64,000 nucleotides of DNA from Noviherbaspirillum cavernae (GTDB lineage: Bacteria > Pseudomonadota > Gammaproteobacteria > Burkholderiales > Burkholderiaceae_D). The position numbers were made by a program, and so were the translations under genes. The DNA is taken from assembly GCF_003590875.1 (NCBI RefSeq), contig NZ_QYUN01000002.1, positions 2,604,001 through 2,668,000 of the forward strand, given 5' to 3'. Below, piece by piece: positions 1-64,000 of the stretch. Below the pieces are notes generated by a model. It saw only the letters and a list, made by a program, of their open reading frames with translations. It searched no databases and had not been told where the DNA came from. Each line of letters opens with the position of its first letter. Positions within the stretch are counted from its first letter, which is position 1.

Positions 1-389
1 AAGCCGTTGGCGAACCGGCACACGCGCTCGTGCAATTGCGCATATGTGACGTTGGCAACCTTACCGTCATCGGCTTCGAAGATGATCGCGGTCCTGTCGG
101 CGTTGCCGTTCTTCAGGTTGCGATCAAGACAGTTGTACGACACGTTCAACTGGCCGTCTTCAAACCATTTGTAGAACGGCGCATTGGATTCGTCGAGCGT
201 CTTGGTGAACGGCTTGTGCCATTCGAGGTTTTCACGTGCGTGCCTGGCCCAGAAGCCTTCGTAGTCGCGCTCGGCTTCGGCGCACATGGCCTTGTATGCC
301 TCCATGCCAGAGATGGTCGCGTTCTTCACGAACTCCGCCGGAGGATTGAATATGCGATTTTCCTGTTTGAGCGTTTCAATGTCTGACAT
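1..389 (-). CDS. acsA: Acetyl-CoA synthetase, N-terminal part (runs off left edge)
   Basis: Activates acetate with ATP and CoA to acetyl-CoA. Only the first ~129 residues are in the window. They read [17 protein letters not shown] and then a typical Acs cap region ([65 protein letters not shown]). The ATG at 389 follows GGAGACAACC, a good ribosome binding site. The gene is divergent from the YqhA-like gene. The AMP-binding core and the C-terminal lysine are off the edge, so completeness cannot be judged. Other acyl-CoA synthetases are less likely because the N-terminal cap is closest to Acs. Confidence 0.9.
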
Positions 390-709
390 GGTTGTCTCCG
401 TCTCTACTTTAATGTGGTCAATGCACGATAAGTTGAACGCATGACAAGGTAAGCTTTTACGCTTACTCAAGCCTTACATGACTTTTCCGGCACTACTGCG
501 CCGCATCAAGAATTATCGTTTTTCATGCCATGTCCTAACGACGTCGCATCAAGCTGGCCGCCAGGCGCATTTATATAATTTCATGGCATTTTGCCATCGG
601 GGTTTCTCATCGCCGCACGGCGTGCGCAATCGCGGAACCCGCCGCAGAGAAACGGCCTGCGCGTGTAAAATGCTGGGGTTCCGTTTTCGTTTCAAATGAG
701 AAAGCCTGA
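390..709. other. Intergenic region between divergent acsA and yqhA-like genes
   Basis: No convincing gene in 320 bases. It holds the acsA leader and a small inverted repeat, GTAAGC (449-454) with GCTTAC (461-466), that could be an operator or part of a promoter region. An open frame at 478-699 has no recognisable protein features and I do not call it. Confidence 0.5.
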
Positions 710-1330
710 ATGAAGATTAACGATACTCCCTCCTCTTCCGCCAAAGGTCGCATCCGGCCGCTGCCCAATCTGATTTTCATGAGCCGCTGGCTGCAACTGC
801 CGCTGTACCTCGGCCTGATCCTCGCGCAGTGCGTCTACGTATTCAACTTCTGGGCCGAACTGGTTTATCTGATCGGTGCCGCATTGGGCAACAACGATTC
901 GCTTCAGCATATTCTCGACGCGGTCGCGGTTCAAGGCGGCACGCGTCCGACCGGCCTGAACGAAACGACAATCATGCTGGTGGTGCTGGGTCTGATCGAT
1001 GTCGTGATGATTTCGAACCTGCTCATCATGGTCATCGTCGGCGGCTATGAAACCTTCGTCTCGCGCATGAACCTAGACAGCCATCCGGACCAGCCCGAAT
1101 GGCTATCGCATGTGAACGCCTCGGTGCTCAAGGTCAAGCTGGCGACTGCCATTATCGGCATTTCCTCGATTCACCTGCTCAAGACCTTCATCAACGCCCA
1201 TGCATACGATGTGAAGACGCTGCTCGCGCAAACCGGCATCCATGTGGTGTTCCTGCTGTCGGCCCTCGCCATCGCCTACAGCGACCGCCTCATGGCCGTT
1301 GCGCATGACCACGCCAAGAATTCCCATTGA
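710..1330 (+). CDS. YqhA/UPF0114 family inner-membrane protein
   Basis: A 206-residue integral membrane protein of the YqhA (UPF0114, TIGR00645) family, whose function is unknown. Hydrophobic segments lie near residues 24-60, 85-112, 141-160 and 178-195. The family-like stretch SRWLQLPLYLGLILAQCVYV and the ISNLLIMVIVGGYETFVSR segment are visible. Its stop codon lies a few bases before the fumarase start, so the two are probably cotranscribed. Transport or stress roles have been suggested for the family, but nothing in the sequence decides this. Confidence 0.85.
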   Translation: MKINDTPSSSAKGRIRPLPNLIFMSRWLQLPLYLGLILAQCVYVFNFWAELVYLIGAALGNNDSLQHILDAVAVQGGTRPTGLNETTIMLVVLGLIDVVMISNLLIMVIVGGYETFVSRMNLDSHPDQPEWLSHVNASVLKVKLATAIIGISSIHLLKTFINAHAYDVKTLLAQTGIHVVFLLSALAIAYSDRLMAVAHDHAKNSH

Positions 1331-1356
1331 ACCCCAGCAATCAACTTCCAGCCACC

Positions 1357-2892
1357 ATGACCATCATCAAGCAAGAAGACCTCATCGAATCCGTCGCCGC
1401 CGCGCTGCAGTACATCAGCTACTACCATCCGGTCGATTACATTCAGCATCTGGCGCGCGCCTATGAAACGGAACAAAGCCCGGCGGCGAAAGATGCCATC
1501 GCGCAAATCCTGACCAACTCGCGCATGTGCGCAGAAGGTCGCCGCCCGATCTGCCAGGACACCGGTATCGTCAACGTCTTCCTGAAGATCGGCATGGACG
1601 TGCGCTTCGAAGGCTTCAAGGGTTCCATCACCGACGCCGTCAACGAAGGCGTGCGCCGCGGCTACAACCATCCCGACAACGTGCTGCGCGCATCGGTGGT
1701 TGCCGACCCGCAGTTCGACCGCAAGAACACCAAGGACAATACGCCGGCCGTCGTGCACATGGAACTGGTGCCCGGCAACACCCTCGACGTGCAGGTCGCG
1801 GCCAAGGGCGGCGGCTCCGAGAACAAGTCCAAGTTCGTCATGCTCAACCCCTCCGACTCCATCGTTGACTGGGTATTGAAAACCGTGCCGACGATGGGTG
1901 CCGGCTGGTGCCCGCCGGGCATGCTCGGCATCGGCATCGGCGGCACCGCCGAGAAGGCGATGCTGATGGCGAAGGAAGTGTTGATGGAAGACATCAACAT
2001 GTACGAATTGAAGAAGCGCGGTCCGCAGAACAAGACCGAGGAACTGCGCATCGAGTTGCATGACAAGATCAATGCGCTCGGCATCGGCGCACAAGGTCTG
2101 GGCGGCCTCACCACCGTGCTGGATGTGAAAATCATGATGCATCCGACGCACGCCGCCTCCAAGCCGGTTGCAATGATCCCGAACTGTGCGGCGACGCGCC
2201 ACGCGCATTTCGTGCTCGACGGCTCCGGCCCGACCTACATCGAACCGCCGTCATTGTCGGAGTGGCCAAACGTGCACTGGCTGCCGGACACCGAAAAATC
2301 GAAGCGCATCGACCTCGACACATTGACGAAGGAAGAAGTCGCCTCGTGGAAACCGGGCCAGACCCTGCTCCTGAACGGCAAGATGCTGACCGGCCGCGAT
2401 GCCGCGCACAAGCGCATCCACGACATGCTGGCCAAGGGCGAAAAACTGCCGGTCGACTTCACCAACCGCGTGATCTACTACGTCGGCCCGGTCGATCCGG
2501 TGCGCGACGAAGCCGTCGGTCCGGCGGGCCCGACGACCGCGACCCGCATGGACAAGTTCACCGACATGATGCTCGAACAGACCGGTCTGATCTCCATGAT
2601 CGGCAAGGCCGAGCGCGGCCCGGTGGCGATCGAATCGATCAAGAAGCACCAGTCGGCCTACCTGATGGCAGTCGGCGGCGCGGCCTACCTCGTGTCGAAG
2701 GCAATCAAGAACGCCAAGGTGGTCGGTTTCGCCGACCTCGGCATGGAAGCGATCTACGAGTTCGACGTCAAGGACATGCCGGTCACCGTTGCCGTCGATT
2801 CCACCGGCACCTCGGTACACAACACGGGCCCGAAGGAATGGCAGGAACGCATCGCCGGCAGCATCGGCAAGATTCCGGTCACGACCGCGTGA
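1357..2892 (+). CDS. fumA: Class I (iron-sulfur) fumarate hydratase
   Basis: Hydrates fumarate to L-malate in the TCA cycle. The protein has 511 residues and the two-domain class I architecture: an N-terminal alpha domain with SRMCAEGRRPICQDTGI, WCPPGMLGIGIGGT and MIPNCAATRHAHF carrying the cysteines expected to hold the oxygen-sensitive 4Fe-4S cluster, and a C-terminal beta domain (GPAGPTTATRMDKF, MIGKAERGP). I place the start at the ATG before TIIKQEDLIES. A TTG at 1327 in frame would add ten residues but overlaps the preceding stop. A hairpin over the start of murI follows. Confidence 0.95.
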   Translation: MTIIKQEDLIESVAAALQYISYYHPVDYIQHLARAYETEQSPAAKDAIAQILTNSRMCAEGRRPICQDTGIVNVFLKIGMDVRFEGFKGSITDAVNEGVRRGYNHPDNVLRASVVADPQFDRKNTKDNTPAVVHMELVPGNTLDVQVAAKGGGSENKSKFVMLNPSDSIVDWVLKTVPTMGAGWCPPGMLGIGIGGTAEKAMLMAKEVLMEDINMYELKKRGPQNKTEELRIELHDKINALGIGAQGLGGLTTVLDVKIMMHPTHAASKPVAMIPNCAATRHAHFVLDGSGPTYIEPPSLSEWPNVHWLPDTEKSKRIDLDTLTKEEVASWKPGQTLLLNGKMLTGRDAAHKRIHDMLAKGEKLPVDFTNRVIYYVGPVDPVRDEAVGPAGPTTATRMDKFTDMMLEQTGLISMIGKAERGPVAIESIKKHQSAYLMAVGGAAYLVSKAIKNAKVVGFADLGMEAIYEFDVKDMPVTVAVDSTGTSVHNTGPKEWQERIAGSIGKIPVTTA

Positions 2893-2933
2893 TGCATCTT
2901 GCTGCAGCCTGATGGGCTTGTTTGAGCAACAAC

Positions 2934-2971
2934 AAACGCCGATGGAGACGGATGCCGCCATCGGCGTTTTT
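2934..2971 (+). terminator. Terminator-like hairpin covering the murI start
   Basis: A perfect 12-bp inverted repeat, AAACGCCGATGG (2934-2945) and CCATCGGCGTTT (2958-2969), has a 12-nt loop and runs into a T-tract (2967-2971). It sits 41 bases after the fumA stop and looks like an intrinsic terminator for fumA. However, its 5' arm contains the likely murI ATG (2942) and its 3' arm lies in the first murI codons. Confidence 0.6.
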
Positions 2972-3763
2972 GATTCCGGCATCGGCGGACTCTCGGTGCT
3001 GCGCCATATCCATGCCGCCCTGCCGCGGGAACATCTGCTGTACTTCGCGGATTCCGGCTTCGCGCCCTACGGCGACAAGCCGGAAGACGTGGTTGCGGCC
3101 CGCACAATGGCAGTTGCCGCCTTCCTGATGCAGTTCCGGATCAAGGCGCTGGTGGTTGCCTGCAACACCGCGACCGCCGCAACGATCAAGGCATTGCGCG
3201 AGATCTACCCAGCCCTGCCGCTGATTGGTGTCGAACCTGGGCTGAAGCCGGCAGCCGCATTGACTGCAACGCGGACCGTAGGCGTGCTTGCCACCGAAGG
3301 AACACTCGCCAGCGCGAAATTCAAGCTTCTGCGCGAGCAGATCGCCGCCGCAACGGACGTGCGCTTTCTTGCTCAGCCCTGCATCGGCCTTGCGGACCAG
3401 GTCGAGCTGGGGGAACTGCGTTCCGCCAGGACGGCGGCGCTGATACGGCGCTACATCGAACCGCTGCTGGAACAAGGCGCGGATACGCTGGTGCTTGGCT
3501 GCACGCACTATCCGTTTGTGCAGCCACTGATCGAAGATGTGCTCGGACGCATTTCCACTTGGCCAGTCACGATCGTCGACACGGGCGAACCGGTCACGCG
3601 CCAGCTTGTGCGATTGCTGGAGCAGCAGAATTTGAGGAAAACCGGCGAAACCGGCGCAGTCGTTTCCGCCTTCACGACCGGCAGTGAAACAGCGCTTGCC
3701 CGCGCATTTTCCACCCTGCTGAATCTGAAGCCGAAAATCACTGGCATCAAGGCTCCGGCGTGA
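2942..3763 (+). CDS. murI: Glutamate racemase
   Basis: Cofactor-independent racemase giving D-glutamate for peptidoglycan. The protein is about 273 residues. Family signatures are present: IGVFDSGIGGLSVLRHI near the start (catalytic Asp and Ser region), YFADSGFAPYG, VVACNTATAA with the first catalytic Cys, and LVLGCTHYPF with the second catalytic Cys. The ATG at 2942 is the last that keeps the whole first motif. An ATG at 2912 would add ten residues, and neither has a strong ribosome binding site. The start lies inside a stable hairpin, so expression may depend on read-through and unfolding. Confidence 0.93.
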   Translation: METDAAIGVFDSGIGGLSVLRHIHAALPREHLLYFADSGFAPYGDKPEDVVAARTMAVAAFLMQFRIKALVVACNTATAATIKALREIYPALPLIGVEPGLKPAAALTATRTVGVLATEGTLASAKFKLLREQIAAATDVRFLAQPCIGLADQVELGELRSARTAALIRRYIEPLLEQGADTLVLGCTHYPFVQPLIEDVLGRISTWPVTIVDTGEPVTRQLVRLLEQQNLRKTGETGAVVSAFTTGSETALARAFSTLLNLKPKITGIKAPA

Positions 3764-3776
3764 GCTGCAAAGGAAT

Positions 3777-3805
3777 TTGCCAGCGCGCCATGGATTTTGT
3801 ATAAT
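3777..3805 (+). promoter_or_regulatory. Sigma-70 promoter of tRNA-His
   Basis: TTGCCA (3777-3782), a 17-base spacer and a perfect TATAAT (3800-3805) lie about 38 bases upstream of the tRNA. This is the clearest housekeeping promoter in the window, and its position fits a stable-RNA gene. Confidence 0.8.
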
Positions 3806-3842
3806 CACGGGCTTGCTCGACGTTAGGTCTGGCAAGCGCAAT

Positions 3843-3919
3843 GGTGGCCGTAGCTCAGTTGGTAGAGTCCAGGATTGTGATTCCTGTTGTCGCGGGTTCG
3901 AGTCCCGTCGGCCACCCCA
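3843..3919 (+). tRNA. tRNA-His (anticodon GTG)
   Basis: The cloverleaf can be read by eye. It has an acceptor stem GTGGCCG/CGGCCAC, the extra 5' G at 3843 (G-1) opposite C73 that is specific to tRNA-His, a D-loop AGTTGGTAGA, an anticodon stem CAGGA/TCCTG around TTGTGAT with anticodon GTG, a TTCGAGT T-loop, and an encoded CCA end. It stands alone downstream of its own promoter. Confidence 0.96.
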
Positions 3920-3926
3920 AAATTCT

Positions 3927-3950
3927 CGCGTAAGTTCAAACACTTACGCG
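3927..3950 (+). terminator. Hairpin just after tRNA-His
   Basis: An 8-bp perfect stem, CGCGTAAG (3927-3934) and CTTACGCG (3943-3950), has an 8-nt loop eight bases after the CCA end. No T-tract follows, so it could be a terminator or a 3'-processing structure. Confidence 0.4.
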
Positions 3951-4426
3951 CATCAATCCTCAGGGCTGAACGCAATTTTCCAACGCTTTTTGGGATTTTC
4001 CAATTGGCGGACCTGAAGGCACGCCCTACTTCACCTTGAGAAATGCCGAATCGGAATCGCGATTATCGTGGACCGGCATATCCTTCGGGTCGTAATACTC
4101 CACCGATTCAAGCACCGGTTCTACTCACGGCCGGCATACTGCTTGATCGCGTAAGCGATCCTCATCTTCCATTTTGAAAGCGTCGACCCGTGCTCGGGAT
4201 CGAGATAAGTGATCGTGTACCGGGGCAATGAATAATCGAGATCCGGACGGCTCATGCTCACATATGTTGGATTTTTATACAGCATATGCCGCATGTCTCG
4301 GCATGCAATAAATGGCTGGATCGCACGTCAAACATACAAATATGTGCGAACTGAACACGGCCCCCTTACCAGCGGGAACAGGCCAGAACAGCAGCCGCTG
4401 CTCCGGTCTGCTCCTTTGTAAGATGG
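3951..4426. other. Low-information stretch containing a possible decayed gene
   Basis: Apart from the possible frameshifted frame at 4026-4255, I see no gene, RNA or repeat here. The last 170 bases (4256-4426) are A/T-richer and without a credible open frame. Confidence 0.4.
4026..4255 (-). pseudogene. Possible small gene split by a frameshift
   Basis: On the minus strand an ATG at 4255 opens a frame (MSRPDLDYSLPRYTITYLDP, then KWKMRIAYAIKQYAGRE) that ends at a TAG. A second frame takes over at the same place and reads EPVLESVEYYDPKDMPVHDN, then RDSDSAFLKVK and a stop at 4026. Both halves have plausible amino-acid composition and join with a one-base shift, which gives about 76 residues. I do not recognise the family. 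No ribosome binding site is obvious. It may be a broken gene, a sequencing error or chance. Confidence 0.3.
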
Positions 4427-4843
4427 TTAATGGATCATTGAATCGCCCGTTCCACTTGCACCGTAGAACGACCGAATGCCGCTGGCCCAAGACGTATCAG
4501 CCATGTCCGGCCAATCATCTTTGTCAAAGCCCGGCGCATTCTTGAGGCGGTCCTTGTCAACATTGAGCACGAAGCGCTTGTTGGTTGTATCAAGCTTTAA
4601 AGCATTGAATGGGACGGCGAACAGCTTTTCGCCGATGCCCAGGATGCCGCCGAACGACAATACGGCATAAGCCACTTCGCCACTACTCATGTCCAGCATG
4701 AACTCCTTGATGTCACCCAGCTTTTCTTCCTGCTCGTTATAGACGTCTTCGCCGGTCAGCGTGCCTGCTCCCATCAATGCAGGGCCAGGACCCGCGCCGG
4801 TTTTCCGGTACATACCATAGACATCGCGATCGAGATAACTCAT
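4427..4843 (-). CDS. PRC-barrel domain protein
   Basis: A 138-residue soluble protein. A PRC-barrel fold is seen in residues ~25-100 (LTGEDVYNEQEEKLGDIKEF, LDMSSGEVAYAVLSFGGILG, KLFAVPFNALKLD). PRC barrels are small beta-barrels found in RNA-processing and photosynthetic proteins. In soil betaproteobacteria, stand-alone copies of unknown function are common near stress genes. The start is set at the ATG at 4843 because TAGGAGAGAAAAC lies directly before it. A longer frame upstream lacks a binding site. Confidence 0.8.
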   Translation of the reverse strand: MSYLDRDVYGMYRKTGAGPGPALMGAGTLTGEDVYNEQEEKLGDIKEFMLDMSSGEVAYAVLSFGGILGIGEKLFAVPFNALKLDTTNKRFVLNVDKDRLKNAPGFDKDDWPDMADTSWASGIRSFYGASGTGDSMIH

Positions 4844-5536
4844 GTTTTCTCTCCTAATAAATGCAACGTACAGACATACACCCCCACGACACAACGTCGC
4901 AAGGGCGCATGCCTTCTACGGACAGGGTTGAATTTACGCGGACCGGCAACTCCCTATCCGAGCTTGCTTTCGCCACCGTGGTCACGCATAAATCGTGCCT
5001 CTGGATTCCGGGGAGATGACCGATACCGGAGCGATTCGTGAAGCGGGAGATTCAAGAATTTCTGGAACCCTTACCGTCCAGAATCTCAAAATCATGGCGG
5101 CGAAATCCTGTACGGCGGCGGGCAGCCGAATATGCGTCAAACTCGTGAGTGGCTGCGCAGTCTGTGAAACGCAACCGAACAGGTACCGACGACGTCGCGT
5201 TTTTACATGTCATCGTAATAATTACGAATGCAGGGTGCTCTCTACGGCCACGCCATGAACTTTCAGTGCATGTAACGGAAGTTCGGAACGATTTGTCCGG
5301 CTGCGCCACTCGTCGACGCTCTCGCCCGAGTACGGCGACAAGTAATTAGTTTCTTGCTGAAAGCGATTTTCCCAGCGCTTCAAAAACGACGCCGCTAGCT
5401 GGTGTCCGCCGAAAACACGCAGACACAAAAAAAGCCCGCGCCGGAACCCGACGTGAGCCTGTGCAGTTTGTACAAAAGGCGCCCATCACCGGGCGCACAC
5501 GACAACGGAAGCTGCAGCAGGCTCCCGCTGCAAGAC
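4844..5536. other. Gene-poor interval
   Basis: About 690 bases with no gene I can support. Several short frames exist on both strands (for example 4995-5258 plus and 5222-5428 minus), but none has a convincing ribosome binding site, signal peptide or known motif. Confidence 0.4.
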
Positions 5537-5833
5537 CTACTTCTTGGCGCCGCCCGGTGGGTTCAAGTCAATATTCCCTTCGATCGGTGCCTGTGCGCCA
5601 CTCGCTTTCAGTTCCTTGTTCGCAGCCTGCTTTTCTTTCTTGAGTTCATCCTTGGATATCTTGTTGGACTTGTAATCCGATTTTGCCTGGGCCTTCTCGT
5701 TGCGCCTTTCGATGAATGGATCGCTTGATTTCTTTGCGCCATCGCCGGTCGTTGCGGGTGCGCTTTGTGCCGCGGCAATACTTGTCAAGCCAAGGGCAAC
5801 AGCACCAATAATGAGTTGATGAATTTTTTTCAT
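5537..5833 (-). CDS. Small secreted lysine-rich protein of unknown function
   Basis: A 98-residue protein. The N-terminus MKKIHQLIIGAVALGLTSIA followed by AAQSA is a clear Sec signal peptide with cleavage near residue 24. The mature part is hydrophilic and rich in Lys, Glu and Ala (KSSDPFIERRNEKAQAKSDY; KISKDELKKEKQAANKELKA) and ends LNPPGGAKK. It is probably a periplasmic helical protein. Similar short Lys-rich periplasmic proteins are seen across Burkholderiales without assigned function. The start is chosen at the signal peptide methionine, not the upstream in-frame ATG at 5920. Confidence 0.7.
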   Translation of the reverse strand: MKKIHQLIIGAVALGLTSIAAAQSAPATTGDGAKKSSDPFIERRNEKAQAKSDYKSNKISKDELKKEKQAANKELKASGAQAPIEGNIDLNPPGGAKK

Positions 5834-6247
5834 ACCGAATCCCAATGAAAGATTGTTGGTGGAGAGAGAGACGCACAGCGCATTGAAGTCCGATGAAGTG
5901 CAAAAATTCACCTTCAGCATCAGTGTTTGAATTTTTTACGCAGTCATGTGACTTCCACACAATTGACAATAGATAAACTGCGAAAGTTCATCACTTTTGC
6001 GCAAGCTTAGTCGTGCAAAACAGATTTCTGCATCTGAATATCGATGCATTTGAAAGATGGAAATTTCAACGCAATGGCGCGTCCGGCAAGCAATCCGATG
6101 AAGCGGCGTTGCCCCATCAAACTTGTCGCGTTGATGGTTGTATTGGACAGGAAAACGGTATTTGGCAGTGCCATTTCAGCTGCACATGGGTATGACCATG
6201 CAGGAGAAGCGCGTTCTTTTACGCGCGCGCCCCGGTGACCTTCGGAG
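5834..6247. other. Gene-poor interval
   Basis: It holds the leader of the small secreted protein and the downstream flank of the 35-residue ORF. Frames here (for example 6007-6348 minus) have no recognisable features. No repeat or RNA gene was noticed. Confidence 0.4.
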
Positions 6248-6355
6248 TCAGTTCCTGTTGTCGATCTCGTCCAATTCCAGCAGCAGATTGATGCACCGTT
6301 CCGCAATCCAAGCGCAAAGCAGAATGGTTGACAGCATGGTCGTCGCAATAATCAT
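6248..6355 (-). CDS. 35-residue putative single-pass membrane peptide
   Basis: ATG at 6355 is preceded by AGGGAGGTGAGCC, one of the best ribosome binding sites in the window. The frame reads MIIATTMLSTILLCAWIAER, then CINLLLELDEIDNRN and TGA. Residues 2-18 are a hydrophobic helix, and the C-terminus is acidic. It is isolated. I recognise no family. The strong binding site and the transmembrane character argue for a real small protein, but coding status is an inference. Confidence 0.5.
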   Translation of the reverse strand: MIIATTMLSTILLCAWIAERCINLLLELDEIDNRN

Positions 6356-6523
6356 GGCTCACCTCCCTGCTCATGGGTGACGTCAGGCAAGCAAACAGTT
6401 CCGTGCGCGGTGTTTTTTACAACGACACGTACGAAAAAAGTCGGGAGGCATGGGCTGCGGCGAAATTAGGCCAGAGACAGGGCCGCGTTGAAGCGATGAG
6501 TGGCGGAGGGTGTTGCGCGGAAT

Positions 6524-6551
6524 CGGCCGGCCCGCGTGTCGCGGCCGGCCG
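6524..6551 (-). terminator. Strong GC hairpin after the LivK-type gene
   Basis: CGGCCGGC/GCCGGCCG plus CGCG/CGCG form a 12-bp stem with one bulged base and a 3-nt loop, 12 bases beyond the stop of the binding-protein gene. There is no T-tract, so it may terminate transcription or protect the 3' end. Confidence 0.5.
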
Positions 6552-6563
6552 GATGCGGAATGA

Positions 6564-7733
6564 TTACTTCATCTTGCAGGCAGATGCATAGGCATCGCCG
6601 TGGTTGGTAAACACGGTGCCGAGGGTACGGTTGGTGATGCGACCTTGCGCATCCTTGCCGATCACGCGGGCGTAGTAGTTCTGGATCGGGTACTGGTTGT
6701 TGTTGAACTTGAAGTCGCCGCGGACCGACTTGAAGTTGGCTGCCTTCAAGGCCTTGCCCAGCGCATCCTTGTCTTCGATCTTGTCTTTCACGCCGCGCAC
6801 GGCGGAATCCATCAGCATCGCGGCGTCATAGCCCTGCGACGCGTACAGCGACGGCAGGCGGCCGTACTCCTTCACGAAGTCGGCGACGAAGCGCTTGTTC
6901 TGTGGATTCTCCATGTCGTGGCCCCATTGCGAGGCGTTGAACATGCCGAGCATCGGCGCGCCGACCGCCTTGATGATGTCTTCATCGGCGGAGAAGCCGG
7001 GGCCGAACAGCTGCGCATTCTTCGACAGTCCGGCATCGACGAACTGCTTGATGAAGTTGATGCCCATGCCGCCCGGCAGGAAGATGTACACCGCATCCGG
7101 CTTCAATGCGCGGATCTGCGCCAGCTCCGCGCCGTAGTCGAGCTGTCCCAACTTGGTGTAGATCTCGTCGGCGACCTTGCCCTTGTAATAACGCTTGAAG
7201 CCGGTCAGCGCGTCCTTGCCGGCCGGGTAGTTCGGCGCGACCAGCGCGACGTTCTTGAAGCCCTTTTCAAAGACGTGCTTGCCGACCGCTTCGTGCAGGT
7301 TGTCGTTTTGCCATGCAACGTTGAAGAAGTAGGGATTGCACTGCTCGCCCGCGTATTGCGAGGGGCCGGCATTGGCGCTGATGAAGTAGGTCTTCGAATT
7401 GAAGATGGACGGGCCGACCGCCAGCATCACGTTCGAGAACACGATGCCGGTCATCATGTCGACCTTGTCTTTCTTCACGAGCTTGTCGACGAGCTGCTTG
7501 GCGGCATCAGGATTCTGCTGATCATCGCCGCTGATGACTTCCACCGGCAGATTGCCGAACTTGTTGTTGAGATGCTTGAGCGCGAGCGAGAAGCCGTCGC
7601 GGATGTCCACGCCCAGGCCTGCACCTGCGCCGGACAGTGTCGTCACCATGCCGACCTTGACCTTGTCGGCGGCATGCACGCCGCATGCAGCGGATAGCGC
7701 GAGTAACAACGTGGAATAACGCAATAGCTTCAC
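6564..7733 (-). CDS. Branched-chain amino acid-type ABC transporter, periplasmic binding protein
   Basis: A 389-residue periplasmic binding protein of the LivK (type 1 fold) family. The start is a GTG at 7733 with AAGGAGCAGATT before it, followed by a signal peptide (KLLRYSTLLLALSAACGVHA, cleavage before ADKVKVG). Typical family segments are VGMVTTLSGAGAGLGVDIRD, VEVISGDDQQNPDAAKQLVD and ALKPDAVYIFLPGGMGINF. It is divergent from livH, livM, livG and livF, which form its transporter. The ligand is unknown. The family carries branched-chain amino acids, amides, urea and aromatic acids, and nothing here decides which. Confidence 0.88.
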   Translation of the reverse strand: MKLLRYSTLLLALSAACGVHAADKVKVGMVTTLSGAGAGLGVDIRDGFSLALKHLNNKFGNLPVEVISGDDQQNPDAAKQLVDKLVKKDKVDMMTGIVFSNVMLAVGPSIFNSKTYFISANAGPSQYAGEQCNPYFFNVAWQNDNLHEAVGKHVFEKGFKNVALVAPNYPAGKDALTGFKRYYKGKVADEIYTKLGQLDYGAELAQIRALKPDAVYIFLPGGMGINFIKQFVDAGLSKNAQLFGPGFSADEDIIKAVGAPMLGMFNASQWGHDMENPQNKRFVADFVKEYGRLPSLYASQGYDAAMLMDSAVRGVKDKIEDKDALGKALKAANFKSVRGDFKFNNNQYPIQNYYARVIGKDAQGRITNRTLGTVFTNHGDAYASACKMK

Positions 7734-7932
7734 AATCTGCTCCTTGTCGGTTTTTTTGAAATGATGCTGGATCGGGGTTTTGCAGCCACAACCGGCCTCG
7801 GGTTCCCGCCGCTTCCTGCCTGCTGCAATATACTTTAGCTCGCAAAAAAATGCATGCGGGTCTTTTGCGCTTCTCCCTATTTCGGATACGCTACCGGTCG
7901 CCCGCGCCCGAGGCGCATCGACAAGGACAACC
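7734..7932. promoter_or_regulatory. Divergent promoter region of the first Liv-type transporter
   Basis: A 199-base interval between the divergent binding-protein gene and livH. It must hold both promoters. AGTATATT at about 7830 (read on minus) is a candidate -10 for the binding protein. I see no clear operator palindrome. Confidence 0.4.
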
Positions 7933-8853
7933 ATGGATATCACGCTCGTCACCGAGCACGCACTGAACGGGCTGCAGTTCGGCTTGATGCTGTTCCTGCT
8001 GGCGGCCGGCCTGACGCTGGTGTTCGGCATCATGGACCTGATCAATCTCGCGCACGGTTCGCTGTACATGGCGGGAGCCTACTTTGCCGCCACCTTCACC
8101 GCACTGACCGGCTCGTTCTGGTTCGGCACGCTGCTGGCCGTCGCCGCCACCGCCGTGCTGGGCGTGGTGCTGGAGATCAGCGTGATGCGCCGCCTGTACG
8201 GGCGCGATCATCTGTCGCAGGTGCTGGCGACGTTCGCGCTGATCCTGATCTTCAATGAAGGGGCGCGCATGATCTGGGGTGCGCAACCGCTGTCGCTCAA
8301 CGCGCCGGAACAATTGTCCACTCCGGTTGAACTGCTGCCCGACTTTTTCTATTCCTCGTATCGCCTGTTCATCATCGGCGCGGGCATCGCGGTGGCGATC
8401 CTGCTGTATGTGATCGTGGTGAAGACCCGCATCGGCATGCTGGTGCGGGCCGGCGCGTCCAACCGCGAGATGGCGATTGCGATGGGCGTCAACATCAAGC
8501 TGGTATTCACCGTGCTGTTCGCGTTCGGCGCGGCCCTGTGTGCGCTGGCGGGCAGCCTGCTGGGGCCGATCCTCGCGGTGCAGGTGGGCATGGGCGAGAG
8601 CATTCTGATCCTTGCCTTCGTCGTCATCGTGATCGGCGGCATCGGCTCGATACGCGGCGCGCTGGTCGGCGCGCTACTAGTCGGTGTCGTCGATACCCTG
8701 AGCCGCACCCTGCTGCCGCTTTCGCTGAAGATGGTGATGCCGGCCGATATCGCATCCGATCTTGGTCCTGCCCTTGCCTCCATCCTGATCTACGTGCTGA
8801 TGGCGGCCGTCCTGTTCTTCAAACCGCAGGGCCTGTTCCCTGCCCGCGGTTGA
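7933..8853 (+). CDS. livH: Liv-type ABC transporter permease (LivH)
   Basis: A 306-residue inner-membrane permease with about eight hydrophobic helices. It carries the LivH signature FGIMDLINLAHGSLYMAGAY near the N-terminus and the IGGIGSIRGALVGALLVGV cytoplasmic loop that contacts the ATPases. Start ATG 7933 follows AAGGACAACC. An upstream extension in frame has no binding site. It is the first gene of livHMGF and pairs with LivM to form the channel for the divergent binding protein. Confidence 0.9.
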   Translation: MDITLVTEHALNGLQFGLMLFLLAAGLTLVFGIMDLINLAHGSLYMAGAYFAATFTALTGSFWFGTLLAVAATAVLGVVLEISVMRRLYGRDHLSQVLATFALILIFNEGARMIWGAQPLSLNAPEQLSTPVELLPDFFYSSYRLFIIGAGIAVAILLYVIVVKTRIGMLVRAGASNREMAIAMGVNIKLVFTVLFAFGAALCALAGSLLGPILAVQVGMGESILILAFVVIVIGGIGSIRGALVGALLVGVVDTLSRTLLPLSLKMVMPADIASDLGPALASILIYVLMAAVLFFKPQGLFPARG

Positions 8854-8863
8854 AAGGTTGCAC

Positions 8864-9835
8864 ATGCAAAGCAAGCTGCATCATCGCTTCTCTCCCATCG
8901 CCTCAATGATCCTGCTGGCGTTGCTGATCGCGTTTCCCCATCTCGCCACGCTGACCGGACAGGATTTTTACATCGGATTCGCCAGCCGCCTGATGATCTT
9001 CGCGCTGGCCGCGACCAGCCTGAATCTGGTGCTCGGCTTCGGCGGCATGGTCAGTCTGGGCCATGCCGCGTATTTCGGCGCGGGTGCCTATACGGTCGGC
9101 ATCCTGATGCAGCATGGCGTCGCATCCGCATGGATAAGCTGGCCTGCCGCGATCGCCGTTGCCGCGCTGCTGGCGGCGGCGATTGGTGCGATCTCGCTGC
9201 GCACGCGCGGCGTGTACTTCATCATGATCACGCTCGCGTTTGCGCAGATGGTGTATTACGTCTTCATCTCGTTGCGTGCCTACGGCGGGGATGACGGACT
9301 GAACCTGCCGGCACGCTCCGCCACCGGTTTCGATCTGGCGTCCGATACGGCGTTCTACTACGTCGTGCTGGCCTTGCTGTCGCTGTCGATTGCATTCGTT
9401 CATCGCCTGGTCAATTCGCGCTTCGGCCGCGTGGTGCAGGGTATTCGCGAAAACGAAACCCGCATGGAAGCCATCGGCTATCCGGTATTTCGTTTCAAGC
9501 TGGTGTGCTTCGTCATCGGCGGTGCGCTGGCCGGGCTGGCGGGCGCATTGATCGCGAACCAGAACATGCTGGTCAGCCCCAACCTCATCCACTGGACACA
9601 ATCGGGCACCCTGATGGTGATGGTGATCCTGGGCGGTGTCGGTTACTTGTCCGGCGGCGTGATCGGTGCGGTCGTCATGCTGTTGCTGGAGGAAGTGCTA
9701 TCGAGCTATACGACGCACTGGCAACTCGCGCTGGGCGTGGTCCTGCTGGCGGTCGTGCTGCTGCTGCCGCGCGGCCTCGCGAGCCTGTTCGGTCGCCGCA
9801 CCCGATCCACCAGCAAACAAGGGAGACAGGCATGA
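8864..9835 (+). CDS. livM: Liv-type ABC transporter permease (LivM)
   Basis: A 323-residue permease of the LivM family. It has the conserved GFGGMVSLGHAAYFGAGAYT segment near residue 60, LRTRGVYFIMITLAFAQMVY, and VILGGVGYLSGGVIGAVVML near the C-terminus. The ATG at 8864 has GAAAGG six bases before it. A TTG at 8858 is less likely. It starts ten bases after livH and overlaps livG by four bases, so one operon is clear. Confidence 0.9.
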   Translation: MQSKLHHRFSPIASMILLALLIAFPHLATLTGQDFYIGFASRLMIFALAATSLNLVLGFGGMVSLGHAAYFGAGAYTVGILMQHGVASAWISWPAAIAVAALLAAAIGAISLRTRGVYFIMITLAFAQMVYYVFISLRAYGGDDGLNLPARSATGFDLASDTAFYYVVLALLSLSIAFVHRLVNSRFGRVVQGIRENETRMEAIGYPVFRFKLVCFVIGGALAGLAGALIANQNMLVSPNLIHWTQSGTLMVMVILGGVGYLSGGVIGAVVMLLLEEVLSSYTTHWQLALGVVLLAVVLLLPRGLASLFGRRTRSTSKQGRQA

Positions 9836-10583
9836 CGCAAGCCATTCTCGAATTGCGTGATCTGGTTAAACGCTACGGCGGCCTGGTGGCAACCGATCAT
9901 GTGAACCTGGCAATTCACGCCGGCGAAATCCACGCCATCATCGGCCCCAACGGCGCAGGAAAGACGACGCTGATTCATCAGATATCGGGCGCGCTCGCAC
10001 CGGACAGCGGCAGCATCAAATTCGCAGGAAAAGAGGTGACGCGGCGCACGATGCACGAACGCGTCGCCGCCGGCCTCGTCCGCTCCTATCAGATAACGAA
10101 TATCTTCAGGAACATCTCCGTGCTCGACAATCTCGCGCTCGCGGTGCAGGCCAAAAATGGCAGCAGCATGCGATTCTGGCGCGCGGCAATTTCCGAAAGC
10201 GCATTGTTCGAGGAGGCGCGCGCGATCGCGGAGCGTGTCGGCCTCGGTGCGCAGGTCACTGCCATCGCCGGCAATCTGGCGCATGGCGAACAGCGCAAGC
10301 TCGAGGTCGGATTGGCGCTGGCAACGGCACCCAGACTGTTGCTGCTGGACGAACCGATGGCCGGGCTGGCACATGAGGAATCGGCGAGCTTCATACCGCT
10401 CATCGAAAGCCTCGTGCCATCGCATGCGGTGCTGCTGATCGAGCACGACATGGACGCGGTGTTCCGCGTCGCGCATCGCATCTCGGTACTGGTGGCTGGA
10501 CGCATCATTGCCTCCGGCACGCCGGACGAGATTCGCGGCAACGAGGAAGTCAGGAAGGCCTACCTGGGCGATGAGGTGACAGC

Positions 10584-10587
<4 letters not shown>
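9832..10587 (+). CDS. livG: Liv-type ABC transporter ATPase (LivG)
   Basis: A 251-residue cytoplasmic ATPase with Walker A GPNGAGKT (residues 38-45), a LivG-type signature NLAHGEQRKLEVG, Walker B LLLLDEPMAGL and the switch histidine in LIEHDMD. The start ATG overlaps the livM stop (ATGA) and has GGGAGACAGGC upstream. Its C-terminal ADEI-type tail (GTPDEIRGNEEVRKAYLG) is that of LivG rather than LivF. Confidence 0.92.
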
Positions 10588-11286
<699 letters not shown>

Positions 11287-11294
<8 letters not shown>

Positions 11295-11316
11295 GTCGTT
11301 CGCCGACTCCACACGC
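11287..11316 (+). terminator. Terminator-like hairpin at the livF stop
   Basis: GCGTGTG/CACACGC and AGTCG/CGACT form a 12-bp stem with one bulge and a 5-nt loop. The livF stop codon lies in the 5' arm. No T-tract follows. A 14-bp perfect palindrome GCGACACGTGTCGC follows at 11337-11350. Confidence 0.45.
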
Positions 11317-11434
11317 ACCTTGAACATGCGCGGCATGCGACACGTGTCGCGCATGTCGCCGCGATGCGGCACCCACCATCCGTTCCATCCATTGCCGACG
11401 ATCATGCATGATCACCGGCAATTCACGTTCCCTC

Positions 11435-11755
11435 TCAGTGCAGGGAAGGTGCGTTCACTTCCGGCGTGGCGGGCTTCGGCTTTCCTTGCGCATCGCTCAA
11501 GCGATATTTCGTGCGGCGGTCGCCCATCAGATCGCGCAGATCGCGAATGCTCATGCCAGTGGTTTCATGCATGCGGATCAGCAGGGATGCGCCGATCGGC
11601 AATCTGCGATGACGGATCTTGCTGATGACCGGAGGCGCAACTTCGAGCATGCGCGAAAGCGCTGCATCGTTTTTCAGGTTCATCTTTTCGAGCAATGCAT
11701 CGAGCAGGCGGTTCGGGTCGTATGTTGTCTGATCGATCAGTTCGTGTTGGGCCAT
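11435..11755 (-). CDS. Small helix-turn-helix DNA-binding protein
   Basis: A 106-residue protein with a lambda-repressor-like HTH core at residues ~20-75 (LLEKMNLKNDAALSRMLEVA, then PPVISKIRHRRLPIGASLLI and RMHETTGMSIRDLRDLMGDR) and a basic, Pro-rich tail. It has no second domain. The start ATG at 11755 is preceded by GAAGAGGAAATC. The target is unknown. A palindrome about 90 bases upstream (11845-11859) could be its own operator. Confidence 0.75.
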   Translation of the reverse strand: MAQHELIDQTTYDPNRLLDALLEKMNLKNDAALSRMLEVAPPVISKIRHRRLPIGASLLIRMHETTGMSIRDLRDLMGDRRTKYRLSDAQGKPKPATPEVNAPSLH

Positions 11756-12336
11756 GATTTCCTCTTCAAATGAGCTGTGGGTCAAGATGTATGTGTTACA
11801 CCTGTAGCAGATGACACCTTGATCACGCGTAAGTTTCCTGATGCGACACAAATTGTGTCAAAAATATTGATTCATCCGTTATCAAGCTGCCTGGTTCCGT
11901 CGCATCCACATGCATGCGACGCCTTGCAGGCAGCGGGATTGCGCAGAATGCGTTAGCAGAGTTGCATCGAACTGTGCGTCTGGATCAATCTCCTTTCCGA
12001 AATGGCAACGCCTCGGCGTTTTGATTCTTCAATACTTGTCATTTCTCCAGCCAATCACAATTCACCGACAAATAACAACTGCAAGTCGCGCGCGAATCGA
12101 CAAAGATAGCGACCTTTGCTGCATCGCAACGACATGCTGGCAACCCCACATATCGGATGAACAACCTCCATCAAACATGTCGTCATTGCTCACATGCAGA
12201 GGCATGCTTTTTCACTACTGTTGCCTACAGGTTACAAGAGTATTTGCTTTGGAAAAATAGATGAATTCATGCATTGCTGCTGCACAACTTCTCGCCGACT
12301 CTCGGCTGCACACATCAACGTTTCACTGGTAGCACA
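11756..12336. other. Intergenic region between divergent HTH gene and epsA-like gene
   Basis: 580 bases without a gene. It is visibly A/T-richer than its surroundings. It contains the GACACAA-A-TTGTGTC palindrome (11845-11859) and a weak hairpin ACGC/GCGT followed by T's near 12008-12023. It probably carries the promoters of both genes. Confidence 0.5.
11845..11859. promoter_or_regulatory. Candidate operator palindrome GACACAA-A-TTGTGTC
   Basis: A perfect 7-bp inverted repeat around one base. On the minus strand it overlaps a TTGACA that could be the -35 of the small HTH gene. A related looser arrangement (TGTGTTACAC and GATGACAC) lies about 40 bases closer to that gene. Confidence 0.45.
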
Positions 12337-13089
12337 ATGGAAAGTTACAAGTTGTTAGCCTTGGTACAAAGCGGTCACGCAATCGAGACATTGGAAGAAT
12401 TCAAGGCGTGGGTCAGCGGCCCCCTAAAGGATTATTTTCCGCATGACATGATGCTATGCGCACAGGGCCACATGATGTCTGACGAGATCCACATCAAGCA
12501 TCTGATCGCGATCAACTATCCGGAGCATTTCGTTTCCCATCTGGCCAAGAGCATGACCTTGAGCGTGAAGGACCGCATCGTCCTTCAACGATGGCTGCTC
12601 GAATCGAGAGCGCAAATCGTCGACACGCCGGACGCAATCAGCAAATTATCGAAACTGGAGCAGGCGGAGTTTGCGATGCTCGGCCGCACCAACATGGCGG
12701 TATACGGATGCATCGATATCACGGGCCAGGCCGGGAGCTATTTCTCCTTTTCGAACATTCCGGGCTCGCTGACCGAATCACACCGCTGCCAGCTTGAATT
12801 GATCGTGCCCTACCTGCACCAGCTCCTGATTCGCATCCACCATCAGCAGCGAAAAAAATCGGACCTGCCCAGGAGCGCGTCGATCAGGCTGACAGAAAGG
12901 GAAACCCAGATCCTGCAGCTGATGGCAGCGGGCATGTCGAATCGCGCGATCGCCGAAATGCTGTCGCGCAGCGAATTGACGATACAAAACCATGTCCATG
13001 CGATCCTGAAAAAAATGGGCGTCCCCAATCGCGCCGCCGCGGTCGGGGCGATCCCGAGCATCAGCGAAATCAGCGCGCCATACTCTTGA
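12337..13089 (+). CDS. epsA: EpsA-type LuxR-family transcriptional regulator
   Basis: A 250-residue regulator with an N-terminal sensing region of the type found in XrtB/PEP-CTERM-associated EpsA proteins and a C-terminal LuxR HTH (LTERETQILQLMAAGMSNRA, IAEMLSRSELTIQNHVHAIL, KKMGVPNRAAAVG). It has no receiver or acyl-homoserine lactone pocket motif that I can see. EpsA proteins usually sit next to exopolysaccharide genes. This one does not in this window. The ATG at 12337 is chosen because the region before it is not protein-like. Confidence 0.75.
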   Translation: MESYKLLALVQSGHAIETLEEFKAWVSGPLKDYFPHDMMLCAQGHMMSDEIHIKHLIAINYPEHFVSHLAKSMTLSVKDRIVLQRWLLESRAQIVDTPDAISKLSKLEQAEFAMLGRTNMAVYGCIDITGQAGSYFSFSNIPGSLTESHRCQLELIVPYLHQLLIRIHHQQRKKSDLPRSASIRLTERETQILQLMAAGMSNRAIAEMLSRSELTIQNHVHAILKKMGVPNRAAAVGAIPSISEISAPYS

Positions 13090-13542
13090 CGGAACGGCGC
13101 GAATGATTTGAGGTTCACCCTCGGTGACGGCAAGGTGTCTTGCCGTTCCTCATGCGTTGATAACGCGGCCCATTCCGAGATTTTCCTTGCTGCATAAACC
13201 GGCATCTTCCGCTGGCGAATGGGGGAGCCAATCCCGTCACCAAGGAACGTGTGATCGATGCCAGGCAAGGTCGGTGTGGAGTCCTTCTCGTTGCGGTTGG
13301 ATAGCGCCGGCAATAACGTCCGAGGTCAGCGCGTAAGCAAGTTTCCATACGAACGATTGGGGCTCAACCTGTTTGCATCGACTCCGTTCGAGTTGCGAAG
13401 CATCATTTGCGACTAACTCAATGGGACTGGTGAATCCATCGTCGTCTCAATTACTGATTTTTATGTAATCAACGATCCGCCATCGCCATGTGCATCATGG
13501 TCTTCCTGTCAGTGCCCTGTCGGGGGTTCCATGCCATGAATG
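13090..13542. other. Intergenic region between convergent epsA-like gene and pobR
   Basis: About 450 bases with no gene I can support. It holds the hairpin ACGGCAAG/CTTGCCGT with a GTGT loop at 13127-13146, about 40 bases after the epsA stop. This could end its transcript, although no T-tract follows. Confidence 0.45.
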
Positions 13543-14442
13543 CTACGTCCCCTGCTCGAACAAGGTCTTTGCCTGCGCCCGGAAATCCTTCGGCGACATG
13601 CCGGTCTGCCGCTTGAAGAATCGCGTAAAGTAGGCCGGATCGGAAAACCCCAGCGCATCGGACACCTCGCTGATCGTCATCGCCGTGTAGACCAGATTCC
13701 GCTTGGCCTCCAGCAGCACGCGCTCGTGGATGATGTCCAGCGCGGACTGGTTCGCCGCATTGCGGCACAGCACGTTCAGATGCGCGGCGGTAATGCCGAT
13801 TTTTTCCGCATAGCCGGCAACCGGATGGTGCCTGGCATACCCCTCCTCCACCAGCTGACAGAATGCCGCGAAGTGCCGGTCGCCCTTGCCCGTCGTGCGC
13901 GGCTGATCGGCATGGACCGCCGGCAAACGTCTCAGCATCCAGATCAGGATCGTGCCAAGCAGCGACTCGATCAGCAGATTGCGATATGGCGCATTGCGTT
14001 TGTACTCGCTGTCGATCAGGCTGAAGGCAAGCCTGACCTGCTCGCTTTCCTCGTCGCCGTCGAGCCGATGCATGCGCGGCATGCCGAGGGCCGCCACGCG
14101 GTCGCCGAGCTGGCGGCTGATCTTCTCCAGCAAGGGATAGGCCACCGTCACGACATGCCCGCCTGCATTGTGGGCAAAGTGGAAGCCGTGAATGCACATT
14201 TGCGGCACTGCAAGAACTTCTCCAGCGCCCATGTTTTCCTCGCGCTCGTCCAGCCTGATGCGGGCGGTGCCGTCGCGCAGGTACAGCAGCTGGAAGAGGC
14301 CGTGGTGCTGGTGCGGCTTGATCTGCCAATCGTGCAATTTGCTGCGCGCGGCGATCGTTTCGCAGTGCATCATTTCCGGCATCAGCCATTGCTCGTCCTC
14401 GCCGTACAGCTTGTAGATCGGGACTCCTTGAACCTGCGGCAT
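13543..14442 (-). CDS. pobR: AraC-family activator of 4-hydroxybenzoate hydroxylase
   Basis: A 299-residue AraC/XylS-type regulator. The N-terminal cupin-like sensing half has HQHHGLFQLLYLRDGTARIR, and the C-terminal double HTH (ITAAHLNVLCRNAANQSALD, then ISEVSDALGFSDPAYFTRFF and KRQTGMSPKDFRAQ) is textbook. It is divergent from pobA, the usual arrangement for AraC-type PobR, so activation of pobA by 4-hydroxybenzoate is the expected role. The start at 14442 has AGAGGGTGCG before it. Confidence 0.85.
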   Translation of the reverse strand: MPQVQGVPIYKLYGEDEQWLMPEMMHCETIAARSKLHDWQIKPHQHHGLFQLLYLRDGTARIRLDEREENMGAGEVLAVPQMCIHGFHFAHNAGGHVVTVAYPLLEKISRQLGDRVAALGMPRMHRLDGDEESEQVRLAFSLIDSEYKRNAPYRNLLIESLLGTILIWMLRRLPAVHADQPRTTGKGDRHFAAFCQLVEEGYARHHPVAGYAEKIGITAAHLNVLCRNAANQSALDIIHERVLLEAKRNLVYTAMTISEVSDALGFSDPAYFTRFFKRQTGMSPKDFRAQAKTLFEQGT

Positions 14443-14570
14443 CGCACCCTCTTGTGAAAGAACCGGATTCTCATGGTATCAGACGATTCTGAAAACCTTC
14501 GAAAAGTGCAAATTTTTGAAATAAAAATCCATTCCAAAATTGTCTTTCCAGGCACAACATGGCGGACAGT

Positions 14571-15814
<1,244 letters not shown>

Positions 15815-15849
15815 GCTGCAGTATCGGGTTTGCATGAATTACACAAACC

Positions 15850-15883
15850 GTTCGTTAATCGCACCGTCCGCTGATTATCGAAC
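15850..15883. promoter_or_regulatory. PcaR-like operator upstream of the second binding protein
   Basis: GTTCGTTAATCGCAC (15850-15864) matches the pcaI/pcaR operator GTTCGATTATCGAAC at 12 of 15 positions. GATTATCGAAC (15873-15883) is identical to the last 11 bases of that operator. The two lie about 113 bases before the binding-protein ATG, so control by the IclR-type PcaR is likely. Confidence 0.55.
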
Positions 15884-15995
15884 CCCGATCCGCTATGATG
15901 ACCGCCATGGGCGGCGTGTCCTGCTGCACCATTTGGCAGAAACGCGGCATCGATCGCACAAGACATCAATCAACAGGTCACCTCCAGGAGAGACA

Positions 15996-17171
15996 ATGAA
16001 ACTCATGAAGAAATTAACCGTCCTCGCAGCACTCGGCATGGCGGGCATCCTACCGCTGGCCGCTCATGCGCAAGAAACGATCAAGATCGGCCTGGTCGCG
16101 CCCTTCTCCGGACCCTTCGCCGACTACGGCAAGCAGATGGAAGGCGGCATCAAGGCCTACATGAAGCAGCACGGCGACAAGGTCGCCGGCAAGAAGATCG
16201 AAATCATCATGAAGGACACCACCGGCCCGGTGCCGGAAGTCGCCAAGCGCCTCGCGCAGGAACTCGTGGTACGCGACAAGGTGGACTTCCTCGCCGGCTT
16301 CGGTCTGACGCCTGAAGCACTGGCCGTCGCGCCGATCGCGGAACAAGCCAAGAAGCCGATGATCATCATGAACGCGGCCACTTCCGTCATCACCACCAAG
16401 TCGAACTACATCGCCCGCGTGTCGATGACCCTGCCGCAGATTTCGGCACCGATGGCGACATGGGCGTTGAAGACCGGCATGAAGCGCGTCGTCACGCTGG
16501 TGGCCGACTACGGCCCCGGTATCGACGCTGAAACTGCATTCAAGACCAACTTCGTGGGCGGCGGCGGCCAGATCGTCGAATCGATCCGCGTCCCGCTGAA
16601 GAATCCGGAATTCTCGCCGTTCATCCAGCGCATCAAGGATGCCAAGCCGGAAGCCGTGTTCATCTTCGTGCCGGCCGGCGAACAAAGCATCGCCTTCATG
16701 AAGGGCTATCGCGAGCGCGGTCTGGCCGAGGCCGGCATCAAGGTCATCGCCACCGGCGACCTGACCGACGACCACGTGCTGCCGGCCATGGGCGACGCGG
16801 TGCTGGGCGTGATCACCTCGTTCCACTACTCCGCCGCGCACAACTCGCCAGAGAACAAGGCCTTCCTGAAGAGCTTCGCCGAAGCCAACCCGCAAGGCGG
16901 CCGTCCGAACTTCATGGCGGTAGCCGCCTATGACGGCATGCATGCGATCTACGAAGTGTCGAAGAAGCTGAACGGCAAGATCGACGGCGACAAGGCAATG
17001 GCCGTGCTGAAAGGCATGAAGATCAACAGCCCGCGCGGCCCGCTGACCATCGATCCGGCAACACGCGACGCAGTGCAGACCGTGTATATCCGCCGCGTCG
17101 AGAAGGTCAACGGCGAGCCGTATAACATCGAGTTCGACAAGTTCGTGGATGTGAAGGATCCGGGCAAGTAA
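15996..17171 (+). CDS. Liv-type ABC transporter binding protein, probably for an aromatic acid
   Basis: A 391-residue periplasmic binding protein of the type 1 (LivK) fold. The signal peptide is MKLMKKLTVLAALGMAGILP followed by LAAHA, and the mature part begins QETIKIGLVAPFSGPFADYG. The ATG at 15996 has CCAGGAGAGACA before it. It lies directly after pobA and carries PcaR-like operator sequences upstream, so an aromatic-acid ligand (4-hydroxybenzoate, protocatechuate or similar) is inferred. Its likely partners livHMGF lie on the other side of the inserted cassette array, in the opposite orientation. Confidence 0.88.
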   Translation: MKLMKKLTVLAALGMAGILPLAAHAQETIKIGLVAPFSGPFADYGKQMEGGIKAYMKQHGDKVAGKKIEIIMKDTTGPVPEVAKRLAQELVVRDKVDFLAGFGLTPEALAVAPIAEQAKKPMIIMNAATSVITTKSNYIARVSMTLPQISAPMATWALKTGMKRVVTLVADYGPGIDAETAFKTNFVGGGGQIVESIRVPLKNPEFSPFIQRIKDAKPEAVFIFVPAGEQSIAFMKGYRERGLAEAGIKVIATGDLTDDHVLPAMGDAVLGVITSFHYSAAHNSPENKAFLKSFAEANPQGGRPNFMAVAAYDGMHAIYEVSKKLNGKIDGDKAMAVLKGMKINSPRGPLTIDPATRDAVQTVYIRRVEKVNGEPYNIEFDKFVDVKDPGK

Positions 17172-17231
17172 TTCCCGAAGAGGGAGCGGCTCATTGCAAG
17201 AGCCACCTTCAGGCGAAGGGAGAAAGAGAAG

Positions 17232-17264
17232 CGGCATGCTCATAAAGGGCATGCCGTTTTTTTT
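17232..17264 (+). terminator. Intrinsic terminator of the second binding-protein gene
   Basis: CGGCATGC (17232-17239), a 9-nt loop, GCATGCCG (17249-17256) and a run of eight T's. This is a canonical rho-independent terminator 60 bases after the stop. Confidence 0.9.
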
Positions 17265-17354
17265 ATCGTTGTCGGAGGATGTTGGCAGTGGCTGAGGATG
17301 GCTGTTCGGGGCGCTCTGCAGCGCGTGTCCTGCCTACTCCTGCGAACGGTCTCT

Positions 17355-17424
17355 GCACAGCCGAAGCTCAGCCGACGGCAAACCGCGTAGCGAGTTGATG
17401 GTCGGCTGCAGCGCTTTGTTGGGC
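17355..17424 (-). other. Decayed attC site ending the cassette array
   Basis: Read on minus, the site opens with GCCCAAC (17424-17418) and continues AAAGCGCTGCAGCCGAC. After a 24-base loop the mirror arm GTCGGCTGAGCTT (17376-17364) follows. The arms pair with unpaired bases, as attC hairpins do. The closing GTTRRRY core is missing: GTG stands where GTT is expected. This is the attC of the DUF1905 cassette with a lost or mutated crossover point. Confidence 0.6.
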
Positions 17425-17442
17425 GTATACGACTCCATGCCG

Positions 17443-17991
17443 CTAGTCCGCTGCCTGAGGTGCGCTGAGGCTCTTGCTATAGAAGCCCGATTGATCAAAG
17501 CAGCAGACACGCTTCTTGCCCGAAGAAAGCATGTCGCAGGCGTTTTCCACCCGCTGTTTTCGAGTCTTGGCCTGCTTCGCAGATTCAATCCAGTGGACCC
17601 AATCGACACGTGCGATGGTCGTGGTGTCCTCCCAGGCAGCCTTGGCTGCCGGAGAGACAGCGAGAGCTTCCTGCAGATCATCCGGCAGCTGCGGTTCCGG
17701 CTCTGGATTGGCCGGTGAAATTTGGATCGCAACCATTTCGCCAATGTTCGCGCAGGCAGCCTCACGCAGTCCCTTGCTCACCTTGAGCCAATGGCTTAAC
17801 TGACCATCCGGTTCAAGCGTGGCTTGAAAGAGGTACCCGTTGATGGTGCCCTCGACCGACGTCCTGCCACGCCTTGGCAACGTGTCACTTGCGCTTTTTG
17901 GCAGAACAAGAAAAGCCCATGAATCATCGTTACCCGGTTTTGTCGGGCGAAGCAGCTTTGATTCGAATGTAGACACGTCAGCTTTTTCCAT
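17443..17991 (-). CDS. DUF1905/YdeI-type protein in an integron cassette
   Basis: A 182-residue protein. Residues ~10-95 fit DUF1905 (WAFLVLPKSASDTLPRRGRT, SVEGTINGYLFQATLEPDGQ, HWLKVSKGLREAACANIGEM), and residues ~100-165 fit the YdeI/OmpD-associated helical region (LPDDLQEALAVSPAAKAAWE, VDWVHWIESAKQAKTRKQRV). The family is common in integron cassettes and genomic islands, and its biochemical role is not settled. The start ATG lies 24 bases inside the cassette, whose first bases are TTGGAC, with AAAGGAA as binding site. Confidence 0.75.
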   Translation of the reverse strand: MEKADVSTFESKLLRPTKPGNDDSWAFLVLPKSASDTLPRRGRTSVEGTINGYLFQATLEPDGQLSHWLKVSKGLREAACANIGEMVAIQISPANPEPEPQLPDDLQEALAVSPAAKAAWEDTTTIARVDWVHWIESAKQAKTRKQRVENACDMLSSGKKRVCCFDQSGFYSKSLSAPQAAD

Positions 17992-18008
17992 TTCGAAATT
18001 CCTTTGAT

Positions 18009-18074
18009 GTCCAACGTAGAAGTGAGCGGCGCTGAGCCGGTTGGTGAAGCGTCCGCTCGACTGCCGGGTTATGC
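18009..18074 (-). other. attC recombination site between two cassettes
   Basis: A 66-bp site read on minus. It has a first core GCATAAC (18074-18068), left arm GAGCGG-A-CGC, a loop, right arm GCGCCGCTC, and final core GTTGGAC (18015-18009). The arms pair perfectly except for one extrahelical A, the hallmark of attC folding. The TAA stop of the OLD-family gene lies inside the first core, as is common in cassettes. The TTGGAC of the last core belongs to the next cassette, which explains why it does not mirror GCATAAC. Confidence 0.85.
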
Positions 18075-19931
18075 ATTGGTTGCAAGCGCCGAATTAATAC
18101 ATTTCAGAACGTCATCGTCCTTTCCAATTTCTACAGGAAAACCTTGGACGCTGAGAATCTTGCTCTCAATCGAAACAACGAGCTTTTCTCCTTTAATAGC
18201 CAGCGAAAATAATTTTGATCTCTCACCTAGTATTGATCGGGCTAGCAAGTTGAAGTTGGGTGAGGAGTCGCCGCTCTTGAATCTGGCATGTGCGGGCGCA
18301 ACCACTGAAAGCAGAAGGTCCCTCAACGCATCCGCCTCACAAATTGCTTCGGCGTTTGAGGCATAGCGAATACATCGCACTACATCAAAATATGCGGAGG
18401 AGACATCATCGGCGGTAAACGGAGTGAGGGCGTCGATTTCGCTAACAGCTGCACTTGGTTTACCGATCGAAGTGAAACGATCTGAATTTAGGTAGTAAGA
18501 CTCAATTGATCCCCTACGCAAAACGAACAGACCGCATTGCTCCAGCAAGTCAAGCAATGCCACAAGTCGATGTTTTATGCTCGCCCAAGCGCTGTCGGTT
18601 GCCAACTGCGTTAGTTCATTGTCGGTGCATGTAAATAGCGTACAAAAAGCAGCCCGGCGCTTTGCTTGAGTTTCCTCATCGGCATTCCTATTCACCCAAT
18701 ATGGATGCACCTCGGCGCTGGCGGAAACTTCGCCCCACCGACTATCCACCAATTTGCAGAAATCCGCGAAAATCGCTCCAGACATTTGTTGCGCGGAAGG
18801 AAACCCCAATGAGCTAGCGTGCTTATCTGCGTCAGGGTTGTCGATGAGGTAGGAGCTGGCCAGATCAACCCCATCAGCAAATCCATCCGCGTCAGCCAAT
18901 GCCACTGGAGTCTTTCCTAGCAGCCTCAGCAATTTTGCAACGGCTGGCATTTGCCCCTTGCCGATGACAGGAAGAAGCTGTGATCCGGCGGCTTCGAGAT
19001 GCATATCTAGCTTGCTCGCTAGGGCACTGCATATGATTACGTCAGAAGGCCCTTCAACAAGTAGAGGACGTTTGGAAAATAGCGACAACTTATGCTCTTG
19101 GCCCAGGCGAGCAATTAGACTTTGTACTTTCTTATTTTTTAGCTCACCAGCATCGGCCGGAATCTGAACGGGGTCAGTCATAAGGTCATAACAGAAGACA
19201 AGAGATAACAAGTCTTCTGGTCTTTGAATTTGGAGCATTTCCGTTGAGTGCGTCGCAATGATTACGATCTTCTTGTTGGCTCCGGCTGCCGGATGCCCCG
19301 AAACACGAAGGATTTCATTCAAAAGAAACGCCTGCAACTGAGGATGCAACGACACCTCGGGTTCATCGAGAAGAAGTGCGCCGACATCATCGTCATACAG
19401 AGCCGCAAGTATTCCAACCAATTGCATTAGGCCGGATGCCTCGCGGCCCGAAGAGTATGGTTTGGCTTCTATGTCTAAGCGGGAAAATGAAATTTTTAAG
19501 TTCCCACCATCCCAGTCAATAAGAACGTCTCTCTTAAATAGCTTTCTAAGTCGCTCCTGAATTTTTATCAGAATGTCAGCCCGCTCCGCGAGCGTTTGGA
19601 AATCCCCATTTAAGGTTTCCATCCGATGTCTGCGAGCAGCATCTCCTTTGCTGCCATAGGTTGCTTCGTCATACATTGGAGAGCCACCACGATGCCCATC
19701 GAAGTCTGATCTGAACTGCTCCAACATCCCCATGCGACCAGCTGAGAGGAACCGCACATGCTTACCATTCATGTGCTGGTTAAGACTGTTCTTTAGTCCC
19801 CTAAGAATGTGTGTCTTACCAGATCCGTTTGGTCCAAGCAGAACTGTAAGGCCTCGGTTCAAAGTGAACATACGGGTGAAGTTGCCGTTGTGGCTGTTAA
19901 TTTGCGCTGTCAGTTCTAGAGGGAAATTCAC
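18069..19931 (-). CDS. OLD-family ATPase/TOPRIM nuclease-like protein (integron cassette)
   Basis: A 620-residue protein. The N-terminal ABC-type ATPase has Walker A GPNGSGKT (33-40), signature SSGREASG (~160), Walker B ALLLDEPEVSLHP (~190) and the H-switch IIATHSTEM. The C-terminal TOPRIM half has LLVEGPSDVIICSALA (~290) and VALADADGF (~345), giving the E and DxD of an OLD nuclease. Overcoming-lysogenization-defect proteins act in phage defence, so that is the likely role. GTG at 19931 starts 22 bases after the cassette's crossover G. Base use is clearly more A/T-rich than the flanking pca and liv genes, consistent with transfer. Confidence 0.85.
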   Translation of the reverse strand: MNFPLELTAQINSHNGNFTRMFTLNRGLTVLLGPNGSGKTHILRGLKNSLNQHMNGKHVRFLSAGRMGMLEQFRSDFDGHRGGSPMYDEATYGSKGDAARRHRMETLNGDFQTLAERADILIKIQERLRKLFKRDVLIDWDGGNLKISFSRLDIEAKPYSSGREASGLMQLVGILAALYDDDVGALLLDEPEVSLHPQLQAFLLNEILRVSGHPAAGANKKIVIIATHSTEMLQIQRPEDLLSLVFCYDLMTDPVQIPADAGELKNKKVQSLIARLGQEHKLSLFSKRPLLVEGPSDVIICSALASKLDMHLEAAGSQLLPVIGKGQMPAVAKLLRLLGKTPVALADADGFADGVDLASSYLIDNPDADKHASSLGFPSAQQMSGAIFADFCKLVDSRWGEVSASAEVHPYWVNRNADEETQAKRRAAFCTLFTCTDNELTQLATDSAWASIKHRLVALLDLLEQCGLFVLRRGSIESYYLNSDRFTSIGKPSAAVSEIDALTPFTADDVSSAYFDVVRCIRYASNAEAICEADALRDLLLSVVAPAHARFKSGDSSPNFNLLARSILGERSKLFSLAIKGEKLVVSIESKILSVQGFPVEIGKDDDVLKCINSALATNA

Positions 19932-19947
19932 AGGGGATGCCTCTTAT

Positions 19948-20027
19948 GCATAACTCGATTTATACAGCACGACCTGTCCGTATAACACGGCGCCTGCTGT
20001 ATAACGTGGCACCGACGGAATCGTCAA
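19948..20027 (-). other. attI-like integron insertion site with a possible cassette promoter
   Basis: Read on minus, three GTTA-type cores occur: GTTATAC (20005-19999), GTTATAC (19986-19980) and the crossover GTTATGC (19954-19948). The spacings are 19 and 32 bases. These equal the distances between the two direct-repeat cores and the crossover in class 1 attI, as I recall its sequence. AGCAG follows the first core in both. TTGACG (20027-20022), 18 bases and TATACA (20003-19998) could serve as a promoter for the cassettes. No integrase gene adjoins it. Confidence 0.65.
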
Positions 20028-20178
20028 AAGCCGCGCCGATACTGGTTTTCCCGGCACATCTGGCAATTTTGCACAGTATTAATCAAACGGCAAAAAGCGG
20101 CAAGCAATCCGACGCCACGGACATGCGGCGGGGACTTGCTGGATGGCGGCGAAGGCGGGGAAGCGGGAGAGGACGACG

Positions 20179-20200
20179 ACGTGGACCGACCGGTCCACGT
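20179..20200 (-). terminator. Hairpin after the second livF
   Basis: ACGTGGACC (20179-20187) and GGTCCACGT (20192-20200) form a perfect 9-bp stem with a GACC loop, about 30 bases downstream of the livF stop on the minus strand. No T-tract follows. Confidence 0.5.
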
Positions 20201-20230
20201 GTCATGGAGGGGAAAATCAATCGAAGCGCG

Positions 20231-20935
20231 TCAGTGCGCGACGGCCACCAGGCGGTCCAGCTTGTCCTTGTCCTGCATCAGACTCTCGCTGTCCGACTCG
20301 TGGACGATCTGACCGCGGTCGAGCACGATGGCGCGCTTGGTGATCGAGAGCGCCAGTCGTGCGTGCTGTTCGACGACGATGACGGACATGCCCTTGTCGA
20401 CGACCAGCTGGCGGATCACGCGCATCAATTCCTGCACGATGATCGGGGCAAGGCCTTCCATCGGTTCGTCCAGCAGCAGCAGCTTCGGGTTGACCATCAG
20501 CGCGCGCGCGATCGCGAGCATCTGCTGTTCGCCGCCGGAGAGCTGGTTGCCCATGTTGTTGCGGCGTTCCTGCAGGCGCGGGAAGATTTCATAAATCTTC
20601 TTCACGTCCCATTCGCCCGGCCGTGCGACGACGGTCAGGTGCTCCTCGACCGTCAGCGACGGAAACATGAAGCGTTCCTGCGGCACCCAGCCGAGTCCTG
20701 CGTGTGCGCGCAGGTAGGTCGGTACGCGCGCGATGTCGCCGCCCTGCCAGCGGATCTTGCCGCCGTGCATGCGGGTCAGGCCCATCAGCGTGACCAGCAG
20801 GCTGGTCTTGCCGACGCCGTTGCGTCCGAGCAGGGCGAGGCTGTCGCCTTCCTGCATTGCAAACGAAATTCCTTCGAGGACGACCGATTCACCATAGCCG
20901 GCCGTGACGTTGTCCAGCGCGAGCAATTCACTCAT
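20231..20935 (-). CDS. livF: Liv-type ABC transporter ATPase (LivF), second set
   Basis: A 234-residue ATPase with Walker A GRNGVGKT, HAGLGWVPQERFMFPSLTVE, signature LSGGEQQMLAIARALM, Walker B LLLLDEPMEGLAP and the switch VVEQHARLAL. Here the canonical EQH is kept, unlike the first livF. The ATG at 20935 overlaps the end of livG by eight bases. It is the last gene of the pcaB-D-C-livHMGF direction and lies next to the integron insertion. Confidence 0.9.
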   Translation of the reverse strand: MSELLALDNVTAGYGESVVLEGISFAMQEGDSLALLGRNGVGKTSLLVTLMGLTRMHGGKIRWQGGDIARVPTYLRAHAGLGWVPQERFMFPSLTVEEHLTVVARPGEWDVKKIYEIFPRLQERRNNMGNQLSGGEQQMLAIARALMVNPKLLLLDEPMEGLAPIIVQELMRVIRQLVVDKGMSVIVVEQHARLALSITKRAIVLDRGQIVHESDSESLMQDKDKLDRLVAVAH

Positions 20936-21695
20936 GTTCCGCTTCTCCCAGATACACTTCCTTGACCCGCGGGTCGGCTGCAATTTCCGCGGGCGTCCCT
21001 TCCGTCAGCACCTTGCCGCCGACCAGCACCGTGATGCGCTCGGCAAAGCGGAACACCAGATTCATGTCGTGCTCGATGAAAACGACGGTCACCTCGCGCG
21101 GCAGGCGCGCGATGACGTCGAACAGCTCCGCGCTTTCCGCCGACGGGATGCCCGCGGCGGGTTCGTCCAGCAGCAGCACCTTGGGCTTGGTCGCCAGTGC
21201 CAGCGCGATTTCCACCAGACGCTGCTTGCCGTACGGCAGGCTGCGCGTGATGGTGTCGGCGTCGCGCTCCAGCTTGAGCAGCGTGAGCAGCTCCATCGCT
21301 TCGTCGATCGTCGCGCTTTCCTGGGCAACGGTCTTGTACCAGACGAATTGCATGCCCTTGCGTTCATTGATCGCCAGCACGACCGATTCCAGCACAGTCA
21401 ATCCGGCGAACAGCGTATTGATCTGGAACGTGCGGGTCATGCCGAGCTTGACGCGCTTGTGCTGCGGCAGCGCCGTGATGTCTTCGTCGCCGAAGAACAC
21501 CTTGCCGCTGGTGGGTGCGAAAAAGCCGGTCAGCAGGTTGATGAAGGTGGTCTTGCCCGCGCCGTTCGGCCCGATCAGCGCATGGCGCGCGCCTGGCTGG
21601 AACGTCAGGCTGACATCGCTGTTGGCCTTGAACGCGCCCCACTGTTTGGACAGTCCTTCCGTGCGCAATGTAGTGTTCGGCAGTGTCGTGCTCAT
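20928..21695 (-). CDS. livG: Liv-type ABC transporter ATPase (LivG), second set
   Basis: A 255-residue ATPase. Walker A GPNGAGKT is near residue 42, the signature region SLPYGKQRLVEIALAL has a K where E is usual, Walker B is LLLDEPAAGIPSAESAELFD and the H-switch is FIEHDMNLVF. The gene follows livM, overlapping by four bases. It probably drives uptake with the binding protein at 15996-17171. Confidence 0.9.
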   Translation of the reverse strand: MSTTLPNTTLRTEGLSKQWGAFKANSDVSLTFQPGARHALIGPNGAGKTTFINLLTGFFAPTSGKVFFGDEDITALPQHKRVKLGMTRTFQINTLFAGLTVLESVVLAINERKGMQFVWYKTVAQESATIDEAMELLTLLKLERDADTITRSLPYGKQRLVEIALALATKPKVLLLDEPAAGIPSAESAELFDVIARLPREVTVVFIEHDMNLVFRFAERITVLVGGKVLTEGTPAEIAADPRVKEVYLGEAEHE

Positions 21696-22729
21696 TTGCG
21701 TCCTCCTGCTGCGCGTTGCTTGATATTTTCCACGATGGCGACGACGCCGCCCATGATGCCGCCGCGTGCGAACAGCACGATCACGATCAGCAGCAAACCG
21801 ATCCAGAATTGCCAGTAAACCGGGTTGAGGCCGGCGATATAGTCCTGCGCAACCATGAACACCGCTGCGCCGATCAGACCGCCGTACAAGCGACCGGTAC
21901 CGCCGAGCACGAGGATGATGACCAGCTCTGCCGAACGGGAGAAGCCCAGCGAATCCAGGCCGACGAACTGGGTGGTTTGCGCGAGCAATGCACCGGCAAT
22001 CCCTGCCACCGCCGCACCGAGCGTGAAGACCACGGTCAGACGCTGGTTGACGTTGGCACCGATGGCCGGCATGCGGCGGCCGCCTTCGCGGATGCCGATC
22101 AGGCCCAGGCCGAACGGCGAATTCATCACGCGGCGCAGGATGACGAACACGATGAACAGCACGATGCCGCTATAGATGAAGGCCACCTTGCCGTACAGGT
22201 CGAACTCGAACACGCCGAAAATCTTGCCCATCACGATGCCCTGCAAGCCATCGACACCGCCGGTGATGAAGGCCGCCTTGTTGGCTGCCTCGAACAGCAT
22301 CAGGCCGATGCCGAGCGTCACCATCAGGCGCGTCAGATCCTGACCGCGAACGACAAGGAAGCTGGTCAGATAGCCGAACACGGCAGTCACCACGGCCGCG
22401 ACCAGCAAGCCGGTCAGCGGTTCGGTCCAGCCGTGCACCGCCAGCAAACCGGCGGCGTAGGCACCGAGGCCGAAGAAGGCCGCGTGGCCCAGCGACACGA
22501 TGCCGGCGTAGCCGAGGATCAGGTCGAGCGACACCGCGAACAGGCCGACGATCATGATCTGGCTGCCCAGCACCAGATAGCCGGAGAACAGGAAGTAGAA
22601 CGCGATCGGAATCAGCCAGAACAGGATTTCCAGCGGACGCCAGCGGTCGTTCGGCAGGCGGAATTGTGTTGAGTTCGTTTGCACTGGTTTCACCGCGCTC
22701 ATTGTGGAAGAAATGGTGGTCGGTTTCAT
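21692..22729 (-). CDS. livM: Liv-type ABC transporter permease (LivM), second set
   Basis: A 345-residue permease with the LivM motif LGYAGIVSLGHAAFFGLGAY (~75), the VVRGQDLTRLMVTLGIGLML helix and VLGGTGRLYGGLIGAAVFMV. Its start overlaps the livH stop as ATGA. A ~40-residue polar N-terminus precedes the first helix, so a later start is possible. Confidence 0.88.
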   Translation of the reverse strand: MKPTTISSTMSAVKPVQTNSTQFRLPNDRWRPLEILFWLIPIAFYFLFSGYLVLGSQIMIVGLFAVSLDLILGYAGIVSLGHAAFFGLGAYAAGLLAVHGWTEPLTGLLVAAVVTAVFGYLTSFLVVRGQDLTRLMVTLGIGLMLFEAANKAAFITGGVDGLQGIVMGKIFGVFEFDLYGKVAFIYSGIVLFIVFVILRRVMNSPFGLGLIGIREGGRRMPAIGANVNQRLTVVFTLGAAVAGIAGALLAQTTQFVGLDSLGFSRSAELVIILVLGGTGRLYGGLIGAAVFMVAQDYIAGLNPVYWQFWIGLLLIVIVLFARGGIMGGVVAIVENIKQRAAGGRK

Positions 22730-23592
22730 GTACGCCTCCCGAGCAGACCAGCCGGGAACAGCAGCAGCAGCACTACCATCAGGCCGTAGATGACGAATGC
22801 GCCAATCGACGGCACGTAATATTTGCCGGCGACGTCGAAGATGCCGAGGATCAGCGCGGCAAGCAGCGGTCCCTTGATCGTGCCCGCGCCGCCGACGGCG
22901 ACCACCAGCAGGAAGTACACCATGTACTTGATCGGGAAAGCCGGATCGAGGCCGAGGATATCGATGCCCAGCCCGCCACCGAGGCCGGCCATGCCGGAGC
23001 CCAGTGCGAAGGTGAGGCTGAACACGCGGCTGACGTTGATGCCCAGACCGGCGGACGCAGCCTGGTTGTCCACCGAGGCGCGGATCTGCGCGCCGAAGCG
23101 GGTGCGCTCAATCAGGAATCCCAGCGCCAGCGTGATGACGACCACGACGCCGATCATGAACAGGCGGTACGCGCCGACCTCGAGGCCGAACAGCGACACC
23201 TGTCCGCGCAGCCACTCGGGCAGTTGCACCGGCTGCTGCTGCGGTCCCCACACATAGGTCGCGGCGGCCATCGCCATGAAGGTCAGGCCGATCGAGAACA
23301 GCACCTGGTCGAGATGGCTTGCCTTGTACAGGCGGCGGTACAGCGTGCGTTCCAGCACGAGGCCGGCGATCGCGCTGCCGACGAATGCGATCGGCAGCGA
23401 TGCCAGGAAGGGAATGCCCATCCTGGTCATCAACATCACGCAGATGTAGCCGCCGAGCATCGCGAACGCGCCGTGCGCGAGGTTGATGAAGTTCATCAGG
23501 CCCATCGTGATCGACAGGCCGACGCTGATGAGAAATAACAGGCTGCCGTAGGCAACGCCGTCGAACAATACGCCAATCAAATTACCCATCAT
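22726..23592 (-). CDS. livH: Liv-type ABC transporter permease (LivH), second set
   Basis: A 288-residue permease with LivH signatures GLMNFINLAHGAFAMLGGYI and VGGAGTIKGPLLAALILGIF. Two adjacent ATG codons (23592 and 23589) follow AAGGTGG, and I use the first. It is the first gene of the second livHMGF set. The set lies 209 bases after pcaC on the same strand, with REP-like palindromes between them. Confidence 0.88.
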   Translation of the reverse strand: MMGNLIGVLFDGVAYGSLLFLISVGLSITMGLMNFINLAHGAFAMLGGYICVMLMTRMGIPFLASLPIAFVGSAIAGLVLERTLYRRLYKASHLDQVLFSIGLTFMAMAAATYVWGPQQQPVQLPEWLRGQVSLFGLEVGAYRLFMIGVVVVITLALGFLIERTRFGAQIRASVDNQAASAGLGINVSRVFSLTFALGSGMAGLGGGLGIDILGLDPAFPIKYMVYFLLVVAVGGAGTIKGPLLAALILGIFDVAGKYYVPSIGAFVIYGLMVVLLLLFPAGLLGRRT

Positions 23593-23664
23593 GACCACCT
23601 TCTTCTGGTACTGGTGAATTTATGCATGATGCTGTCTCCTCCTATCTCGTTACTAATATTGTCC

Positions 23665-23692
23665 TGCCGGAGCGGGTTGGGCCCGCCCGGCA
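23665..23692. repeat. GC-rich hairpin, degenerate REP-like palindrome
   Basis: TGCCGG-A-GCGGG (23665-23676) pairs with CCCGC-CCGGCA (23682-23692) around a 5-nt loop. Its core resembles the two GTAG palindromes that follow, so it may be a third, worn copy. Confidence 0.45.
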
Positions 23693-23730
23693 TCTGTCCC
23701 GTTACCAATCTCGCTTGAACGCGAGCTTGC

Positions 23731-23794
23731 GTAGGGCGGGTTCCACCCGCCGAGACCGCCGTATCCCTGTCCCGGCGGGTGGGACCCGCCCTAC
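23731..23794. repeat. REPIN-like pair of GTAG palindromes
   Basis: Two inverted copies, each starting GTAG: GTAG-GGCGGGT-TCC-ACCCGCC (23731-23751) and its mirror GGCGGGT-GGG-ACCCGCC-CTAC (23774-23794). A GTAG head with a short imperfect palindrome is the REP format associated with RAYT transposases. The pair lies between pcaC and livH and may influence transcript stability. Confidence 0.7.
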
Positions 23795-23800
23795 GCCCTG

Positions 23801-24193
23801 CTACTTCCCCGCTGCCTCGTCCATCTGCCGGAACACGTCCTGCGCCATATGGAATGCCGAGTTCGCCGCAGGCACACCGCAATAGACGGCGGCCTGCAGC
23901 AGCACTTCCTTGATCTCGTCGCGCGACACCCCGTTGTTGGATGCGGCGCGCAAGTGCAGTTTCAATTCCTCTTCGCGGTTCAGCGCCACCATCGCCATGA
24001 TGGTCAGAAGGCTGCGCGTGTGGCGCGGCAAGCCCGGGCGCGTCCAGATTTCTCCCCACGCGTAGCGCGTGATCAGGTTCTGGAACTCGCTGTTCAATTC
24101 GTTCAGATTGGCCTGCGCGCGATCGACGTGCGCGCTGCCCAACACGGCGCGGCGCACTTCCATCCCCTTGGCGTGCCGTTCCTGCTCATCCAT
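23801..24193 (-). CDS. pcaC: 4-carboxymuconolactone decarboxylase
   Basis: A 130-residue member of the CMD/AhpD family. Family segments are YAWGEIWTRPGLPRHTRSLL, MVALNREEELKLHLRAASNN and EVLLQAAVYCGVPAANSAFH, which contains the conserved Cys and His. It decarboxylates 4-carboxymuconolactone to 3-oxoadipate enol-lactone. It starts one base after the pcaD stop, so it is a separate protein and not a PcaL fusion. Confidence 0.94.
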   Translation of the reverse strand: MDEQERHAKGMEVRRAVLGSAHVDRAQANLNELNSEFQNLITRYAWGEIWTRPGLPRHTRSLLTIMAMVALNREEELKLHLRAASNNGVSRDEIKEVLLQAAVYCGVPAANSAFHMAQDVFRQMDEAAGK

Positions 24194-24194
24194 C

Positions 24195-24980
24195 TCATGC
24201 TCCTTCTGTCAAGAATCCGACCAGCGTGTCGGTAAATTCGTCGGCAACTTCCCAGTTCGACAGGTGTGCCGCTTCCAGACTCACATAGCGCGCATGCGCG
24301 ATGCGGTCGGCAACCAGCCTGCTGTCCTGCGGCGGAGTGGCCGCATCGTAGGCACCTGCGATCACCAGCGTCGGCGCGCGCACCGCGAACAGCGACTCGC
24401 GCAGGTCCATGTCGCGCACCGCGGCGCAATTGGCAGCGTAGCCGACGGTATGCGTGTGCAGCAGCATCTTGCGCACCAGGTCCACTTCGTTGTGTGCGCT
24501 TTTCTGGAATTCCGGCGTGAACCAGCGGTCGATCACCGCCGGCACGATGGCCCCCATGCCTTCGCTGTTGACCTTGGCGATACGGGTATTCCACAGCTCC
24601 GGCGGGCCGATCAGCGCGGCGGTATTGCACAGCACCAGCCGGTTGATGCGCGCAGCGCGGTTCGCACCCAGCCACATGCCGATCATGCCGCCCATCGACA
24701 GACCGCAGAAATGCGCGCGGTCGATCTGCAAATGATCCATCAGCGCAATGACGTCGTCGCCCAGTTTCGCAATGGTGTAGGGACCGGGTGGCACACTGGA
24801 TTGTCCGTGGCCGCGCGTGTCGTAGCGCAGCACGCGGAAGCGCTTGCGCAGCGCCGGCATCTGCGGCGCCCACATGTCAAGTTGTGTGCCGAGCGAATTC
24901 GACAGGATCAACCACGGGCCCTCTTCGAGTCCGTCGATCTGGTAATGCAGGCGCACATGATGCGTATCGAGAAAGGGCAT
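24195..24980 (-). CDS. pcaD: 3-oxoadipate enol-lactonase
   Basis: A 261-residue alpha/beta hydrolase. The nucleophile elbow CGLSMGGMIGMWLG (Ser ~94), Asp in GAYDAATPP (~215) and His in EAAHLSNWE (~240) form the triad. LSNSLGTQLDMWAPQMPALR is a PcaD hallmark. It hydrolyses the enol-lactone to 3-oxoadipate. It starts five bases after pcaB. Confidence 0.94.
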   Translation of the reverse strand: MPFLDTHHVRLHYQIDGLEEGPWLILSNSLGTQLDMWAPQMPALRKRFRVLRYDTRGHGQSSVPPGPYTIAKLGDDVIALMDHLQIDRAHFCGLSMGGMIGMWLGANRAARINRLVLCNTAALIGPPELWNTRIAKVNSEGMGAIVPAVIDRWFTPEFQKSAHNEVDLVRKMLLHTHTVGYAANCAAVRDMDLRESLFAVRAPTLVIAGAYDAATPPQDSRLVADRIAHARYVSLEAAHLSNWEVADEFTDTLVGFLTEGA

Positions 24981-24985
24981 GATGG

Positions 24986-26368
24986 TTACCTTTCGGAGCC
25001 GCTCTCGCGGCCGTTGTGTCGTTGACGGGATTGGAGAACACGGTCGACGAATGCGCCGGCCTGACCGAGATAAGCGGAGGGATCGAGCAGACGGTCGATG
25101 TCCTGTGCCGACAGCTCCGCGCTGATCGCGGAGTCGGATAGCAGCACTTCACGCAGATGCTGACCGGACTGGCTGGCGCGATGGCATGCCTTTTCCACCA
25201 GTTGATGCGCGGCCATGCGGCCGATCTTCGCGCCGAGCGCGAGCGTGACCGCCTCGGCCATGATCTGGCCGCCGGTCGCGTCGAGGTTCTTGCGCATGCG
25301 CGCGGCATCGACCGCGAGGCCGGACGCGACCTGCGTCATCTGTTGCAGTGCGCCTGCGGTGAGCTGGAAGATTTCCGGCAGGGTGTCCCACTCGGCCTGC
25401 CAGCCGCCCAGGGCGCGCTCGTGCTCCTGCACCATGCCCGACAACATCACGGACACCAGCGCGGGCACGCGCACTGCGGCAGTCAGTGCCACCGCAGAAC
25501 CGACGGGATTGCGCTTGTGCGGCATGGTCGATGAGCCGCCACGCCCTTCCCCTGCGGGTTCGGCGAGTTCAGCCACATCGGTTTGCATGCAGAGCGAAAT
25601 ATCGCGCGCCATCTTGCCGAGCGAGCCTGCCAGCATGCCGAGCGCCGCCGCGACTTCCGTGACGCGGTCGCGTTGCGTGTGCCAAGGCATATCGGGCAAG
25701 GCGAGTTGCAATTCCTCCGCCAGGGCTTCGGATACCTGCATGCCTTGCGCGCCGAGGCTGGCCAGCGTGCCAGCCGCGCCGCCGAACTGCAGGACCAGCA
25801 CGCGCGAACGCAGCGCCGTCAGTCGTTCCTGATGACGCATCACGCCGTCGAGCCAGCCGGCGGCTTTCAAACCGAAGGTGATGGGCAGCGCGTGCTGCAT
25901 CCAGGTGCGTCCGACCATCGGCGTGTCGCGATGCCGCAGCGCGAGCGCCGCCAGCGCGGCGGCGAGTTGTTCCAGATCGGCGTCGATCAGATCGAGCGCA
26001 TGGCGCAGCTGCAGCACCAGTCCGGTGTCGATGACGTCCTGGCTGGTCGCGCCCCAGTGCACGTACTTGGCGGCTTCCTTGTCGCCGGCGGCCACCAACG
26101 CGGTCAACTGCTTGACCAGCGGGATCGCGAGATTGCCGGCCGATGCGGCGGCGTTGCCGAGCTTCTCGAAGTCGATGCGTGCGGCATCGCATGCAGCGCC
26201 GATCGCACCCACTTCCGTCGGGATGACGCCGGCGCGGATTTCGGCGCGGGACAGCGCCGCTTCGAAATCGAGCATGCCCTGCACGCATGCGCGGGCGGAA
26301 AACGCCTCCAGCATTGCCGGTGTGGAGGACATCGGGCCGGTGAGACTGGATAGTGGATTGAATGTCAT
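24986..26368 (-). CDS. pcaB: 3-carboxy-cis,cis-muconate cycloisomerase
   Basis: A 460-residue fumarase/aspartase superfamily enzyme. It has HWGATSQDVIDTGLVLQLRH (~105), GRTWMQHALPITFGLKAAGW (~155) and the superfamily signature GGSSTMPHKRNPVGSA (~280) with the catalytic loop. It forms 4-carboxymuconolactone from the ring-cleavage product. The length fits bacterial PcaB. The binding site before the ATG is weak (GGAACAGACAA). Confidence 0.94.
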   Translation of the reverse strand: MTFNPLSSLTGPMSSTPAMLEAFSARACVQGMLDFEAALSRAEIRAGVIPTEVGAIGAACDAARIDFEKLGNAAASAGNLAIPLVKQLTALVAAGDKEAAKYVHWGATSQDVIDTGLVLQLRHALDLIDADLEQLAAALAALALRHRDTPMVGRTWMQHALPITFGLKAAGWLDGVMRHQERLTALRSRVLVLQFGGAAGTLASLGAQGMQVSEALAEELQLALPDMPWHTQRDRVTEVAAALGMLAGSLGKMARDISLCMQTDVAELAEPAGEGRGGSSTMPHKRNPVGSAVALTAAVRVPALVSVMLSGMVQEHERALGGWQAEWDTLPEIFQLTAGALQQMTQVASGLAVDAARMRKNLDATGGQIMAEAVTLALGAKIGRMAAHQLVEKACHRASQSGQHLREVLLSDSAISAELSAQDIDRLLDPSAYLGQAGAFVDRVLQSRQRHNGRESGSER

Positions 26369-26577
26369 TTGTCTGTTCCGGAAATCAGGCGCACCACATG
26401 CAATTCAGACAAACATGCATCATGCTCCCGATCCTTGCAAGAGCGGGAGCATGGAGCACGTCGAACATGCTGCTGACTTCAGACATTGTGACAGATGCCC
26501 TGCACATCGTTCATCTGCCCGCACAACAACGGTTGAGCCGCCAGCACCCGGACTGCTTCCGAAGAGAATGGTCTCTT
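26369..26577. other. pcaG-pcaB spacer with a stem-loop
   Basis: CATGCTCCCG (26421-26430) and CGGGAGCATG (26444-26453) form a perfect 10-bp stem with a 13-nt loop. There is no T-tract on either strand. Because pcaG and pcaB are transcribed in the same direction, it could attenuate or process the message between dioxygenase and cycloisomerase. Confidence 0.5.
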
Positions 26578-27153
26578 CTATACATCGAAAAACACTGTCT
26601 CGTCGTTTCCGCTGGAATCGCCCTGGATCGCGACATTCCATTCGTACACGCCGTCGCCCGTGCGCTTCGCGATGAGCGTAGCGCGCCGTTCGGCGGGAAC
26701 GAGTTTCAGGATCGGATCGTCGGCATTGCTCGCCTCATCCGCGAAATACACGCGGGTCGCAAGCCGCTTGGTCAGGCCGCGCGCAAACACCGACACCACG
26801 ATGTGCGGCGCCTGCAGCGCGCCACCCGGTCCCGGCACGCGGCCCGGCTTGATGGTGGTGAAGCGGAATCCGCCTTCGGCATCGGTCGAGATGCGGCCGA
26901 AGCCCTTGAAGCCGGCTTCGACGGGCAGCTCGCGCGTGTCGTCCGGATGCGCGTACTTGCCGTGGGCATTGGCTTGCCAGATTTCGATCATGCCGTCCGG
27001 GACAATCTTGCCGTTGCCGTCGAACACGCGTCCCTGCAGCACGATGCGTTCACCAGTCACGCCCTCGCCGACGAGGTTATCGGTATTCAAGCCGTCGAGT
27101 CCGATATGCAGGTAGGGGCCGACGGTCTGCGATGCGGTCATTTGCAGGCTCAT
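26578..27153 (-). CDS. pcaG: Protocatechuate 3,4-dioxygenase, alpha subunit
   Basis: A 191-residue intradiol dioxygenase subunit. It has TASQTVGPYLHIGLDG at the N-terminus, VPDGMIEIWQANAHGKYAHP, FRFTTIKPGRVPG and APHIVVSVFARGL. As in other alpha subunits the iron ligands are not conserved. Iron is held by PcaH. It begins one base after the pcaH stop, indicating coupled synthesis. Confidence 0.95.
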   Translation of the reverse strand: MSLQMTASQTVGPYLHIGLDGLNTDNLVGEGVTGERIVLQGRVFDGNGKIVPDGMIEIWQANAHGKYAHPDDTRELPVEAGFKGFGRISTDAEGGFRFTTIKPGRVPGPGGALQAPHIVVSVFARGLTKRLATRVYFADEASNADDPILKLVPAERRATLIAKRTGDGVYEWNVAIQGDSSGNDETVFFDV

Positions 27154-27154
27154 G

Positions 27155-27859
27155 TTACTTCTCCATTGGCGTGGCGTCGCGTCCGCGCAGCACGATATCG
27201 AAACGGTAGGCGAGCGCGTATTCCGGGCTGGTCTTTTCCCAATCGAAAGAGGAGATCAGCCGGTTGCGCGATTTCTCGTCAGCGGTGCAGTTGAAAATCG
27301 GATCGAACGGCAGCAAGGGATCGCCCGGGAAGTACATCTGCGTCACCAGACGGGTCGCAAAGGCATTGCCGAACAGCGAGAAATGAATATGCGCCGGACG
27401 CCATGCATTGTGATGGTTGCGCCACGGGTAGGCACCGGGCTTGATGGTCAGGAACTCGTAGCGCCCTTCCGAATCGGTCATGGTGCGGCCGTTGCCGGTG
27501 AAGTTCGGATCGAGCGGCGCATCATGCTGATCGTTCTTGTGCAGATACCGGCCGGCGGCATTGGCCTGCCATGCCTCGATCAGCTGATTGCGCACCGGCT
27601 GGCCGTTTTCGTCGAGCACGCGGCCGCTGACGATGATGCGTTCGCCGATCGGTTCGCCGGCGTGATGGTGGGTCAGATCATTGTCACCGAGCTTGACCGT
27701 GTCGTGACCGAACACCGGACCCGTCACCTCGGACAGCGTTTGCGGCAACAGGATCAGTGGCTTGGACGGCGAACGTTTCTGCGTCGACGCATAGGATTCG
27801 CAAAGATATTCCGGTTGGGTGTCCCAGTACGGCCGGCGGTATTGCGCGATTTCCGACAT
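27155..27859 (-). CDS. pcaH: Protocatechuate 3,4-dioxygenase, beta subunit
   Basis: A 234-residue catalytic subunit with the Fe(III)-binding elements. LIEAWQANAAGRYLHKNDQH and YEFLTIKPGAYPWRNHHNAW carry the tyrosine ligands, and RPAHIHFSLFG carries the two His. The N-terminal extension (YRRPYWDTQPEYLCESYAST) is typical of PcaH. ATG 27859 follows GAAGGAGCAAGCA. A MITE lies 36 bases upstream, between pcaF and this gene. Confidence 0.95.
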   Translation of the reverse strand: MSEIAQYRRPYWDTQPEYLCESYASTQKRSPSKPLILLPQTLSEVTGPVFGHDTVKLGDNDLTHHHAGEPIGERIIVSGRVLDENGQPVRNQLIEAWQANAAGRYLHKNDQHDAPLDPNFTGNGRTMTDSEGRYEFLTIKPGAYPWRNHHNAWRPAHIHFSLFGNAFATRLVTQMYFPGDPLLPFDPIFNCTADEKSRNRLISSFDWEKTSPEYALAYRFDIVLRGRDATPMEK

Positions 27860-27893
27860 TGCTTGCTCCTTCAAATATGGTGCTGTGTTTCTT

Positions 27894-28006
27894 AGAGCGT
27901 CTAACAAAATGATTCTGAGGGTGTTGCGCCGCCTTGCCGTACAGTTGTACTGTCTGCGGCGGCGCGTCTACTCAGAACCGCTTCGCTTCATTTTGTTAGA
28001 CGCTCT
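27894..28006. mobile_element. MITE-like palindromic element in the pca operon
   Basis: Perfect 19-bp terminal inverted repeats, AGAGCGTCTAACAAAATGA (27894-27912) and its complement (27988-28006), enclose a further imperfect palindrome (TTCTGAG/CTCAGAA and GCGCCGCC/GGCGGCGC). If the ends are taken as GAGCGTC, the element is 111 bp flanked by TTA on both sides, a 3-bp direct repeat of the TNA type seen with some IS5-group elements. It has no coding capacity. Confidence 0.75.
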
Positions 28007-28117
28007 TATGCTGCGTGCCATGCCGAACGACCATGAAGAACCTCGAACTCCCACGCAACGGCGCGGTTCGAGATTCCTCTCATGCCACCGGCACGACGAT
28101 TCACAATGACCGAGCGA

Positions 28118-29320
28118 TCAAACCCGCTCGATCACCATTGCAATCCCCTGCCCCACGCCGATGCACATGGTGCACAGCGCGTAGCGGCCGCCGGTGCGGT
28201 GCAGCTGGTACATCGCGGTCGTCACCAGACGCGCGCCGCTCATGCCGAGCGGGTGGCCGAGCGCAATCGCGCCGCCGTTCGGATTCACGCGCGGATCGTT
28301 GTCCTGCACGCCCAGCATGCGCAGCACGGCAAGGCCTTGCGCCGCGAATGCCTCGTTCAATTCGATCACGTCCATCTGGTCGATGGTCAGGCCAAGCTGC
28401 TGCAGCAGCTTCTGCGATGCCGGCGCCGGGCCGATGCCCATGACGCGCGGCGCAACGCCTGCGGTCGCCATGCCGACAATGCGGGCGCGCGGCGTCAGGC
28501 CGAAGCGCGACGCCGATGCCTCATCGGCCAGCAGCAAGGCGCATGCGCCGTCGTTCACGCCGGAGGCATTGCCTGCGGTCACCGAGCCATCAGCGCGCAC
28601 CACGCCTTTCAGTTTCGCAAGCGCTTCCATGCTGGTCGCGCGCGGATGCTCGTCCTGCGACACCGTGACCGGATCGCCCTTCTTCTGCGGGATCACGACC
28701 GGCGTGATTTCCTGTGCCAGCGTGCCGTTCTGCTGCGCGGCGGCAGCCTTGTTCTGGCTCGCCACGGCGAATCTGTCCTGGTCTTCGCGGCTGATCTTGT
28801 AGTCGACGGCGACGTTCTCTGCGGTTTCCGGCATGGAATCGACGCCGTACAGCGCCTTCATCTGCGGATTGATGAAACGCCAGCCGATGGTGGTATCGAA
28901 GATGCCGGCGTTGCGCGAGAACGCGCTGTCGGCCTTGCCCATCACGAACGGCGCGCGGGTCATCGACTCGACGCCGCCGGCGATCATCAGGCTCGTTTCG
29001 CCCGACTTGATGGCGCGCGCGGCGGTACCGAGCGCATCCATGCCCGAACCGCACAGGCGGTTGATGGTCGAACCGCCGATTTCCTGCGGCAGACCGGCCA
29101 GCAGCGCGGACATGCGCGCCACGTTGCGGTTGTCTTCGCCGGCCTGGTTGGCGCAGCCGTAAATCACGTCCTGCACCGCGTTCCAATCCACATCGGGATT
29201 GCGCGCCATCAGCGCACGCAGCGGCACCGCGCCGAGGTCGTCGGCCCGCACGTCCTTCAACGCGCCGCCGTAACGGCCGATGGGGGTGCGGATTGCGTCA
29301 CAAATAAAGGCTTGGGTCAT
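28118..29320 (-). CDS. pcaF: 3-oxoadipyl-CoA thiolase
   Basis: A 400-residue thiolase that splits 3-oxoadipyl-CoA into succinyl-CoA and acetyl-CoA. It has the nucleophilic Cys in INRLCGSGMDALGTAARAIK (~90), the loop NEAFAAQGLAVLRMLG, and GGAIALGHPLGMSGARL plus CTMCIGVGQGIAM carrying the catalytic His and second Cys. ATG 29320 follows GGAGATGACC. GRYGGALKDVRADDLGAVPL near the N-terminus is characteristic of PcaF/PaaJ. Confidence 0.93.
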   Translation of the reverse strand: MTQAFICDAIRTPIGRYGGALKDVRADDLGAVPLRALMARNPDVDWNAVQDVIYGCANQAGEDNRNVARMSALLAGLPQEIGGSTINRLCGSGMDALGTAARAIKSGETSLMIAGGVESMTRAPFVMGKADSAFSRNAGIFDTTIGWRFINPQMKALYGVDSMPETAENVAVDYKISREDQDRFAVASQNKAAAAQQNGTLAQEITPVVIPQKKGDPVTVSQDEHPRATSMEALAKLKGVVRADGSVTAGNASGVNDGACALLLADEASASRFGLTPRARIVGMATAGVAPRVMGIGPAPASQKLLQQLGLTIDQMDVIELNEAFAAQGLAVLRMLGVQDNDPRVNPNGGAIALGHPLGMSGARLVTTAMYQLHRTGGRYALCTMCIGVGQGIAMVIERV

Positions 29321-29530
29321 GGTCATCTCCATGAATAAGTTTGGGGTGCAGTTTCAAGTTGAAGCCTTATTGCGTCAACCGTGAATCTTGATAATACCTA
29401 TTGCGTTTCTTGATCAAAGGCGGCCACAGCGAATTCTCAACGAATCCTCCATCGCACGAACCGCGCCGGGATTCATCGTTTCACTCGGAATGATGATGAT
29501 CTCGACGGGCTCATCGACTGACTCAATCGG

Positions 29531-30178
29531 TCAGGACGCCGTCCGATCGATCAAGGGCACGCCGGTAATCGTCTGCAATTCTTCGAACGATATATCGGCA
29601 ATCTTCTCGCGCACGGCCAATCCGTCCGGCGTCACGTCGAGCACTGCCAGATCGGTATAGATGCGGTTCACGCAGCCGACACCCGTCAGCGGATAGCTGC
29701 ATTGCGCCACGACCTTGCTCTCGCCGGTCTTGGTCTGATGCTCCATCATCACGAACACCTGCTTCGCGCCGACCGCCAGGTCCATCGCGCCGCCAACCGC
29801 GGGGATTGCATCCGGCGCACCGGTGTGCCAGTTCGCCAAGTCGCCCGTAGCCGACACCTGGAATGCGCCGAGCACGCAGATGTCCAGATGCCCGCCGCGC
29901 ATCATTGCGAACGAATCGGCGTGGTGGAAATACGCACCGCCCTTCAGCAGCGTGACCGGCTGCTTGCCGGCGTTGATCAGGTCTTCATCTTCCTCGCCGG
30001 GCGCAGGTGCCGGCCCCATGCCGAGCAAGCCGTTCTCGCTGTGCAGGAAGATTTCACGTTCCTTCGGCAGATAGTTGGCGACCATGGTGGGCAGGCCGAT
30101 GCCGAGGTTCACATATGCGCCTTCAGAGATATCCTGCGCCACGCGCGCGGCGATCTGGTCGCGGGTCAAACGTTTCAT
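29531..30178 (-). CDS. pcaJ: 3-oxoadipate CoA-transferase, subunit B
   Basis: A 215-residue CoA-transferase family I beta subunit. SENGLLGMGPAPAPGEEDED holds the glutamate that forms the CoA thioester. VNLGIGLPTMVANYL and GGHLDICVLGAFQVSATGDL are family segments. Its ATG overlaps the pcaI stop. With PcaI it moves CoA from succinyl-CoA to 3-oxoadipate. Confidence 0.94.
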   Translation of the reverse strand: MKRLTRDQIAARVAQDISEGAYVNLGIGLPTMVANYLPKEREIFLHSENGLLGMGPAPAPGEEDEDLINAGKQPVTLLKGGAYFHHADSFAMMRGGHLDICVLGAFQVSATGDLANWHTGAPDAIPAVGGAMDLAVGAKQVFVMMEHQTKTGESKVVAQCSYPLTGVGCVNRIYTDLAVLDVTPDGLAVREKIADISFEELQTITGVPLIDRTAS

Positions 30179-30846
30179 GCCGGCCTCCCTTGCAGTACCA
30201 CGCGCTGAACAAAAATCCCCGGAGTCACGATCGTTTCCGGATCGAGTTCGCCGAGTTCGACGACTTCATTGACTTGCGCAATCGTGCACTTGGCCGCCAT
30301 CGCCATGATGGGACCGAAATTGCGCGCTGTCTTGCGATAGACCAGGTTGCCCCAGCGGTCGCCCTTGTGCGCCTTGATCAGTGCGAAGTCGGCGTGGATC
30401 GGCGACTCCAGCACATAGTTGCGGCCGTTGATCACGCGCGTTTCCTTGCCTTCTGCCAACAGCGTGCCGTAGCCGGTCGGCGTGAAGAAACCGCCGATGC
30501 CCGCGCCTGCGGCACGAATACGCTCGGCCAGGTTGCCTTGCGGCGTCAGTTCCAGCTCGATTTCGCCGGCGCGGAACGCCGCGTCGAAATGATGGGAATC
30601 GACCTGGCGCGGGAACGAGCAGATGATCTTGCGCACCCGCTTCGCCGCGATCAGCGCCGCCAGTCCGGTGTCGCCGTTGCCGGCATTGTTGTTGACGATC
30701 GTCAACTCGCGTGCGCCGTGCGCAATCAGCGCATCGATCAAGGCGGACGGCATGCCGGCGTTGCCGAAGCCGCCGATCATCACGGTCGCGCCGTCGCGGA
30801 TGTCGGATACGGCAGCTTCCAGGGATTCTGAAATTTTATCGATCAC
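30175..30846 (-). CDS. pcaI: 3-oxoadipate CoA-transferase, subunit A
   Basis: A 223-residue alpha subunit with DGATVMIGGFGNAGMPSALI, LTIVNNNAGNGDTGLAALI and GGFFTPTGYGTLLAEGKETR. I start it at the GTG at 30846 because GAGAAGCGAAC precedes it and the length then fits the family. An ATG at 30879 would add 11 residues. It is the first gene of the pca operon and is divergent from pcaR. Confidence 0.92.
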   Translation of the reverse strand: MIDKISESLEAAVSDIRDGATVMIGGFGNAGMPSALIDALIAHGARELTIVNNNAGNGDTGLAALIAAKRVRKIICSFPRQVDSHHFDAAFRAGEIELELTPQGNLAERIRAAGAGIGGFFTPTGYGTLLAEGKETRVINGRNYVLESPIHADFALIKAHKGDRWGNLVYRKTARNFGPIMAMAAKCTIAQVNEVVELGELDPETIVTPGIFVQRVVLQGRPA

Positions 30847-31171
30847 GTTCGCTTCTCTTGTGTATGGAGCTGTTTGCATGTGCAAACCTGCCATGCAGCC
30901 GGAATAACGTCTCCGGCCATCGCATTCGCGGGCTTGCACAACCTGCAACTCGCATCCGGCTCATGTTGACATTGTTCGATTATCGAACTAATGTTTGTTT
31001 ATAGAACACAATTGCAGTGTATCGAGTGCAACAAGCGAGCGTCAAGGCGGTTTTCGCAAATGTGTTCGATGGCCGAACAACTCCGCGCGGCACACAGAAA
31101 GCCTGTTTTCGACGCGCGAAAACCAACACTCACATCAGCCCGGCGGCTTGCCGGCATAAAAGGGAAACAGC
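30847..31171. promoter_or_regulatory. Divergent pcaI-pcaR control region with IclR-type operators
   Basis: A perfect palindrome GTTCGATTATCGAAC (30974-30988) exactly fills the spacer of a rightward promoter candidate, TTGACA (30966-30971) with TAATGT (30989-30994). A second copy GTTCGATGGCCGAAC lies at 31064-31078, and a looser GTTTATAGAAC lies between them. The placement suggests autorepression of pcaR and control of pcaI by the same protein. Confidence 0.65.
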
Positions 31172-32008
31172 ATGCCCAACACCGCAGCCGGCCACGCACC
31201 GGCGGATGCAGCAGCAAAGAAACCGCTCACCATCGCGGAAGAAATCGACGCCCTCACCGATCCCAGCTTCATGACCTCGCTGGCGCGCGGATTGGCCGTG
31301 ATCCGCGCCTTCAGCGACCAGCGCCGCAGCCTCACCATCGCGCAGATCAGCCACCGCACCGGCATTCCGCGCGCGGCCGTGCGCCGCTGCCTGCACACGC
31401 TGAAGCAACTCGGCTACGTCGATTCCGAAGCGAACAATTTCTCGCTCAAGCCCAAGATACTCACGCTCGGCTATTCCTATCTGTCCTCGACGCCGCTCAC
31501 GCTCGCCGCCCAGCCCTATCTCAACAGCATCAGCCGCACGCTCAACGAATCATGCTCGCTGGCCGTGCTCGACGAGGACGAAGTGCTCTACGTGGCCCGC
31601 TCGGCCACTTCGCGCATCATGTCGGTCGCACTCAACACCGGCAGCCGTCTGCCCGCGTACTGCACCTCGCTCGGCCGCGTGCTGCTCGCCTGCCAGCCGG
31701 AGGAGGACCTGGACGCGTACTTCAAGAGAGTCGAACTGAAGGCCTGGACCGACAAGACCGTCGTCTCCGAAAAGGGCCTCAGGGAAATTCTCGGCAGCGC
31801 ACGCAAGAACGGCTACGTGATCCTCGAACAGGAACTCGAAATCGGCTTGCGCAGCATCGCCGTTCCCGTACGCGGCGCATCGGGCAATGTCATCGCGGCG
31901 CTGAACGTCGGCACGCAAGCGGCGCGCGTGAGCCAGCAGAAGATGAAGGACGATATCCTGCCGGTATTGTTGAAGGGGGCGCAGGAGTTGTCGGTGCTGC
32001 TGCCGTAG
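31172..32008 (+). CDS. pcaR: IclR-family regulator of the protocatechuate pathway
   Basis: A 278-residue regulator. The N-terminal winged HTH is LARGLAVIRAFSDQRRSLTI, AQISHRTGIPRAAVRRCLHT, LKQLGYVDSEANNFSLKPKI. The IclR effector domain ends GLRSIAVPVRGASGNVIAAL. It is of the PcaR/PcaU/PobR subgroup and is divergent from pcaI with palindromic sites between. It probably responds to 3-oxoadipate or protocatechuate. Which one cannot be told from sequence. Confidence 0.9.
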   Translation: MPNTAAGHAPADAAAKKPLTIAEEIDALTDPSFMTSLARGLAVIRAFSDQRRSLTIAQISHRTGIPRAAVRRCLHTLKQLGYVDSEANNFSLKPKILTLGYSYLSSTPLTLAAQPYLNSISRTLNESCSLAVLDEDEVLYVARSATSRIMSVALNTGSRLPAYCTSLGRVLLACQPEEDLDAYFKRVELKAWTDKTVVSEKGLREILGSARKNGYVILEQELEIGLRSIAVPVRGASGNVIAALNVGTQAARVSQQKMKDDILPVLLKGAQELSVLLP

Positions 32009-32108
32009 GAGACGTGCGCCGCTCGATCAATTGAACAATCGGGATGCGCGTCCCTGAATATGCGAACATAGTGCCGCAGTGCAACCTTCGCCAACCCAGG
32101 ACACTCCC

Positions 32109-32537
32109 ATGATCGACATCCGCACGGCCACGCTCGCCGACTCCCGCCCCATCGCCGGTCTGATGAACGCACTCGGCTACCCCGACGCCGCCTCCTACAT
32201 CGAACGGCGCATCGTGCAATTGACCGCACACCCCGACGAAGAACTGCTCGTCGCCACAAGGAACGGCGAAGTGGTCGGCGTGATCTCGATCCATTTCATC
32301 CCGCAACTTGCCCTTGCCGGAGATTACTGCCGCATCAGCTACTTCTGCGTCTCCGAAAATGCCCGCAGTGAAGGTGTCGGCGCCGCACTCGAAGCGCGCA
32401 CCGTCGAACTGGCCCGCGAACGCGGCTGCGACAGCATCGAGGTGCACAGCAATTCACGGCGCGAAGATGCCCATCGCTTCTATTACCGGCAGGGATATGT
32501 CGAGTCGCCGAAGTATCTGATTAAGAAGCCGGGCTGA
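32109..32537 (+). CDS. GNAT-family N-acetyltransferase
   Basis: A 142-residue GNAT protein. ISYFCVSENARSEGVGAALE contains the acetyl-CoA-binding R/Q-x-x-G-x-G/A loop (ARSEGVGAAL), and HSNSRREDAHRFYYRQGYVE is the usual C-terminal strand-helix. The substrate is unknown. ATG 32109 is preferred over an in-frame start 30 bases earlier. It stands alone downstream of pcaR. Confidence 0.8.
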   Translation: MIDIRTATLADSRPIAGLMNALGYPDAASYIERRIVQLTAHPDEELLVATRNGEVVGVISIHFIPQLALAGDYCRISYFCVSENARSEGVGAALEARTVELARERGCDSIEVHSNSRREDAHRFYYRQGYVESPKYLIKKPG

Positions 32538-32946
32538 GGCCTTCTCTGCACCTGTTTCTCAAACTGACGAATAGCCGAATAAACACAGCCCCGACCTGCA
32601 CCGCTCTGCCACCACCGGAAACGCCACATCGCAAGAAAAACGCAATGTGCCAATGTCGCTGATCCTGATCACTGGCATCCTTGCAATCGTCATGGGCATG
32701 GCACTCGCCCGTGACGACCTTGCCTTCGTCATATTCTCCACGGTGCTGCATCCGCAATTCAACTCCGCTGTGGCGCTGTCGATCGATCCGCTTACCGCGA
32801 CAATATGCAGAACAGCAGTTTTGATTCAGGTTCACAATATTACGGCTGCCTTGCAATGCGGAAGGAACACTTTGATCACGCTCGCCAGCACAGGCATCAC
32901 TTCCGCTTCAATGTGTTGTTGATCCACTGATGAAAGGCCGTGAAAC
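32538..32946. other. Gene-poor interval before the PPK2 gene
   Basis: Frames are open on both strands (32647-32922 plus begins with a hydrophobic stretch), but none has a convincing ribosome binding site or known motif. I call nothing here. Confidence 0.4.
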
Positions 32947-33756
32947 ATGAAAGCTGCCGAGCGTTTCCGTGCCAGGGGCACGCAGAAAATCAGGGACAAG
33001 GACGCGTCCGATGCACCGCTTGCGACGGGCGACAAGGAGCGGGATGAAAGGCAGGTGATGGAGCTCGCGAAGAAAATCGGCGAGTACCAGGACATTTTCT
33101 ATGCCGAGCATCGGCGCAAGATTCTGATCGTGCTGCAAGGCATGGATACCAGCGGCAAGGACGGCACGATTCGCAAGGTGTTCGGCGAACTGGATCCGCT
33201 CGGCGTGCGCTGCGTTTCATTCAAGGTGCCGACGACGGTCGAGCGCGAGCATGATTTTCTGTGGCGGATTCACAAGGAAGTCCCGGGCCAGGGAGAAATG
33301 GCCATCTTCAATCGCAGTCATTATGAAGACGTGCTGGTACCGGCGGTGCATGGCTTGATCGGCGACAAGGAGCGCAAGCGCCGCTATGCGCAGATTCGCG
33401 ATTTCGAACACATGCTCGCCGAGAATGGCACGGTGCTGCTCAAGTTTTTCCTGCACATCTCCAAGGCCGAACAGAAGAAACGGCTCGAAGCGCGCCTCGC
33501 CAATCCTGACAAGCACTGGAAAGTCGATCCGAACGATCTCGCGGAGCGCCAATACTGGAATGACTACCAGCAGATGTATGACAAAGCCATCCATGAAACC
33601 GATGCCGATCACGCCCCGTGGTACGTGATCCCTGCCGACAGCAAGGACCATCGCAATCTTGCAATCGGGTCAATTGTCGTTGAGACGATGAAAGAGATGA
33701 AGCTGGCATATCCGCCACCGAACGAGGCGTACTTCAAGGTGAAGGTGCCGGACTAA
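32947..33756 (+). CDS. Polyphosphate kinase 2 family protein
   Basis: A 269-residue P-loop kinase of the PPK2 family, which transfers phosphate between polyphosphate and nucleotides. It has Walker A GMDTSGKDGTIRKVF (~65), Walker B NRSHYEDVLVPAVHG (~124) and the lid region LANPDKHWKVDPNDLAERQY. The single-domain length fits class I or III short forms, which mainly phosphorylate AMP or ADP. The exact class cannot be read here. The stop codon lies in the outer arm of the palindromic element that follows. Confidence 0.88.
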   Translation: MKAAERFRARGTQKIRDKDASDAPLATGDKERDERQVMELAKKIGEYQDIFYAEHRRKILIVLQGMDTSGKDGTIRKVFGELDPLGVRCVSFKVPTTVEREHDFLWRIHKEVPGQGEMAIFNRSHYEDVLVPAVHGLIGDKERKRRYAQIRDFEHMLAENGTVLLKFFLHISKAEQKKRLEARLANPDKHWKVDPNDLAERQYWNDYQQMYDKAIHETDADHAPWYVIPADSKDHRNLAIGSIVVETMKEMKLAYPPPNEAYFKVKVPD

Positions 33757-33931
33757 GCAGGTCCGCAAAAGTTTTTGACATGTCGTAGGGTGCGTTCCAC
33801 GCACCGTCTCACCTGGCACGGGCCAATGTCGTCCAGTTGCGAGAGGCGAACGGTGCGTGGGACGCACCCTACGAATTGGCCAGCTAGCGGGGATGAATTC
33901 GATGTCAAAAAACTTTTGCATACCTGCTTAG
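33753..33931. mobile_element. Palindromic element: ~30-bp inverted ends around a REPIN-like core
   Basis: The outer arms are 33753-33781 and 33902-33931. They are inverted copies sharing CTAAGCAGGT, two mismatched bases, GCAAAAGTTTTT and GACAT, with one extra T on the right. Inside, GTAG-GGTGCGT-TCC-ACGCACC begins at 33785 and its mirror ends in CTAC at 33872. The left arm includes the ppk2 stop codon. It could be a MITE carrying a REPIN, and would also act as a terminator. Confidence 0.65.
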
Positions 33932-34394
33932 GTGCTTCGGCGATGCACGCCGTGCGCAGCAATCGTCGGTCTCTCCTGGCCCGGCAGGTTGACGAAGTTC
34001 CCCAAATCGCTATACTCGACCGACGTCATCAACCTTGCGCGCCCCGAAAAAGTGATCAGGCCATTCTCTTCCCGGAATCGCTTCTGTTCTGCCTTGAACA
34101 GGGATCTGTTGCGCCTGTCGGTTTCGCATGACGGCGCGGCCATCAAGCGCGCTTCATCGCACCTTTTTCCTGCGCCGGATGTTCGCCGCGCGCAGACATC
34201 CACCAAAGACCTCGCCTGCCTCTCTTGAGCTCGGCGAGTGCCTGAAGGAGCGGCCGGCGGCCAGCCCTGACACCCACTCTCCGAGCTCTCCCGCTTCACA
34301 TACCAACTGATTCGCCGATGCCTTGCCGCGTCTGGCGAATGCCATTCCATTGACAGTTCTGCCTCCACGCGCGAGGCAGCGGAGACCTATTGCC
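33932..34394. other. Interval between the palindromic element and the Rnk-like gene
   Basis: About 460 bases without a supported gene. A minus-strand frame ending near 33928 contains a protein-like segment (SLFKAEQKRFREENGLITFS, then SVEYSDLGNFVNLPG) but no sensible start or family. It may be a decayed remnant. An imperfect inverted repeat GAGCTCGG...CCGAGCTC spans roughly 34226-34290. Confidence 0.35.
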
Positions 34395-34820
34395 ATGAAA
34401 TTCAAACGTTACCTGACGCAGGACGATGCCACCGTATTGAGTAGACTTGCGGAGCAGCTGATGCGGGTGCGGGATGTGAGATTCAACAGCGGTGAAACGC
34501 TGATCGACATCATTTCGACGTCCATCCTCCTGCCCGAGAACACGCGGAAGAAAAACTTCGTCTCGCTCTATGCCGAAGTCGCTTATACAGGCATCGAACA
34601 CGACGGTGAGCATGCGATGACGATCGTCTGCCCGCAGGATGCGAATCAGGCGCTGGCGCACGTTTCCATCCTTGCGCCGCTGGCACTGGCCTTGATCGGA
34701 CGCGAGGTGGATAGCATGGTGGAAGTGGAACTGCCCTTCAGCCAGGTGCACGTTGTCAAGATACTGGGAGTCAGAAACGCGTCAGCGACATCCATTGCAC
34801 CGGCGCTGCGCCACGGCTGA
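34395..34820 (+). CDS. GreA/GreB C-terminal domain protein, Rnk-like
   Basis: A 141-residue protein made of a short helical N-terminus (MKFKRYLTQDDATVLSRLAE) and a GreA/GreB C-terminal FKBP-like domain (VSLYAEVAYTGIEHDGEHAM, HVSILAPLALALIGREVDSM, VEVELPFSQVHVVKILGV). This is the build of Rnk, the nucleoside diphosphate kinase regulator, which binds RNA polymerase without the coiled coil of GreA. Function in this organism is inferred only. Confidence 0.72.
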   Translation: MKFKRYLTQDDATVLSRLAEQLMRVRDVRFNSGETLIDIISTSILLPENTRKKNFVSLYAEVAYTGIEHDGEHAMTIVCPQDANQALAHVSILAPLALALIGREVDSMVEVELPFSQVHVVKILGVRNASATSIAPALRHG

Positions 34821-34850
34821 CCTTGAGGAGTCGATGAACGCTTCATGCTT

Positions 34851-34891
34851 CTTGCAGGACGCAATCATGCACCGCACATGCGTCCTGCAAG
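34851..34891. terminator. Bidirectional hairpin between convergent rnk-like gene and aspD
   Basis: CTTGCAGGACGCA (34851-34863) and TGCGTCCTGCAAG (34879-34891) form a perfect 13-bp stem with a 15-nt loop between the two converging stops. There is no strong T-tract on either side. Confidence 0.6.
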
Positions 34892-34912
34892 CCGGCCGAC
34901 CAATGCGGCGGC

Positions 34913-36604
<1,692 letters not shown>

Positions 36605-38293
36605 TCAGGCGAAGGCAACGACCAGCGGCCCCAGCAGCGTGAGGAACACGTTCGCCAGCGCATAGGTGATCGCAAAGGGAACGGTCGGGATGGCGTTCTC
36701 GGCCTTGTCCAGCACTTCGCCGAAGGCCGGATTGGCACTGCGCGAGCCGGAGAGCGCGCCGGCAAACACGGCGACGTTGTCGTAGCGAAGTATGTAGCGG
36801 CCAATCAGCATGGTGATGATCAGCGGCACCACCGTCACGACCACACCCCAAAGGAAGATCGACAAGCCGCTGGTCTTGATCGTCTCGATCGCCTGCAGGC
36901 CGGACGACAAGCCGACAGCGGCCACGAATCCGGCCAGACCAAAATCGCGCAGCAACTGCGAAGCACCGGACGGCATATTCCCGATGGTCATGTGCCGCCC
37001 TCTGTACCAGCCGAACAGCAAGCCTGACAGCAGCGCACCGCCGCCGGCACCGAGCGTCAAGGGAATCGCTCCGATGCGCACCACCAGCAAGCCAATCAGC
37101 AAGCCCACCGCAAGGCCGAATCCGTGATACACGAAATCGGTCTTGTCACTGCTGATGACGACGTCGCCGATCTCCTTGGCGACGCGCTTGACGTCCTGTT
37201 CGGCCCCATACAAGGTCACGAGATCGCCAGACTGAACGACAGTGTGGGGCGTCATCGGGATGGGAGCGCCATCGCGCTTGATGGCCGGCACATAGATGCC
37301 GTGGCGAATACTGGCGGCGGTTGCAGTCCGGATATCACCGATGGTGCGATTGGTGTACGCCGGGTTCTTCAGCGCCACGTCGCGTGTCTGCATGATGAGA
37401 TCCATCCCGCTGGATGACTGCAACTCCGTGCCCAGCCGCTCCGCAACGCGGACCACGCCGGCACGCCGCCCGACCAGCAACACGATATCGTCCGCCTGCA
37501 GCTGCAAGGTCGGCGCGACGTCCACCAGCGCATTGCCGCGTTTGATGCGTTCGATTGTGACGCCTGCATCAACGCTCGTCTGCTCCACCTCGGCCACCGT
37601 TTTTCCGGCGCTGCCGCCGACACGAAACAGCCGGCCGACGATTTCGGGTGCGGCGAGTTGCTGGCCCGGCCCGAGAACCGGCGCGCCCTTGAGCAATTCC
37701 GCTTCGGCCTTGATGGCATCGTCGCGAATGCTGCGGCCCATGAATCGCGGCAGCAAGTTCGCGCAGATGAGAATCGCACCGAAGGAACCGAAGACGTAGG
37801 TCACGGCATAGCCGATGGCGACATTGGCTTGCAAGCGCTGCACCTCATCGGCCGGCAATCCCATTTTCGCGATTGCGTCGCCGGCAGTTCCGATGATGGC
37901 GGATTGGGTCAGTCCCCCTGCGGCAAGACCGGCGGCGAGCCCCTTGTCCAGATGCCCCCATTTCGCCACGAGAATCACGGTCAGGAGGCCGGTGACGGCA
38001 AGCACTGCCGCGAGGATGATTTCCTTGATCGATTGCCGACCGAGCGAGCGGAAGAATCGCGGACCGCTATCGAAACCGACCGCATAGATGAACAAGGCGA
38101 AGAGTATCGATTTGACGCCGGGATCGATTGACACGCCGATCTGGCTGATGAGCACCGCGACGAGCAGGGAACCGGCAACACCGCCCAGCTGGAATTTTCC
38201 GAACTGGAATTTGCCGACCCAGTAACCCATGGCAAGCGAGAGGAACAACGCTGTTTCCGGAGACTGCTTTGCTATTCCATGAAGCCATTCCAT
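36605..38293 (-). CDS. aspT: Aspartate:alanine exchanger
   Basis: A 562-residue transporter of the aspartate-alanine exchanger (AAE) family. It has two hydrophobic halves (residues 1-190 and 375-560) separated by a cytoplasmic region with two TrkA-C-like segments (LQLQADDIVLLVGRRAGVVR; VVQSGDLVTLYGAEQDVKRV). GLAAGGLTQSAIIGTAGDAI and GALSGSRSANPAFGEVLDKA are AAE family motifs. Electrogenic exchange with AspD-made alanine generates proton-motive force. Confidence 0.92.
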   Translation of the reverse strand: MEWLHGIAKQSPETALFLSLAMGYWVGKFQFGKFQLGGVAGSLLVAVLISQIGVSIDPGVKSILFALFIYAVGFDSGPRFFRSLGRQSIKEIILAAVLAVTGLLTVILVAKWGHLDKGLAAGLAAGGLTQSAIIGTAGDAIAKMGLPADEVQRLQANVAIGYAVTYVFGSFGAILICANLLPRFMGRSIRDDAIKAEAELLKGAPVLGPGQQLAAPEIVGRLFRVGGSAGKTVAEVEQTSVDAGVTIERIKRGNALVDVAPTLQLQADDIVLLVGRRAGVVRVAERLGTELQSSSGMDLIMQTRDVALKNPAYTNRTIGDIRTATAASIRHGIYVPAIKRDGAPIPMTPHTVVQSGDLVTLYGAEQDVKRVAKEIGDVVISSDKTDFVYHGFGLAVGLLIGLLVVRIGAIPLTLGAGGGALLSGLLFGWYRGRHMTIGNMPSGASQLLRDFGLAGFVAAVGLSSGLQAIETIKTSGLSIFLWGVVVTVVPLIITMLIGRYILRYDNVAVFAGALSGSRSANPAFGEVLDKAENAIPTVPFAITYALANVFLTLLGPLVVAFA

Positions 38294-38987
38294 GTGCTCA
38301 CTCCGATGGGATGCAGCGGTCAGCGGTCATCTTCATGCATCGAACCGCTCGATGAGGTGTACGAGATGTGCACTGCGATATGCGATGTTCCCCTGGTGCT
38401 TGATTACGCCCGGCATGACGGACTGTGCATGCGTGCGCTTGCAATGCCGTGATGTTCGTGATGTTCGATACGGGATGTTCGGACTCTAGGACATGGCTCT
38501 CGTCGATTCATTGAGATAGTACAAAGGAAGACCCGTAAAGTTATTTACGCTGGTGCCGGACGACATGCGGCGAAGGTGCTGCGCGATGAACGGATCGAGG
38601 CAATGTGAACGACATTTGACTCGACATGCAATTGTTTCGCACCGGGATTTTCCTCCTGCTGTTTTGCGAAGGACATTGAACAAAATGCATAGATGCCCTT
38701 GCAAAAATTACAGGCGGTTTATACAAACACGCGACGCTTTCGCTGAATCATGAACTTTTCATGCGTCTTTCAGGATAGCGCCCGCATTGGCGAATATGCA
38801 TGTGCAGCATTACCGCATGCAAGGTGGCACATCCTTTGCTGTTCTTGATCGATATGCATGTTCATAAACTGCAGAAACAGTTCTTCGGGCAATGCAAGGC
38901 GGGAGGCATGGTGTCCTGCATTTCGGCGCGATGAAGAATTCCCTTCACTTTCTTTCTTGTTTGGAAAATTTTTCAAAGGAGCTTCTC
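38294..38987. other. Gene-poor interval between aspT and the YqjD-like gene
   Basis: About 690 bases with no supported gene, and A/T-rich in its second half. GATGTTC recurs four times (38389-38480), three times within 30 bases. It should hold the aspT promoter and, at the right end, the promoter of the YqjD trio. Confidence 0.4.
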
Positions 38988-39377
38988 ATGGAATCAACAC
39001 TGCACTCTTCCACCCCAGGCAACGGTTCGGATGCCGCGAATGCCATCAAGGGCGCTTATCGCGAGGCAAAAGGCGCTGCGCGTCGGAGCGCCGCTGAAAT
39101 GCGCAGCGATCTGTCGAACATCAAGCACGACCTCGACGCATTGATCGATCGCGCACCGAGCATGAGCGACGACGAGCTGACCAAGGCGCATGCGCAGATG
39201 ATGCAGCAATTCAGTTCGGTCCGTTCCACGGCGAAGGGCCTTGCCAATGAAGCGTCGCGCCAGTTCAATCGCGGCATGGAAACAACCACCGAATACGTGA
39301 AAGGTCGTCCGATGCAATCGGTTGCGGTAGCGGTCGGCACCGGATTGTTGCTGGGCTTTCTGTTGCACCGTCATTGA
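38988..39377 (+). CDS. yqjD: DUF883 (ElaB/YgaM/YqjD) family protein
   Basis: A 129-residue protein with a long amphipathic helix region (REAKGAARRSAAEMRSDLSN; ALIDRAPSMSDDELTKAHAQ), the family hallmark EYVKGRPMQSVAVAVGTGLL and a C-terminal transmembrane segment GLLLGFLLHRH. E. coli YqjD binds ribosomes at the inner membrane in stationary phase. The ATG at 38988 follows AAAGGAGCTTCTC. It is the first gene of a YqjD-YqjE-YqjK set. Confidence 0.88.
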   Translation: MESTLHSSTPGNGSDAANAIKGAYREAKGAARRSAAEMRSDLSNIKHDLDALIDRAPSMSDDELTKAHAQMMQQFSSVRSTAKGLANEASRQFNRGMETTTEYVKGRPMQSVAVAVGTGLLLGFLLHRH

Positions 39378-39431
39378 TCGTTGCCGGCAGGCGTATCGCC
39401 TGATTGTCCAACCGACTTCCTTTTATCTTTC

Positions 39432-39815
39432 ATGAAAAAACGCACGATGTTTTGGGCCCTGAGAAAGTCCAGATTGCTCTCCGCGCTCGCGATGGATCGC
39501 ATGACCGACTATATGGATCTGCTGCGGGTCGAAGTGAAGATTCGCGAACACGACATCGGCGTGAAGGTGGTCGGCTTCGCAGTCGCCGGACTGTTCGCGC
39601 TGCTCGCGACGATCTTCCTCGGACTGGCGGTCATCGTCACGTTCTGGGATTCGCCATACCGGGCGGCAGCGGCGTGGTCCGTCGTTCTGCTTTACGGCGT
39701 GATCGCGGCGATCTGCGTGGGGATCTGCATGAAGCATTTTCAGTCGCAATCAATCGCAACATCCTTGCGCGGCGAGCTGCAACGCGATATCGACATCATC
39801 AAGGAGAACATATGA
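39432..39815 (+). CDS. yqjE: YqjE/DUF1469 family membrane protein
   Basis: A 127-residue inner-membrane protein with two transmembrane helices (GFAVAGLFALLATIFLGLAV; AAAAWSVVLLYGVIAAICVG), matching the phage-holin-like DUF1469 (YqjE) family. The start could be 39432 or the later ATG at 39447. No strong binding site marks either. It overlaps the next gene by four bases. Confidence 0.8.
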   Translation: MKKRTMFWALRKSRLLSALAMDRMTDYMDLLRVEVKIREHDIGVKVVGFAVAGLFALLATIFLGLAVIVTFWDSPYRAAAAWSVVLLYGVIAAICVGICMKHFQSQSIATSLRGELQRDIDIIKENI

Positions 39816-40300
39816 GCCGTGCGCAATTTCTTGAAAGCGAAAGGGAGTCGATCCTGTCACGGATGCAGGCCAGCCGCGACGAGTATCGACGCATCATGAC
39901 GGACGAACCCGGTGGTGCCTATGTCCCTGAACGCACCGTGAGCCGTGATCCGCGATTGCATGCTGCCGAGCTCACCGATTCCTCTTCCTCTTCCGGTTCG
40001 CGTCATGTGCAGCGCTTCTCCGCTTCACTCGCGGATCCGTCGCAGCGCGCCCATCCGTACAAGACCGCCGCCAACAATGCCGCGATGGCAGCAGTCGGTT
40101 GGGTGAAGGAGCATCCGCTTCTGTGTGCGGCAGCGGTGGCGGCGGTGGTCGTGATCGGTCCGCGCCGCGTCGCGCGCTCGACCGTCGCCGGAACCAGCGC
40201 GCTGCTTGCCTTGACGCTGCGCAATCCGCAGAACATTGACACCGTTACCCGACTCATATCCACTGCGGCGGCGTACGTGCAACGTGGCCGCAGCCGCTGA
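39812..40300 (+). CDS. YqjK-like protein, third gene of the yqjDE set
   Basis: A 162-residue protein. The N-terminal half is hydrophilic (FLESERESILSRMQASRDEY; a Ser-rich stretch SSSSSGSRHVQRFSASLADP). The C-terminal half has a membrane-active segment (WVKEHPLLCAAAVAAVVVIG) like the C-termini of YqjK/YqjD proteins. ATGA overlap with yqjE and AAGGAGAACAT show coupling. It is longer than E. coli YqjK, and assignment rests mainly on context. Confidence 0.65.
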   Translation: MSRAQFLESERESILSRMQASRDEYRRIMTDEPGGAYVPERTVSRDPRLHAAELTDSSSSSGSRHVQRFSASLADPSQRAHPYKTAANNAAMAAVGWVKEHPLLCAAAVAAVVVIGPRRVARSTVAGTSALLALTLRNPQNIDTVTRLISTAAAYVQRGRSR

Positions 40301-40412
40301 ACGGCGTGCGCGGCGCGTGGCGCAATCACAATCATGTTGTCGATGCGCTTTGGCATGATCATTGCATTTGGTACAAGGCTACACGTCACTCCTCGACCAG
40401 AAAGGAAAAACC

Positions 40413-40637
40413 ATGAAAAAACTGATCTCCATACTCGGCATCGTGATCGTCTCGGCAGGGCTCTCCGCATGCAACACCATGAAGGGAGTCGGCAAGGACG
40501 TGGAACGCGGCGGCGAAAAAATCCAGAGCGGCGCAAGCAGCACACAGAAGGGCAGCAGCACAAGCGGCTCATCGACCGGAACGACAACGACGACCACTCC
40601 GCCCGCCTCGACTTCACCCTCAACCGCGCCGAAATAA
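40413..40637 (+). CDS. ecnB: Entericidin-like lipoprotein with Ser/Thr-rich tail
   Basis: A 74-residue lipoprotein with signal peptide MKKLISILGIVIVSAGLSAC and lipobox LSAC, followed by the entericidin motif NTMKGVGKDVERGGEKIQ. Entericidins are usually under 50 residues. This one carries an extra tail of Ser, Thr, Gly and Pro. GAAAGGAAAAACC precedes the ATG. It follows the yqjDEK-like set by about 110 bases. Confidence 0.85.
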   Translation: MKKLISILGIVIVSAGLSACNTMKGVGKDVERGGEKIQSGASSTQKGSSTSGSSTGTTTTTTPPASTSPSTAPK

Positions 40638-40711
40638 TCCGGAAGCGCGCATCCTCATCCGCGTGCAGGAGGGGAAGTGCCGGGGCGAATGTCGTCACCC
40701 GGCACGCGCAG

Positions 40712-41392
40712 TCAGCGGCCCGACTGGAATGCGCCCGGTCCGTCCGCGACTTGCTGCGGCCACGTCAACACGGCTGCCGCGAGCTTGCGTCCGTCCTGCG
40801 GATTTTCCGCTACGTTGACCATGTGCCTGACCGTGTAACCGGCGGCGTCGGCGCGCACCTGGTAATTGCCTGCCTTGGGCAGATCAACCAATAGAATCGG
40901 CCCGTCGCAGGCGATCTGCAGTATCGGCGTGCCGCCCGCATCGTCGATTTCCACATTGACGTCCGCCAGATAGGAGCCATCGCGCGCCGCGAAGGTCAGC
41001 ATCAAATCGTAATCGCGCGCCGCTCTCTTCATGTAGCCCACTTCCTCCACGCCGATGCCACCGCAGAGATAGGTGATGCCATCGGCTGATTTTGCCTGCA
41101 GCCTTGACGCCGGCGCAGGCGCGCTCGTTGCGGAACCCGAGGCCGGGCGCGGCATCGGCTGCACGTCTGCCGGTGGATGGGACAGGGTACCGGAGTCACC
41201 GGAGTCACCGGAGGTGGCCGGCGACGGCATGCCGGGCATCGATGGAGTGGCAAGCTCCGGCTTCAATGGATAGGCGGGCGGACCGGCATTATTCGGCGGC
41301 AATGTCGATGGAGCCGGATCGGGAAGCTGGGCAAGCCCCGGCGCAGTCAGCAGCGCGACCGCACTCGACAGGATCAAGCTTGACGTTTTCAT
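40712..41392 (-). CDS. Secreted protein of unknown function with Pro-rich linker
   Basis: A 226-residue protein with a signal peptide (MKTSSLILSSAVALLTAPGL, then AQLPDP). A Pro/Ser/Gly-rich linker spans residues 20-100 and includes a short tandem repeat (GDSGDSG). The C-terminal beta-rich domain (YLCGGIGVEEVGYMKRAARD; YDLMLTFAARDGSYLADVNV; GPILLVDLPKAGNYQVRADA) resembles a carboxypeptidase-regulatory or Ig-like fold. Homologues annotated only as hypothetical are common in Burkholderiales. No partner is nearby on its strand. Confidence 0.7.
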   Translation of the reverse strand: MKTSSLILSSAVALLTAPGLAQLPDPAPSTLPPNNAGPPAYPLKPELATPSMPGMPSPATSGDSGDSGTLSHPPADVQPMPRPASGSATSAPAPASRLQAKSADGITYLCGGIGVEEVGYMKRAARDYDLMLTFAARDGSYLADVNVEIDDAGGTPILQIACDGPILLVDLPKAGNYQVRADAAGYTVRHMVNVAENPQDGRKLAAAVLTWPQQVADGPGAFQSGR

Positions 41393-41737
41393 GTGGATGC
41401 CTCCAATCGTTGAAAGCCGCAACGCCGTTCGCAACCGGGAGTACTGCAGTGCAACGCAAGGACGATTCCTCGCATGCGACTTCTGCCCTTCATTGTTCTG
41501 CCATGAGGTGCATCATTCATGCCGGAATGCGCAATACGCTTGCCTGCATGAATGCTTGCCGCTGTACCGGATATGAAACTTTTACATAGCCACGCAGTCT
41601 TCAGAACACATTTCGCCCAAGGCATCGTGACCGCCGGCTGGCATCGGAAATGCTTTGTTTGTGTATGCAAAGAAAGAGCGAAAACTGCTTCTTCTTCGCC
41701 CTGCTTCATCAAGGAAAGTGCGACGCACCACATCGCC
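41393..41737. other. Leader of the peptidase/amidoligase cluster
   Basis: About 345 bases between the divergent secreted protein and the C39-like gene. The peptidase frame stays open leftwards to 41552, so an earlier start (ATG 41573) is possible, but that stretch does not look like family sequence. Promoters for both directions should be here. None stands out. Confidence 0.4.
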
Positions 41738-42472
41738 GTGATCACCAACAGACTGCAATTGCCCGTCAGTATCCTGCCGCAGCCGGACGAGATCACCTGC
41801 GGGCCGACGTGCCTGCAAGCCGTCTACCGCTACTGGAAAAATGGCGATGCGCTCACCGACGTCATTGCGCGCACGGGGCGGCTCGAGCATGGCGGCACCT
41901 TCGCCGTATTCCTCGCGTGCGATGCATTGCGCCTTGGCTTTCAAACGACCATCTACACCTACAATCTGAACGTGTTCGATCCGAGCTGGTTCACGCGGCC
42001 CGGGATCGACATCGCGGAACGCCTGCGCCTGCAGCGCGAAATCAAGATGGATTACCGGCTGCAACACGCGACCACCGGCTACCTGGAGTTTCTCTCGCTG
42101 GGCGGCCGCCTGCGGCTGCTGGACTTGTCGCGCGGACTGGTGCATGGCTATCTGCGGCGCGGCGTGCCGATCATCACCGGATTGAGTTCCACCTTTCTGT
42201 ACCGCGTGCCGCGCGAGTACGGTGCGGACGATACGCCAGACGACATACGCGGGCTGCCATCCGGACATTTCGTGATCATCGCGGGCTACGACCGCGAGCG
42301 GCGCAAGCTGCTGGTGGTCGATCCCTACCACAAGAATCCCTACGCCAGCACCCATGAATACTGGTTGAGCGGCGAGCGGGTAATCGGCGCCGTGCTGCTG
42401 GGTGTCGTCACGCACGACGCCAATCTGCTGATCATCCATCCATCCCGCCACCGGCGACAGGACGCGCCATGA
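41738..42472 (+). CDS. C39-like cysteine peptidase, first gene of an amidoligase cluster
   Basis: A papain-like/C39-type peptidase of about 244 residues. The catalytic Cys is in PDEITCGPTCLQAVYRYW near the N-terminus, the His in GLPSGHFVIIAGYDRERRKL, and the Asp in LLVVDPYHKNPYA. There is no ABC or transmembrane region, so it is not an export peptidase fusion. The start is uncertain. I use GTG 41738, which begins just before the conserved domain. It overlaps the ATP-grasp gene by four bases, so the peptidase acts with the ligases, probably on their product or substrate. Confidence 0.75.
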   Translation: MITNRLQLPVSILPQPDEITCGPTCLQAVYRYWKNGDALTDVIARTGRLEHGGTFAVFLACDALRLGFQTTIYTYNLNVFDPSWFTRPGIDIAERLRLQREIKMDYRLQHATTGYLEFLSLGGRLRLLDLSRGLVHGYLRRGVPIITGLSSTFLYRVPREYGADDTPDDIRGLPSGHFVIIAGYDRERRKLLVVDPYHKNPYASTHEYWLSGERVIGAVLLGVVTHDANLLIIHPSRHRRQDAP

Positions 42473-43935
42473 ACATCCTCTTTGTCGTGAGCCATGCGCA
42501 AGACTGGGCTTTCGACATTCCAGGCGTCACCGTCGTCCCCGCCAAAACCTATCTGATGGACCCCGCTTACGGCGAATGCAGGTCAACCAAGGTCTTCAAT
42601 CTGTGCAGAAGCTACCGTCATCAAAACCTCGGCTACTACGTGTCCCTGCTGGCCGAAGCGCGCGGCCACGCGCCGTTGCCGGATGTAGAGGCAATCAAGA
42701 ACCTGCAGGCGGACGAGCTGGTGCAGGACACCGGCGACAGGCTCGCGCAACTGATCGATTGTTCCTTCGCACAGCAGGATGCCGATGCAGCCAAACTCAC
42801 GATCTGCTTCGGCCGCGATATCGCGCAGCAGCACGATCCGTTGTGCGAGCAGCTTTTCCGACTGCTGCGCGTACCGATCCTGCACGCACACTTCGAACGC
42901 GCCGGCGACCGCTGGCATCTTTGCAGCATGTATGCGGGTAATGTCGGCGACGTTCCGCCGCAGCACCATGCCTTTGTCGCGCGAGCGGCGATCGATTACC
43001 TGAAGGAAGAAAAGATTCGCACCGACAAGCCGGCAGCGGAAAGGCCCGCGCTGGCCATCCTGCTCGATCCGCAGCGTCCGGAGTCGCCATCCAATCCGGA
43101 GGCGATCAGGAAGTTTTGCGAAGCCGCCGGCGTGCTGGGCATGTCGGCACACATGATCGCGCCGGATGACGCGCGCCGCCTGCCCGAGTTCGACGCGCTG
43201 TTCATCCGCGACACCACCGACATCAATCACTACACCTACCGTCTGGCGCGCCAGGCAGCGGATGCCGGCATGGTGGTGATCGACGATCCGGATTCCATCC
43301 TGCGCTGCACGAACAAGATTTATCTGACGGAACTCCTGATGCGTCACCATATCCCCATTCCGAAAACCATGATCGTGCACAGGGACAACGTGGATCAGAT
43401 CGTGCTCGCGCTCGGCTTGCCGTGCATCCTCAAGCAGCCCGACGGCGCGTTCTCGCTCGGTGTGGCAAAGGTCGAATCGGAGCAGGAGCTGTTGGTCAAG
43501 GTAGCCGACTTGCTGCAGGAGTCCGAACTGGTGCTGGCGCAGGAGTATCTGCCGACGGAATACGACTGGCGCGTTGCCGTGCTCGACCATCGCCCTCTTT
43601 TCGTCTGCAAATACTATATGGTCCCGGGTCACTGGCAGATCATCAAGCACGAACATCACCGCATGTCGGAAGGAAAAACCGAGGCGCTCTCGGTGGGCGA
43701 AGCGCCGGACGAGGTCGTGAAGCTCGCAGTCCAGGCCGCCAATCTGATCGGCGACGGATTCTACGGCGTGGATCTGAAGCAGGTGGGCAGCCAGTGCTGC
43801 GTGATCGAAATCAACGACAACCCGAACGTGGATGCCGGCAACGAAGACGGCGTGCTGGGCGATGCGCTGTACCGCGAAGTGATGGGTGTTTTCCGCAAGC
43901 GGATCGACGCACGCAAGGGGAGTACAGCGTCGTGA
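42469..43935 (+). CDS. RimK-type ATP-grasp ligase with RLAN N-terminal domain
   Basis: A 488-residue two-part protein. Residues 1-180 form the RimK-like ATP-grasp N-terminal (RLAN) domain (VTVVPAKTYLMDPAYGECRS; VFNLCRSYRHQNLGYYVSLL). Residues ~200-480 are an ATP-grasp ligase (SILRCTNKIYLTELLMRHHI; CILKQPDGAFSLGVAKVESE; metal-binding end YGVDLKQVGSQCCVIEINDN). Enzymes of this fold join a carboxylate to an amine via acyl phosphate. The partner genes suggest a peptide or amide natural product or a modified metabolite. Both ends overlap neighbours by four bases. Confidence 0.85.
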   Translation: MNILFVVSHAQDWAFDIPGVTVVPAKTYLMDPAYGECRSTKVFNLCRSYRHQNLGYYVSLLAEARGHAPLPDVEAIKNLQADELVQDTGDRLAQLIDCSFAQQDADAAKLTICFGRDIAQQHDPLCEQLFRLLRVPILHAHFERAGDRWHLCSMYAGNVGDVPPQHHAFVARAAIDYLKEEKIRTDKPAAERPALAILLDPQRPESPSNPEAIRKFCEAAGVLGMSAHMIAPDDARRLPEFDALFIRDTTDINHYTYRLARQAADAGMVVIDDPDSILRCTNKIYLTELLMRHHIPIPKTMIVHRDNVDQIVLALGLPCILKQPDGAFSLGVAKVESEQELLVKVADLLQESELVLAQEYLPTEYDWRVAVLDHRPLFVCKYYMVPGHWQIIKHEHHRMSEGKTEALSVGEAPDEVVKLAVQAANLIGDGFYGVDLKQVGSQCCVIEINDNPNVDAGNEDGVLGDALYREVMGVFRKRIDARKGSTAS

Positions 43936-45185
43936 GCGACGACCCTGCAGCCTTGCATGCCTTCGGCGGCTACGGCATCGAACTGGAATACATGATCGTG
44001 GACAGCGCCAGTCTGTCCGTCGCGCCGATCGCGGACCGGCTGCTGCGCCAGGCGACCGGTGCCGACAGCAACGACGTCGATCGCGGCATGCTCGGGTGGT
44101 CGAATGAAATGGTGCTGCACCTCATCGAAATCAAGAACCTGCGCCCCGTCGCATCGCTGTCGATGCTGCCGGATGCTTTCGGGAACGAGATTCGCGCGAT
44201 CAACCGGATACTGGAGGGATGGGGCGCGCGCCTGATGCCGGGCGCGATGCATCCGTGGATGGACCCGCGCACCGAAACGCGGCTCTGGCCGCATGACAAT
44301 CACGCGATCTATCGGGCATATGACCGCATCTTCGACAGCAACCGTCATGGCTGGGCCAATCTGCAGAGCATGCACGTCAATCTGCCGTTTGCCGGCGATG
44401 CCGAGTTCGCGCGCCTGCATGCGGCGGTACGGCTGGCGCTGCCGATCCTGCCCGCGCTGGCGGCCAGTTCGCCGATCGCGGAGCAACGCGACGCGCGGTG
44501 CGCCGATTACAGGATGCATGTGTACTGCGGCAATTCGGACAGGATCCCTTCCATCTCCGGCATGGTGATCCCCGAAAACTCCGCCAGCCGCGCGGAATAT
44601 GAAGCGTCGGTCCTCGCCCCGATGTACCGCGACGTCGCGCCGCACGATACGGACCATGTGCTGCGATACGAATGGCTGAATTCGCACGGCGCGATCGCAC
44701 GCTTCGACCGCAATGCCATCGAGATCCGCGTCATCGACACGCAGGAATGTCCGCGCGCCGACATGGCGATCGCCGCCGCCGCCGGCTTTGTCGTGCGCAC
44801 GCTGTACCACTCGGACGCCTTGCCGCTGGCGGCGCTGCAGGCAATCTCGACGCCGGCATTGGCTGCCATCCTGCACGCCTGCATACGCGACGCCGAGCAG
44901 GCCGTGGTCGACAATGCCGCCTATCTGGAATTGCTTGACTATCCGGCAACGAGCTGCACGGCGGGGGAATTGTGGCACCGCCTGGTGGAACGGATGCTGG
45001 ACGAAGCGCCTGAGCATGCCGCGGCATGGGAAGCGTCGCTGCAAGTGATGCTGCAACAGGGGTCTCTTTCTCGGCGGATATTGCGGGCCGTGGATTCCGA
45101 CTATTCAATGAATCATTTACAGCGGGTTTACCGCGAGCTGTGCGATTGCCTGCAGGAAGACCGGATGTTTGGCGTTTCATGCTGA
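43932..45185 (+). CDS. GCS2-type carboxylate-amine ligase
   Basis: A 417-residue glutamate-cysteine ligase family 2-like protein. FGGYGIELEYMIVDSASLSV at the N-terminus supplies the metal-binding glutamates. LHLIEIKNLRPVASLSMLPD, GAMHPWMDPRTETRLWPHD, LQSMHVNLPFAGDAEFARLH and RFDRNAIEIRVIDTQECPRA are family blocks. It probably forms an amide on a glutamate-like carboxylate. GTG 43932 overlaps the preceding stop. Since a dedicated gshA elsewhere is likely, a role outside glutathione synthesis is inferred. Confidence 0.82.
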   Translation: MSDDPAALHAFGGYGIELEYMIVDSASLSVAPIADRLLRQATGADSNDVDRGMLGWSNEMVLHLIEIKNLRPVASLSMLPDAFGNEIRAINRILEGWGARLMPGAMHPWMDPRTETRLWPHDNHAIYRAYDRIFDSNRHGWANLQSMHVNLPFAGDAEFARLHAAVRLALPILPALAASSPIAEQRDARCADYRMHVYCGNSDRIPSISGMVIPENSASRAEYEASVLAPMYRDVAPHDTDHVLRYEWLNSHGAIARFDRNAIEIRVIDTQECPRADMAIAAAAGFVVRTLYHSDALPLAALQAISTPALAAILHACIRDAEQAVVDNAAYLELLDYPATSCTAGELWHRLVERMLDEAPEHAAAWEASLQVMLQQGSLSRRILRAVDSDYSMNHLQRVYRELCDCLQEDRMFGVSC

Positions 45186-45218
45186 TGCAGGTGCAGACGC
45201 GGCATTGCGGCATGTACG

Positions 45219-45968
45219 GTGAAGCACTTTTTGCGGATTGCGGCAAATGACGTGATCGACGTGGCAAGCAATTTCCTCATCACCTGCGAACACGGCGGCA
45301 ATCGGATTCCCTCCCCTTACCGGAAATTCTTTCGCGGCCATCAAGCGCTGCTGCGCACGCATCGCGGCCGCGACTTCGGCGCATTGCGCCTCGCGCGCGA
45401 GCTGTCGGATGCACTGGACGCGCCGCTGCTGTTGTCCACCGTCAGCCGCCTGCTGATCGACCTGAACCGCTCGCCGGGACATCGCGGGCTGCATGCGGAG
45501 GCAATGCGCGATGCGCCGCGCGCGATTCGGGAGGAAGTCTATCGGCAGTATTACCTGCCCTATCGCACCGAGGTGCAAAACCGGATCACGCAGACCATCG
45601 GCAGCGGTGCGCGCATCGTCCACCTCTCCTGCCACAGCTTCACGCCCGAGCTGGACGGCAAGCTGCGCAATGCCGATATCGGCCTGCTGTACGACCCGGC
45701 CAGAACTGCCGAAGCGCATCTGTGCCGCCGCTGGCAGGCGACGCTGAAAACGCACGCGCCGGAACTGAAGACGCGCATGAATTACCCCTACAAGGGCACG
45801 TCTGACGGCTTGACTGCATACCTGCGCAAATGCTTTGCACCGCAGGATTATCTCGGCATCGAACTGGAGATCAACCAGAAGCATGTCCTTGCACGCGGGC
45901 CGCACTGGAGCGAGGTGCGCAGCGCGGTGATCGCGGCGTTGCTGGAGCTTGTGCGGCCGGAACGATAA
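45219..45968 (+). CDS. N-formylglutamate amidohydrolase family protein
   Basis: A 249-residue zinc amidohydrolase of the FGase family. It has FLITCEHGGNRIPSPYRKFF, LRTHRGRDFGALRLARELSD, LLIDLNRSPGHRGL and IVHLSCHSFTPELDGKLRNA with the expected His/Glu/Asp ligands. The family hydrolyses N-formylglutamate in histidine degradation, but no hut gene is here. Its place after two amide-forming ligases suggests it trims their product. The start may be GTG 45219 or GTG 45252. Confidence 0.82.
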   Translation: MKHFLRIAANDVIDVASNFLITCEHGGNRIPSPYRKFFRGHQALLRTHRGRDFGALRLARELSDALDAPLLLSTVSRLLIDLNRSPGHRGLHAEAMRDAPRAIREEVYRQYYLPYRTEVQNRITQTIGSGARIVHLSCHSFTPELDGKLRNADIGLLYDPARTAEAHLCRRWQATLKTHAPELKTRMNYPYKGTSDGLTAYLRKCFAPQDYLGIELEINQKHVLARGPHWSEVRSAVIAALLELVRPER

Positions 45969-45991
45969 GCGGGCCGCATGGCAGGCCCGCT
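45968..45991 (+). terminator. Hairpin at the end of the amidoligase cluster
   Basis: AGCGGGCC (45968-45975) and GGCCCGCT (45984-45991) form a perfect 8-bp stem with an 8-nt loop starting at the last base of the stop codon. No T-tract follows. Confidence 0.5.
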
Positions 45992-46086
45992 GGCGGCGCT
46001 GCGTCCTGACGGCATCCGCCCGGCATCATCGGAATTTTCATTCAGAATTTTCTACGACGACAGGCATGCAGCGCCAAAGCTTGCCG

Positions 46087-46755
46087 TCAAGCGAGTGCGG
46101 GATGCAGGTACCTGAGGAACCACCTTCGCGCAAGCCGCGCCACCACTTCCAGACTGCCGGGCTCGTCGAATGCGTGCGTTGCACCGGGAATGATTTCGAA
46201 ACGTTTCTTGCAGCGCAGCGTGGCATAGGCGGCACGGTTCATCTCGACGATGCCTTCGTCCAGTCCGCCGACAATCAGCAGCGTCGGTGCGCTGACCTTG
46301 CCGAGGATGCCTTGCGCCGCAAGATCGGCACGTCCGCCGCGCGAGACGATCGCGCAGATGCCGCGCCGCATGCCGCCCAGTTGCAGGACGGCGGCCGCGC
46401 CCCTGCTGGCGCCATACAAGCCGAGCGGGAGATCGCGGGTCGCGGGGTATTGCCGCAGCCACTCGCATGCGGCGTCGAGCCTGGCGGCCAGCACGCCGGT
46501 ATCTAGTTCACCCTTGAGCTCACCCTTGCGGCTTGCGGCTTCCTCTGCCGTCAACAGGTCCAGCCACATGGTCCCCAGTCTGGCGCTGCGCAGCACACTC
46601 GCCACATAGTCATTGGGCGGGCGGATGCGGTTGCCTGTACCGCCATTGGCAAACACGATGATTCCGAAGCGGTCCTCCGGCAGCCACAACATGCCTTCCA
46701 TCTCGATCTGGCCGGCTGGAATTCTGACGCGTTCACCCTGCATTGCCAATGCCAT
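46087..46755 (-). CDS. Dienelactone hydrolase-like alpha/beta hydrolase
   Basis: A 222-residue hydrolase. The nucleophile elbow is LYGASRGAAAVLQLG (Ser ~117), Asp is in IVGGLDEGIV (~170) and His in IPGATHAFDEPG (~200). IIVFANGGTGNRIRPPNDYV is the oxyanion strand. Proteins of this type often sit with phosphoribosyltransferases and stress genes in proteobacteria. The substrate is unknown. ATG 46755 follows GGAGATACAGTA. It is convergent with the amidoligase cluster. Confidence 0.8.
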   Translation of the reverse strand: MALAMQGERVRIPAGQIEMEGMLWLPEDRFGIIVFANGGTGNRIRPPNDYVASVLRSARLGTMWLDLLTAEEAASRKGELKGELDTGVLAARLDAACEWLRQYPATRDLPLGLYGASRGAAAVLQLGGMRRGICAIVSRGGRADLAAQGILGKVSAPTLLIVGGLDEGIVEMNRAAYATLRCKKRFEIIPGATHAFDEPGSLEVVARLARRWFLRYLHPALA

Positions 46756-46929
46756 TACTGTATCTCCGATGGATTGAGATCATGCCCGTTTCCAAGCCGC
46801 CGTCCATGAAGGATCGACATCACGAATGCCGCTATTGGAGGTCGGGAAGAAGTATCCGATGAGTGTCGCAAAGTCCATGCCATCGCGTGTTTCCAGCCGC
46901 CAATCACGGGCCATTGCGTCCGGCAAGCA

Positions 46930-47184
46930 CTACGTCCGTCCCTCATCCGATGTTGCACGCGCATTGCACTGCACCGCCAACGTCTCTGACGCGGCAATGG
47001 CTTGGGCAACACTCAAGGTGACGGGCTTTGGTGGCGTACTGGGAGGACGCGGAAAGTCGCTGTACTTGTTGCAAGCGGCGAGCAAGGCAATCGATCCAAA
47101 CAAGCTTGCCGCTATTGTTGCCGCTATTACCGATCGTGTGCAGCGAGTCGCAATTTTTTCAAACCACCCTTGATGGTCGCTCAT
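46930..47184 (-). CDS. Small putative lipoprotein
   Basis: An 84-residue protein. A polar start (MSDHQGWFEKIATRCTRS) precedes a hydrophobic segment VIAATIAASLFGSIALLAAC that ends in a lipobox-like LAAC. The short mature part is Pro-rich (SDFPRPPSTPPKPVTLSVAQ). AAGGATGTGATC precedes the ATG. I recognise no family. It lies on the same strand downstream of the epimerase gene. Confidence 0.5.
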   Translation of the reverse strand: MSDHQGWFEKIATRCTRSVIAATIAASLFGSIALLAACNKYSDFPRPPSTPPKPVTLSVAQAIAASETLAVQCNARATSDEGRT

Positions 47185-47221
47185 GATCACATCCTTCACC
47201 GTGGTCGAATGGATCTTGCAT

Positions 47222-48252
<1,031 letters not shown>

Positions 48253-48256
<4 letters not shown>

Positions 48257-49374
48257 GAACAGACTCCTGCTGCATGCGCCGAAGGAAGGCCGGATTGCGA
48301 TGCATCCAGCAGCCGCACGGTGGCGGCATGCACCGATTCCACGCTGACATGGTGCGCGCACGGATGTCCGATCGGACACACCTGGTGCATGCACGGCCGG
48401 CAATCCGCCGCCGCGCCGACGAGCGTGTGCCGCTCATGGTCGAGCGGCGCCCAGCGGCGCGGGTCCGAGCCGCAGCACACGACGACGCTGGGCGTTGCGA
48501 GCGCCGCCGCGATGTGGGAGATGCCTGTGTCGTTGCACACCACCAATCGCGCCTGCGCGAGCAGCGCCGCCACAGCGCCGAGGCTGGTCTTGCCGCACAA
48601 GTCGATCGCGGGGGCGCGCATCGCACCGCGCACCGCTTGCACGATTTCATGCTCGTCCCCGGAACCGGTCAGCACGACCTGCAGGCCGGATTCCGCCAGG
48701 CGATCGGCGACGGCGGCAAAGCGCTGCGGCAGCCAGCGGCGCGACGGCAGGCGCGCACCGGGATGCACGCACACATAGGAGCCGGGAGCCGGCACCACAG
48801 TGCCGCAGCGGCACAGCGCCGCCTCATCCGTCGCCGACAGCGGAAACTCGAGCGACTCGCCCTGCGGCGGCACGCCGAGAAACGCCATCAGGCGCACGAA
48901 GCGCCGCACTTCATGCTCGCCGTCCAGCCATGGGATGAAGCTTTCGAAATCGGGGCAATACTGATCCATGCGGTAAAACCCGGCAACGCGTTTCGCGCCG
49001 AACAGCATGGCCAGCGGGTTGCTGAGATTGCCGCTGCCGTGCATCTGGATCACGAGGTCGAATTCGCGGCGCTGCGCTTCCTGCAGGAATGACGGCATGA
49101 GCGCGGGCTGCGCCTGTTGTTCGGGAAAGGCGGGAAATCCGGGAAATGCCAGCAAGTCGTCGAGATAGATGCCGAAGCGCTGCACAAAGGCGGCGGCCCA
49201 CGGCATGCCGATCAGCGTGATATGCGAATGCGGCGCGGCAGCGCGCAATGCACGCAAGGCCGGCACGGCGCACAGCATGTCGCCCAGCTGCAGCGCGCGG
49301 AAGACTGCAATTTTCTGCGGTGGCGGCACACCGAATTTTCGTACCGGACGCTGGAGGATGCGCGCCGTGCTCAC
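48253..49374 (-). CDS. Glycosyltransferase family 9 (heptosyltransferase-like)
   Basis: A 373-residue GT9 protein. It has [20 protein letters not shown] at the N-terminus, [20 protein letters not shown] in the middle and [20 protein letters not shown] with the nucleotide-sugar-binding D-x-G-x-x-H. A Cys-rich tail ([20 protein letters not shown]) is also seen in some GT9 proteins. It lies between the carbamoyltransferase and the epimerase with four-base overlaps on both sides, so the three act together. The sugar and acceptor are unknown. Confidence 0.87.
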
Positions 49375-51089
49375 GGCTGCTTTTCCATCAGGAAGGGGCC
49401 GATTGCCAGCGCATCGAGCGGCGTGCTGCAGAAGGATTCGACCGCATCGCGCGGATTGCAGACGATCGGCTCGCCGCGCGTGTTGAACGAGGTATTGATC
49501 AGCACCGGCACGCCGGTGCGGTCGGCGAATGCGCGCAACAGATCATGGTAGACCGCGTTCTGTCTGCGGTTAATGGTCTGGATGCGCGCCGTGCCATCGA
49601 CGTGACGCACCGCCGGAATGCGGTCAGCCTTGCCCGCCTGCACCTCGTACACGAACACCATGAACGGCGACACGCCGCCATTCACGAACCAGTGCGCGGC
49701 CTCTTCCTCCAGCACAACCGGCGCAACGGGACGGAAATCTTCGCGATCCTTGATCGCGTTGAGCCGCGCCTGCATCGTGGCATCGATCGGCGACGCAAGG
49801 ATGGAGCGCGCGCCCAGCGCACGCGGACCGAATTCCATCCGCCCCTGGAACCAGCCGATCACCTTGTTCTGCGTCAGCAGATCGGCCACTTCCCCGGCCA
49901 GATCGCCAGCGCGCCGGTACGGCAGCTTCGTCTGTTTGAGAAAGACTTCGATTTCTCCATCGTCATAGGCGGGCCCGAGAAAGGCATGATCCATCCGCCA
50001 ATGCGGCCTGGATGCGCCGCTGCGCTCGGCATCGATCCACAGCGCCGCCCCCAGCGACGTGCCGGAATCGCCCGACGCCGGCTGCACCCACACGCGTGAA
50101 AACGCGCTGCAATCGCGTATTCGCGCATTGAGCACGCAGTTCAGCGCAACGCCGCCCGCCATGCACAGGTTATAAGCGCGCGTCTGCTGGTGCAGCCAAT
50201 CGACCATTTGCAGTACGGTCTCCTCCAGCACTTGCTGCAAGGAGGCGGCGATGTTCATGTGCGTTTGCGTGAATTCGCTGCCGCGCCTGCGCACCGGACC
50301 GAACAGCCGGCCCCAGTCGGCGGGGTTCACCTCATAACCGCCATCGCCGCGATAGCGCAGCACTTCGCGCAGCAGCGGCGCATAGACCGGCTTGCCGAAC
50401 GACGCGAGCGCCATGACCTTGTATTCATCGGAGGAATGCAGGAAACCGAGATGCGCGGTGAGTGCTTCGTACAGCAGGCCGAGAGAATGCGGCAGATTGA
50501 CCTGGCGGATGCGGCGGTAGCGGCGGTCTTGATAGATGCCGTAACTGGTGGTGGCACGCTCTCCTCGCCCGTCCATTGTCAGCACCGCACAGTCGTCGAA
50601 AGGCGATGCAAGGCATGCGCTCGCCTCATGCGCCAGATGATGCTCGACGAAATGCCATTGGAACGGCCCGTCGTGGCGCACGCCGCGAAAACGGTCCTTC
50701 AGATGATGCGGCGCGCCGCTGGCGAGCTGGCGCGGCGCGTTCACGATGGACGCAAGAAACAGCGGGTCCCACGGCGACAGCCACTCCGACGCGTGCGCGG
50801 ACGGCTCCAGCGGCAGCGAGATGGTGGCACTGTCCTGGCAAGGACCAAGCAGCAGCGATGGATCGAATGAATAGGCGACATGATCGACGTCGGCCAGCAT
50901 GATGCCGGCCTCGCGCAGACAGTAATCGATCGCGTGGAACGGAAGCTGCCATGTGCTGAACGGCAGCGGCCGCTTGCCGTGCTTGATGCGGGTGAAGCGC
51001 TCTTCTTCCGCGGCGGCAAGGACGACGCCGTCATGCACTAGCGTTGCGGAACAGTCGTGGTAAGCCGCATTGATGCCCAATGTAAACAC
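49371..51089 (-). CDS. Carbamoyltransferase (NodU/CmcH family)
   Basis: A 572-residue protein. The N-terminal TobZ/HypF-like carbamoyl-adenylate domain has LGINAAYHDCSATLVHDG, EEERFTRIKHGKRPLP, FVEHHLAHEASACLASPF and MAGGVALNCVLNARI. The C-terminal YrdC-fold carbamoyltransferase part has GRMEFGPRALGARSILASP and NTSFNTRGEPIVCNPRDAVE. It transfers carbamoyl from carbamoyl phosphate via an adenylate to a sugar hydroxyl. I start at GTG 51089, which follows CAGGAGAACGAT. The next two genes supply the sugar chemistry. Confidence 0.9.
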   Translation of the reverse strand: MFTLGINAAYHDCSATLVHDGVVLAAAEEERFTRIKHGKRPLPFSTWQLPFHAIDYCLREAGIMLADVDHVAYSFDPSLLLGPCQDSATISLPLEPSAHASEWLSPWDPLFLASIVNAPRQLASGAPHHLKDRFRGVRHDGPFQWHFVEHHLAHEASACLASPFDDCAVLTMDGRGERATTSYGIYQDRRYRRIRQVNLPHSLGLLYEALTAHLGFLHSSDEYKVMALASFGKPVYAPLLREVLRYRGDGGYEVNPADWGRLFGPVRRRGSEFTQTHMNIAASLQQVLEETVLQMVDWLHQQTRAYNLCMAGGVALNCVLNARIRDCSAFSRVWVQPASGDSGTSLGAALWIDAERSGASRPHWRMDHAFLGPAYDDGEIEVFLKQTKLPYRRAGDLAGEVADLLTQNKVIGWFQGRMEFGPRALGARSILASPIDATMQARLNAIKDREDFRPVAPVVLEEEAAHWFVNGGVSPFMVFVYEVQAGKADRIPAVRHVDGTARIQTINRRQNAVYHDLLRAFADRTGVPVLINTSFNTRGEPIVCNPRDAVESFCSTPLDALAIGPFLMEKQP

Positions 51090-51293
51090 ATCGTTCTCCT
51101 GCACGATTGAACCCGGCCGTATCTGCCAGGGCAATGATCCTGCAGGCTCAAGCAAGTGATGTACCCGTGACGGCGAATGCCCGGAATGCAGCGGCGGCGC
51201 GCTTCGTCCGGGCAGAAACGTCACGCTCCCGGGACGATACGTAATAAATACAGCGGCTTGTAAATCGCACTGCCTTTTCCGGCGGCACCGGCA

Positions 51294-52649
51294 TCACGAT
51301 GCAGGACGCCGCTTGTAGTACAGATCCATCAAGGGCGTGGCGGAAATGCCGTGCAGCACGATCGACATCGCAAGCACGGTCAACACCAGCGGAATGAAGC
51401 GCTGCGACAGGTCCGGCTGCCATTCATGCTGCAGCGCGAACGCGAGGTAATACAGCGAACCGAGTCCGCGTATGCCGAACCACGCCAGCAAGCCGCGCTG
51501 CAACGGCGTCACGTGCGTGCCCGCCAGCACCGCGAATGCCGAAAGCGGCCGAATCACCAGCAGCAGCAAGACGGCAATCAGGACGCCTTCGAGCGACAGG
51601 CCGCTGCCGGAGATCATGATGCCGAGCAGCAGCACCATCACGAATTCGGCGATGTGTTCAAGCTGCTGATTGAAGTCGAGGACCACTTCCGCCATGTACG
51701 CCGGCGCCTTGTCCGGATCGGTGGCGATCGCCGCCGGATCGCCGAGCGGCATGGCACCGATGGCAACCGTTGCCGGTCCCTCCTCGCCGCTCGCCTTGTG
51801 CTCGATGCCGCGCATCGTCACCCCCGCCGCAAACACGGCGAGAAAGCCGATGCCGTGAATCAGGTGCGACACGCCGTAGGACAGCGCGATCAAGCCGAGC
51901 GCGAGAAACTCTTCCATGCCGAGTGCCTGATGATGGTGTTGGCGCAAATACAGCGCCAGACTGACGACCACCTTGCCCAGCAGCCAGCCGCAGGCCAGTC
52001 CGCTCGCGACGCCCCAAACCGCCCACGCCAGTGCCCATGGACCGGCATAGTTGCCGGTGGCGGCATCCTGCACGCCCAGCAAAAACAGGCCGAGCATGGC
52101 GAACGGATAGGCGGTGCCGTCGTTCAGACCGCCCTCGCCGCTCAGGCTGAAACGGATGCGGTCGCGGTCGCCGACGTCGCGGATTTGCACATCGGAGGCC
52201 AGCACGGGATCGGTTGGCGCCAGGATCGCCGCCAGCAAAAGGGCCGCGCCCAGCGGCAGATGCAGCATGAACATGCCGGCCGCGCTCAACAGCACGATGG
52301 TCACCAGCATGCCGCCGACACCGAGCCGCCACGGCAGCCTCCATAGCGGATCCGACAGTTCCACCCGCAGGCGCAGTCCGACCGAAAACAGCGATATCAG
52401 CAGTGCAATCTCCGCGATCAGCGTCAGGACATCGGCATTCTGCTTCAGGTCGAGCGCAACCAGCGCCGCGCCCGACGGGCCGAGCGCATAGCCGATTGCG
52501 AGATAGAACATGGCGGGGCTGAGAGGAAGACGCTGCAGTACGGAACCGAGCAGGCCCATCAGGATCAGCAATGCGCCGATGATCAGAAACCAGAGCGTGA
52601 CGATATCGATATGCTTGCCTCCGGATGCGTGGCGACAGAGTGGCGGCAC
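51294..52649 (-). CDS. CPA1-type monovalent cation:proton antiporter
   Basis: A 451-residue membrane protein with about 12-13 hydrophobic helices. LGPSGAALVALDLKQNADVL, LLLAAILAPTDPVLASDVQI (the paired P-T-D-P-V motif of CPA1 exchangers) and LSGEGGLNDGTAYPFAMLGL (conserved N-D of the ion site) identify an NhaP-like Na+(K+)/H+ antiporter. The start is a GTG at 52649 with no strong binding site, and a shorter start is possible. Confidence 0.87.
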   Translation of the reverse strand: MPPLCRHASGGKHIDIVTLWFLIIGALLILMGLLGSVLQRLPLSPAMFYLAIGYALGPSGAALVALDLKQNADVLTLIAEIALLISLFSVGLRLRVELSDPLWRLPWRLGVGGMLVTIVLLSAAGMFMLHLPLGAALLLAAILAPTDPVLASDVQIRDVGDRDRIRFSLSGEGGLNDGTAYPFAMLGLFLLGVQDAATGNYAGPWALAWAVWGVASGLACGWLLGKVVVSLALYLRQHHHQALGMEEFLALGLIALSYGVSHLIHGIGFLAVFAAGVTMRGIEHKASGEEGPATVAIGAMPLGDPAAIATDPDKAPAYMAEVVLDFNQQLEHIAEFVMVLLLGIMISGSGLSLEGVLIAVLLLLVIRPLSAFAVLAGTHVTPLQRGLLAWFGIRGLGSLYYLAFALQHEWQPDLSQRFIPLVLTVLAMSIVLHGISATPLMDLYYKRRPAS

Positions 52650-52707
52650 GCAGTCTGCATGCCGGGCATGTCATGCGGAATGCGGCGCACCTGACGCCGA
52701 GGCAAGG

Positions 52708-53907
52708 TTACCGGATGTCGATGCGTCTGCCTTGCTGCGTGCTGCGCGTCACAGGTATCGTGACCTCCAGCACGCCGTCGCGCATGGATGCCGATGCCGC
52801 ATCCATGTCGGTGCCGGCCGGCAGCGATACTTCACGATAGAAGTGGCCGTAGGAGCGTTCCATCTCGCGGTAGGCACCGCTCTCGCGCCGGGTATCGTGA
52901 TGCCGGTCGCCCTCGATGATCAGTTTGTCGTTCTGTATCTGCAATTGCACATCTTCACGCTTGACGCCGGGTAGGTCTGCCGAGATCACGAGCTCGCCGC
53001 CGCGCTGCGCAACCTCCAGCGACGGCATCCACTCGCCCGCCGTGCTCTGGCCGCTTGTCTCGCCCGCCACATCGCGCATGGCAGACATCGGCCGCCCGAC
53101 GAATTTTTCGAAGACATGATCCATTTCTTCCGTCATGCGCCGCATCATCGCGACCGGGTCTTCCCAGCCATGCAGAAACTGCGGCAACCAGGATGCCGGT
53201 TGCGCGGCAGATGACGATTCATCCGCCTTCGCCTTTTTCTGCGGCGGCCGCGTCGCCTCGTCCTCCATCTTCATGGAAATCTCGACGGCTTCCGCATGCT
53301 CGTTGCCGGAAACCCCGCCCCCCGTTTCCGGTATGCCGGGGTCTTCGTTGCCATCCCAGCCTTCGGAACCGGCCGCATAGCCGGCGGCTGCCACTTGCTG
53401 GCCGTCGGAACCTTCCTCGCCGGAATAGCCGAAATGCCGGGCATGCAGATCATCCGCCGCGCCCGTTGTTACCTGTCCCGACTCGACGAGTTTCTTGAGG
53501 CGGGCCAGATCCTGCTCGGCACGCTGCCTCAGTTCCAGCTCCGGATTGCCCGGTTGCGAAGAAGTCGGTCGCTGTCCATCGTGTACATCGTCGTCGTTGC
53601 ATTCCATGGCCAGTGTCACACGGGTCTTTCCTTGCGTCACAGACTGCATTTCCATTCTGCCCGTGTTTTTCGGGCCGCCGATGTTGCGCCAGGCAATGCA
53701 TCGATCCGGAACTTGTTCGGTAATTTCGGCATCCCATTGCATGGTTTGCGCAGCGATCCTCGTACGCCAGTGCAAATGCGTCGCATCGACCTGCCGTACC
53801 GCGTCGACCCCTTGCATGAATTGCGGATATTGATCGAAGCGCGTCAGTTGCTGATACACGACGTGAATCGGGACATTCACCTCGATTGACTGCTGAACTC
53901 TTGCCAT
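52708..53907 (-). CDS. Fusion protein: SRPBCC domain plus Hsp20 small heat-shock domain
   Basis: A 399-residue protein. Residues 1-135 are an SRPBCC/polyketide-cyclase (COQ10-like) lipid-binding fold (IEVNVPIHVVYQQLTRFDQY; WDAEITEQVPDRCIAWRNIG; TRVTLAMEC). A low-complexity acidic, Gly-rich linker follows at ~135-260. Residues ~285-395 are an alpha-crystallin domain (SLEVAQRGGELVISADLPGV, KREDVQLQIQNDKLIIEGDR, FYREVSLPAGTDMDAASASM, DGVLEVTIPV). AAGGAGCTTCACC precedes the ATG. A chaperone tied to a ligand- or lipid-binding module is inferred. Confidence 0.85.
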   Translation of the reverse strand: MARVQQSIEVNVPIHVVYQQLTRFDQYPQFMQGVDAVRQVDATHLHWRTRIAAQTMQWDAEITEQVPDRCIAWRNIGGPKNTGRMEMQSVTQGKTRVTLAMECNDDDVHDGQRPTSSQPGNPELELRQRAEQDLARLKKLVESGQVTTGAADDLHARHFGYSGEEGSDGQQVAAAGYAAGSEGWDGNEDPGIPETGGGVSGNEHAEAVEISMKMEDEATRPPQKKAKADESSSAAQPASWLPQFLHGWEDPVAMMRRMTEEMDHVFEKFVGRPMSAMRDVAGETSGQSTAGEWMPSLEVAQRGGELVISADLPGVKREDVQLQIQNDKLIIEGDRHHDTRRESGAYREMERSYGHFYREVSLPAGTDMDAASASMRDGVLEVTIPVTRSTQQGRRIDIR

Positions 53908-54019
53908 GGTGAAGCTCCTTCCCTGTTCCCTGCCACATGATTCACGGGAAAGCGACAGCAAGTTCCATACCATTTAACGGTTCCGTCAACGTGCATGACA
54001 CAAGCCATGTACACAAGCC

Positions 54020-55846
54020 ATGTCGCTCGACACCTCCCGGGAAACCTCGCCAGCCGTCGGCTCCAGAGTCGCTGAAACCAGGGTGATGCACGATCTCTGG
54101 AGACTCGTCTCGCAGTTCAAGGGGCGCATCTTTCTCGCGCTGCTCTTCCTGGTGCTGGCGAAGGTCGCGGTCGTCTCGGTGCCGTTGTCGCTCAAGCGCA
54201 TCGTCGATGAGCTGTCGCGCCCCGAGCAGATCGCGGCGCTGCCCGTCGTGCTGCTGGTGGGTTATGCGTTGCTGCGCTTTGCCAGCACGCTGTTCAACGA
54301 GTTGCGCGACCTTGCCTTTTCGCGCGTAACGCAACACACCGTCGCGGCCTATGCCCAGAACACGTTCGCCCATCTGCATGCGCTAGGTTCGCGCTACCAC
54401 GCACAGCGCCGCATCGGCGGATTGCTGCCCGACATCGACCGCGGCACCAGCGGCATTGCCTTCCTGCTCGGCGTCGGTTTGTTCACGCTGGTGCCGACGC
54501 TGCTGGAGATCGGCATGGTGGGCGCCATCATCAGCGCGCGCTACAGCTACTGGTACACCGCGTTGCTCGCGGTAACCTTCCTCATCTACTGCGGCTTCAC
54601 ACTGTTCTTTACCGCAAGGCGCACGATCCATCAGCGGCGCGTCAACCGCCTCGACTCCAGTGCAAAGAGCCTGCTTGCCGACAGCCTGATCAACTATGAC
54701 AACGTCAAGTATTTCACCAACGAAAAACTGGAATCCAGCCGCTTCGGCGGCATCATGGATCACTGGATCGAAGCGGCCGTCGCCAACCAGAAGGCGCTGT
54801 TTCTGCTGCATGTCGGGCAAAGCGCCATCATCGCGCTGGGCGTGGCCTCGGTCATGCTGCTGGCCGGACAGGGTGTGCTCACGCAACAGATGACGGTGGG
54901 CGACCTGATCCTGATCAACGCCTACGTGATCCAGATCTGCCTGCCGCTCAATGCACTCGGTTTCGTCTACCGCGAAGCGAAGGATGCGCTGGTCAATGCC
55001 GAGAAGCTGTTCCAGCTGCTGCGTGAAAAGCCCGAGATCGACGACCCGCCGGGCCGTCCTGCATTGCATGCGACGCATGGCGAAGTGACATTCGAGAATG
55101 TCAATTTCGGCTACGAGGCGACGCGGCCGATCCTGCACAACGTCAACTTCCGCGTGCCGGCCGGCGGCACTGTCGCGGTGGTGGGCGGCAGCGGTTCCGG
55201 CAAATCGACGCTGGCGCGCCTGCTGCTGCGTTTCTACGATGTCGGCAGCGGACGCGTGCTGATCGACGGTCAGGATATTCGCAGCGTCAGCGCGAAGAGC
55301 CTGCGCGAAGCGATCGGCGTGGTGCCGCAGGACACGCTGCTGTTCAACGACACGATCGCCTACAACATCGGCTATGGCCGCAACGGCGCAACGATGGAAC
55401 AGATCATCGCGGCAGCGAAGGCCGCGCATGTCCATCACTTCATCGACTCGTTGCCGCAAAAATACGAAACGCCGGTGGGGGAACGCGGTGTCAAGTTGTC
55501 GGGCGGCGAGAAGCAGCGCATCGCGATTGCCCGCGCCATACTCAAGAATCCGCCGATCCTGATTTTCGACGAAGCCACGTCCGCCCTCGACACGCAGTCG
55601 GAACGCGCGATCCAGGCGGAGCTGGATCAGCTGGCGCACAACCGTACCACGCTGGTCATCGCACACCGCCTGTCAACCGTGGTCGGCGCGCATGAAATCC
55701 TGGTCATGGAACGCGGACGCATCGTGGAGCGCGGCACGCACAGCCAGCTGCTGGCCCACGGCGGCATTTACGCGCGCCTCTGGCAACTGCAGGAGCGCAC
55801 CGAAGCCACGGCACAGCCTGACGGCACGGTGCAATTGATGAAATGA
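54020..55846 (+). CDS. ATM1-type ABC exporter (half-transporter)
   Basis: A 608-residue ABC half-transporter with a six-helix membrane domain (residues ~30-320) fused to an ATPase. The ATPase has Walker A GGSGSGKST (~395), Q-loop VVPQDTLLFNDTIAYNIGYG, signature LSGGEKQRIAIARAIL, Walker B ILIFDEATSALD and H-loop VIAHRLSTV. SLINYDNVKYFTNEKLESSR and NIGYGRNGAT are typical of the ATM1/HMT1 group, which exports glutathione-linked Fe-S or metal complexes. It is divergent from the SRPBCC-Hsp20 fusion. Confidence 0.9.
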   Translation: MSLDTSRETSPAVGSRVAETRVMHDLWRLVSQFKGRIFLALLFLVLAKVAVVSVPLSLKRIVDELSRPEQIAALPVVLLVGYALLRFASTLFNELRDLAFSRVTQHTVAAYAQNTFAHLHALGSRYHAQRRIGGLLPDIDRGTSGIAFLLGVGLFTLVPTLLEIGMVGAIISARYSYWYTALLAVTFLIYCGFTLFFTARRTIHQRRVNRLDSSAKSLLADSLINYDNVKYFTNEKLESSRFGGIMDHWIEAAVANQKALFLLHVGQSAIIALGVASVMLLAGQGVLTQQMTVGDLILINAYVIQICLPLNALGFVYREAKDALVNAEKLFQLLREKPEIDDPPGRPALHATHGEVTFENVNFGYEATRPILHNVNFRVPAGGTVAVVGGSGSGKSTLARLLLRFYDVGSGRVLIDGQDIRSVSAKSLREAIGVVPQDTLLFNDTIAYNIGYGRNGATMEQIIAAAKAAHVHHFIDSLPQKYETPVGERGVKLSGGEKQRIAIARAILKNPPILIFDEATSALDTQSERAIQAELDQLAHNRTTLVIAHRLSTVVGAHEILVMERGRIVERGTHSQLLAHGGIYARLWQLQERTEATAQPDGTVQLMK

Positions 55847-56046
55847 AACGCCCGGGTGAAAGCGTTGCATGACAAACATGCGATGCAGAAAAAACCCAGC
55901 ATGCCCGCAGGCAATTTCACGCGGGAACGGCTTTTGCTGAATGCGCATGCAGGCTGAACTTCTTTGCGCCTGATCCGCTCGTAATAACAGCAAACCGCGG
56001 CGCAGCATTCAGCGATCCGCTCAGACATTCCTTCAGGTAAGCATTC

Positions 56047-57174
56047 ATGTCGAAAGTCCTTGCATTCAAGCGCAGCCGCAAACGCTCCGCGATCTGTCAG
56101 GAAGGCGCCACGCTCGAGAGCAGTGCCGTCGAGGCGGGCTGGCGCATCAACGCGCAACCGACCGCCGCGCGCACAAGCCGCTGGCAATCCGCATCGGAAG
56201 ACGTCCAGGTGTCGGTCGTGGTGCCGACCTGCGGCAGGCCCGAACTGTTGAATCGTTGCGTCGCCAGCCTGGTTCTGCAAACCTTCGACCCCGAGCGCTT
56301 CGAAATCATCGTCGTCGACGATCGCCCGAGCCCGGACACCGAGGCCGTGGTGCGGCGCTGGGCGCAGCATGCGTCGCCGGACGGCCTCAGGGTGACCTAC
56401 ATTCCGTCGTCCGGCCCGCACGGACCGGCCGCCGCGCGCAACCGCGGGTGGCATGCGGCGCGCGGCGAGATCATCGCCTTCACCGACGACGACACGGTCG
56501 CCAGCCCCGACTGGATCGAGCACGGCCTGCGCGCATTCAAGAACGACGTGCATGCGGTGCGGGGCCGCATCACGATGCCGCTGAACGGCACGCCGACCGA
56601 TTACGAACGCGATGCGCGCAATCTGGAGACGGCCGAATTCGTCACCGCCAACTGCTTCTGCCGCAAGCGCGTGCTGAAAGACCTGGGCGGTTTCGACGAG
56701 CGCTTCCGCTTCGCATGGCGCGAGGATTCCGACCTATATTTCCGCCTGCTCGATTACCGCGCGCGCATCGTGCATGCGCCCAATGCCGTCATCACGCATC
56801 CGATCCGTCCCGCCGACTGGGGCGTCAGCCTGTCGCAGACGAAGAAGATGCAATTCGATGCGCTGCTGTTCAAGAAGCATCCGGTGCGCTATCGCGAAAA
56901 AATCCGCGCCGCGCCGCGCTGGGACTACTACCTGATCGTCGCGGCCCTGCTGGTTTGTGTCGCTGCATTGGCGATGGCGCGCCACGACATCGCGGCAGTT
57001 GCGGGCGCGGTGTGGCTGTGCATGACGGCGCGTTTCTGCTTTCTGCGGCTGCGGCACACATCCAGATCGCCCGCTCATGTGGCCGAGATGATCGTCACGT
57101 CGGCCCTGATTCCACCGGCTGCGGTCTTCTGGCGCGCGGTTGGCGCGCTCCGCTTCCGCGCAGGCTTTCTTTGA
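56047..57174 (+). CDS. Glycosyltransferase family 2
   Basis: A 375-residue GT-A enzyme. It has VSVVVPTCGRPELLNRCVAS (~55), IIVVDDRPSPDT, GPAAARNRGWHAARGEIIAF and the metal-binding FTDDDTVASPDW. FDERFRFAWREDSDLYFRLL supplies the acceptor/ED motif. Two hydrophobic segments at ~300-360 anchor it in the inner membrane. It is followed 31 bases later by another glycosyltransferase. The linkage made is unknown. Confidence 0.88.
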   Translation: MSKVLAFKRSRKRSAICQEGATLESSAVEAGWRINAQPTAARTSRWQSASEDVQVSVVVPTCGRPELLNRCVASLVLQTFDPERFEIIVVDDRPSPDTEAVVRRWAQHASPDGLRVTYIPSSGPHGPAAARNRGWHAARGEIIAFTDDDTVASPDWIEHGLRAFKNDVHAVRGRITMPLNGTPTDYERDARNLETAEFVTANCFCRKRVLKDLGGFDERFRFAWREDSDLYFRLLDYRARIVHAPNAVITHPIRPADWGVSLSQTKKMQFDALLFKKHPVRYREKIRAAPRWDYYLIVAALLVCVAALAMARHDIAAVAGAVWLCMTARFCFLRLRHTSRSPAHVAEMIVTSALIPPAAVFWRAVGALRFRAGFL

Positions 57175-57205
57175 GCGAGTACCCGACAAGGCACACGCTC
57201 GCGCC

Positions 57206-58156
57206 ATGCAAAAAAGACTGAAAATCCTGACCTGGCACACACATGGCAGCTACCTCCACTACCTGAGCCGGGCGCCGCACGATTTCCATGTTCTCTCCAA
57301 ACCGGACCGCCCGCCCGGTTATGGCGGAAAATGCGGCCACCTGCCGTGGGGCGAGAACGTGATCGACATGCCGGTCGCTGAAGTCAGGAATCATCAGTTC
57401 GATTGCATCCTGTTCCAGGATGACGCGCAATACCTGACGGATCAGCATGTCTACCTGAGCGAAGCGCAGCGCCGCCTGCCGAAAATCTATCTCGAACACG
57501 ACACCCCGCGCGATCATCCGACCGCCATGCCGCATCCCGTCGATGACCCCGCGATCCTGCTGGTGCATGTCACGCACTTCAATGCCTTGATGTGGGACAA
57601 CCGCCGTACGCCGGTACGCATCATCGAGCATGGCGTGAGCGTGCCCGACGGGGTGGACTATGACGGCGGCAAGGCACGCGGTCTGGTCGTGGTCAATCAT
57701 CTGGCCAGGCGCGGCCGACGCCTGGGCAGCGACCTCTATCTACGTGCGCGGGAGCAGGTGCCGCTCGACCTGGTCGGCATGGGTGCGGATGAAATGCCCG
57801 GCGGCCTCGGTGAAATCCTGCATGCGCAGCTGCCCGCGTTCGCCGCCGCCTACCGTTTCTTCTTCCATCCGATCCGCTATACCAGCCTCGGCCTCGCCGT
57901 CATCGAGGCGATGATGGTGGGCGTGCCGGTAGTGGCGCTGGCGACCACCGAGATGCCGACTGTCATCGACAACGGCGTATCGGGCTACGCAAACACCAAT
58001 CTCGACAAGCTGATCATCCACATGCAAGACCTGCTGGCCGATCCGGACGGGGCGCGCCTGCTGGGCGTCGCCGGACAGCGCATCGCGCGCGAACGCTTCC
58101 ACATCGGCCGATTCGTTGAAGACTGGAATTCGGCCTTCAGAATGGTTGCGATGTAG
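57206..58156 (+). CDS. Glycosyltransferase (GT4-like, GT-B fold)
   Basis: A 316-residue protein. The N-terminal half is divergent (ILTWHTHGSYLHYLSRAPHD; KPDRPPGYGGKCGHLPWGEN). The C-terminal half has the GT4 nucleotide-sugar-binding region (YRFFFHPIRYTSLGLAVIEA, MMVGVPVVALATTEMPTVID, NGVSGYANTN). The start is set at ATG 57206, ahead of the conserved strand. It probably works with the preceding GT2. Confidence 0.8.
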   Translation: MQKRLKILTWHTHGSYLHYLSRAPHDFHVLSKPDRPPGYGGKCGHLPWGENVIDMPVAEVRNHQFDCILFQDDAQYLTDQHVYLSEAQRRLPKIYLEHDTPRDHPTAMPHPVDDPAILLVHVTHFNALMWDNRRTPVRIIEHGVSVPDGVDYDGGKARGLVVVNHLARRGRRLGSDLYLRAREQVPLDLVGMGADEMPGGLGEILHAQLPAFAAAYRFFFHPIRYTSLGLAVIEAMMVGVPVVALATTEMPTVIDNGVSGYANTNLDKLIIHMQDLLADPDGARLLGVAGQRIARERFHIGRFVEDWNSAFRMVAM

Positions 58157-58240
58157 CAGGATACTTTCAGCTGCGCCGGTACAGAAGCAATGCCGCGCCG
58201 CAGCGCGCACCGGCAACCTTTTCCTGCCGGCCGTCAATAT

Positions 58241-58549
58241 TCAGGACCAGGTGTAGAACACCAGCCGCGCCAGTGCCGAATCGAAGTACAGCGTCTTCCA
58301 CGGAATCGCAACCCGGGAAACGCGCCGCCCTTTGCGGCATGCCACCATCACATAGCGTACCTGTCGTGTGCGTACGTCGACAATCAAGTGTTCCACCCTC
58401 CCGATCGGCTCGCCTTCAGCCGTCACGACCGGACATTCGCGCAACATGTCCGTCGCACAGGATTCGCCAGAAGAAACACGGGCCAGACGCACCGGTTTCT
58501 CGTTTCTCGATTGCTGCGCCTTGTCAGCGCTGCCGACTGTACGTTGCAT
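58241..58549 (-). CDS. PRC-barrel domain protein
   Basis: A 102-residue protein with a PRC barrel at residues ~35-100 (DMLRECPVVTAEGEPIGRVE; HLIVDVRTRQVRYVMVACRK; SRVAIPWKTLYFDSALARLV). ATG 58549 is chosen because GAAGGAAGGGAAC lies directly before it. It lies 41 bases downstream of the membrane protein gene on the same strand. It is a second PRC-barrel copy in this window. Confidence 0.78.
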   Translation of the reverse strand: MQRTVGSADKAQQSRNEKPVRLARVSSGESCATDMLRECPVVTAEGEPIGRVEHLIVDVRTRQVRYVMVACRKGRRVSRVAIPWKTLYFDSALARLVFYTWS

Positions 58550-58590
58550 GTTCCCTTCCTTCATCGATCAAGATTGCGGCCGGGCCTGCG

Positions 58591-59415
58591 TCACGAGGTG
58601 CGCACCGGCGTCCCCATCGTTCCAGACCAACTGATACGGCGCGCACCTGCCGCGCCCAACGCGCCGCCCCCGATGCCGACTGCCAATGCCAGCGCCACGG
58701 CGGCAAACACGACCCATGCCGCCGCGCCCGCGCCCTGGACCGCTGTTTCCACCGCGGCACGTCCTTGCGGCGAGGCGCTCTCCGCCGAACCGGACAGGAC
58801 CAGCGCCTGGTCCACGATTTTCTCTGCGCGTGCGCGATCCATTCCGGTGGCATCGGTCAATTGCGTAATTGCCTCTTCGCGCCGTCCCGCTTGTATCGCT
58901 TGCTGGAAGTTCTGCAATTCTTCGGCATCCATGATCCCGTTCTGGCCGCGCATCATCGCGCCCGTATCACCCTCCACTGCGCCGCGCGCGATCTGGCCCA
59001 CGTTGGCAAACACGCCGCTGATCAGCGATCCGCCGGCCGAAGTCGCCAGCACGGCAAACAGGATGGTGGTCACAGCCCACGACACCGCGCCATGCAACAC
59101 GCCATCGGATTTGCGCTTCAAACCGGACATGCGCGCTGCCACGTAACCGCCGGCGAAGGCCGCAATGAGCATGCTGACACCGGCCCACAGTAACGGCCCC
59201 GCTCCGACATTGTCGTCTTGCGTCATACCCGCGCTGGAAAGGCCGCTGGCGATGCCCAGTAAAGTCAGCGCCAGCTGAATCGAAATGCCGACGGCCACCC
59301 CTGCCAGCACGGCGCCCCAGCGTATGGCCGGAAACAGCGGCTGTCGCAGGTACTCGGCAGGCATTGCAGCGTCAACCCCGATTTCGCTGCTGGTGGATTG
59401 TGGGAAGGTCGCCAT
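58591..59415 (-). CDS. Membrane protein of unknown function
   Basis: A 274-residue protein. Two N-terminal helices (AIRWGAVLAGVAVGISIQLA; LLWAGVSMLIAAFAGGYVAA), one near 130-155 and one near the C-terminus (AAAWVVFAAVALALAVGIGG) flank a soluble stretch (MDAEELQNFQQAIQAGRREE; GMDRARAEKIVDQALVLSGS). This YrzE/TIGR04086-like arrangement occurs beside PRC-barrel genes in many soil proteobacteria. AGGAGCAACGGAG lies before the ATG. Confidence 0.7.
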   Translation of the reverse strand: MATFPQSTSSEIGVDAAMPAEYLRQPLFPAIRWGAVLAGVAVGISIQLALTLLGIASGLSSAGMTQDDNVGAGPLLWAGVSMLIAAFAGGYVAARMSGLKRKSDGVLHGAVSWAVTTILFAVLATSAGGSLISGVFANVGQIARGAVEGDTGAMMRGQNGIMDAEELQNFQQAIQAGRREEAITQLTDATGMDRARAEKIVDQALVLSGSAESASPQGRAAVETAVQGAGAAAWVVFAAVALALAVGIGGGALGAAGARRISWSGTMGTPVRTS

Positions 59416-59634
59416 CTCCGTTGCTCCTGTAAAAGCGGAAGGAAGCAAACCTGCAAATTGTTGTCTCGTGGCGGAGGGCTTCCTCTCCTTCATAAACTGC
59501 AACAACCATGCCAAAAAATCCGCACGGACGGAGAGGATTGAGATTCATTCAAGTTATCAGGCTCGCGCAGGAACGCAAGGAATTGAAAAACAAAGTTACC
59601 AATTGCAGTCGCAAACGGTGCATGGCTGCGGTTT

Positions 59635-60444
59635 TCACCCCTCTTTCGCTCTCATCTCGTCCAGCGTTATCTTCATGCGCCGCAGAAACTCGTGGCGCAC
59701 GTGCCACTGTTTTGCGGGAATGACCTTGATGCGACCCCGCACATTGACCGATGCGGCCTCGATCTTTTCCACGCCGGCGATATCGATGTCGTCAAGAATG
59801 AGCGATCCAAGCACGGTATCCTGCCGCATCTCGTCGCTGGTACGGCGCATGGCCGCGAACAGGGTTTCCATATCCTCGCTGCGCGGCACGTTCAGGTCGA
59901 TGATGGCATAGGCGAAATCGCGGCTCTTGTTGGTCACCGTCGTGATCATGCCGTTGGGAATGAAGTGCACGCTGCCGTCATAATCGCGGATACGGATGTG
60001 GCGCAAGGTCACGCGCTCGACATATCCCGACTTGCCTGCCGCTTCGATGGTGTCGCCCTCGCTGACCTGATTCTCTATCAACAGGAACAGGCCGCTGAAA
60101 AAATCCTTCACCAGACTCTGCGCGCCGAAACCGACCGCGATGCCTGCCACCCCGGCGGTCGCAATGACGGGCGCGACCGATATCCCGAGTTCACTCATGG
60201 TCAGCATCGCCGCCATCGCGGTGATCACGACGTTCGAGGTATACCGGAACACGCTGGTCAAGGTTCCGATGCGCCTGGAATCGCGCAGTTCGGTCGTCCG
60301 CGTGACGATGTGATCACGAAACGCGGTCAGCAGCCTGCGCAGAAAACCCAGCGATATGCCGGCAAGCAGCCAGATGAGGAAGATACGGCCAAACGTGCGC
60401 CCCGTACCGAGCCATGGATTCAATGCATCGAAGTCGAACATCAT
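59635..60444 (-). CDS. Small-conductance mechanosensitive channel family protein
   Basis: A 269-residue MscS-family protein. It has two to three helices before the pore-lining TM3 (VIATAGVAGIAVGFGAQSLV, then KDFFSGLFLLIENQ). The beta domain is VSEGDTIEAAGKSGYVERVT and FIPNGMITTVTNKSRDFAYA, and the alpha/beta end is MRRMKIT-like. It releases solutes on hypo-osmotic shock. Start ATG 60444 or the adjacent 60441. The upstream frame extension is not protein-like. Confidence 0.88.
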   Translation of the reverse strand: MMFDFDALNPWLGTGRTFGRIFLIWLLAGISLGFLRRLLTAFRDHIVTRTTELRDSRRIGTLTSVFRYTSNVVITAMAAMLTMSELGISVAPVIATAGVAGIAVGFGAQSLVKDFFSGLFLLIENQVSEGDTIEAAGKSGYVERVTLRHIRIRDYDGSVHFIPNGMITTVTNKSRDFAYAIIDLNVPRSEDMETLFAAMRRTSDEMRQDTVLGSLILDDIDIAGVEKIEAASVNVRGRIKVIPAKQWHVRHEFLRRMKITLDEMRAKEG

Positions 60445-60613
60445 GTCGTTGATTCTTCTTGTTGGAAACATGCTTCGGCGGTCCGCACACGCCAATGCAG
60501 CCCCATCAGCGCCGCGGGCCGCGACGTCAAGTGGGGCTGCATCTGCAACCGGAAAGGAAGCGGCCAACGTGTCGATGCGTGCCGATGCGTTGTGCCTTTA
60601 TCAAGAAGACCGT

Positions 60614-61087
60614 TTACCTGGCGATACGTTCGACGATCGCGCCGTTTTGCAGCCTGACGCGTTCGCCCTTCTGCACGGCAGGCGGCGCATCCTGCGTGAG
60701 CGTCTGCGTGGAGCCGTTATCCATCACCACCACAACACGATAGGATTGTTCGCCGGCACTCATGTTCTTCGACACCTGGTTTCCTGCCAGCGCGCCGCCT
60801 GCCGCACCCGCAACAGTCGCGGCGGTTCGTCCGGTACCCGATCCGATCTGATTGCCGAGCAGGCCGCCGACCACAGCGCCGCCCACCATTCCCAGCGCCG
60901 AACCTTGCGCTTGACGCTGCACCACGTCAATCGATTGCACCACGCCATAGCCGCTGGCACTGCTGGTCGATGCAGCGCTGGCCGGAGAAGTGCTGTTGCC
61001 GTAGGTCGGCTGCGAGGTGCTGCCGCATGCGCCAAGAGCGAACACGACGGGGACGATGGCCAACGCTTTCATTTTTCCTGGGGACAT
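60614..61087 (-). CDS. Glycine-zipper outer-membrane lipoprotein (SlyB/YmgG-like)
   Basis: A 157-residue lipoprotein. The signal peptide ends VFALGACGST (lipobox LGAC). A Ser/Ala linker leads to a glycine-zipper 2TM domain (ALGMVGGAVVGGLLGNQIGS, GTGRTAATVAGAAGGALAGN) and a C-terminal beta domain (YRVVVVMDNGSTQTLTQDAP; GERVRLQNGAIVERI). GGAGCCCGAT precedes ATG 61087. A later ATG at 61072 is possible. Confidence 0.87.
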   Translation of the reverse strand: MSPGKMKALAIVPVVFALGACGSTSQPTYGNSTSPASAASTSSASGYGVVQSIDVVQRQAQGSALGMVGGAVVGGLLGNQIGSGTGRTAATVAGAAGGALAGNQVSKNMSAGEQSYRVVVVMDNGSTQTLTQDAPPAVQKGERVRLQNGAIVERIAR

Positions 61088-61459
61088 ATCGGGCTCCTCT
61101 GAGAATGGTCTTTACATACCGTCACCAAGGATGGCATGCAGGGAACATGCCAATGCATCTCGATCGAAGGCCTCGCCATATCCATACGCAAAGCCGAATG
61201 CTCTTGCGTAATTGTTTCTATCGCTCCCCCTGCATCCCGCGTTTTACATCCATATGTATTTATTACGCGAACGCTGTGCCGGGTCAGTCGATGCCCATGC
61301 CGCTGCCACGCTCGACGCGTCGCCATGACAAGGCATCGGCATGCCGAGAACCGCTTCGCGCAAGCGAAGCCTGAAGTCTGCGTTGAAAATGCGGCACATG
61401 GTGGGTACATCGCTTGCTTTGGGGGGATCCACATTCAACACTTTGGAATTCCCGTATCC
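61088..61459. other. Divergent promoter region of the glycine-zipper and GT4 genes
   Basis: 370 bases without a gene. An A/T-rich stretch near 61240-61265 is a likely promoter area. The GT4 frame is open leftwards to 61136, but this upstream part has no homology-like sequence and no binding site. Confidence 0.4.
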
Positions 61460-62749
61460 ATGCGAAAGATTGCCTTGATCAGCGAGCATGCCTCGCCGCT
61501 GGCCACGCTCGGCGGTACCGACAGCGGCGGACAGAATGTGTACGTCGCCCATCTTGCGCGGCAGCTGGCCCGTTCCGGCTACTTGATCGATGTGTTCACG
61601 CGTGCCGATTCGAAATCGCAGAATCAGGTTGTCCGTTGGTTGCCGAATGTACGCATCGTGCATGTGACTGCGGGCCCGCGTCATTTCATTCCCAAGGAAG
61701 CGATGCTGCCGCACATGGAGCAATTCAGCCGCTCCGTGCTGCGTTATGCGCATCGTCAAAAAATTCCGTATGACCTTGTTCACGCCAATTTCTTCATGTC
61801 CGGCATGGTCGCCCGACAATTGCAACAGGCCTTGGACATTCCCTTCGTCATCACCTTCCATGCGCTCGGTCTGGTGCGGCGTCTGTCCCAGGGACAGGCC
61901 GACGGTTTTCCCGATATCCGCTTCGCGATCGAAAAGCAGCTCATGCGGGATGCCGCCCGCATCATTGCCGAATGTCCGCAAGACCGGCTGGACATGGAGG
62001 CTCTGTATGACGCGCCGGGCGACAAGATCGATATCGTGCCGTGCGGTTTCGACCCCGAGGAATTCGCCCCGCTGGCGGTCGATGCGCGCCAGCAATTGGG
62101 ATTCGGCCAGGAAGATTTCATCGTGCTGCAGCTTGGGCGCATGGTGCCGCGCAAGGGTGTGGACAACGTGATCCGCGCGACAGCGATATTGCAGCAGCGT
62201 TACGGAACGCCGGCGCAACTGGTAATCGTCGGCGGCAATACGGAATGCCCCGATCCGGTCATGACCCCGGAGCTGGGGCGGCTGATGGAACTGGCGCAAT
62301 CGCTCGGCATCGCCGACAGCGTCAAGTTCACCGGGCAACGCGGACGCGACCAGTTGCGCTACTACTACAGCGCCGCCAACGTATTTTGCACCACGCCATG
62401 GTACGAACCGTTTGGCATCACGCCGGTAGAGGCGATGGCATGCGGCACACCGGTGGTCGGCACGGCAGTCGGTGGTATCAAGACAACGGTGGTCGATGGT
62501 GAAACCGGCTATCTCGTGCCGCCGAACGATCCCGATGCCCTGGCGGAACGACTGGCATGGCTGCAACGGCATCCGCATATGGCACAGCGCCTTGGCTGGG
62601 CCGGCATGCGCCGCGCGTACCGGCAATACACATGGCGCAACGTCGCGTCCCGCATTTCCGACGTCTATGAAGCGGCAATCGAAGCGGCAACGCCATACGG
62701 GACCGAAGCGCGCGTGGCGGCAGCCGGCGATGCGGGCTTGAGCGGTTGA
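61460..62749 (+). CDS. Glycosyltransferase family 4 (MshA/sucrose-phosphate-synthase-like)
   Basis: A 429-residue GT-B enzyme. It has MRKIALISEHASPLATLGGT, DSGGQNVYVAHLARQLARSG (the glycine-rich acceptor loop of MshA- and SPS-like enzymes), VHANFFMSGMVARQLQQALD, VPCGFDPEEFAP, VLQLGRMVPRKGVDNVIRAT and the donor-binding YEPFGITPVEAMACGTPVVG. It probably starts a surface-sugar operon with the SDR and HAD genes that follow. No Shine-Dalgarno is visible before the ATG. Confidence 0.87.
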   Translation: MRKIALISEHASPLATLGGTDSGGQNVYVAHLARQLARSGYLIDVFTRADSKSQNQVVRWLPNVRIVHVTAGPRHFIPKEAMLPHMEQFSRSVLRYAHRQKIPYDLVHANFFMSGMVARQLQQALDIPFVITFHALGLVRRLSQGQADGFPDIRFAIEKQLMRDAARIIAECPQDRLDMEALYDAPGDKIDIVPCGFDPEEFAPLAVDARQQLGFGQEDFIVLQLGRMVPRKGVDNVIRATAILQQRYGTPAQLVIVGGNTECPDPVMTPELGRLMELAQSLGIADSVKFTGQRGRDQLRYYYSAANVFCTTPWYEPFGITPVEAMACGTPVVGTAVGGIKTTVVDGETGYLVPPNDPDALAERLAWLQRHPHMAQRLGWAGMRRAYRQYTWRNVASRISDVYEAAIEAATPYGTEARVAAAGDAGLSG

Positions 62750-62800
62750 TCAATTGCGCATGCCCGCCCTTTTCACGTTCTCTTTCTCGTGGAGGCTGAA

Positions 62801-63547
62801 ATGAACGCATCCGAAACAGCATCCGTTTCCGTCAAGTCCGAGGAACTGTCCGGCAAAGCCATTCTCGTCACCGGCGGCGCCAGCGGCCTGGGCGCCGCCC
62901 TGTGTGAGGTGCTGTCCGACGCAGGCGCCCGCGTGATGGTGGCCGATCTCGATCACGACCGTGCCGTGCGCGTGGCCGATCGCTTGCACGCGGACGCCAT
63001 CGCGCTCGATGTGGGCGACCCCGCCGCTGCGGAGATGGCGGTCGAAGCAAGCGTGCGGCAATTCGGCAAGCTTGACGTGCTGATCAACAATGCCGGTGTG
63101 GACGTCACGTGCTCGCTGGAAGACCTGTCCATATCCGATTGGGAACGGGTGATCCGCACCAATCTGCACGGTCCCTTCCTGATGTCCAGGTTCGCCGCGC
63201 GGCGGATGCGACAGGCCGGCCATGGCCATATCGTCAACATCGCATCGACGGCGGCGAAGCGGGCATGGCCGAACGCGGCGGCCTACCATGCCAGCAAGTG
63301 GGGCCTGCTGGGCCTGTCGCACGCGCTGCATGCGGAATTGCGGCCTTTCAATATCAAGGTGACCGCCGTCATCGCGGGCGGCATGCGCACGCCCTTCCTG
63401 CTGGACAGGTTCCCCGACATCGATATCACCACCTTGCAGGAGCCGGCCAACGTCGCAAGAGCGGTGAAATCGGTGCTGACCTTGCCCGACGAAACGGTGA
63501 TTTCGGAAATCATGGTGCTGCCGATGCGCGAAACCTCATGGCCGTAG
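62801..63547 (+). CDS. Short-chain dehydrogenase/reductase
   Basis: A 248-residue classical SDR with the cofactor motif TGGASGLGAALCEVL (~22), LINNAGVDV (~97), Ser in VNIASTAAKRAW and the active-site YHASKWG (Tyr-x-x-x-Lys, ~165). VADLDHDRAVR after strand 2 suggests NAD preference. ATG 62801 follows TGGAGGCTGAA. It is placed between the GT4 and the GmhB-like phosphatase, so a sugar-related substrate is inferred. Confidence 0.87.
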   Translation: MNASETASVSVKSEELSGKAILVTGGASGLGAALCEVLSDAGARVMVADLDHDRAVRVADRLHADAIALDVGDPAAAEMAVEASVRQFGKLDVLINNAGVDVTCSLEDLSISDWERVIRTNLHGPFLMSRFAARRMRQAGHGHIVNIASTAAKRAWPNAAAYHASKWGLLGLSHALHAELRPFNIKVTAVIAGGMRTPFLLDRFPDIDITTLQEPANVARAVKSVLTLPDETVISEIMVLPMRETSWP

Positions 63548-63623
63548 GTTCCGTTGCCCGAACAAGTCATTGCAGCCGGCGTATTCACGCCACTTCGCAA
63601 GCCGCCATTCACAGCTCCGCACC

Positions 63624-64000
63624 ATGCGCGCAATCTTCCTCGACAAGGACGGCACTCTGATCGAGAACGTCCCCCACAACGTCAATCCGGAGCTGATCGC
63701 CCTGACATGGCTTGCCGGACCGGCACTGCAGCTCTTTCAGCAGATGGGCTATGCGCTCTTCGTGGTCAGCAATCAGCCCGGCATCGCGCATGGCTGCTTC
63801 ACCGAAGCGTCGCTGGAAACGGTGCGGCATCGTCTGGCCGAACTGCTGGCGCAATACGGCGTCAGCCTGAACGGCTTCTACTATTGCCCGCACAGCGCGG
63901 ATGGCATGGTCGCGCCTTATGCCACGCAATGCGCCTGCCGCAAACCGGAACCGGGCATGCTGCGCCGCGCAGCGCAGGAGCATGGCATCGACCTTGCGCG
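63624..64000 (+). CDS. gmhB: HAD-IIIA phosphatase, GmhB-like (runs off right edge)
   Basis: The first ~125 residues of a histidinol-phosphatase/GmhB-type HAD enzyme. The nucleophile motif is FLDKDGTLIE (residues 5-14), then VVSNQPGIAHGCF, and the zinc-binding YYCPHSADG and CACRKPEPGMLRRAAQEHG, typical of D-glycero-D-manno-heptose 1,7-bisphosphate phosphatase. It suggests a heptose/LPS-type cluster continuing beyond the window. The last HAD motif is not in view. Confidence 0.85.
   Translation, partial: MRAIFLDKDGTLIENVPHNVNPELIALTWLAGPALQLFQQMGYALFVVSNQPGIAHGCFTEASLETVRHRLAELLAQYGVSLNGFYYCPHSADGMVAPYATQCACRKPEPGMLRRAAQEHGIDLA

Follow-up and report, generated by a model that had tools for sequence, protein, structure and literature searches.

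Two gene cassettes behind an attI site and an intI stub: an integrase-free array in Noviherbaspirillum cavernae and its sister loci

Introduction

CALINs have been proposed to be degraded integrons (PMC9024848; PMC12444791). According to the available text of PMC9024848, their definition rests on attC alone, and IntegronFinder misses attI outside class 1. The two origins considered for CALINs, decay and off-target insertion, are hard to separate because attI is poorly described outside class 1. In an early survey, pseudogenes made up about one third of the intI genes (PMC2426708). For Xanthomonas, the available portion of PMC12444791 describes lineage-specific loss of intI, stable arrays and CALINs at several loci, including a CALIN of two cassettes in X. 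citri pv. citri; where intI is retained it lies at one site (ilvD), and that portion mentions no attI copies at the CALINs. Another related arrangement is that of the Delta-attI-type cassettes, in which attI serves as the downstream cassette site; the available text of PMC12901181 places them in class 1 and class 2 mobile integrons, gives 14–18 nt of attI for the commonest forms, and mentions no dispersal over the chromosome.

The array described here lies in a 64-kb stretch of the N. cavernae genome (the whole stretch analysed, hereafter the window). Like the CALINs of PMC9024848, it consists of at least two tandem attC sites of the right polarity with no intI beside them; unlike them, it keeps attI and a 5′ stub of intI and has ten sister platforms in the genome. 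It resembles the Xanthomonas arrays in the features listed above, and differs from them in its attI copies and in the single site of intI reported there. The order attI-ORF-attI at two loci (L085, L008) recalls the Delta-attI-type cassettes, unlike which the modules described here are dispersed. Taken as a single locus, the array is a CALIN with its attI retained, which is a known kind, while the dispersed family of integrase-free, attI-headed arrays is a new variant; no report of many attI copies in one chromosome was found among the top-ranked matches in the open-access literature. Since attI and the intI stub can still be recognised, decay is demonstrated at the window locus. About eleven platforms in one genome give direct access to the questions of how attI sites multiply, if they stay usable without an integrase and if likely defence cassettes persist after the element freezes.

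Organization of the locus

A preliminary description of this DNA, made from the letters alone, had reported an integrase-less integron of two cassettes beside livF. The finding was confirmed, and its interpretation is supported by our analysis; neither of the two outcomes named there as refuting it was obtained. At the locus, attI is attached to roughly 13 codons from the intI start, and two correctly oriented cassettes follow, each with its attC; there is no integrase. The features are as follows (R1, R2 and PWM are the models defined in the next sections):

15834–17171, plus strand: gene for a branched-chain amino-acid-type substrate-binding protein (SBP), the flanking host gene beyond the cassettes
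17355–17424, minus strand: attC2, right core damaged (GTT gone); R2 36.5 bits, E 4.1e-7
17443–17991, minus strand: gene for a DUF1905 + OmdA (YdeI/OmpD-associated) protein of 182 aa, the cargo of cassette 2 (Pfam, homologues)
18009–18074, minus strand: attC1; R2 41.9 bits, E 1.5e-8; PWM 46.8
18015–19953, minus strand: gene cassette 1, starting at TTATGC behind the crossover and ending at the right-core G of attC1
18069–19931, minus strand: OLD-like ATPase-nuclease gene, 620 aa, with AAA_21 and OLD-like TOPRIM domains (Pfam), the cargo of cassette 1
19954–20006, minus strand: attI core of 53 bp whose last base is the crossover G19954 (homology to other modules)
19954–20110, minus strand: the conserved module in full, made up of attI, spacer and intI stub; R1 match of 126.5 bits
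20069–20107, plus strand: intI stub, about 13 codons (alignment to an integrase fragment on contig C3 and to other modules)
20231–20983, minus strand: livF, the host gene on the intI side (Pfam and neighbourhood searches)

Read along the minus strand, livF is followed after about 120 bp by the intI stub, the spacer, attI, the OLD gene, attC1, the DUF1905/OmdA gene and attC2, and about 180 bp separate attC2 from the end (17171) of the SBP gene, which is convergent with the array. The coordinates and junction letters were all found in place (G19954 on the minus strand, TTATGC from 19953, GCATAAC at 18074, GTTGGAC at 18015–18009 and GCCCAAC at 17424), as were the order of genes and attC sites and the array polarity, with both attC on the minus strand at cassette ends. 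Edges corresponding to those of cassette 1 were found in Methylophilus sp. 14 (L130). The reported shift to A/T-richer DNA was also recovered: the flanks have a GC content of 61.0% and 62.9%, cassette 1 one of 49.4% and cassette 2 one of 56.1%. The array had further been thought to separate a binding-protein gene from its liv partners: it does lie between them, but the genes are convergent and no obvious operon is broken, since the SBP gene and livF are likewise convergent in one relative (G005, same order as in the window, 84 bp between the matched parts), and in two others (G011, G002) the two genes are co-oriented, the SBP gene coming after livF. Most of the best named relatives of the SBP belong to Noviherbaspirillum, which agrees with the Oxalobacteraceae of the first reading. 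An Rfam search at gathering scores returned nothing but one tRNA, and a consensus scan predicted no sigma-70 promoter before the array, at attI; a Pc candidate, TTGCCG-16-TAATAC, was dropped because its second hexamer fits poorly.

The attC sites

Twenty-three training attC sites were taken from integrase-bearing loci of other genomes, chosen by eye from an arm-scan list, keeping relatives only and one orientation each, and were used for a PWM combined with an arm-complementarity score. For the attC covariance model (R2), 13 of the 23 were aligned, three misaligned 63-nt sites were dropped, and the remaining 10, every one from another genome, were used. Over the 20 pairs of R2, which covary, 33 cells changed on both sides vs. 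9.9 expected from shuffles, a count biased towards structure by the origin of the training sites in a paired-arm scan. Built on short-loop sites, R2 is weak on long loops, reporting one of the five attC found by the PWM at locus L127.

An attC model applied to 18009–18074, the check that had been suggested with the first reading, returned attC1 on the minus strand. The third-best R2 match in the window reached 17.7 bits (six matches up to E 10). The PWM score of attC1 falls within the leave-one-out range of the training sites (34–64), the runner-up on both strands of the window scored 18.1, and 5.12 Mb of Markov-1 sequence gave a best score of 32.5 and one score of at least 28. With the R2 filters off, attC1 scored 41.9 bits on the minus strand vs. 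11.4 on the plus strand, and attC2 36.5 vs. 4.0; the polarity of both sites is therefore correct. Both possess R″/R′ and L″/L′ arms with an extrahelical base, and they lie 0.65 kb apart, within the clustering of at least two attC that defines a CALIN. The word "decayed", previously applied to attC2, suits its damaged right core; its arms are kept, and the site is better preserved than the word implies. A minimum-free-energy hairpin scan missed the window attC and most others, and an arm scan requiring an R″/R′ match did likewise, after which the criteria were relaxed.

The attI site and the intI stub

The attI core contains a perfect 10-bp inverted repeat with arms at 19960–19969 and 19995–20004. 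The stub translates as LHSINQTAKSGKQ, and the integrase fragment on contig C3 starts with MYSINENAKTGKP at the same place; window positions 19951–20105 are 70% identical to the sequence upstream of that fragment. Homology to this attI was also found upstream of intI in other genomes, including intact genes in G012 and G005, and at L112. A profile made from six of the module copies in this genome matched the intI start both at a locus with an intact intI (L057, E 2.6e-9) and at one whose intI has a single in-frame stop (L058, E 2.1e-6). From the homology to the C3 fragment locus and to intI starts elsewhere, the site earlier called attI-like is a true attI carrying an intI stub: it ends at the predicted crossover, where module similarity stops in the aligned copies, and the array is inserted at that G. 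The start of the C3 fragment is overlapped by CTGTACATAAATACAG, which resembles a LexA box. A strict attI pattern search of genome contigs, a set from which the own genome was possibly absent, gave no match.

No integron integrase above the curated cut-off (265) was found in the assembly (G000; 4 contigs, 99.84% complete). Among the seven matches of the integrase profile in the genome, the best was the C3 fragment (225 bits, model positions 1–176 of 315), and the other six scored about 83 bits or less; matches below the cut-off also occurred in all 14 control genomes. TIGR02249 had no match in the window region, as in a CALIN, which lacks a nearby integron integrase. As regards a complete integron, attI does lie beside intI by module homology, with just the 13-codon stub remaining of intI and no functional gene. 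The loss of the integrase, formerly an assumption, can thus be seen directly as an intI 5′ end joined to attI. The statement that no intI is present on either side holds for the integrase and overlooked the stub, and "integrase-less" is accurate for about eleven loci rather than one.

Occurrence in relatives

The comparison with related genomes that had been recommended showed livF and the SBP gene directly adjacent, with no array, in three relatives (L023, L024, L028). The best of these empty sites (L028) is just 74–79% similar in its flanks, and the inserted DNA can therefore be delimited only approximately. The other 11 of the 14 livF loci fetched, searched to a distance of about 1.5 kb, did not contain the window SBP gene, and none of the 14 had a module within about 1.5 kb of livF. 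As a control, the PWM gave one score of at least 24 in the 104,564 strand-bases of these loci, a borderline attC-like site at L021 (PWM 29.7; R2 16.7 bits, E 0.12) located 1.4 kb from livF beyond another gene. At two further module sites, neither a module nor an attC (PWM at least 26) was detected within about 1.5 kb: at the rep locus in any of the 14 other genomes of the genus, and at the SDR locus in any of the 10 genomes having the gene. In a survey of 294 genomes of the family, in which nine candidates were scored per genome, R1 matches (E up to 0.01) were found in at least 18 genomes besides the own one, one or two each and most below 25 bits. Of 245 family genomes, 30 had an integron integrase over the cut-off, and several of these are interrupted by in-frame stops; intact integrases, free of stops and 60.5% identical to the C3 fragment, occur in G194 and G257.

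Related modules in the genome and origin of the array

R1, a model of the module made from seven copies, that of the window among them, gave ten matches of at least 56.8 bits on two contigs of the genome (150 of 734 candidates scored), the window copy being at G000:C2:2623950-2624109. For its seven source copies the scores follow from how R1 was made; this does not apply to its matches at C3:462, C3:468, C3:470, C2:534 and G062 or in the other genomes.

147, 2624 (window), 3651, 3652 and 3757 kb on contig C2: modules found by R1
72, 74, 462, 469 and 471 kb on contig C3: modules found by R1

The ten copies show 49–91% pairwise identity. An eleventh, diverged copy at C2:534 kb (R1 18.3 bits, E 0.0055) gains support from an attC (48.4 bits) located 2.7 kb downstream, and it has the same layout in other letters, with a perfect 10-bp inverted repeat, recognised by eye, of TTAGATGTCA/TGACATCTAA, the counterpart in the window being TTATACAGCA/TGCTGTATAA. 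The twelfth match (13.2 bits, E 0.2) was not counted as a copy. When R2 was run on the whole genome, with 150 of 8151 candidates scored and matches accepted at E up to 1, 11 of the 12 attC matches were downstream of a module on the same strand, at 0.3–7.6 kb, the exception being C2:1915472. At five modules (C2:3651, C2:3757, C3:72, C3:74, C3:469) no attC was found directly behind the first gene; at C3:74 the first attC follows 5 kb further on, beyond an insertion sequence. In a tree of the copies (C2:534 excluded), a C2 group and a C3 group were obtained, 49–66% identical to each other, and a copy from another genus (G062) fell with the C3 group, which indicates that at least two integron lineages are involved.

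We regard the locus as a relic of a chromosomal integron, of a platform type present in about eleven copies, none with a working intI, with a probability of about 0.93. IntI, from a then-whole gene or acting in trans, would have inserted the cassettes by attI × attC recombination at G19954, and the loss of all of intI beyond about codon 13 would have frozen the array; the platforms would represent at least two lineages that followed the replicons.

A different account, possible but doubtful, is that the stub-attI module is a repeat that spread through recombination, with a helper transposase or as an attI-type cassette end, with no full integron ever present here and with the cassettes arriving together with the module or later. 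Ten strong copies in a single genome and sites that are empty in relatives are consistent with it, as is the fact that in five copies (W, A146, B3757, D3652, C3_72), which amount to four contexts because A146 and B3757 have one in common, the homology to intI breaks off, as judged by eye, no more than a few bases from codon 13. The 147-kb copy (A146) also carries about 50 bp resembling, by eye, the rep gene end that precedes B3757, which suggests that it derives from the 3757-kb copy or from a common source. The orders attI-GFA gene-attI and attI-gene-intI fragment-attI at L085 and L008 point the same way, resembling an attI-ORF-attI cassette that, in the available text of PMC12901181, was excised by IntI1 at 100%. 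However, the modules have no single left end, C3_462, C3_468 and C3_470 retaining about 30 intI codons and C3_73 retaining 176; their left junctions lack a G/TT core, and in the stretches read neither a duplicated target nor inverted ends nor a transposase common to the copies was noticed. Inspection by eye likewise revealed no common left end or transposase, with RAYT genes, REP-like repeats and IS elements near some copies, not all.

Insertion of the cassettes at a non-classical site (attG or a secondary site), with no integron platform ever here, is very improbable. Insertions at attG are on record (available text of PMC12901181 and PMC12444791), and CALINs away from the intI site are described, in the portion of the Xanthomonas study available, for about half of the genomes. 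The left site of the window array, however, shares about 157 bp of homology with attI and the intI start of other integrons, including in-frame intI codons, whereas an attG would have no such homology, and secondary-site insertion was rejected on account of the intI stub. That two ordinary horizontally acquired genes merely adjoin chance hairpins is next to inconceivable: a lower GC content is common to any acquired DNA, but two attC matches of 1e-7 to 1e-8 lie exactly at the cassette ends, and attI homology comes in addition.

The comparison of copies tentatively suggests that attI, instead of the cassette, may have multiplied, giving about eleven integrase-free, attI-headed capture platforms on two replicons that were kept usable. 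In 35 of 36 pairs the last 51 bp (attI) showed higher identity (mean 78.7%) than stub plus spacer did (mean 61.3%), a figure that excludes the degenerate 3651 copy (41 of 45 pairs with it), and under that proposal the greater likeness of these 51 bp would reflect maintenance of usable platforms. If so, an IntI supplied in trans could fill or rearrange many of the arrays simultaneously.

Cassette cargo

Integron arrays often carry phage-defence genes. The product of the cassette 1 gene scored 64.8 for PF13304 (cut-off 27) and 47.6 for PF20469 (23.2), and contains the motifs GPNGSGKT, DEPE, EGPSD and DAD. It thus resembles OLD-family nucleases (PDB 6p74; GajA of Gabija, 8jq9) in combining an AAA ATPase with an OLD-like TOPRIM domain and in its Walker A, DEPE and TOPRIM-type motifs. 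Unlike them, it is encoded in a stand-alone, single-gene cassette. Membership in Gabija was rejected, as its neighbour is the DUF1905/OmdA gene, no GajB (UvrD-like) gene is adjacent, and PADLOC returned partial matches (GajA, AriA, Old). The OLD gene is intact, and judging from the family, anti-phage defence is most likely the role of this cassette.

Among 7998 sequences scored, 1040 homologues of the OLD protein were found at E up to 0.001; the best 120, the query apart (119), were 65–88% identical, and the hosts listed are very different (Aeromonas, Methylophilus, Klebsiella, Serratia, Duganella). Within the order, at E up to 1e-30, the gene occurred in one genome besides its own among 399 (own included). 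No attC was found behind the OLD homologues at L126, L128, L129, L132 and L133 or in G673 (82% identical), and at L131 the sole attC was upstream. On a Vibrio parahaemolyticus plasmid, a homologue of 58% identity with a split reading frame has behind it a site (PWM 38.5) that likewise opens with GCATAAC at the stop codon; R2 misses this OLD-adjacent site and reports another attC of the array at 33.5 bits. In Methylophilus sp. 14, whose OLD gene is 85% identical, the similarity starts at GTT, which is the matching left edge, and an attC-like site begins at the OLD stop codon (PWM 28.0; R2 just 13.6 bits). Between the window and this strain the dN/dS of the OLD gene is about 0.08, which indicates that the gene has been kept working.

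Inverted repeat and surroundings of the attI modules

The attI sequence contains a 10-bp inverted repeat, the complementarity of which was kept although its letters vary between lineages, as read in the window and fetched locus L160; its arms are possibly the integrase binding arms.

window 19960-20004 and L160:4068-4224, inverted repeat, arms 25-26 bp apart

Among the modules (attI plus a 5′ stub of intI), three on contig C3 had in common about 30 codons of intI as their stub, as well as a short CTGCGGTTTGKGTGA-like stretch to its left, which formed the 3′ end of different genes. A stretch of approximately 50 bp ahead of the 147-kb module (L083:9574-9860) resembled the 3′ end of a rep/UvrD-type helicase gene, and this gene was complete ahead of the 3757-kb module (L084:10264-10550). 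Several modules had REP-like palindromes (GTAGGGTGGGC...) nearby and RAYT (Y1 transposase-like) genes or pieces, the latter recognised by eye; the C3 intI fragment was bordered by one such palindrome where it is truncated.

L107:10160-10320, 16589-16747, 18903-19061, C3 modules with the common stub
L084:8700-9750; L107:16400-16560, 18600-18830; L008:9970-10270, 12820-12920, RAYT genes or pieces and REP-like palindromes

Two loci shared an attI-gene-attI arrangement that resembles the attI-type cassettes of mobile integrons.

L008:9126-9270 and 10794-10949 (G000:C3:72-74 kb), attI, 209-aa gene, intI fragment plus second attI
L085:9365-10077, attI, GFA gene, attI

Lone attC site and other genomes

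A single attC (36.6 bits), near which no attI module was found, preceded a gene of the GFA family; it is a single-attC insertion, perhaps at a non-classical site.

L161:4472-4550 (G000:C2:1915472-1915550), single attC

In another genus, a module of the same kind adjoined the C-terminal part of intI (model 191-315), the remainder of which was missing; this locus is a further case of intI loss. In the relative G007, a borderline attC-like site (PWM 29.7; covariance model R2, 16.7 bits) was situated 1.4 kb from livF, with an MFS-like transporter gene in between.

G062:C54:24858-25444 (L109), module and partial intI
L021:34-88, attC-like site
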